Of a DNA stretch of 22,094 nt, positions 1 to 22,094 are shown piece by piece; position 1 is the first letter of the stretch; each line of letters starts with the position of its first letter. The notes below the pieces were generated by a model. That model saw nothing but the letters and a program-made list of their open reading frames with translations, was not told the DNA's origin and searched no databases. The DNA is from a virus, in IMG/VR virus record IMGVR_UViG_3300046836_000329, positions 1-22,094 of that record. The stretch is one strand, 5' to 3'. The position numbers and the translations under genes are program-made.

Positions 1-303
1 CTCGTGTACGACAAGGAAGCGGCCGCATGGCAGCCGGGGCAAGGCTCTCCGGTATCGCTCTTGAGTCTCCAAGCGGATGTGAACCTCGCGTTCAAGGTCA
101 TCCAGGAGATTGGAACGTCTCCGGCCGTCTCCAACGTGCTCAAGACGGTGCAGGATGTGATCAACACGGTTGTGAGCCTCGTGGCGTCCAGTGCCGGGAA
201 GGCTCCTCAGCCGGTCGTCGTGGCGGTGGATGACCCGTGCGCTCGCGAGTATCCCCACGTCGCGATGTTGTGTCGTGCGTATCGTTCCATCACCCAGAGG
301 TAA
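1..303 (+). CDS. Hypothetical protein, possibly 5'-partial
   Basis: Rightward ORF that ends 2 nt before the next ATG. A GTG codon at position 4 could be the start, but the frame is open to the window edge and no ribosome binding site is visible, so the gene may begin outside. If it starts at 4 the product is 99 residues. The middle (about residues 18-65) is rich in Val, Ala, Ile and Leu and could form amphipathic or membrane-associated helices; a proline-rich bend follows. I do not recognise the family. Its strand is opposite to the replication genes and it sits at the end of a rightward run, which fits the tail end of a late (structural or lysis) operon, but that is inference from position only. 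Confidence 0.55.
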   Translation, partial: LVYDKEAAAWQPGQGSPVSLLSLQADVNLAFKVIQEIGTSPAVSNVLKTVQDVINTVVSLVASSAGKAPQPVVVAVDDPCAREYPHVAMLCRAYRSITQR

Positions 304-305
304 TC

Positions 306-545
306 ATGGCCGGTATCAACACGACTCAACTCAACTCGATCAACCTCGGCATCGGCATCCTCATCCAGCTGGTCGGCCAAGGCGCGGCGCTCACGACCGA
401 AGTGATCGCGGCGGCGAAGGCGTTGTGGACCGTGATCCACGCGCCGTCGATGACGCCGGAGCAGATGGCGGCGGCGTGGGCGGTGGTCGTCTCGCAGGAT
501 GAGATCGGTCTCGCGCTCGCGAAGGCGCAGAGCGGGCAGGTCTAG
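306..545 (+). CDS. Hypothetical small hydrophobic protein
   Basis: A 79-residue ORF whose ATG lies 2 nt after the preceding stop codon. The end of the upstream gene supplies CAGAGGTAATC as a Shine-Dalgarno (AGAGG). The protein is Ala/Val/Ile-rich with two likely helices (about residues 10-50 and 55-75) and no charged core, so it could be a membrane-associated or virion-associated protein. No recognisable motif or catalytic residue is visible. It is the last rightward gene before the convergence zone, and its stop codon is followed at once by GC-rich hairpins. A larger in-frame ORF begins at 237, but it overlaps the previous gene; the ATG with the ribosome binding site is preferred. Confidence 0.6.
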   Translation: MAGINTTQLNSINLGIGILIQLVGQGAALTTEVIAAAKALWTVIHAPSMTPEQMAAAWAVVVSQDEIGLALAKAQSGQV

Positions 546-747
546 CCTCGGGAGCCTCCCGGAGCGGACGTCACCGGGCCAAATCCGGCCCGGTGCCGGG
601 AGCCGGGAACGGCGGCCAGGGACCACCCGAGAACTGACGATTGGGCCCACGGCCGGGAGTCTAGCCAGCTTCCCGGTCGTGGGCTCCGGACGGGCCTCCG
701 GGCACCGTCTAAGGGTATTCGACCTAAAACCACCTAGACACAAAAAT
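546..747. other. Structured intergenic convergence zone
   Basis: No gene is visible between the rightward gene and the leftward terminators. The stretch is packed with inverted repeats. A perfect 8-bp stem lies at 573-580/587-594 (ACCGGGCC). A 7-bp closing helix pairs 591-597 with 701-707 (CGGTGCC/GGCACCG). A small GCCG-GGAA-CGGC hairpin is at 602-613. A 16-bp stem with two G-U pairs lies at 643-658/671-686 and a 5-bp stem at 686-690/697-701. The 591-707 elements can coexist as a multi-branched RNA closed by the 591/707 helix, while the 573-594 hairpin competes with it. None is followed by a clear U tract in the rightward direction, so a simple rho-independent terminator for the rightward genes is not evident. 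A structured non-coding RNA is possible. Confidence 0.5.
635..656 (+). repeat. 22-nt repeat, copy A (partner at 8562-8583, minus)
   Basis: TGACGATTGG-G-CCCACGG-C-CGG on the plus strand matches the minus strand at 8583-8562 at 20 of 22 positions. A looser similarity continues for about 30 nt (CTAG, CCAGC and CCCGGT blocks in the same order). The match includes the left arm of the long hairpin at 643-686. Function unknown. Confidence 0.5.
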
Positions 748-787
748 ACGGCCAGGTCCAGCGGGATACGCCCGTGGGCCTGGCCGT
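748..787 (-). terminator. Intrinsic terminator of the leftward operon
   Basis: Arms 748-759 and 776-787 form a 12-bp GC-rich stem with one G-U pair, with an inner CGGG/CCCG at 762-765/771-774. Read leftward, the stem is followed by A then TTTTT (plus-strand AAAAAT at 742-747), the classical rho-independent form. Read rightward it is followed by TTGTTGT, so weak bidirectional action is possible. Confidence 0.8.
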
Positions 788-799
788 TGTTGTCCTTGC

Positions 800-821
800 G
801 CCTTCCGGCGTGCCGGAAGGC
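800..821 (-). terminator. Perfect palindromic hairpin overlapping the last stop codon
   Basis: GCCTTCCGGC (800-809) and GCCGGAAGGC (812-821) form a perfect 10-bp arm pair around a 2-nt centre. It overlaps the TAG of the last leftward gene and lies 12 nt before the intrinsic terminator. There is no U tract, so it may protect the mRNA 3' end or assist the terminator. Confidence 0.5.
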
Positions 822-1015
822 TATCCCCGCCGATCCTGCATCTTCTGTCCGATCTCACGATACTCCGCGAAGTAATCCGCGAAGGCATCGCGCAACCGGG
901 CGGCGTTCCGCTCGTCTGCGGCGGCGTGGGCCTCGGCAATCCGCTTCACGAAGCCACCGCCGTAGACGCGCATCGCTTCGAGCGTGTTAAACAGTTCACC
1001 TTCGTTTGCCGCCAT
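821..1015 (-). CDS. Hypothetical protein (64 aa)
   Basis: Last gene of the leftward operon. Its ATG overlaps the ligase stop codon in a TGATG junction, with GGGAGGATGAG upstream as ribosome binding site; a GTG one codon earlier (1018) is an alternative. The 64-residue product is highly charged and helical, rich in Ala, Glu and Arg, with no recognised domain. Coupling to the ligase suggests co-translation. The stop codon is built into a palindromic hairpin. Confidence 0.65.
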   Translation of the reverse strand: MAANEGELFNTLEAMRVYGGGFVKRIAEAHAAADERNAARLRDAFADYFAEYREIGQKMQDRRG

Positions 1016-1884
1016 CACTCATCCTCCCATCGGTCCCAACGCGGACTCCGGTAGCTGCCGTCAGGCGTCCGCTCGTGATACTCGATGCGCAGCTTGCGTC
1101 CGAGAGCCGGATGCGGCGCCACCATGAAGTCTTCCGTGGGCTGCTCCCGCTCGAAGCGCGCCAACTCCGCATCGTTCTTCGTCTTCACGGTCGTCTCGTG
1201 TCCCTCGTCATCCTTCAAGACGACGGTGGCGAACGGACCGCGATCCTGAATCTTGCCCTTCGAGGGAATGAAGCCCACGATGGTGAGCACCGCGCTCCGA
1301 AGCGCCTTGACCTTGATCCAGTCTTCCTTCGGTCGCTTGCCGGCGGTGTAACGCGACGCACGGCGCTTGATGATCAAGCCTTCGCCGTCTCGCGCCCAGA
1401 CCGCTTTGAGGAGCAAGTGCATGTGGTCCTCATCGGCCAGTTCGGTTGAGAGCGAGAGTTTCACCGCGCGAGACTGCAACCGCTCACGGCTGAAAATCTC
1501 GCGAAGGTATTCGCGGCGGCGGTCATACGTCTGCGCAGCGATGCTGACGCCCAGAACCTCGATGAGGTCGAAGATCGTGAAGACGAGATCAGGGCCGTTC
1601 ACAATCTCCGTGACGCCGTAGCTACGTTTGCCGGGCACGTTCAGTTCGCCATCGTACACGCCATCCGGGAATTGTGATAGCGCCTCGATGAGATGCGGAG
1701 GGAGAACGCGCTCCAATCCGTTCCGGCTCCACGCCTGCACGCGCGTGCCGCCGATACGAGCGATGAGACGATGGCCGTCAAACTTCTCCTCGACGGCGTA
1801 GATGCCCGGACGGATGTCGAATGACTTTGGCATCGGCGCGGCGAGCATCGGGGTGATGAATCCAACGGGGTTGTTCGTTGTCAT
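1015..1884 (-). CDS. ATP-dependent DNA ligase
   Basis: The 289-residue protein has the motifs of the ATP-dependent DNA ligase/nucleotidyltransferase superfamily. Motif I EKFDGHR has the adenylated lysine at K34. Motif III is YDGEL at 77-81, motif IV EGLIIK at 168-173, and motif V WIKVK at 189-193. The C-terminal part (about 197-289) fits an OB fold. Length fits the small phage/bacterial ligases without an N-terminal DNA-binding domain. It would seal nicks during phage DNA replication and repair, using ATP to form ligase-AMP. The ATG directly follows ribozyme copy 1, and GAGGTT within the ribozyme is the ribosome binding site. It should therefore be the first cistron of a ligase plus 64-aa mRNA after cleavage. 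Confidence 0.92.
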   Translation of the reverse strand: MTTNNPVGFITPMLAAPMPKSFDIRPGIYAVEEKFDGHRLIARIGGTRVQAWSRNGLERVLPPHLIEALSQFPDGVYDGELNVPGKRSYGVTEIVNGPDLVFTIFDLIEVLGVSIAAQTYDRRREYLREIFSRERLQSRAVKLSLSTELADEDHMHLLLKAVWARDGEGLIIKRRASRYTAGKRPKEDWIKVKALRSAVLTIVGFIPSKGKIQDRGPFATVVLKDDEGHETTVKTKNDAELARFEREQPTEDFMVAPHPALGRKLRIEYHERTPDGSYRSPRWDRWEDE

Positions 1885-1997
1885 GGGAACCTCTTCAGGC
1901 CGGTTGATTCCGGCGACGGCGCACCCGTGTATTCGATTGTGGGCGTCTTATCAAGCAGAGGTAATCGCTCAACCCTCTGCGGCCGTTTCGTGCTCCC
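1885..1997 (-). ncRNA. Type II hammerhead ribozyme, copy 1 (expanded stem III)
   Basis: Read leftward: stem II 3' strand GGGAGCAC (1997-1990), GAAAC, stem III ACGGC/GCCGT, GTC, stem I GCCGG-AATCAA-CCGGC, core CTGAAGA, stem II 5' strand GGTTCCC. Predicted cleavage is between 1915 and 1914. Stem II pairs with one bulged A next to the core. N7 is A. Stem III is interrupted by about 60 nt that contain a 7-bp hairpin (1955-1961/1974-1980). The upstream stop TAA is 2 nt away, and the ligase ATG follows directly. Confidence 0.82.
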
Positions 1998-1999
1998 GC

Positions 2000-2188
2000 T
2001 TACTCGACGTGGAAGTGCCAGCGGAGCGGAGAGCCGCTCAAGCTGTTCAGGTTCTGTTCCGCCTCGAAGACTTTGCGTGCGTCCACGAGTGAGAAGTGGT
2101 CACCCATCTCAGCGACAATCGTCGCGTGCTTCTTGCCCGCTCGATGGACGGTGATAATGAGCTTTGGTGCCTTTGGTTCCTTGTCCAT
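2000..2188 (-). CDS. Hypothetical protein (62 aa)
   Basis: A 62-residue ORF whose ATG overlaps the upstream stop codon in a TAATG junction, indicating translational coupling. The N-terminal third is Lys-rich (KEPKAPKLIITVHRAGKKH); the rest has short beta-strand-like stretches. No known motif is seen. Its stop codon lies 2 nt before the stem II strand of ribozyme copy 1, so it would be the last gene of the two-gene unit 2442-2000. Function unknown. Confidence 0.65.
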   Translation of the reverse strand: MDKEPKAPKLIITVHRAGKKHATIVAEMGDHFSLVDARKVFEAEQNLNSLSGSPLRWHFHVE

Positions 2189-2442
2189 TATCGAACCTCC
2201 CTCACGTCCACCACCTTCACAATCGTCGTGTCGTTGGCGTGCGTGCTCTCGTAGACGTGCTCCACGACCTTCGGATCAGCGTGATCCGTCTCGACGGTCT
2301 CCGTGTACGCCTTCCCGCTGCGACGACGGCTGTCGGCGCGCATCGGGACAACCGTCAGCAGGAACTTACGCGGAGCCTTCTTGACGACTTGGATTTCATC
2401 CGCGTCCATCAGGAACTTTCCGGTGATAGGGTTGTTTGCCAT
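2188..2442 (-). CDS. Hypothetical protein (84 aa)
   Basis: The ATG at 2442 follows ribozyme copy 2 directly. GAGGAG of the ribozyme core and stem II provides the Shine-Dalgarno, which fixes this start; the open frame extends farther upstream only because it reads through the ribozyme. The 84-residue product is Lys/Val/Asp-rich with alternating beta-type segments in the last half. No conserved motif was recognised. It overlaps the next gene by 1 nt. Function unknown. Confidence 0.65.
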   Translation of the reverse strand: MANNPITGKFLMDADEIQVVKKAPRKFLLTVVPMRADSRRRSGKAYTETVETDHADPKVVEHVYESTHANDTTIVKVVDVREVR

Positions 2443-2512
2443 TGGAGTCTCCTCAGGCCGGTTGATTCCGGCGACACGGCCCGGTCGTCCTGGGGCCGTG
2501 TTTCGATCTCCA
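2443..2512 (-). ncRNA. Type II hammerhead ribozyme, copy 2
   Basis: Read leftward: TGGAGATC (stem II 3' strand, 2512-2505), GAAAC, stem III ACACGGCCC/GGGCCGTGT with loop CAGGACGACC, GTC, stem I GCCGG-AATCAA-CCGGC, CTGAGGA, GACTCCA (stem II 5' strand). Predicted cleavage between 2473 and 2472. Stem II is fully Watson-Crick apart from one bulged A, and its sequence differs from every other copy while still pairing. N7 is G. It directly abuts the upstream TGA and the downstream ATG. Confidence 0.88.
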
Positions 2513-2701
2513 TCAGCTGAGCGCTTCCTGCTCAGCCGTCCACAGCAACGTCGCGGCCACGAGGCGGAGGTCATCCGCCTCGTGGTTACCGCCCGTCTTG
2601 TAATGGATCAAGTTCGCGAGCACCTTCGAGGCGGAGACCAGGTATTGCTTCCGCTCCTCGGGTGACGCTTGGTTCCACAATCCCAGAAGTTCCTCGTCCA
2701 T
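2513..2701 (-). CDS. Hypothetical protein (62 aa)
   Basis: A 62-residue ORF beginning 1 nt after the helicase stop codon, with GGAGG of the helicase 3' end as ribosome binding site. The sequence is helical and acidic at the N terminus, with a pattern of Leu/Ala residues (LVSASKVLANLIH, LRLVAATLLW) that suggests a small helical bundle. No recognised family. Its TGA abuts ribozyme copy 2, so it should share an mRNA unit with the helicase. It could assist the helicase, but only its position suggests this. Confidence 0.65.
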   Translation of the reverse strand: MDEELLGLWNQASPEERKQYLVSASKVLANLIHYKTGGNHEADDLRLVAATLLWTAEQEALS

Positions 2702-2702
2702 C

Positions 2703-4208
2703 TCAAACCTCCTTGTAGACGAACACCAGCTCACGCTTCGCCCGCGTGATCGCAACGTAGTGGATGTTACGCTCCTCCTGGTTGTGGTCGCGAATCGTAT
2801 CCCGGAGGACAAACACGCGCTCCGCTTCCAGGCCTTTGGCGCGGTGAACGGACGAGCACGTGATAACGCCGGCAGCGCCCAACCCGTCGTCCGTGAACAA
2901 CGCCTCGATGCGACCGATGACGTCATCAACGCTCTTGGCGCCATCCGTCAGGGAGATCAACATTTCCGCCTGATCGCGAATCGCATCCACCCGATCCTCG
3001 CGCTTCGCCTTGATCATCCTCGCGACTTCCTTCTGCTCCCACGCGGCAATCTTCGCGAGCATGTCCGGGATGGAACGGCCCTTCAGCTTGCGGACCAGCG
3101 CCTTCAGGCCGGAGCCGATATCACGGCCGGCAATCTGCGTGCGCTTGCCGCTCCGCAGGAGCGACATCGCCAGCGAGACGAGCGGCGCGTTCAACCGACT
3201 GAGGATGAAATCGCCGGGGCCAGCGGTGGCGACCAGCTTGCTCAGGTGCAGGCTGGAGACGACGCCGTCAGGATTCTCCGGACCAGCCGTGAATCCCGGC
3301 ACGAACGCCTGAGCCCGCTCGACAATCGAGCGGCCGCAGCGGTAGGTGATCGAGAGACCCAGCTCAGTGGCGTGCAGTTCGCGCTGAAGGCGAGCAATCG
3401 ACTCGCTGTCCGCGCCTCGGAATCCGTAGATGGCCTGGTTGGGGTCACCAACGATGCAGATGCGCCCACGGCAGACGCCTTGGGCAATCTCCAGCTGCGC
3501 CTTCGTCATGTCCTGCGCCTCGTCAACGACGACCAGATCGTATTGCTTGGTCAACCAGCCGTTGCGAACCGGAAGGAAGATCATGTCGGAGCCGTCGATG
3601 CCAGTCACGAGCGGCTTGACCGTCGCGGCCAACTCCATCGCGTCCAGCGCCTTCTGCTCCACGTAGTCGAGCGTGTAGATCGTTCCCAGCCACTCGTCTC
3701 CGGGCTCAAGCTCAAACGTCACGGCCAGTTCCGCGAGTCCCTCACCCATCACGCGAGTGTGCGGAAGGATTTCACGGCCCTTGGTGTGCAGCTTGGAGAC
3801 CAACTTCTTGATCGCGTCCGGTGCGGTCGGTCCACAGACCGACTGCGCGAGCGCGTCAGCGCGGTCAGACGAGAAGTTGACCTTGATGCCCTCCCAGAAC
3901 TTGCGGACGGCTGCGTAGCCTACGCCGTGCAGAGTCTTGGAGACCGCTCCAGGACGCGTCAGGCGCTTGCTCAGTTCGGTCTCGATGCGCTTGTTGTAGG
4001 CGCACACGAGGATAGACGCCTCGGGAGCGCGGTTGACGCCCTCGATGATGGTCGTGGTTTTGCCCGTGCCGGCGAAGGCGACGACGACAAGATTGCCATT
4101 GACGTCGATGTCGATGCGGTAGCTCACATCCGACTTCGAGAACCACGAGAAGATCGCTTCCTGTTCGGCGGACCAGTTGCGGACAACGTTACCAGAGATA
4201 TCAGTCAT
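2703..4208 (-). CDS. UvrD/Rep-type superfamily 1 DNA helicase
   Basis: The 501-residue protein has SF1A helicase motifs in order. An early SAEQEAIF segment is followed by Walker A AFAGTGKTTT (44-53), motif II VVVDEAQD (226-233), and motif III GDPNQAIYGFRGA (254-266). Near the C terminus are motif V-like HRAKGLEAERV and motif VI-like VAITRAKREL. It would use ATP to translocate on single-stranded DNA with 3'-5' polarity, as known for UvrD/PcrA-like enzymes. At about 500 aa it is shorter than cellular UvrD, so the 1B/2B subdomains must be reduced. The ATG at 4208 is 2 nt after ribozyme copy 3, with GAGGTTCCTCC as ribosome binding site. The frame open upstream reads through the ribozyme and is not used. 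Confidence 0.92.
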   Translation of the reverse strand: MTDISGNVVRNWSAEQEAIFSWFSKSDVSYRIDIDVNGNLVVVAFAGTGKTTTIIEGVNRAPEASILVCAYNKRIETELSKRLTRPGAVSKTLHGVGYAAVRKFWEGIKVNFSSDRADALAQSVCGPTAPDAIKKLVSKLHTKGREILPHTRVMGEGLAELAVTFELEPGDEWLGTIYTLDYVEQKALDAMELAATVKPLVTGIDGSDMIFLPVRNGWLTKQYDLVVVDEAQDMTKAQLEIAQGVCRGRICIVGDPNQAIYGFRGADSESIARLQRELHATELGLSITYRCGRSIVERAQAFVPGFTAGPENPDGVVSSLHLSKLVATAGPGDFILSRLNAPLVSLAMSLLRSGKRTQIAGRDIGSGLKALVRKLKGRSIPDMLAKIAAWEQKEVARMIKAKREDRVDAIRDQAEMLISLTDGAKSVDDVIGRIEALFTDDGLGAAGVITCSSVHRAKGLEAERVFVLRDTIRDHNQEERNIHYVAITRAKRELVFVYKEV

Positions 4209-4210
4209 TG

Positions 4211-4285
4211 GAGGAACCTCGTCAGGCCGGTCAATTCCGGCGACGGCTGCGGTGGTCATCCGTTGCAGCCGTTTCGTTATCCCTC
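4211..4285 (-). ncRNA. Type II hammerhead ribozyme, copy 3
   Basis: Read leftward: GAGGGATAAC (stem II 3' strand), GAAAC, stem III ACGGCTGC/GCAGCCGT with loop AACGGATGACCACC, GTC, stem I GCCGG-AATTGA-CCGGC, CTGACGA, GGTTCCTC. Predicted cleavage between 4242 and 4241. Stem II has the G-C pair at the core, a two-A bulge, then seven further pairs. N7 is C. The helicase ATG is 2 nt downstream. Confidence 0.88.
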
Positions 4286-4294
4286 GCGTTCGCA

Positions 4295-4317
4295 CGCTAC
4301 GGTCAGAGACCGTAGCG
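4295..4317 (-). other. Hairpin over the stop codon of the 110-aa gene
   Basis: CGCTACGGTC (4295-4304) and GACCGTAGCG (4308-4317) pair perfectly over 10 bp around a 3-nt loop. The TGA at 4303-4305 is inside it. It lies 10 nt before ribozyme copy 3. It may stabilise the mRNA 3' end or slow terminating ribosomes; no U tract follows. Confidence 0.5.
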
Positions 4318-4635
4318 CTTGTACAGGAACACTTCCGTCTTCAGGAAGTAGTCAATGCCGGCACTCGCCTCCGGCGTCCACTTCGGAGGGAAGAGCGCAT
4401 CCAGGACGGGCATCGCCGGAGAGCCGGCACGACGACGCTGCGTGCGGACTTCCTCGGAGAGCCGATCCGCGTCGTGGACCAGTTCGATGACGTGGGCACG
4501 CGGGAGATCACGACCACCGTTGGCCTCGATGCAGTCTCCGCCGATGTAGTTCCACACGGCGTGCGCTGCACCCTTGAGCAACGAGGCTTCTTCTGCGGAC
4601 AGCGGGAAGAGTTTCGCAAACTGGTTCTTCGTCAT
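4303..4635 (-). CDS. Hypothetical protein (110 aa)
   Basis: The start at 4635 is 1 nt after ribozyme copy 4, with GAGGTG as ribosome binding site inside the ribozyme. The 110-residue product is mostly helical, with short conserved-looking segments (HAVWNYIGGDCIEANGG, RAHVIELVHDADRLSEE). I do not recognise a family; the length and charge fit a soluble cytoplasmic protein. It should be alone on its mRNA between cleavage sites 4 and 3. Its stop codon is buried in a 10-bp hairpin. Function unknown. Confidence 0.65.
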   Translation of the reverse strand: MTKNQFAKLFPLSAEEASLLKGAAHAVWNYIGGDCIEANGGRDLPRAHVIELVHDADRLSEEVRTQRRRAGSPAMPVLDALFPPKWTPEASAGIDYFLKTEVFLYKRYGL

Positions 4636-4636
4636 A

Positions 4637-4700
4637 AGGCACCTCATCAGGCCGGTCAATTCCGGCGACGGGAGCGCGGTGCTCCCGTTTCGTTATGCCC
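4637..4700 (-). ncRNA. Type II hammerhead ribozyme, copy 4 (most compact)
   Basis: Read leftward: GGGCATAAC, GAAAC, stem III ACGGGAGC-ACCGC-GCTCCCGT, GTC, stem I GCCGG-AATTGA-CCGGC, CTGATGA, GGTGCCT. Predicted cleavage between 4667 and 4666. Every core base matches the hammerhead consensus. Its first base is shared with the upstream TAG, and the downstream ATG is 1 nt beyond its end. The whole intercistronic gap is the ribozyme. Confidence 0.9.
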
Positions 4701-5893
4701 TACGAGAGCAGCTTGCGGCTGCTCCCGTTTCCGTTTGTCATTCCACGACGGCCGATGGCCATCGCGTCCGCAGCCGCACGCCCGCGCTCCCGTCCCGCAT
4801 CGTTATTCCGAGCGCGAGAGTGCAGGGAGGAAAGTGTCTTAGAACCACGACGATGACTGAACTTATCGTCGATGTAGTTCTGGACACGGGTCATCGCGCC
4901 GTCCAGCCGGATCAGCGCGGTAGACGTTCCGCCAGCCACCGGAGCCGGAGCCGCCGCCACCATCGCTCTCCGCGCCTCCTCGAAGCGCTCCCGGATACGT
5001 CCCACGAACGCCTCCAGCCACGCCTCGCGGAATCCAATCGACCGGCCTTCAGACTTCTCACGCAGTTCCCGGTCTGACGAGGTTCCGAGTTCACGACGGA
5101 GTTGGTTGCGCCACGCGTTGCGCGCTTCCACCGACATCGTCTCTGCCGCCGCGACCAGGATGCCGTAAGTGTATTCGGCAACCATCGCGTGGGAGCGCGT
5201 TCCGACAAACCAGATCTCATTCGACTTTGCGCGGATCAGGAACTTGCAGAGGTTCGCACGAGCGACAACCGCCGCCAGCGACTCCTGCCACGCCACGCGG
5301 ACCTTCAGTGCGTCCACATCGAACTTCGAGAGGTTCGCTTTCATCTCGATGATCGGGTCATCATCCTTCGCTCTCGCGTAGTCGAGGTCACTCGGATTCA
5401 GTTCGTGTTCGAGGAGCATCCGATTGATCGCGCTGGCGAAGGCTTCCGCCGCCGCCTCGTTACCAATCTTGGCCTCGGAGTCTCGCTGCGCCTGCATCTT
5501 GATCAGCTTGCCGATGATCTTGTCGCGGTGATCTTCGGACTTCTGCGAGTTGCGGAGCGCGGCCAGGAGTTCAAGCGTGAACTCTGCGTGATCGGTCGAG
5601 TGGTCGAAGAAACGAAGATGCGCAAGTTCGTGCGCGGCCGTGTCCCAGACTTCATCCGGCGACATCGGCGCATCGCACCACTCGCCGTTCACCGTGCACC
5701 GAAGCACGAGACGGATACGGCCGTCGTGCGAGCACTCGCCCAGACGGTCCGCCATCCCAGTGGCGGGCATCGTCATCGGTTCGATGGAGGTGAGACGGAG
5801 CCGGTAGTTGCTCGCCACCGTCTTCATCGCGTCTTGAATCTTCGCGAACAACGGAACGTCTTCCACGTGCAGAGGGTAGATGATCTTGGTCAT
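4700..5893 (-). CDS. DUF2786-like protein with HExxH zincin-like motif
   Basis: A 397-residue protein. The N-terminal part carries AAHELAHLRFFDHSTDH, giving H88-E89-x-x-H92 and a further His at 98 (HExxHxxxxxH spacing) plus H102, as in zinc metallopeptidase-like domains. Residues about 125-290 match the layout of DUF2786-type proteins of phages and bacteria: a KLIKMQAQRDSEAKIGNEAA helix, then INRMLLEHELNPSDL and a longer domain with NEIWFVGTRSHAMVAEYTYG. The C-terminal 80 residues are basic and disordered-looking. Proteolytic or structural function is unproven. The start follows ribozyme copy 5, with GAGGTG as ribosome binding site; its TAG overlaps copy 4. It should be a single-gene mRNA after cleavage. 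Confidence 0.75.
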   Translation of the reverse strand: MTKIIYPLHVEDVPLFAKIQDAMKTVASNYRLRLTSIEPMTMPATGMADRLGECSHDGRIRLVLRCTVNGEWCDAPMSPDEVWDTAAHELAHLRFFDHSTDHAEFTLELLAALRNSQKSEDHRDKIIGKLIKMQAQRDSEAKIGNEAAAEAFASAINRMLLEHELNPSDLDYARAKDDDPIIEMKANLSKFDVDALKVRVAWQESLAAVVARANLCKFLIRAKSNEIWFVGTRSHAMVAEYTYGILVAAAETMSVEARNAWRNQLRRELGTSSDRELREKSEGRSIGFREAWLEAFVGRIRERFEEARRAMVAAAPAPVAGGTSTALIRLDGAMTRVQNYIDDKFSHRRGSKTLSSLHSRARNNDAGRERGRAAADAMAIGRRGMTNGNGSSRKLLS

Positions 5894-5898
5894 TTGAG

Positions 5899-5970
5899 GG
5901 CACCTCATCAGGCCGGTCCATTCCGGCGACGAACGGCGGATAATCTGCCGTGCCGTTCGTTTCGTGTGCC
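5899..5970 (-). ncRNA. Type II hammerhead ribozyme, copy 5
   Basis: Read leftward: GGCACAC (stem II 3' strand, 5970-5964), GAAAC, stem III ACGAACGGC/GCCGTTCGT with a 14-nt loop, GTC, stem I GCCGG-AATGGA-CCGGC, CTGATGA, GGTGCC. Predicted cleavage between 5928 and 5927. Stem II is Watson-Crick throughout with a single bulged A. Stem III differs in sequence from all other copies but pairs over 9 bp. The next ATG is 5 nt beyond. Confidence 0.88.
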
Positions 5971-5982
5971 GCGCAGCGAGAA

Positions 5983-6021
5983 CGGAGTGCAGCCGGGGTC
6001 ATCCTCGTTGGCTGCACTCCG
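5983..6021 (-). other. 12-bp hairpin with GGATGAC loop upstream of ribozyme copy 5
   Basis: Arms 5983-5994 and 6010-6021 are perfectly complementary (CGGAGTGCAGCC as read). The leftward loop AACGAGGATGACCCC contains GGATGAC, the same heptamer found in the stem III loops of ribozyme copies 3, 6, 7 and 8. It lies 12 nt from copy 5 and about 11 nt after the stop codon of the 114-aa gene. It could be a 3'-end protector or a protein-binding site. Confidence 0.6.
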
Positions 6022-6032
6022 GTTGGGGAGAC

Positions 6033-6377
6033 TTACTTCTTGACCGCCTTCGGTCCGGTCTTGACGGCGACCGGCTTGCCGGGCACCTTGTCGGTCGAGG
6101 CGGGCAGCGCCGTGGGGCTGGGAACCTCGGTGAAGCGGCTGCCGGTGTTCGCGGTGCGGAGCACCCAGCCCTTCTTCGTCGCGTCCGAGACCAGCTTGTC
6201 GAAGTAGGTCTGCGCATCCGCGCTCTTGTCGGCCGGGAAGACGCTGCGAGCGCCGTTGACCGCCTTCTTGCCGGTCTCACGGACGCGAGCGAAGACGCTG
6301 ATGCCCGTCTTGCCGTCGCGGGCCAGCACGTCGAAGGAAGCGCCGTTGGGGTGGGAGAAACGAGTGGTTGCGCGCAT
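6033..6377 (-). CDS. Hypothetical basic protein (114 aa)
   Basis: The ATG at 6377 has a good ribosome binding site (AAGGTG with 6-nt spacing). It lies 36 nt after ribozyme copy 6, an unusually long leader for this operon. The 114-residue product starts with a compact domain (about 1-75, including a KSADAQTYFDKLVSDATKKG helix). It ends in a Pro/Lys/Ala-rich basic tail that may bind nucleic acid or be unstructured. No known family recognised. It should be a single-gene unit between cleavage sites 6 and 5, and a strong hairpin follows its stop codon. Confidence 0.65.
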   Translation of the reverse strand: MRATTRFSHPNGASFDVLARDGKTGISVFARVRETGKKAVNGARSVFPADKSADAQTYFDKLVSDATKKGWVLRTANTGSRFTEVPSPTALPASTDKVPGKPVAVKTGPKAVKK

Positions 6378-6413
6378 GGGAGTCACCTTGTTCTTTCCGT
6401 CGTTCGTTCTGAG

Positions 6414-6486
6414 GAGGGAACCTCGTCAGGCTGGTTGTCCAGCGACGGCTGCGGTGGTCATCCGTGCAGCCGTTTCGTATCCCCTC
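6414..6486 (-). ncRNA. Type II hammerhead ribozyme, copy 6 (compensated stem I)
   Basis: Read leftward: GAGGGGATAC, GAAAC, stem III ACGGCTGC/GCAGCCGT with loop ACGGATGACCACC, GTC, stem I GCTGG-ACAA-CCAGC, CTGACGA, GGTTCCCTC. Predicted cleavage between 6444 and 6443. Stem I differs from the usual GCCGG/CCGGC by a C-G to U-A exchange on both arms, a true compensatory change. Stem II has nine pairs including the core G-C. The start codon is 36 nt downstream. Confidence 0.88.
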
Positions 6487-6489
6487 AAT

Positions 6490-6684
6490 CTACGCTCGCG
6501 AGCGGATGACCCGGTAGGACCATCCGTGCGCGATTGTCTCGTGGTTCCCGTCGATGTAGCAGACGGTGGTTTGGATGCCGTTTGCAAGATGCAGGTGATC
6601 GACGGAGGCGACGATCCGGCCTCGGAACGTATCACCCGGTCGAATCTCGTGCGAGGCGACGAACGTGGTGAAGAAGGTCGTCAT
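6490..6684 (-). CDS. Hypothetical protein (64 aa)
   Basis: A 64-residue ORF overlapping the upstream gene by an ATGA junction, so translation is probably coupled. The sequence alternates short beta-type stretches (GDTFRGRIVASVDHLHL, QTTVCYIDGNHETIAHGW), suggesting a small beta-barrel. No family assigned. Its TAG lies 3 nt before ribozyme copy 6, making it the last cistron of the 6932-6490 unit. Function unknown. Confidence 0.65.
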   Translation of the reverse strand: MTTFFTTFVASHEIRPGDTFRGRIVASVDHLHLANGIQTTVCYIDGNHETIAHGWSYRVIRSRA

Positions 6685-6932
6685 GACTGTGCCGCCATCT
6701 CAATCGTGAGCTTGGCCTGCACCGCTGCGTTCACGCGGGTGGCGGCCACCGCGACTTCGTGGACGCGGGAGAGAAGGTTGTGCGAGACGTGATCGGAGGC
6801 TGGACGGCCTTTGGCCTCTTCCGCCATCCGGATAATTGAGTCGAGCACGCGCCGATACTCTTCCGTGCGCATCGTCGCTTCCGCTTGGAACTGGTCGAGA
6901 AGGGTCACCATCGCGTTGTTCGTCATCGTCAT
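6681..6932 (-). CDS. Hypothetical helical protein (83 aa)
   Basis: The ATG at 6932 is 1 nt beyond ribozyme copy 7, with GAGGTG from the ribozyme core as Shine-Dalgarno. An alternative in-frame ATG two codons later is possible. The 83-residue product appears all-helical with Ala/Arg/Glu heptad-like spacing, which could form a coiled coil. No recognised domain. It overlaps the next gene by 4 nt. Function unknown. Confidence 0.65.
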   Translation of the reverse strand: MTMTNNAMVTLLDQFQAEATMRTEEYRRVLDSIIRMAEEAKGRPASDHVSHNLLSRVHEVAVAATRVNAAVQAKLTIEMAAQS

Positions 6933-6933
6933 A

Positions 6934-7003
6934 AGGCACCTCATCAGGCCGGTCAATTCCGGCGACGGCGCTGTCGTCATCCTCGCGCCGTTTCGTTATG
7001 CCT
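6934..7003 (-). ncRNA. Type II hammerhead ribozyme, copy 7
   Basis: Read leftward: AGGCATAAC, GAAAC, stem III ACGGCGC/GCGCCGT with loop GAGGATGACGACA, GTC, stem I GCCGG-AATTGA-CCGGC, CTGATGA, GGTGCCT. Predicted cleavage between 6964 and 6963. The A and G of the upstream TAG stop codon are part of the stem II strand. The downstream ATG is 1 nt past the element. Confidence 0.9.
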
Positions 7004-7352
7004 AGAAGGAGGGATCACGATACGTGTTCCGGTAGCCCAGCGCGAGACGCGTGCTGCCCGGAGACCGATGCCACTCGCCACGCTTCGAGAGACGCGCGGC
7101 GTGCTCCGGAGCGTTGGGGTCAGGTTCGTGCGTCCACGTCTGCGACTCGTTCATCCCGTTGCCGGTGCAGGTGGCTTTGTCTTCCCGATACCAGAACGTC
7201 TTCCCGGAGGGAGAGACGCGCGTGATCGTGCCCGCGTAACGATCCGTCCACATCAGGATTGTCACGCCCATCCCAACTTCCGGAACCGGCTGGCCCTTCG
7301 TTCCGCTCATCAGGTAGTTCGTCATCGACACCGTGTCACGTCCAAGTTTCAT
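7002..7352 (-). CDS. Hypothetical protein (116 aa)
   Basis: Begins 1 nt after ribozyme copy 8 (GAGGTG ribosome binding site) and ends with a TAG built into copy 7. The 116-residue protein has an SH3-like beta pattern in its middle (PEVGMGVTILMWTDRYAG, TITRVSPSGKTFWYRED). This pattern is common in small phage proteins that describe a solvent-exposed barrel. The C-terminal part is Arg/Pro/Tyr-rich (LSKRGEWHRSPGSTRLALGY). I cannot assign a function. It is predicted to be a single-gene mRNA between cleavage sites 8 and 7. Confidence 0.65.
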   Translation of the reverse strand: MKLGRDTVSMTNYLMSGTKGQPVPEVGMGVTILMWTDRYAGTITRVSPSGKTFWYREDKATCTGNGMNESQTWTHEPDPNAPEHAARLSKRGEWHRSPGSTRLALGYRNTYRDPSF

Positions 7353-7353
7353 A

Positions 7354-7421
7354 AGGCACCTCATCAGGCCGGTAATCCGGCGACGGTGGCCACGTCATCC
7401 TCGCCACCGTTTCGTATGCCT
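7354..7421 (-). ncRNA. Type II hammerhead ribozyme, copy 8
   Basis: Read leftward: AGGCATAC, GAAAC, stem III ACGGTGGC/GCCACCGT with loop GAGGATGACGTG, GTC, stem I GCCGG-ATTA-CCGGC, CTGATGA, GGTGCCT. Predicted cleavage between 7382 and 7381. Stem III has compensated changes relative to copy 7. The upstream TAG overlaps the stem II strand, and the downstream ATG is 1 nt away. Confidence 0.9.
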
Positions 7422-7632
7422 ACCACTGCACTTGCTCAACGTGTACGTCCAGCGCGTATTTCACCAGCCGCGCATCCGCGTTCAACTTCCTCGCAGCGCG
7501 GTCAGCCACGCTCCGCATCACGAACGTCTGCGCCAACGACTGGAGCCGCACCCACTTGGCGGCTCCCTTGCAGACGTAAAGACGACCACCCAGCGACGGC
7601 GCATCGACGTAGAGCACAAAGCGTTTAGCCAT
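7420..7632 (-). CDS. Hypothetical basic protein (70 aa)
   Basis: A 70-residue ORF whose ATG overlaps the end of the upstream gene by 8 nt (ATGGCTAA), with AGAGGTG as ribosome binding site. It opens with beta-strand-like MAKRFVLYVD and continues with a basic region (RSVADRAARKL). It could be a small nucleic-acid-binding protein, but no family is recognised. Last gene of a three-gene unit starting at 7924. Its TAG is shared with ribozyme copy 8. Confidence 0.62.
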   Translation of the reverse strand: MAKRFVLYVDAPSLGGRLYVCKGAAKWVRLQSLAQTFVMRSVADRAARKLNADARLVKYALDVHVEQVQW

Positions 7633-7789
7633 TGGACACCTCTGAACGAAGCACCCGAACAAATGCGCCATCGTCTCGCGCTTCTTGTCTTACAATCCAC
7701 GAAGCCACCGCAGCTTCCGTCTTGAACGTCTTCTCTCGGACTTCGATGTCGAAACGACGATTGATCCACTGATATTGAATCGTGATCAT
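7625..7789 (-). CDS. Hypothetical protein (54 aa)
   Basis: A short ORF with a strong Shine-Dalgarno (GGGAGGA, 5 nt before ATG), located 12 nt after the stop of a 40-codon gene and overlapping the next start by 8 nt. The 54-residue product begins MITIQYQWINRRFDIEV and has a central helix containing TEAAVASWIVRQEA. This beta-strand plus helix layout suggests a small compact fold. No family recognised. The ribosome binding site and tight packing are the main support. Confidence 0.62.
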   Translation of the reverse strand: MITIQYQWINRRFDIEVREKTFKTEAAVASWIVRQEARDDGAFVRVLRSEVSNG

Positions 7790-7801
7790 GATGTCCTCCC
7801 T

Positions 7802-7924
7802 TTAGCGAACGCGAGCGGCAACGATGCGGTGGGCGTGACCTTCCGTCTTCCGGAGGTCATCGAGTTCACCGAGCATGCAGAGGGAGAAGAGAGCGAAGGC
7901 GAGAGCGAGAACGTGGTTGATCAT
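7802..7924 (-). CDS. Small membrane or secreted peptide (40 aa)
   Basis: A 40-codon ORF starting directly after ribozyme copy 9, with GAGGTT of the ribozyme as Shine-Dalgarno. The first 19 residues (MINHVLALAFALFSLCMLG) form a hydrophobic segment with a Cys at 16. They fit a single membrane span or a signal peptide; the last 20 are charged and helical. No known family. It is the first gene of the leftmost-promoter operon after the leader and would begin the mRNA released by cleavage 9. Support comes from the ribosome binding site, packing and composition. Confidence 0.55.
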   Translation of the reverse strand: MINHVLALAFALFSLCMLGELDDLRKTEGHAHRIVAARVR

Positions 7925-8021
7925 CGGAACCTCGTCAGGCCGGTTCATTCCGGCGACAGCCGATCCGGACGTTCTGCGCGATTCATCGCGTCCGGGAGTG
8001 CATCGGCCGTTTCGTATTCCG
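7925..8021 (-). ncRNA. Type II hammerhead ribozyme, copy 9 (expanded stem III)
   Basis: Read leftward: CGGAATAC (8021-8014), GAAAC, stem III ACGGCCGAT/ATCGGCTGT (8010-8002/7964-7956, one G-U), GTC, stem I GCCGG-AATGAA-CCGGC, CTGACGA, GGTTCCG. Predicted cleavage between 7955 and 7954. Stem III carries an extra nested hairpin (7965-7971/7989-7995). This is the first ribozyme after the promoter, so it would separate the leader region from the first small genes. Its downstream ATG is immediate. Confidence 0.84.
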
Positions 8022-8424
8022 TGTTGCTCGAAGGAGGGCAGCGGCCAGTCGTGCAGGTTACGGGTGGCTCACACAGCGAGTCAGAAGTGACCGCTGCGCT
8101 CTCTTCGTCTTCCGAAGCCCACGCGGTGTTCCAAACCAAGTCCGTGTCTTCGGTCGCGGCCGGTGGAAGATTTTGCTACAACCACTTTCGGCCGCTTTGC
8201 TTTCGGAATCGACCTTGCCCGGAGAGAGGCGGTAAATCGCTCCTGGTCGGCTTTCCGAGGAGAGCGGACGCCTTCGGCCGTTTCGAGGGTTGCACGTTCG
8301 CTGACGACCTCGAAGCGGGTTTGCGTTCGCTTCCTTTCCTTCCCGGCGAGTCCGTAGCGGTTCTTAGCAGTTCCGCGTCGCACCGGGCGATTCGCTCTTC
8401 ACAACGAGCAACCTAACAAGGACA
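8022..8424 (-). other. Leader region between promoter and first ribozyme
   Basis: About 400 nt with no convincing gene. On the leftward strand it contains a 100-codon GTG-start ORF (8081-8383) and, one frame over, a 64-codon TTG-start ORF (7945-8139) that runs through ribozyme copy 9. Neither has a good ribosome binding site. If transcription starts near 8418, this is a long leader or encodes a gene I cannot resolve. Confidence 0.4.
8081..8383 (-). CDS. Doubtful ORF, basic protein
   Basis: A 100-codon leftward ORF just downstream of the promoter, with a GTG start and only a weak upstream purine tract. The product is very rich in Arg and Lys. Its last 25 residues look like out-of-frame translation (RRHGLGLEHRVGFGRRRERS). 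The other leftward frame becomes more protein-like from about 8150 onward (an acidic, Cys-containing stretch). This may mean a frameshifted gene, two overlapping genes or non-coding leader. No family recognised. Confidence 0.28.
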   Translation of the reverse strand: MRRGTAKNRYGLAGKERKRTQTRFEVVSERATLETAEGVRSPRKADQERFTASLRARSIPKAKRPKVVVAKSSTGRDRRHGLGLEHRVGFGRRRERSGHF

Positions 8425-8453
8425 ATCATACGCGCCAGCGCAGTGCGTTACAA
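8425..8453 (-). promoter_or_regulatory. Sigma70-like promoter of the ribozyme operon
   Basis: Leftward -35 TTGTAA (8453-8448), 17-nt spacer, -10 TATGAT (8430-8425). Matches to TTGACA/TATAAT are 4/6 and 5/6. It is the only good promoter seen between the 8632 gene and the ribozyme-separated genes, so transcription from near 8418 would produce the RNA holding ribozymes 9 to 1. Confidence 0.7.
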
Positions 8454-8561
8454 CCATCCGGAGCAAGAAAAGTCACCACCGCTACAGAAAGTCTCAAGGT
8501 CGTTTAGAATCAACAACTTAGCGGGGACCAGCGCGAAGGTCGAACCGGGCTGGGTCTCTAG

Positions 8562-8583
8562 CCGTCCGTGGGGCCAATCGTCA
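8562..8583 (-). repeat. 22-nt repeat, copy B, in a structured region
   Basis: The leftward TGACGATTGG-C-CCCACGG-A-CGG matches 635-656 at 20 of 22 positions. It follows the 8632 gene by about 50 nt and lies about 110 nt before the promoter. A hairpin with arms 8582-8587 and 8599-8604 (CACGCT/AGCGTG) partly overlaps it. Confidence 0.5.
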
Positions 8584-8631
8584 CGCTCCGCTGGGCGTAG
8601 CGTGTCAGAATCCGTGGGATTGCCCTCCGGT

Positions 8632-8883
8632 TCAGAGCCGGATGACCTTCCACCCGAGAGCGCGCAGCGTCGCATCCTTCTTCAGAGCCGGTCTGCCGAA
8701 CTCAATCGCGATGCGCCTTCGGCCGTGGGCGAAGGCAAGACGATAGACCTTGCGGCCAAAGCGTGCAGGGCAACGAACCTCGACGTTGCGAGAGTAGCCG
8801 TGTGAGCGCAGCAACGTGGCGAGACGCCGGAGCGCAGCAGAGTCTGTCTTGAGATGGAGGGAACGTCTTCGATGGCGGGGCAT
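8632..8883 (-). CDS. DUF559/Vsr-like protein, catalytic residues altered
   Basis: An 83-residue protein with the arrangement of small PD-(D/E)XK-fold proteins of the DUF559/Vsr group. VYRLAFAHGRRRIAIEF forms paired strands, and DATLRALGWKVIRL matches the D-x-R-x-x-x-L-x-x-x-G-W-x-V-I-R C-terminal signature. In active members the first strand usually reads as LDFA and the second as IEVDG. Here they read LAFA and IEFGR, so the expected catalytic Asp is missing. It may therefore bind DNA without cutting, or use another residue. The ATG has AGAGGAAGAG upstream. It follows a 12-bp intercistronic hairpin. Confidence 0.55.
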   Translation of the reverse strand: MPRHRRRSLHLKTDSAALRRLATLLRSHGYSRNVEVRCPARFGRKVYRLAFAHGRRRIAIEFGRPALKKDATLRALGWKVIRL

Positions 8884-8898
8884 TGCTCTTCCTCTTGC

Positions 8899-8929
8899 GC
8901 TCTCCGGTTCTCAGAGCGAACCGGAGAGC
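8899..8929 (-). other. Strong intercistronic hairpin
   Basis: GCTCTCCGGTTC (8899-8910) pairs perfectly over 12 bp with 8918-8929 around a 7-nt loop. It lies between the stop codon of the 287-aa gene and the start of the DUF559-like gene. With no U tract, it more likely stabilises the upstream mRNA 3' end or tunes readthrough than ends transcription. Confidence 0.55.
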
Positions 8930-8973
8930 AGCGTGCGGCGACTCCCATCGCCTTGGTTCTGCCGGTTCTGCCG

Positions 8974-9837
8974 TTACATCTTCGGCCGGTCCGTCACTTC
9001 CGCGTCGATGGCGTCTTCATCGCCCGCCTCGCGGTTGATGACGATGGTCTTCCCTTCGAGGCTCTGCGCGAAGGCTTCCGCCTCGTGGAAGAGTTCCGCC
9101 GTGGGAACGTAGCCCACCTGGTTGATGACCGGAACGCCGAACGTGCCGTTGTCATTCTTCTCGGACTTCGAGGTGACGCTGTAGATGACGCCGTAGATGG
9201 GCACCGAGCGCGCACCCTTCGAGGCGTGCATCTTGATGAAGCCGTTCAGATCCGTCGCGGCACGACGGTTGAACTTGTTCGTGTCCTTGATCGAGAACAC
9301 GATGGGCTCCGTGAAGGTCACGCCCTCTTCGTTCTTCTTGAGGATGAGCACGGTGAACTCGTGGAACTTCGTCGCCTTCGGCGCCACGCGCACGCCGTCT
9401 TCCTCCGTCCACTCGTTGCGTGCGTCGATGACAGGCACGTTAAAGTCTCGCACGCCGCCACCCTCTTCCCGAGGGATGAACTCGATGCGGCGCACGTCAC
9501 GGCGGACCGGGATGAAGTACAACGGCCCGTTGCCGTAGACTTGCTTGGTGAAATCATTGAACATCTGGAACATCTTCAGTTCCTCGATGTAGGCGGAGTC
9601 TCCCGGCGTGAGCTGCGGCGACAATCCCTGCGCGATGCCGAGGCGCGGCAGACGGATGTCGTCTGGATTGATGCCTTCGGTTCCGCTCGTATCGCCAGTG
9701 GCGATGAACGCAGGACGTTCACTGAGGGAGCCTTCCAGCTCAGCGGGATTGAACGACAGCGCGTCGTTCTGTTCTTCGTGCTTGACCATCGCTGTGGGTG
9801 CCACAAACGCGGGTTTCTGTTCGATCTTCTTTGCCAT
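8974..9837 (-). CDS. Phage protein, possibly ssDNA-binding
   Basis: A 287-residue protein. A disordered N terminus is followed by TSGTEGINPDDIRLPRLGIAQGLSPQ and a beta-rich core (GPLYFIPVRRDVRRIEFIP, FHEFTVLILKKNEEG, PIVFSIKDTNKFNRRAATDLNGFI). The C-terminal tail is acidic (GDEDAIDAEVTDRPKM). An OB-like core plus an acidic tail, next to recombination/repair-type genes, fits a single-stranded DNA-binding protein. I see no diagnostic motif, so this is inference. The start has GGAG 9 nt upstream. Confidence 0.5.
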   Translation of the reverse strand: MAKKIEQKPAFVAPTAMVKHEEQNDALSFNPAELEGSLSERPAFIATGDTSGTEGINPDDIRLPRLGIAQGLSPQLTPGDSAYIEELKMFQMFNDFTKQVYGNGPLYFIPVRRDVRRIEFIPREEGGGVRDFNVPVIDARNEWTEEDGVRVAPKATKFHEFTVLILKKNEEGVTFTEPIVFSIKDTNKFNRRAATDLNGFIKMHASKGARSVPIYGVIYSVTSKSEKNDNGTFGVPVINQVGYVPTAELFHEAEAFAQSLEGKTIVINREAGDEDAIDAEVTDRPKM

Positions 9838-9885
9838 TGCTGTGTCTCCAGTCTGCTATCGTGTGTTGGATCCGTGCCCGTTCCT

Positions 9886-10509
9886 TCACGCTTTCATCTT
9901 CGGCGGCTTCATCAGCTTGATCTTCGGACGTGCATACGCCTTGATGCCGTCTGGCGTCTCCTTCCCATCCAGCAAGCGCTCCTTGACAATCGCTTGCGTC
10001 GTGCTCGGCCAGAGCATGAGCGAGTCTTCCAGCCCGTTCTCCACGCACCACGTCCGGAACTTGCGTGGATCCTCGACCTTCCCGGTGGGCTCATACTCGA
10101 TGCGCACCGCGCCACCGTCCGACATCCGCACCGTAGACGCCGGAGCGCCGTACATCCCCCATCCGGTCTCGTCTTCGTCGTGTGACTTGACGAGCATCTG
10201 CGTGAGTGCTTCGAGGCGGATGTTGATCTCGGACTCCACCTCACCCATCGCATCCTTCGCCGTCCGGAGCATCCGGAAGTATTTGGCCAAGGAGTCCGGA
10301 GTCCACGTGATCTTGGTTTCTGCGAAGGGTTTGGCGAGGACGTCCATCACCTCGTCTCGGAAGTTCTCTGCGGCCGCGAAGAGCAAATCCATTTGTACCG
10401 TGGACTCCCCGATCTGGCTCTTCATCTTCTCGACTTCCTGCTGCCACGACGGATCTTCAGCCGGGAGCGGCGCAAGATCCTTCAGCACCTTCTCGTATTT
10501 GGACGCCAT
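9886..10509 (-). CDS. Conserved-looking phage protein (207 aa)
   Basis: The ATG overlaps the upstream stop in a TGATG junction, so the long frame open upstream is not used. The 207-residue product starts with a long charged helical region (about 1-115: EKVLKDLAPLPAEDPSWQQE through NIRLEALTQMLVKSHDEDE), possibly a coiled coil. A smaller alpha/beta C-terminal domain follows (PRKFRTWCVENGLEDSLMLWP) and a basic tail (KIKLMKPPKMKA). Its position directly before the possible ssDNA-binding gene suggests they work together in DNA metabolism. Not recognised further. Confidence 0.6.
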   Translation of the reverse strand: MASKYEKVLKDLAPLPAEDPSWQQEVEKMKSQIGESTVQMDLLFAAAENFRDEVMDVLAKPFAETKITWTPDSLAKYFRMLRTAKDAMGEVESEINIRLEALTQMLVKSHDEDETGWGMYGAPASTVRMSDGGAVRIEYEPTGKVEDPRKFRTWCVENGLEDSLMLWPSTTQAIVKERLLDGKETPDGIKAYARPKIKLMKPPKMKA

Positions 10510-10724
10510 CACTTCACTCTCCGGAGCAACCGCGCTCCCCGATAATCCTCTTGCTCTGCGACGTGCAGCGCGTGTCCCAGGATCGTCGCGATGACGAAGG
10601 AACGACTGACGTGATACCGGGAGGCTTCCCGCTCGATGTGGGCGGCAATCTCCTTCAAGACGCACGAGGGAAGCGCGTGCCGGCCTCCCTTGACGGGACG
10701 TTGACGGCGAATCTTGGCGGGCAT
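10509..10724 (-). CDS. Ribbon-helix-helix-type DNA-binding protein
   Basis: A 71-residue basic protein. Residues about 20-55 (a short strand, then KEIAAHIEREASRYHVSRSFVIATILGHAL) match the strand-helix-turn-helix order of ribbon-helix-helix (CopG/Arc-type) regulators. TGATG overlaps at both ends place it inside a coupled operon. It could regulate phage genes by binding DNA as a dimer. The family assignment rests on pattern only; no operator is identified. Confidence 0.55.
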   Translation of the reverse strand: MPAKIRRQRPVKGGRHALPSCVLKEIAAHIEREASRYHVSRSFVIATILGHALHVAEQEDYRGARLLRRVK

Positions 10725-10915
10725 CAGGCCACCGCCTTCCAATACGTCGTTGCGCGCTTCGTGTACTTCCGCTTGGCCGTCTTGACGACCTTAGTGCGCG
10801 GAAGGTTGGCCACAATCTTCTTCGCGATCTTCGCGGTGCCCTCGACTTCGAGCAACGCGTCAATCGCGTCTGCGGCCGCACGGAGCCGCTTCGAGACTTG
10901 CTGAAGGTTCATCAT
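10724..10915 (-). CDS. Hypothetical basic protein (63 aa)
   Basis: Starts with ATGATG over the upstream stop codon (10915 or 10912). Residues 5-40 form an amphipathic helical region (VSKRLRAAADAIDALLEVE, TAKIAKKIVANL); the last third is Lys/Arg/Thr-rich (KTAKRKYTKRATTYWK), suggesting nucleic-acid binding. Coupled on both sides to neighbours. No family recognised. Confidence 0.55.
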   Translation of the reverse strand: MMNLQQVSKRLRAAADAIDALLEVEGTAKIAKKIVANLPRTKVVKTAKRKYTKRATTYWKAVA

Positions 10916-11736
10916 TCGTTCATCTCCTCTGGAAGCAGAAAACACTCCTTTGAAACGGGATAGATTTTTACCAATTGTTGGCCTTCAAGGAAAGCCACCA
11001 ACGCTCGTTCCGTTCGAGCGTAAAGATCCTGCCGCCCAAATCCCGCAGAGATGCGTCGTGATCCCTCTCCAATGCAGTAGTCTCGATGTCGAATCAAGAC
11101 GCCGTGGAGAGGGTGAGTAGAGACTCCGGTGTTAAGAACCTCCGCCGCTTCATTCAGCTTCGCACGGTCTTGGGTATACCAAGCTCTCGCGAAGACCGCG
11201 ATAACCGGAGCAGAAGCAATCCCACGCTTTGATGGAAGCGCTTTGACGGCAAAGTCAAGAGCGTCAAAGTGCTTCAAAACGTAATCGTGGTTTGCCTGGT
11301 TTGTTCTTTTCCGCCCTTCTCCCGTAAGAGACCGACGCATCATCACCGCAGCAGAGATGTGTCGCGAATTCACGTTGGTTCCGGAAAATCTTTCGTAATC
11401 CGCAAGATTCCGAGGCGTTCCGGAATCCATATTGAGATACGAGTCTTCAGAGACTTCTCGTTGGACGAACAAGTCCAACGTGACTCCGGATTTGATAATT
11501 GCGAAGAGCCGATGTTGTCCTTGAAGAAGTCTTCCCGATTGGCTCAAAATAATCGGGTTCACCCAAGAAGTGTCCCAAATCCCTTTGAGCATGTCTTCCG
11601 CATAACGCTCGACAACCGATTTTCTAATGGCGCGGTTGTTCGCGTTATTCTGGAGTAGCTCCGAGGCCCGAGTTGGGGTAATCGTCTCCAGTAGTAAATT
11701 CGCGGTCATCGCCGTCATTGCTCTATGTAAGCTCAT
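10912..11736 (-). CDS. ParB/Srx-fold domain protein
   Basis: A 274-residue protein. Residues about 14-100 fit a ParB-like nuclease (ParB/sulfiredoxin) domain: a helix near the start (RKSVVERYAEDMLKG), then NPIILSQSGRLLQGQHRLFAII, where GRLLQGQHR corresponds to the family's G-x-x-x-D/Q-G-x-H-R box. A helical C-terminal domain follows, of a type seen in phage proteins where ParB-like domains act on DNA or nucleotides. Codon use is visibly lower in GC than its neighbours, which suggests recent acquisition. The ATG has GGAG upstream. Its start shares a 17-nt sequence with the start of the transferase at 19120. Confidence 0.72.
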   Translation of the reverse strand: MSLHRAMTAMTANLLLETITPTRASELLQNNANNRAIRKSVVERYAEDMLKGIWDTSWVNPIILSQSGRLLQGQHRLFAIIKSGVTLDLFVQREVSEDSYLNMDSGTPRNLADYERFSGTNVNSRHISAAVMMRRSLTGEGRKRTNQANHDYVLKHFDALDFAVKALPSKRGIASAPVIAVFARAWYTQDRAKLNEAAEVLNTGVSTHPLHGVLIRHRDYCIGEGSRRISAGFGRQDLYARTERALVAFLEGQQLVKIYPVSKECFLLPEEMNE

Positions 11737-11750
11737 TCATTCACTCCTTC

Positions 11751-12131
11751 TCAGACGCCAAGAAACGTCGCGCCGTCACTCCGGACGTTCGCAATCCAAA
11801 TCTTCTTCGTCGTTGCCGCCATCGTGATCCGTCGTGCCGCGATGGACTTGAACGGTGTGTCGTGGAAGAGATACACCCGCTCCAATTCCGGCTCCGCCTC
11901 GAACATCTTCACGTCGCGGATGAAGAGCGCCATATCGTTGGTGGAATCGCCTTCGAGGGCAATCTTCAGGAGCCGGAAGCGGAGTTCATCTGCAATGTCG
12001 AGGGACAACGCAGCGGCTCCCGGCTCATCATTGGCAATCACCATGTGCTGGCCGTCTCCGAGGGACTGGAGCGTGGCCTTGATGACGGCGCGGTTGGTCC
12101 AATCGCGAGCGCCTGCGCAGAGGATAATCAC
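11751..12131 (-). CDS. SLOG/DUF2493-like Rossmann protein
   Basis: A 126-residue protein starting with GTG in a GTGA overlap. The N terminus (MIILCAGARDWTNRAVI) matches the G-x-R-D-W opening of DUF2493/SLOG nucleotide-binding proteins. In those, a Rossmann fold binds nucleotides or nucleotide-derived signals. The usual following G-A-D motif is changed here to EPGAAALSLDIADEL, so binding may differ. Length is typical of the stand-alone phage version. The role in phage is unknown. It follows a small basic gene and is transcribed from the promoter at 12458-12486. Confidence 0.6.
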   Translation of the reverse strand: MIILCAGARDWTNRAVIKATLQSLGDGQHMVIANDEPGAAALSLDIADELRFRLLKIALEGDSTNDMALFIRDVKMFEAEPELERVYLFHDTPFKSIAARRITMAATTKKIWIANVRSDGATFLGV

Positions 12132-12406
12132 AGATCCTCCTTGGGAGTGACGGTGCCGGCCTCTGAGTCCACGAGAATCGCGATGGGCTGGGGTGCGAAT
12201 CCAGGTTCAGCCCTCGTAACTTCGATCATCTTCGTTACGTCAGCGAGAATGGATGTGGGCTGCAGATGCTTGCGACGTTCCGCACGGCGGACTCCGGCTG
12301 GGCCGGTCTTGTTGCGCACGCGCTTGAGGTGTTTCTTCTCGGATGGCGTGTGGTGGATGCGGGTGGCTCGCTGTCGTGCTGCGGCGTCTTGCTTCGCTCG
12401 TCTCAT
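12128..12406 (-). CDS. Hypothetical basic protein (92 aa)
   Basis: First gene after the 12458-12486 promoter, with GAGGAG before its ATG. The 92-residue product has a highly basic N-terminal half (RRAKQDAAARQRATRIHH, KKHLKRVRNK), probably disordered and nucleic-acid-binding. A more ordered half follows (LADVTKMIEVTRAEP through AILVDSEAG). No family recognised. It overlaps the SLOG-like gene by 4 nt. Confidence 0.6.
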   Translation of the reverse strand: MRRAKQDAAARQRATRIHHTPSEKKHLKRVRNKTGPAGVRRAERRKHLQPTSILADVTKMIEVTRAEPGFAPQPIAILVDSEAGTVTPKEDL

Positions 12407-12457
12407 CGAGGCTCCTCTTTCGGGAACCGTTCGCCTTGCGCGAATCGGAGTGCGCTA

Positions 12458-12486
12458 ATTATCGTGGGAATCCGCGGTGAATTCAA
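12458..12486 (-). promoter_or_regulatory. Sigma70-like promoter
   Basis: Leftward -35 TTGAAT (12486-12481), 17-nt spacer, -10 GATAAT (12463-12458); matches to consensus 4/6 and 5/6. It lies in the only non-coding gap of that region (12407-12482), its -35 overlapping the preceding stop codon. It would serve the 12406, 12131 and 11736 genes and those below. Confidence 0.65.
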
Positions 12487-12764
12487 CGATTTTCGTTTGG
12501 ACGTGGTTGGAGAAATGGTTGGAGAAGGAACGCATGACCCTTCGACGTGAGGGTCACGTCTCCGCGACATCCACACCAACATCCCTCCACGAGACCACGA
12601 CGATGAAGCATTCGCATCTTCGCTCGCAGAAGTCTTTCTGGAAGGCCCAAACGCTCCGCTGTCGTTGAAATCGAGGCTCCAATGTTCTCCGTCTTTCTCA
12701 GCCTCGCATCCTCGATGAAGGCAAGCAAGATTCGACGGTCATCGAGGTGCTTGGCTTGCATCAT
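12483..12764 (-). CDS. Small winged-helix-like protein
   Basis: A 93-residue protein starting in ATGATG over the helicase stop (12764 or 12761). Residues about 5-75 match a winged helix-turn-helix: RRILLAFIEDARLR, then TTAERLGLPERLLRAKMRMLHRRGLVEG and a wing that returns with DVTLTSKGHAFL. The Cys pair in CWCGC is unusual for a regulator wing. It could be a phage transcription regulator. Last gene of the coupled right-hand run before the promoter gap. Confidence 0.55.
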   Translation of the reverse strand: MMQAKHLDDRRILLAFIEDARLRKTENIGASISTTAERLGLPERLLRAKMRMLHRRGLVEGCWCGCRGDVTLTSKGHAFLLQPFLQPRPNENR

Positions 12765-14353
12765 TCTTCCTTGATCGCCTTGATCCACGCGCTCGCGGTC
12801 ATCGTCGCCAGGTTCTCCTTCTTCAGGAGCGCGGCGAGAATCTTGTGGTTGATCGTCTTCTGTCCTTTGGGCCCCGTGGCGATGAGATCGAAATACGAGA
12901 CCGGCGAGATCTGGCCTGGGCGATGCGTGCGATCATCGCGCTGCAACCGCGTCTTGAGGTTGTAGCCGGTGGACAATCCGTAGACGGTATGCGAGGCGGT
13001 GAGATTGAGGCCCATCGATCCGGCACTCTCGGAGCCGATCACGACGACCGGACCGGATGGCGTGGAGCGCGGGTCCAGGAGCCGGAGCGCGTGTTCCCGC
13101 TCGCTCCGCTTCTGCCCGCCGATAATCATACCCACGGCCATCGACGGATACGCGGCTTTGACTTCCGCCGCTGCCCGTAGAATCTCCGGCCGGAAGCACG
13201 ACCAGACGAGCAATTTCAAGTTTGGATCGCTCTCCAATCGTTGCTCCAACCATTCGAGGAACGCATCCAACTTCTCGCGTCCAACCTCAATCACCTTCAC
13301 GGGTGAGCGCGATTCCTCGTGCGTCGTCTCTTCCACCGTTTCCACAAACGGATCACGCGCTTCGAGTTCCTGGATGTCCATCTCCTCGACGCCTCCGAGG
13401 TAGCCGGAGGTGATCTGCGCGAGGCGCATGACCTTTGTGATGGCGATAGGCGCTTGGCTGACGGTCGAATCGCTCAACCACGTCACCATCTCATCGCGCA
13501 TCGCCGTGTAGTGGTCCCACGTCGTCTCGCTCAACGGCGTGCTCAACACCACAGTGGGGAGTTTCGCCGGAAGGTCCAGACAATCCTTCTTCAATCGCCG
13601 CAGGACATACGGCGCGAACCGTCGCTGAAGATCCTCGATGTCGCGCCAACCGACAATCTGCTTCTGCTGCCAACCGCCCATGATCGCGTAGCGGCTCCGG
13701 AACGCCCACCACGAGGAGCACGCCAGGATCTTCGGGTCCATCACGTTACCCTGGCTGTACAAATCGCCCGGATGATTGGCGATGGGTGTGCCGTTGAGGA
13801 GTAGCACGCGGCCGCAACGCTTTCGGAGTTGGAGCACGGCCTTCGTCTGCTGCGCTTTGTGGCTCTTCAACGCGCTCGACTCGTCACAGATTAGCAGCGT
13901 CTTCTTCGTGCAGAACGGGAGGAGTTGTTCCAGGCGGTTCTTCGAGCGGATGAACTCGTAGTTGGTGATCATGACGGTCAACGGCGGCTTGGGAGCCTTC
14001 CGGTCTTGATAGCCATAATCCCAGGACCGGAGACGCGCGTGGAACTCCGTCACTCGCGCGTTCGTGTCCATCCACAAATGCTTCGCGAGTTCCCCAAACT
14101 CCTCGTCATACCACACGCCTCGCACGGACGCCGGAGCGACAATCAACACGCGGTCGATGATGTCGCGGACCCAGAGGTGCTGCGCGCCGTCGATGCCTTG
14201 CTTCGTCTTCCCGGCTCCCATCTCGTCAAAGAGCGCGAACACCGCGTTGGCGACAATCGCCTCAATCCCCACGACCTGATGGCCGTAGGGATCAAGGCGG
14301 TAGCCGCTATGGTCGAGACTTCCGAGGCTCACGAGACTCAGCGGAGCCTCCAT
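12761..14353 (-). CDS. SNF2-family superfamily 2 helicase
   Basis: A 530-residue SWI2/SNF2-type ATPase. Motif I is DEMGAGKT (43-50), motif II CDESS (156-160; DESS in place of the usual DEAH), motif III LLNGTP (185-190). Motif V is SAGSMGLNLT (443-452) and motif VI QRDDRTHRPGQ (471-481). These enzymes move on double-stranded DNA and remodel protein-DNA complexes. In phages they accompany replication genes. The start at 14353 overlaps the previous gene by 16 nt and has no clear ribosome binding site; a GTG at 14332 is an alternative. Confidence 0.9.
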   Translation of the reverse strand: MEAPLSLVSLGSLDHSGYRLDPYGHQVVGIEAIVANAVFALFDEMGAGKTKQGIDGAQHLWVRDIIDRVLIVAPASVRGVWYDEEFGELAKHLWMDTNARVTEFHARLRSWDYGYQDRKAPKPPLTVMITNYEFIRSKNRLEQLLPFCTKKTLLICDESSALKSHKAQQTKAVLQLRKRCGRVLLLNGTPIANHPGDLYSQGNVMDPKILACSSWWAFRSRYAIMGGWQQKQIVGWRDIEDLQRRFAPYVLRRLKKDCLDLPAKLPTVVLSTPLSETTWDHYTAMRDEMVTWLSDSTVSQAPIAITKVMRLAQITSGYLGGVEEMDIQELEARDPFVETVEETTHEESRSPVKVIEVGREKLDAFLEWLEQRLESDPNLKLLVWSCFRPEILRAAAEVKAAYPSMAVGMIIGGQKRSEREHALRLLDPRSTPSGPVVVIGSESAGSMGLNLTASHTVYGLSTGYNLKTRLQRDDRTHRPGQISPVSYFDLIATGPKGQKTINHKILAALLKKENLATMTASAWIKAIKEE

Positions 14354-14571
14354 TGCGCGAGAATCCCCGCACGACGGGCCAAGAGTTCCGGATCACGCGC
14401 CACGGAGGCGAAGAACGCCTTGGCGATGACTTCCTTGTCCGAGGCGCGGACGAGTGGAACGGTAATCATCCGTGCCGGGTCCACGCGCCGCGTGTGCGGC
14501 TGCCACCAGTCTGGGTTGTCCAGGCGGTCAATCTCCCGATTCAGTTGGCGGAGCAGTTGTCGGTCGTTCAT
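14338..14571 (-). CDS. Hypothetical protein (77 aa)
   Basis: A 77-residue ORF overlapping both neighbours, upstream by 44 nt and downstream by 16 nt. A purine run (GGAAACGA) precedes the ATG. Basic and helical, with a first helix NDRQLLRQLNREIDRL and a later KEVIAKAFFASVARDPELLARR. No family recognised. The overlaps suggest a real coupled gene. Confidence 0.55.
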   Translation of the reverse strand: MNDRQLLRQLNREIDRLDNPDWWQPHTRRVDPARMITVPLVRASDKEVIAKAFFASVARDPELLARRAGILAQWRLR

Positions 14572-14800
14572 TCGTTTCCTCCGTTGGGTTCTTCGCGGCT
14601 TTCAGCCGCTCCTCGACTTCTTCCTGGTGCTTCTTTCGCGTGATCTCCTTGAGCCGTCGCTGGAGAAGATCCTGCATGGGCTTCTGGACGGTGTAGAACT
14701 TCCGGCGACTCGTGGGCCCTTGCTCCCGGATCTTGTACCACGGGCCTTTGGCCGTCGCCTTCCGCTCTTCCAACGTCCCGCGTCTCTTCGCCTCACCCAT
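14528..14800 (-). CDS. Hypothetical basic helical protein (90 aa)
   Basis: The start at 14800 overlaps the exonuclease stop in a TGATG junction. The 90 residues open with MGEAKRRGTLEERKA, a basic motif seen at the start of many small phage and bacterial proteins. Charged helices follow (QKPMQDLLQRRLKEITRKKHQEEVEERLKAA, a likely coiled coil), with an acidic/Pro-rich tail. Not recognised further. Confidence 0.58.
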   Translation of the reverse strand: MGEAKRRGTLEERKATAKGPWYKIREQGPTSRRKFYTVQKPMQDLLQRRLKEITRKKHQEEVEERLKAAKNPTEETNERPTTAPPTESGD

Positions 14801-15597
14801 CACTTCTCTCCTTCCGGATACCGGCCTTCGAGCGCTTCTCGACAAATCATCTGCACGTCTGGCGGGAAGGTCTGCTTGGGGTCGAGCATCCATCGCAGAT
14901 AGCCACGGTCTACCTGGCGGAGCGGGACGCCCTTCCACTTGTTCCCGAAGGCCACGCACGCCTCCCCATTGCGCCAGATGAACTTTCCGGCCTGATCTAC
15001 GTAGTCCCGTCGCTTGGGGAAGCAGAGGTCAGAGAGCGCGGCAATCTCCCGAGGAAGATCGGAGAACTCTCGCATCTGGGCGGTGAGAATCTCGGCTGTC
15101 GCCTCGACATCCACGCCGGCATCGTGCGCGCCTTCCAGCTTCCGCTTCATGAACCGCTCGTACAACGAGGAGAGATCACGCGGCTCCTTGACTTGGACAA
15201 TCCGGAGCGTGTCGATGATACGGCTATCGGTCCGCTCCCAATCCCATTCGACACCCACGCGCTTGCACTCGCTGCGCATCATCTTCAAGTCGAACGTCAC
15301 GCCTTGGCCGGCAAAATCCACGTTGGTCAAGACCTTCCGGACGAACTCCGCCGCGATGTCTGCAAACGTCGGAGCCGCCGCAATCATGGCGTCGGTGATG
15401 CCGTGGACGCGCTGGACTTCGATAGGCACCGGAATCTCCGGGTTGATGTACGTCTTCCAGGCCAACGGCTCCTTGTCGGCATAGTACATCGTCGCGGCGA
15501 TCTGGATAATCCGGTCCGTGTCGAGTGCGCCGGTGGTCTCTAGGTCGAGGAGCACGAGCGGCCGTTGGAGCGCGAAGGTGAGCGCGAGGTTGACCAT
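14800..15597 (-). CDS. DnaQ-like 3'-5' exonuclease fused to DUF3820
   Basis: A 265-residue protein. The N-terminal DEDDh domain has Exo I LDLETTG (D18, E20), Exo II with D103 (GVTFDLKM) and Exo III H158/D163 (HDAGVDVEAT), so all four acidic residues and the His are present. This matches the proofreading epsilon/DnaQ family, which removes nucleotides from DNA 3' ends with two metal ions. The last 70 residues (WRNGEACVAFGNKWKGVPLRQV, YLRWML) resemble the small DUF3820 domain often attached to such exonucleases. Likely a replication or repair exonuclease. No polymerase gene is visible in the window. Confidence 0.88.
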   Translation of the reverse strand: MVNLALTFALQRPLVLLDLETTGALDTDRIIQIAATMYYADKEPLAWKTYINPEIPVPIEVQRVHGITDAMIAAAPTFADIAAEFVRKVLTNVDFAGQGVTFDLKMMRSECKRVGVEWDWERTDSRIIDTLRIVQVKEPRDLSSLYERFMKRKLEGAHDAGVDVEATAEILTAQMREFSDLPREIAALSDLCFPKRRDYVDQAGKFIWRNGEACVAFGNKWKGVPLRQVDRGYLRWMLDPKQTFPPDVQMICREALEGRYPEGEK

Positions 15598-15764
15598 CAG
15601 TGCGGCTTCTCCGTCTTCTCCGGTGCGGCTGTCTCGATGACTTCAAGAAGGTTGATGAGGTCCGTAAAGAGTTGCGCAGCGGCCTTCCCTCGAAGGTTCG
15701 TGCGCTCTTCGATCATCTTCACGCCCGCCACCGTCCGCTCCACCCACTTCGCTTCAATCGGCAC
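15597..15764 (-). CDS. Hypothetical protein (55 aa)
   Basis: A short ORF with GTG start at 15764, preceded by GGAGGT at good spacing and overlapping the cold-shock-like gene by 11 nt and the exonuclease by 1 nt. The 55-residue product (PIEAKWVERTVAGVKM, TDLINLLEVIETAAPEK) is helical with no known motif. A longer in-frame ORF reaches farther upstream, but it would overlap the next gene almost fully. Confidence 0.5.
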   Translation of the reverse strand: MPIEAKWVERTVAGVKMIEERTNLRGKAAAQLFTDLINLLEVIETAAPEKTEKPH

Positions 15765-15990
15765 GTCGCACCTCCACGGCCCGGAGGCCATTGTCCTGCA
15801 ATCCCACTCGACGCGAATAGTGCGAGCCGACATCCTCCGGCGTGAACTCCACCGACTGGCCCGTCTTGAGTTGGAAGAACTCATCTTGGTCCACGAGCGC
15901 TCCCGCGTGAAAGAATCGGCTGTGGCCGTCCTCATCGCGCAAGAAGCCAAATCCCTTGACGTGGAGCATCCGAGTGATGGTGCCCTTCAT
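15754..15990 (-). CDS. Cold-shock domain protein
   Basis: A 78-residue protein. Residues 1-70 match the cold-shock domain (five-stranded OB fold): MKGTITRMLHVKGFGFLRDE contains RNP-1 (KGFGFL), and RFFHAGAL is the RNP-2 type segment. Such proteins bind single-stranded RNA or DNA and melt secondary structure. This is relevant in a phage that uses many RNA hairpins, though any link is inference. The start overlaps the upstream stop in TGATG. Confidence 0.82.
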   Translation of the reverse strand: MKGTITRMLHVKGFGFLRDEDGHSRFFHAGALVDQDEFFQLKTGQSVEFTPEDVGSHYSRRVGLQDNGLRAVEVRRAD

Positions 15991-16193
15991 CAACCCTTCT
16001 CCATCAGCTTTGACAGGCCGCAAGTACAAGAGTCTTTGTGGGCCTTCCGCCACGACCATCTGAACTGAGAATTCGTTGCGCCGCATAATGGCGCATGACA
16101 AACAAACGTCCGCAAACTCTGGACTTCCTCTTGAAGTCGTTGAACATGAGCCGATTGTTCCTCAATCGTCATTCGAGTGACGGCGTCTTTCAT
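15990..16193 (-). CDS. Cys-containing hypothetical protein (67 aa)
   Basis: Starts with ATGA overlap at 16193. Residues 1-35 form a helix with heptad-like spacing (MTIEEQSAHVQRLQEEVQSL), likely a short coiled coil. The C-terminal half has CHAPLC and CTCG, four cysteines that could bind a zinc ion in a non-standard spacing. No family recognised. A start at the internal ATG seven codons later is possible. Confidence 0.5.
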   Translation of the reverse strand: MKDAVTRMTIEEQSAHVQRLQEEVQSLRTFVCHAPLCGATNSQFRWSWRKAHKDSCTCGLSKLMEKG

Positions 16194-16585
16194 CCCTTCT
16201 CTCGCAGTCGTTCGCACATCGTGCAAGGGCATCCAGGAACCGCCTCTGTGCGCCCTTTGCCGTGGTGACCCAAGTGACTCAACGGCGGCTCTCCGCTCCG
16301 GCTCTGGTTCTTCTCCAGTCGCTCAATCTCGTGCTGGAGATACCAGGCCGCCTTCCGCAGGTCTTCGACCTGACCCTTGCGTATCCGCTCTTCTTGTCCA
16401 GTGATGACGCCCGGAAACAGATCTTTCTTGCCGGCCCGACAAATGTACTTTGTCGCGTTCCCCAGCGCGTAGTTCAGGCCCCAGGCCTCCGCGACCTTGA
16501 TGTGCTCATACACGGTGTCGCCGCCGTAGTGCGACGGGTGATCGACCTTATCGCTCTTGTCCCACGATCCTTCATCTTGATTCAT
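16190..16585 (-). CDS. DUF3310 protein (phage nucleotide kinase-like)
   Basis: A 131-residue protein. The core VDHPSHYGGDTVYEHIKVAEAW, then LNYALGNATKYICRAGKKD and EDLRKAAWYLQHEIERL, is the DUF3310 signature of many phages. Databases often label these 'nucleotide kinase', but no activity is established. The last 45 residues are a Cys/Pro-rich tail with CPCTMC, absent from typical short members, which may bind metal. Coupled on both sides by ATGA overlaps. Confidence 0.85.
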   Translation of the reverse strand: MNQDEGSWDKSDKVDHPSHYGGDTVYEHIKVAEAWGLNYALGNATKYICRAGKKDLFPGVITGQEERIRKGQVEDLRKAAWYLQHEIERLEKNQSRSGEPPLSHLGHHGKGRTEAVPGCPCTMCERLREKG

Positions 16586-16872
16586 GACGGCTCCTCAATC
16601 TTTCGGATCTCCACGACGGTCTCCTCATTCCACCAGAAGCCCATGTCGGTCCCCAACTGGGGCGAATACGGGTTGGCGTCATTCACGTCTTCGGCTCTGA
16701 CCTCAATGATCGTCCAGAAGGTCTCTGGGTTCTCCCACGTCCACCGGCTGAAGACCACGGGACTTCCATCCGTGATTCGACGCGCGTGAGCGGTCTTGAC
16801 CCAATAGTATCCGGCCTCTTTCGGCATTGAGAAGTGAGGTGGTCTCGTGCCTTCGATCTCGCCTCTCGTCAC
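16582..16872 (-). CDS. DUF551-like hypothetical protein (96 aa)
   Basis: The GTG start at 16872 overlaps the TS-homologue stop in GTGA, with GGGAGG as ribosome binding site; a longer frame reads into the TS gene and is rejected. The 96-residue protein has a pattern (PKEAGYYWVKTAHARR, PVVFSRWTWENPETFWTII) typical of short phage proteins with a W-x-x-P and Y/W beta strands, related to DUF551-like proteins. The assignment is tentative. Function unknown. Confidence 0.5.
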   Translation of the reverse strand: MTRGEIEGTRPPHFSMPKEAGYYWVKTAHARRITDGSPVVFSRWTWENPETFWTIIEVRAEDVNDANPYSPQLGTDMGFWWNEETVVEIRKIEEPS

Positions 16873-17915
16873 TGCTTCGCCTCCCATGCCGCCTTCCGGC
16901 GTTCGATCCACTCGCGTCCCGCGACAATCCAATCCACACTGTCTTCGACACCGTTCAGTAGGTCGATGGCTTCCGTGTACCGGAACGGAGCCGGGAGCGT
17001 GCGGTATAGATGGTGCGCGGAGAGGAGCGTATTCATCACGCCTTCCCACTCACTCTCCACCGCACCTTCGGCCGTGTCGCCCTCATCGGCCGCTTTGAGG
17101 AGGTGAGCGATGGTGCGGTCCAGATCGGCAATCGAACCGTTGGGCATCAGGACGTGCTTCACTCCACCATCCATTGTATAGGGATTCCCTCGGAAGTCTA
17201 TCGTGCTCCCGAGGGTCTTCACGCCTTCGAGGGTGGAGAGGTAGCCGTGCCAATTGACGGAAACCTGCGTGTAGGTGCCCACGTCGCATCCGATCCACCG
17301 CGCCATATACTCCAAGAGGAAGCTCATGTGCACGGCGTTCGCGCCATAGGCTCCCCAGACGATGTCGTTGGAGCGGCAGAAGACGGTGAGATGCAGGGCA
17401 CCGTTGGGGTCTCGCTGGAACGTCGCCATCGTGTTGCAGGGGACATCCTTGCTCGGGCTGTCCAGGTCACGCGATGACTGCCACATCTGGAGCACGCATC
17501 GTCGATCATCCGGATTCTCCCGCAACCGCCGAGCAATGGGTTCCAATTGGTCCGCTGGCGCATAGTTAGACGGAAACGTGCTAAAGGCCTGTCTCCACCG
17601 ATGCCCATACGCCCCGTGCTGCGTGACGCCGTCGTCCGAGAACTGCGCCATGTTCTTCGCGTAGCGGACGAGCGGCGCGATGTCGTTCCTCCCGGCGAGC
17701 ATCCACAGCGCCTCGTACACGTGGAAGAACGGGTTGGCATCGCGCTCCGGCCAGAAGATCACGCGCTCCAGCGGCCGTGTGTAGACGGTCGTGACCGGCT
17801 CCGGCGCCACGATCACCGGCCCATTGCGGGAGTCTCGGCGGATACCGTGGTCGAGGAGATAGCGCACGGCCACGGGGAGCGCGGTGTGGACGTTAGGGAC
17901 GGTGATGACTTTCAT
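16869..17915 (-). CDS. Thymidylate synthase homologue, probable dUMP hydroxymethylase
   Basis: A 348-residue thymidylate synthase superfamily protein. It has the catalytic Cys160 in DVPCNTMATFQ, the phosphate-binding RSND (181-184), N193 in the GANAV segment, GAYGHRWR (101-108) and the WHGY pair (H223, Y225). The conserved Asn193 corresponds to the residue that favours dUMP over dCMP, so hydroxymethyl-dUMP is the likely product; in phages with hypermodified DNA such homologues make hmdUMP from dUMP and methylenetetrahydrofolate. It is the first gene on the operon side of the hypermodification cluster. The start at 17915 overlaps the zinc ribbon by 4 nt. A plain thymidylate synthase is the alternative. 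Confidence 0.85.
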   Translation of the reverse strand: MKVITVPNVHTALPVAVRYLLDHGIRRDSRNGPVIVAPEPVTTVYTRPLERVIFWPERDANPFFHVYEALWMLAGRNDIAPLVRYAKNMAQFSDDGVTQHGAYGHRWRQAFSTFPSNYAPADQLEPIARRLRENPDDRRCVLQMWQSSRDLDSPSKDVPCNTMATFQRDPNGALHLTVFCRSNDIVWGAYGANAVHMSFLLEYMARWIGCDVGTYTQVSVNWHGYLSTLEGVKTLGSTIDFRGNPYTMDGGVKHVLMPNGSIADLDRTIAHLLKAADEGDTAEGAVESEWEGVMNTLLSAHHLYRTLPAPFRYTEAIDLLNGVEDSVDWIVAGREWIERRKAAWEAKQ

Positions 17916-18133
17916 GCCGTCACCTTCTTCTTGGCCGCCTTCTCCGCCTTCAACTTTTCCGCCAACGGAATGCATACCTTTTCGATGATGTCCCAGAGGG
18001 TAGTCTTCTTGGCGCACGCGTTGCACACGTTGAATCCGTTGACGCCAACGTAGGGCTTCACGCCGAAGCGTGCCTCTTCCATCAACGGCATCTCAGTCGA
18101 GCAACGGTCACAGACCATTAGTTGTTTGATCAT
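17912..18133 (-). CDS. Zinc-ribbon protein (73 aa)
   Basis: A 73-residue protein with two CxxC pairs (C8/C11 and C37/C40), a zinc ribbon, then a Lys-rich helix. Its ATG follows the transferase stop with no gap (TGA-ATG), with GGGAGAGGG as ribosome binding site, and its end overlaps the TS gene. It may recruit partners or bind modified DNA, but nothing in it proves a role. Confidence 0.68.
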   Translation of the reverse strand: MIKQLMVCDRCSTEMPLMEEARFGVKPYVGVNGFNVCNACAKKTTLWDIIEKVCIPLAEKLKAEKAAKKKVTA

Positions 18134-19120
18134 TCACCCTCTCCCATCGAACTTCGAGCGCGGTTCTCCCTCACCAAACTTCACGCGGCAATACTTGTCG
18201 AACTCGCACAGGCTGTGCTCGATGTCGCGCATCTCGAAGGGTGGCAGCTTGTCGAGATCAATGATCCCGCCGACACCCAACGCGCCAACGTAACCAAACG
18301 GCGCGTGCGACAGTAGTTGTTGCATCGAGGCGTTCCCCTGCGTCTGGTTCGCGCATGGGAGTCCGAGACGGCCCAACCCGCGTTTGGCGCCTGGCCCCAT
18401 GTTGGCCCAGGTCATGATGTCGCTCGCGCCTTCGAGGAGCCGCGTGTGTCGCATGTCGGTGACCATCTCGTAGGCCATGAAGTTCCCGACACAATCGACG
18501 GTCTTGAGAAGTTCGTACACCGCTTCTAAGGAGTTCTCTTCCGCACAAACGGTCGTGAAGGCTCCTCCGGCGAGACAGAGGTGGTAGAGTTCCGAGCACA
18601 CGTCCACGATGCAATCGATCTTCGACATCCCTGGACGTGAGTAGACGATGTGGGAACCGGTGAAGACTTGCTTGCCCTGCCTCATGGCCTCTTCTAGGAT
18701 CGTCGCCATAGCGGCAGAATGCCAATTGTCTCGCCACCCGAGAAGTTCTCCAGTGCCCCACCAGTTGAACATCCGATACCACGCGATGTTGAAGGCTAGG
18801 AGGCCCAGATCGTCGTCTCGGTGCGGCTCCAGGAAGTGCTCCGTCAGCCACACCGTGCCCCGGTCGTTCTGTCGGAACGGGTTGGTGAACTTGTAGTCTC
18901 GGAGGATGGGATCGGTCGTCCACGGTTTCGGCTCTCCGGCCTTCCGCCGAAGATAGATGGCGTGCCGCTCGGCAATCCAATACCAGAACAAAGTCTCGGG
19001 AGCCGCGTGGAGCGCTTGCGTCATCGTCGCCTCAACTTTCGCAATGTCGTCAAGGGTGACGACGGAGTTTGGATCCTTGTACCAACGCTTCCAATCTTCG
19101 GGCAGGTCGTGTAAGCTCAT
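18134..19120 (-). CDS. Amino acid:DNA transferase (alpha-glutamyl/putrescinyl-thymine pyrophosphorylase family)
   Basis: A 328-residue protein matching the alpha-GPT pyrophosphorylase/amino acid:DNA transferase family of hypermodifying phages. Recognised segments are TLFWYWIAERHAIYLRRKAG (43-62), RDYKFTNPFRQNDRGTVWL (74-92), VGNFMAYEMVTDMRHT (211-226) and DIMTWANMGPGAKRGLGRL (234-252). These form the glycosylase-like DNA-binding and flipping frame. In phages such as M6 and ViI this enzyme replaces the pyrophosphate on 5-(hydroxymethyl)uracil in DNA with an amino acid. The neighbouring kinase, radical SAM and PLP genes make the M6-like glycine route likely. The ATG at 19120 overlaps the zinc ribbon in ATGA. 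Confidence 0.88.
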   Translation of the reverse strand: MSLHDLPEDWKRWYKDPNSVVTLDDIAKVEATMTQALHAAPETLFWYWIAERHAIYLRRKAGEPKPWTTDPILRDYKFTNPFRQNDRGTVWLTEHFLEPHRDDDLGLLAFNIAWYRMFNWWGTGELLGWRDNWHSAAMATILEEAMRQGKQVFTGSHIVYSRPGMSKIDCIVDVCSELYHLCLAGGAFTTVCAEENSLEAVYELLKTVDCVGNFMAYEMVTDMRHTRLLEGASDIMTWANMGPGAKRGLGRLGLPCANQTQGNASMQQLLSHAPFGYVGALGVGGIIDLDKLPPFEMRDIEHSLCEFDKYCRVKFGEGEPRSKFDGRG

Positions 19121-19296
19121 TCATTCGTCTCCGAAGTCTCCACATGTTCTTGCTGGTGATATGGCGGTGCCTCGCACTTCGGGCAGTGACACCGGAATCC
19201 CGCCGTTTCCGGCTTCATCCCGTCTTCCGGTCGGACAATCGCGCCAAGCCATCGGTGGCCGCACGCCTTGCACGTCAGAAAGACGTAGGTTCTCAC
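19117..19296 (-). CDS. Small zinc-ribbon protein (59 aa)
   Basis: A 59-codon ORF with a GTG start in a GTGA overlap with the kinase stop and an ATGA overlap with the transferase start. It holds C9/C12 (TCKACG) and C38/C41 (CHCPKCE), a CX2C-X25-CX2C zinc ribbon, followed by an acidic His/Gln/Glu tail. The overlaps at both ends and the complete Cys set are the evidence; a longer ORF in another frame over the same bases lacks this pattern. It may support assembly of the modification enzymes. Confidence 0.72.
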   Translation of the reverse strand: MRTYVFLTCKACGHRWLGAIVRPEDGMKPETAGFRCHCPKCEAPPYHQQEHVETSETNE

Positions 19297-19874
19297 AGAA
19301 GGCCCAGCCGCTCTCGCGCCAGGTCAAAGCCTTCTGCCCTCGTGGACCATCGCACTTCGACGCCGGCATCCTTCAGTCGAGGGACCATCGACTTGCGGAG
19401 CCTCTCAGCGCGGCTCACCGTGTTCTTCGGGTCCAGCGGCTTCTCGTTACCCTTCGCATCGCGACGGCTCTGGATGCCGCGTAGACATTCCTCGATGGGC
19501 GTATTCAGGACAATCACGAGGAGCGGAGGGAACGCCTTGGAGGTGGCAACGCAGCGTGTCACGTCGTCGCCCACCATGATGCCCTCGAAGATCACGTCAT
19601 AGCCGCGTGCGGCCGCCTCGTTCACGAGGTCATAGACAAGTCCCGGAGTCTTCAGCGTGTCGCAGCCACCCGTCGCAATCTCGTAGTGGCCGGGCACGAA
19701 GAGCGGCTTGCGATTGGGGCTGCTGCGCACCTCACATGCGCCGGTACACAGGTAACTCTGCGGTTGCTTCCGGCCTTCGACGTAGGTTGCGACGCGCGTG
19801 GCGTAGCAGTCCATCACGGACCGGACCAACGTGCTCTTCCCACTGCCACCCGTTCCACGGACGTTGATAATCAT
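19293..19874 (-). CDS. P-loop kinase, probable 5-hydroxymethyluracil DNA kinase
   Basis: A 193-residue P-loop protein. Walker A is GTGGSGKST (7-15); a Walker B-like VIFEGIMVGDD follows, then a lid-type region with RRDAKGNEKPLDPKN and R-rich helices. The order and length match the phage 5-hmdU DNA kinases that phosphorylate the hydroxymethyl group of hmdU in DNA, before the amino acid transferase acts. Placed between radical SAM and transferase genes, this is the expected position in an M6-like pathway. The start has AAGGAG at ideal spacing. A nucleoside monophosphate kinase is the alternative. Confidence 0.78.
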   Translation of the reverse strand: MIINVRGTGGSGKSTLVRSVMDCYATRVATYVEGRKQPQSYLCTGACEVRSSPNRKPLFVPGHYEIATGGCDTLKTPGLVYDLVNEAAARGYDVIFEGIMVGDDVTRCVATSKAFPPLLVIVLNTPIEECLRGIQSRRDAKGNEKPLDPKNTVSRAERLRKSMVPRLKDAGVEVRWSTRAEGFDLARERLGLL

Positions 19875-19883
19875 TCGTTCTCC

Positions 19884-21251
19884 TTAGTCAACCGGCGTCA
19901 AGTTCCACGGCTTCCTGAGTTGCGGGAGCCGGAGCGCGGGAGCGGACGTAAGAATATCCGATCCGCACAGGGATTTTTCGTGCCCGTCACCACAACGAAG
20001 GCATCCGGATGGTGGGCATACGCTCATCTCCTTGAAGAACTCCGGATCGGTCTCGCCCTTCTCGAACATCGGCACCCGGTGCCCATGGCACTGGTCCGCC
20101 GTCAAGAACTCCGGGCCCATCGACTTCCACACGCCCGTCTTCTTTGTGTACTCGTAGCAGAGCGAATACGTCATACCGAGTGCGGTTGCTTTCGCCTGAT
20201 ATCTTGCGTGAGCTTCTCGACGGTATCCCTCGACGATGGTGCGCTGGCCTCCGGCTTGGTTCTCGGTGAAGAGTTCCGCAAACCGATCTCCACGAGTTCC
20301 CGGAAACTTGGCTTGTATTCTCTGGACCATGGCGCGAGCCCAGGCGTGTCCGGCTTCGACAAACTTGACGATGACGTGATTGTTTCCGACTGCCGCAAGC
20401 CGCTCAAAGAGCACTTCCACGTCGTCGTGGTCCACGACTCCAGGGACAATCGGATTGACCTGGATACTGGTGTAGATTCCTGCTCTGCGAAGAAGACGGA
20501 TCTCCTCCAGGTGAGCATCGAGCGAAATGGCCCCAGGCGACAGACGATGCCACGTGTCTTCGCTTGATGTGTTGAGAGACTTCTGTGCATAGCTGTACCG
20601 GCTCCGTTTCAAAAGGTCGAAGGCCCACGACGGATAATGGAGACGCGAGAGGAAGAAGATCGGCAGCCCAGCCTCGACAAACGCCGTCGCGCCGTTCTGC
20701 GTATTGTGGTAGTAGTCCTCAATCGGGAGGAACGGATCGATGAACGAGGAGAAGTAACCTGCGGCGCTGACCTGCATCGACTTGAGTTGCTTCTTGACGT
20801 GCGCGCCGTAGCCGATGGGGACCGTGATCAGGCCGGAGCCGCGATAGCCGCGCGTGCCGCTGTTGATGTAGCAGAACTGACACCCCACGGTGCAATAGCC
20901 GCCGTATGGCTGCGTCAGGATCGCATCCGTCTCGCACGGCCGCTCGCGCATCCCGTGCTGTGCGCCATCCGACTTCCCGCTGTACCAACCCTGCAAGTCT
21001 TTGCCCTTCTCCTGCCGGATGTGCGGGAATGGGTCGAGGTAGACGGTCGTGGGATGCATCTCCGTTGCACCGCGAATCATCGCGATGCGCGCCCACCGCT
21101 GCCGCATCGAACGGCCCGTGATCTCGTCTTCCTTCGTCTCGATGGGGCCCAAGAACTCCCGCATATCCGGATCGACACGCATGAAGTATTCATACGCCTC
21201 GTTCATCGCCACGGTCTCTTCGTGCCCGGTGAGATCGGTTTCAGATTGCAT
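19884..21251 (-). CDS. Radical SAM enzyme, predicted hypermodification isomerase
   Basis: A 455-residue radical SAM protein with the cluster motif C120-TVG-C124-QF-C127 (CX3CX2C) in PYGGYCTVGCQFCYINSG. A TIM-barrel layout follows (SLNTSSEDTWHRLSPGAISLD, IYTSIQVNPIVPGV). The C-terminal 45 residues contain a further CPPSGCLRCG...C group that could bind an extra cluster or zinc. Radical SAM isomerases in M6-like phages rearrange the glycine adduct on thymine to the aminoethyl form; homology plus gene position support this role. The start at 21251 has GGAGGAAATA upstream; the frame open farther upstream covers the 34-aa gene. Confidence 0.85.
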   Translation of the reverse strand: MQSETDLTGHEETVAMNEAYEYFMRVDPDMREFLGPIETKEDEITGRSMRQRWARIAMIRGATEMHPTTVYLDPFPHIRQEKGKDLQGWYSGKSDGAQHGMRERPCETDAILTQPYGGYCTVGCQFCYINSGTRGYRGSGLITVPIGYGAHVKKQLKSMQVSAAGYFSSFIDPFLPIEDYYHNTQNGATAFVEAGLPIFFLSRLHYPSWAFDLLKRSRYSYAQKSLNTSSEDTWHRLSPGAISLDAHLEEIRLLRRAGIYTSIQVNPIVPGVVDHDDVEVLFERLAAVGNNHVIVKFVEAGHAWARAMVQRIQAKFPGTRGDRFAELFTENQAGGQRTIVEGYRREAHARYQAKATALGMTYSLCYEYTKKTGVWKSMGPEFLTADQCHGHRVPMFEKGETDPEFFKEMSVCPPSGCLRCGDGHEKSLCGSDILTSAPALRLPQLRKPWNLTPVD

Positions 21252-21355
21252 TATTTCCTCCGCATCGCGACGATGAAGATCAAGGCGGCCAACTCCGCAC
21301 AGATGCAAAAGAGTTGGACTTGAATCCCATGCAACAACTTGGCAATCTCTTCCAC
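21251..21355 (-). CDS. Small single-span membrane peptide (34 aa)
   Basis: A 34-codon ORF between the PLP and radical SAM genes: GTG start 1 nt after the PLP stop, ribosome binding site GGAGCG, and TAATG overlap with the radical SAM start. Residues 13-31 (VQLFCICAELAALIFIVAM) are hydrophobic, followed by RRK, a single-span membrane peptide with cytoplasmic basic end. Its place in a cluster of cytoplasmic DNA-modifying enzymes is odd. No family known. Confidence 0.6.
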   Translation of the reverse strand: MEEIAKLLHGIQVQLFCICAELAALIFIVAMRRK

Positions 21356-21356
21356 G

Positions 21357-22094
21357 TTACGCTCCGATGTTCCAGAAGACGATGGGTTGGGGCAGAGACT
21401 CCACGACGCCAGGCCCGTTCAGATACGCCCACGCGGGAGTCTCGTAGTGCAAGTGCGCCGGAAACGGTGGAAGCAATCCGGCTCTGATCTCGAAGTATCC
21501 GCGCTTCGGGTCCACGACACGCAAGCGCGATTGGTCAATCGGACGACCGGCCATCCGTTCAACGTCCCTCCGGAAGCGGCCTTCCTCCCGCGCGTAGCCT
21601 TGGATCGCGAGAACCGGCCCGGAGAAGGCCCGGAGCACCCCGGCGAGGTGTGTTCCCGTTCCCGTAGGGACCACGAAGGAGCCTGGGCTGGGGGATACGG
21701 CTCCCGCCTCCCGTTCCGTGGCGTCTACGGTCTCCGGGAGGCGGAGGCCGGTCGGAAAGAGGAACCACCCGGACGGGAGGAGCCGCCCCATCTCATACCG
21801 CATCATGAACTGGCGGTTGGCCTGCAACGGAACCAGTTCCACGCCGAGCGAGCGGAGCGCCAGCTGTGGCCCAGGGATCACGTCCGGTTCCTTCCGGTAG
21901 CGCGGGAAGCCGCACATCACCTTCCGGCCTAACGTCAATCCAATCGTCGCGACCAGCTGCCCGTTCAGACTCCGGCCCGTATCCACAACGGCCACGTTCA
22001 CGCCCGGTCGATTCTCAATCGCCGCCCAGACGCCACGCGCCTTCGAGAGCGGAGGGAACGGCCAGCACAAGTCTTCGCGTTTCACGTAGACGGG
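21357..22094 (-). CDS. Fold-type II PLP enzyme, 5'-partial at window edge
   Basis: At least 245 residues, frame open to the window end. The start proposed at a GTG (22085) would cut into the KREDL motif that family members precede with several residues, so the true start is outside. Features of fold-II PLP enzymes (ACC deaminase/D-cysteine desulfhydrase-like): VKREDLC near the start; the Schiff-base lysine in PPLSKARGV; RSLNGQLVATIG near the substrate; and phosphate-binding PTGTGTHLAGVL. In M6-like phages a PLP enzyme acts last, decarboxylating the amino acid attached to thymine. The neighbouring genes make this the likely role. Confidence 0.82.
   Translation of the reverse strand, partial: PVYVKREDLCWPFPPLSKARGVWAAIENRPGVNVAVVDTGRSLNGQLVATIGLTLGRKVMCGFPRYRKEPDVIPGPQLALRSLGVELVPLQANRQFMMRYEMGRLLPSGWFLFPTGLRLPETVDATEREAGAVSPSPGSFVVPTGTGTHLAGVLRAFSGPVLAIQGYAREEGRFRRDVERMAGRPIDQSRLRVVDPKRGYFEIRAGLLPPFPAHLHYETPAWAYLNGPGVVESLPQPIVFWNIGA

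What the first reader, a model, noticed from the sequence alone, without database searches (positions are those of the whole stretch)
1885..8021. Nine type II hammerhead ribozymes form the intercistronic junctions of a phage operon
Nine copies sit on the leftward strand at 1885-1997, 2443-2512, 4211-4285, 4637-4700, 5899-5970, 6414-6486, 6934-7003, 7354-7421 and 7925-8021. Every copy has GAAAC, a stem III hairpin ending in GTC, a stem I hairpin, CUGANGA and a stem II pair closing on the outside. N7, the one freely variable core position, is A, G, C or U across copies. Stem III sequences differ between most copies yet pair perfectly. Stem II covaries (TGGAGATC/GACTCCA, GGCACAC/GGTGCC, GAGGGATAAC/GGTTCCTC, GGGAGCAC/GGTTCCC). 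Copy 6 has a compensated stem I. Nearly all intercistronic sequence is the ribozyme itself, touching the stop codon on one side and the start codon on the other. Type II hammerheads in bacteria and phages are known. I am not aware of an operon punctuated by nine of them.
Basis: partly seen in the sequence, partly recalled or inferred. Interest (0 to 1): 0.96.

Follow-up and report, generated by a model that had tools for sequence, protein, structure and literature searches.

The report
Phage operon punctuated by hammerhead ribozymes
An uncultured phage has a predicted self-cutting RNA (a hammerhead ribozyme) at every real gap between genes of one operon, apparently cutting the long message into single-gene messages while also carrying each next gene's ribosome-binding site; the ribozyme class is known, but this dense, conserved and fused arrangement was not found described in the open-access papers searched.

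Summary
Nine type II hammerheads lie on the minus strand at the stated places. A covariance model trained only on other phages finds exactly these nine (E 5e-14 to 1e-19; next hit 0.05). All eight gaps longer than 14 nt in the 821-7924 operon hold one ribozyme, none of the six shorter junctions does, and the ninth heads the operon. Rfam scores them below threshold (best listed 22.8 bits, cut-off 37).

I found the same subfamily in nine other IMG/VR phage contigs (53 copies in all; up to 13 in one array). Pairing covaries very strongly. Some ribozyme-gene pairs are conserved between phages at 28-59% protein identity. Two features set it apart from published type II hammerheads: the Shine-Dalgarno is built from the catalytic core plus stem II, with the start codon 6-14 nt after the core in 47 of 49 copies, and the usual loop I/3'-tail pseudoknot is absent. 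In most copies the upstream stop codon lies in stem II.

Best reading: ribozymes cut the early transcript into near-monocistronic mRNAs. That idea for phage hammerhead clusters dates from 2011 (Perreault et al.). New here are density, conserved synteny and fusion with translation signals. Cleavage is untested. Folding does not support unmasking of the Shine-Dalgarno by cleavage.

The parts
1886..1996 (-). Hammerhead 1, upstream of ATP-dependent DNA ligase; predicted cleavage between 1915 (C17) and 1914; SD GAGGU in core/stem II
   Evidence: 55.1 bits
2444..2511 (-). Hammerhead 2; predicted cleavage between 2473 and 2472; SD AGGAG in core
   Evidence: 53.9 bits
4213..4283 (-). Hammerhead 3, upstream of UvrD-like helicase; predicted cleavage between 4242 and 4241; SD GAGGU
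   Evidence: 62.3 bits; the homologous helicase in G004 also follows a ribozyme
4638..4699 (-). Hammerhead 4; predicted cleavage between 4667 and 4666; SD GAGGUG at 4640-4645
   Evidence: 70 bits
5899..5970 (-). Hammerhead 5; predicted cleavage between 5928 and 5927; SD GAGGUG
   Evidence: 69.9 bits
6417..6483 (-). Hammerhead 6, upstream of WGR-like gene; compensated stem I GCUGG/CCAGC; predicted cleavage between 6444 and 6443; here the SD is separate and downstream
   Evidence: 51.8 bits
6935..7002 (-). Hammerhead 7; predicted cleavage between 6964 and 6963; SD GAGGUG; upstream stop UAG in stem II
7355..7420 (-). Hammerhead 8; predicted cleavage between 7382 and 7381; SD GAGGUG; upstream stop UAG in stem II
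7926..8020 (-). Hammerhead 9, at the head of the array; predicted cleavage between 7955 and 7954; SD GAGGU
   Evidence: 63.5 bits
7802..7924 (-). 40-aa ORF, first gene of the array (homologue after a ribozyme in G001)
7625..7789 (-). 54-aa ORF
7420..7632 (-). 70-aa ORF
7002..7352 (-). 116-aa ORF
6681..6932 (-). 83-aa ORF
6490..6684 (-). 64-aa ORF
6033..6386 (-). 117-aa ORF, weak WGR-domain match; ribozyme-preceded homologues in G001, G002, G005
4700..5893 (-). 397-aa protein, DUF7168 / phrog_421
4303..4635 (-). 110-aa ORF, ribozyme-preceded homologue in G004
2703..4208 (-). UvrD-like DNA helicase, 501 aa
2513..2701 (-). 62-aa ORF
2188..2442 (-). 84-aa ORF
2000..2188 (-). 62-aa ORF
1015..1884 (-). 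ATP-dependent DNA ligase, 289 aa
821..1018 (-). 65-aa ORF overlapping the ligase stop

Best explanation
The nine elements are self-cleaving type II hammerhead ribozymes that act as the processing punctuation of a phage operon of DNA-metabolism and small genes. As the polycistronic RNA is made, each folds at its junction and cuts after C17, between stem III and stem I. The upstream mRNA then ends, soon after its stop codon, in the stem III hairpin with a 2',3'-cyclic phosphate. The downstream mRNA begins with a 5'-OH and the stem I hairpin, followed at once by a Shine-Dalgarno made of the old catalytic core and stem II 3' strand (G8-A9-G-G-U-G) and the start codon. One 65-75 nt element thus serves as cutter, 3' cap hairpin, 5' cap hairpin and ribosome-binding site. 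Shown: anatomy, covariation, position, conservation across phages. Inferred: catalysis, processing, stabilisation by the hairpins, use of the embedded Shine-Dalgarno.
For: Leave-window-out covariance model finds exactly nine, E 5e-14 to 1e-19. Over 46 distinct copies from ten phage contigs 98.4% of pair cells form standard pairs, 13 of 15 pairs change on both sides, covariation score 0.644 against 0.135 shuffled and at most 0.109 slid. The model, which tolerates substitutions, finds 53 copies; the aligned ones keep the core, and the three deviating cores seen are single-nucleotide insertions in G007 and G004. All copies in the window are co-directional with the genes; all eight gaps over 14 nt are filled and none of the six shorter junctions. 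Start codon 6-14 nt after A9 in 47 of 49 copies; anti-SD match starting at G8 or just before in 41 of 51, with a weaker tie in six more; stop codon ends within 9 nt of G12 or overlaps it in 33 of 45. Thirteen homologous pairs of ribozyme-preceded genes between phages at 28-59% identity. Other phage type II arrays cleave in vitro and, for Agrobacterium, in E. coli (PMC3088659).
Against: No cleavage or transcript data for this phage. Folding does not show that cleavage exposes the Shine-Dalgarno: mean unpaired probability 0.38 before and 0.35 after. Not every homologous gene is ribozyme-preceded in every relative (for example ligase and helicase differ), so no single junction is indispensable. 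Cultured relatives by thymidylate synthase or helicase (phages M6, MMDA13) have none. Known type II hammerheads mostly use a loop I/3'-tail pseudoknot, absent here, so fast cleavage at cellular Mg2+ is not guaranteed. A terminating ribosome on the stop codon in stem II would hinder folding.
Confidence: 0.72

Rival explanations
1. Ribozyme as translation gate. Uncleaved RNA hides the Shine-Dalgarno in core and stem II; cleavage, or a ribosome sitting on the stop codon in the stem II 5' strand, frees it, so expression of each gene depends on cutting or on translation of its neighbour.
For: The Shine-Dalgarno starts at G8 and runs into stem II and the stop codon lies in or next to stem II in most copies; 14 of 15 other phage type II hammerheads examined have a separate downstream Shine-Dalgarno.
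Against: Predicted accessibility does not rise after cleavage on average (0.38 to 0.35), and only 4 of 49 copies gain more than 0.2. Two copies upstream of the WGR-like gene use a separate Shine-Dalgarno.
Confidence: 0.2
2. Compact intercistronic spacer: the hairpins protect ends or insulate translation, and the hammerhead fold is a relic that cuts slowly or not at all.
For: Hairpins are GC-rich; some copies in relatives have core insertions (GAUAA in G007, CUGAACGA in G007).
Against: Core kept in all nine window copies while stems turn over by compensatory change; exact A15.1-U16.1 and C17 retention is not expected of plain hairpins.
Confidence: 0.12
3. Selfish or homogenising repeat spreading within phage genomes to gene borders.
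For: Copies are more alike within a genome than between genomes (0.828 vs 0.737, permutation p<0.0005); a partial duplicate sits beside copy 4 and a tandem 5' half in G009.
Against: Ribozymes keep their gene across strongly diverged phages and fill every gap, co-directionally. Spread and function are not exclusive.
Confidence: 0.1
4. Cuts at two successive ribozymes release linear units whose ends (5'-OH and 2',3'-cyclic phosphate) are ligated into circular mRNAs.
For: End chemistry fits RtcB-type ligation, by general knowledge.
Against: The operon ligase is a DNA ligase by profile; circles were sought and not found in the 2011 study of phage arrays.
Confidence: 0.03

Closest known systems
Type II hammerhead ribozymes of bacteria and phages, Rfam RF02276 (Perreault et al. 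2011, PMC3088659)
   Same: Same catalytic core, same open stem II topology, same kind of place (flanking single phage genes); clusters of three tested there cleave.
   Different: Rfam scores 17-23 bits against a cut-off of 37; no loop I/3'-tail pseudoknot, instead an AAUNRA stem I loop and a YA stem II internal loop; Shine-Dalgarno inside the ribozyme; 6-13 copies per array in five phages instead of the small tandem arrays tested there.
Dense array of other hammerheads in L029 (IMGVR_UViG_3300027784_000510)
   Same: About nine hammerheads between tiny genes of one phage.
   Different: Other stems and a conserved 3' tail; Shine-Dalgarno separate, 7-34 nt downstream.
Type III hammerheads in L177/L178 and L180/L189/L191
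   Same: Same stem I loop AAUNRA and a stem II with the UA/G internal loop (by eye).
   Different: Circularly permuted: stem III is the open one; single copies.
Theta ribozymes of gut phages (PMC10879173)
   Same: Self-cleaving RNAs in phage transcripts, same strand as neighbouring genes.
   Different: HDV-like fold, tied to tRNAs, not to messenger junctions.

Membership tests
Hammerhead ribozyme (class) | Core C3UGANGA9, G12AAA15.1, A15.1-U16.1 pair, H17, three-helix junction | tested here: met
   All nine window copies
Hammerhead ribozyme (class) | Three stems conserved by covariation | tested here: met
   13 of 15 pairs with double changes, far above shuffled and slid controls
Hammerhead ribozyme (class) | Self-cleavage 3' of H17 | not testable with these tools
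   needs in vitro or RNA-end data
Type II hammerhead (topology) | Stems I and III closed by loops, stem II open to flanks | tested here: met
Rfam RF02276 Hammerhead_II | Score at or above the curated cut-off (37 bits) | tested here: not met
   best listed 22.8 bits; none at gathering threshold, though three known-type copies in L013 pass
Published pseudoknot type II subclass | Loop I pairs with nucleotides just 3' of stem II (majority of members) | tested here: not met
   longest helix 2.65 observed vs 2.78 in mismatched controls
Hammerhead with loop I/stem II tertiary contact | Conserved loop I and stem II loop nucleotides that could dock | tested here: inconclusive
   Loop I is AAUNRA-like and stem II internal loop YA or YAA in most copies; docking not shown

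The most novel reading that the evidence does not exclude
A phage lineage uses hammerheads as a complete stop-cut-start module: stop codon, cleavage site and Shine-Dalgarno are fused into one RNA fold, so that self-cleavage and translation of neighbouring genes control each other.
Probability: 0.25. Interest if true: 0.88.

Novelty: new variant of a known kind. Interest (0 to 1): 0.73.

Why it matters
What hammerheads do in phages has stayed an open question (stated so in the 2017 review PMC6155905). Here the ribozymes occupy every real gap of an operon, persist at some of the same genes across strongly diverged phages and are fused to stop codon and Shine-Dalgarno. That points to a role in mRNA processing and translation, and gives many natural copies on which the role can be tested directly. 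The subfamily falls below Rfam's threshold, so standard annotation would miss it.

Tried and rejected
Rfam at gathering threshold and at E<=1 on the whole window: no hit. Unmasking of the Shine-Dalgarno by cleavage, by partition-function folding: not supported. Loop I/3'-tail pseudoknot: no better than mismatched pairs. A loose DNA pattern, a second one and the genome-collection pattern gave mostly or only chance hits. Short BLAST matches in cultured phages: the intergenic one checked (Ochrobactrum phage POA1180) has the stem I hairpin but no CUGANGA. Intrinsic terminators or sigma-70 promoters as the explanation of the hairpins: no excess over shuffles.

Full report
OBSERVATION. A descriptor written for this check (GAAA, A15.1-U16.1-closed stem III, H17, stem I hairpin, CUGANGA) finds exactly the nine stated places on the minus strand plus one nested alternative at copy 4, and none in 50 Markov shuffles. 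The window is a 22,094-base IMG/VR record.

INDEPENDENT TEST. A covariance model was built from 19 copies of other phages only. On the window it returns the nine copies at 51.8-70 bits, E 5.5e-14 to 1.3e-19; the tenth hit is 13.3 bits, E 0.048. The cultured phages M6 and MMDA13 (complete) and a 19-kb piece of Rctr197k give nothing (best E 0.11). Rfam's own type II model scores 17.2 and 22.8 bits in short stretches against a cut-off of 37 and nothing at E<=1 in the whole window; in the same library it passes three copies in L013, a known-type cluster.

ANATOMY. Stem I is typically GCCGG-AAUNRA-CCGGC. Stem III is 5-14 bp, different in most copies. Stem II is a 4-bp outer helix, a YA or YAA bulge opposite G10.2, and C11.1-G10.1 (class A; all nine window copies); class B, common in relatives, lacks C11.1 and places UA next to the core. 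N7 in 49 copies is U 25, C 14, A 5, G 5. Copy coordinates and predicted cleavage sites are in the parts list.

COVARIATION. On 46 distinct trimmed copies (stem III loops removed) 98.4% of cells pair; 13 of 15 pairs change on both sides; the covariation score is 0.644 against 0.135 (sd 0.014) shuffled and at most 0.109 slid. Caution: the search required perfect stem I and an exact core, and the stem II register was chosen for pairing, so the fairest figures are stem III (five of six pairs with double changes, 96% paired) and the model hits, which tolerate substitutions.

OPERON. Fifteen co-directional ORFs lie at 821-7924: a ligase, a UvrD-like helicase, a DUF7168 protein, a weak WGR match and small ORFs without matches among those scanned. 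All eight gaps longer than 14 nt hold one ribozyme filling 52-97% of the gap; none of the six junctions of 14 nt or less, or overlapping, has one; copy 9 precedes the first ORF. The other 14 kb of the window has none.

RELATIVES. Patterns and the model give 53 copies in ten contigs: G000 9, G001 13, G002 7, G004 6, G005 9, G006 2, G007 3, G008 1, G009 2, G010 1. G000, G001, G002 and G004 share many proteins. The window's thymidylate synthase is closest among cultured phages to those of Pseudomonas phage M6 and its relatives (Yuavirus, 47%). Thirteen homologous pairs of ribozyme-preceded genes link different phages, for example the helicase (59%, G000/G004), the WGR-like gene (G000, G001, G002, G005; 29-57%), the DUF7168 gene (32%, G000/G005) and the first ORF (44%, G000/G001). 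Copies are more alike within than between genomes, so spread or homogenisation within genomes also occurs.

TRANSLATION SIGNALS. The start codon begins 6-14 nt after A9 in 47 of 49 copies. The best anti-Shine-Dalgarno match begins at G8 or just before it in 41 of 51, with a tie in six more. The upstream stop codon ends within 9 nt of G12 or shares G12 (UAG-AAA) in 33 of 45. In contrast 14 of 15 other phage type II hammerheads examined have a separate Shine-Dalgarno downstream. The two exceptions on the start side precede the same WGR-like gene in G000 and G001.

MECHANISM. Cleavage after C17 would give an upstream mRNA ending in the stem III hairpin and a downstream mRNA starting with the stem I hairpin and a ready Shine-Dalgarno. 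The cut removes any re-initiation link, which may be why the ribozyme brings its own ribosome-binding site (inference). Folding does not show exposure of the Shine-Dalgarno by cutting. A terminating ribosome would cover the stem II 5' strand and so could delay cutting (inference).

PRIOR ART. Perreault et al. 2011 described type II hammerheads, their clusters around single prophage genes, the processing idea, and cleavage of three tandem arrays in vitro, one also in E. coli (PMC3088659). A 2017 review calls the role of prokaryotic hammerheads an open question and stresses the phage link (PMC6155905). I found no paper in the searched library on arrays of this density or on embedded Shine-Dalgarnos, but subscription papers are not held, so this is not proof of absence.

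VERDICT. This is a new variant of a known kind: a sub-threshold type II hammerhead subfamily used as near-complete operon punctuation.

Noticed in passing
L029 7668-10863 (IMGVR_UViG_3300027784_000510): A second, unrelated dense array: about nine hammerheads between tiny ORFs, most followed by a conserved tail with CAGCACUGACGAGUCC-like sequence, itself resembling a hammerhead core strand.
   Followed up: partly
L177, L178, L180, L189, L191: Single type III hammerheads that share the stem I loop and stem II UA/G internal loop of this family, suggesting one tertiary contact used in two circular permutations.
   Followed up: no
window 4704-4735: Partial second copy (GAAACGGGAGCA plus hairpin) inside the 3' end of the ORF upstream of hammerhead 4, as if left by a duplication.
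   Followed up: no
window 5975-6012: Where the ribozyme does not touch the stop codon, a perfect GC-rich hairpin (GGAGTGCAGCC..GGCTGCACTCC) stands in the gap; similar ones upstream of single copies in G001 and G002.
   Followed up: no
L175 (G004) ribozymes: In G004 the stop codon UAG of the upstream gene shares its G with G12 of the catalytic core in most copies, and stem III often has internal loops next to the core.
   Followed up: partly
window 8022-8630: About 600 bases with no convincing gene upstream of the array; may hold the operon's promoter (weak sigma-70-like site at 8453-8425, not above chance).
   Followed up: no
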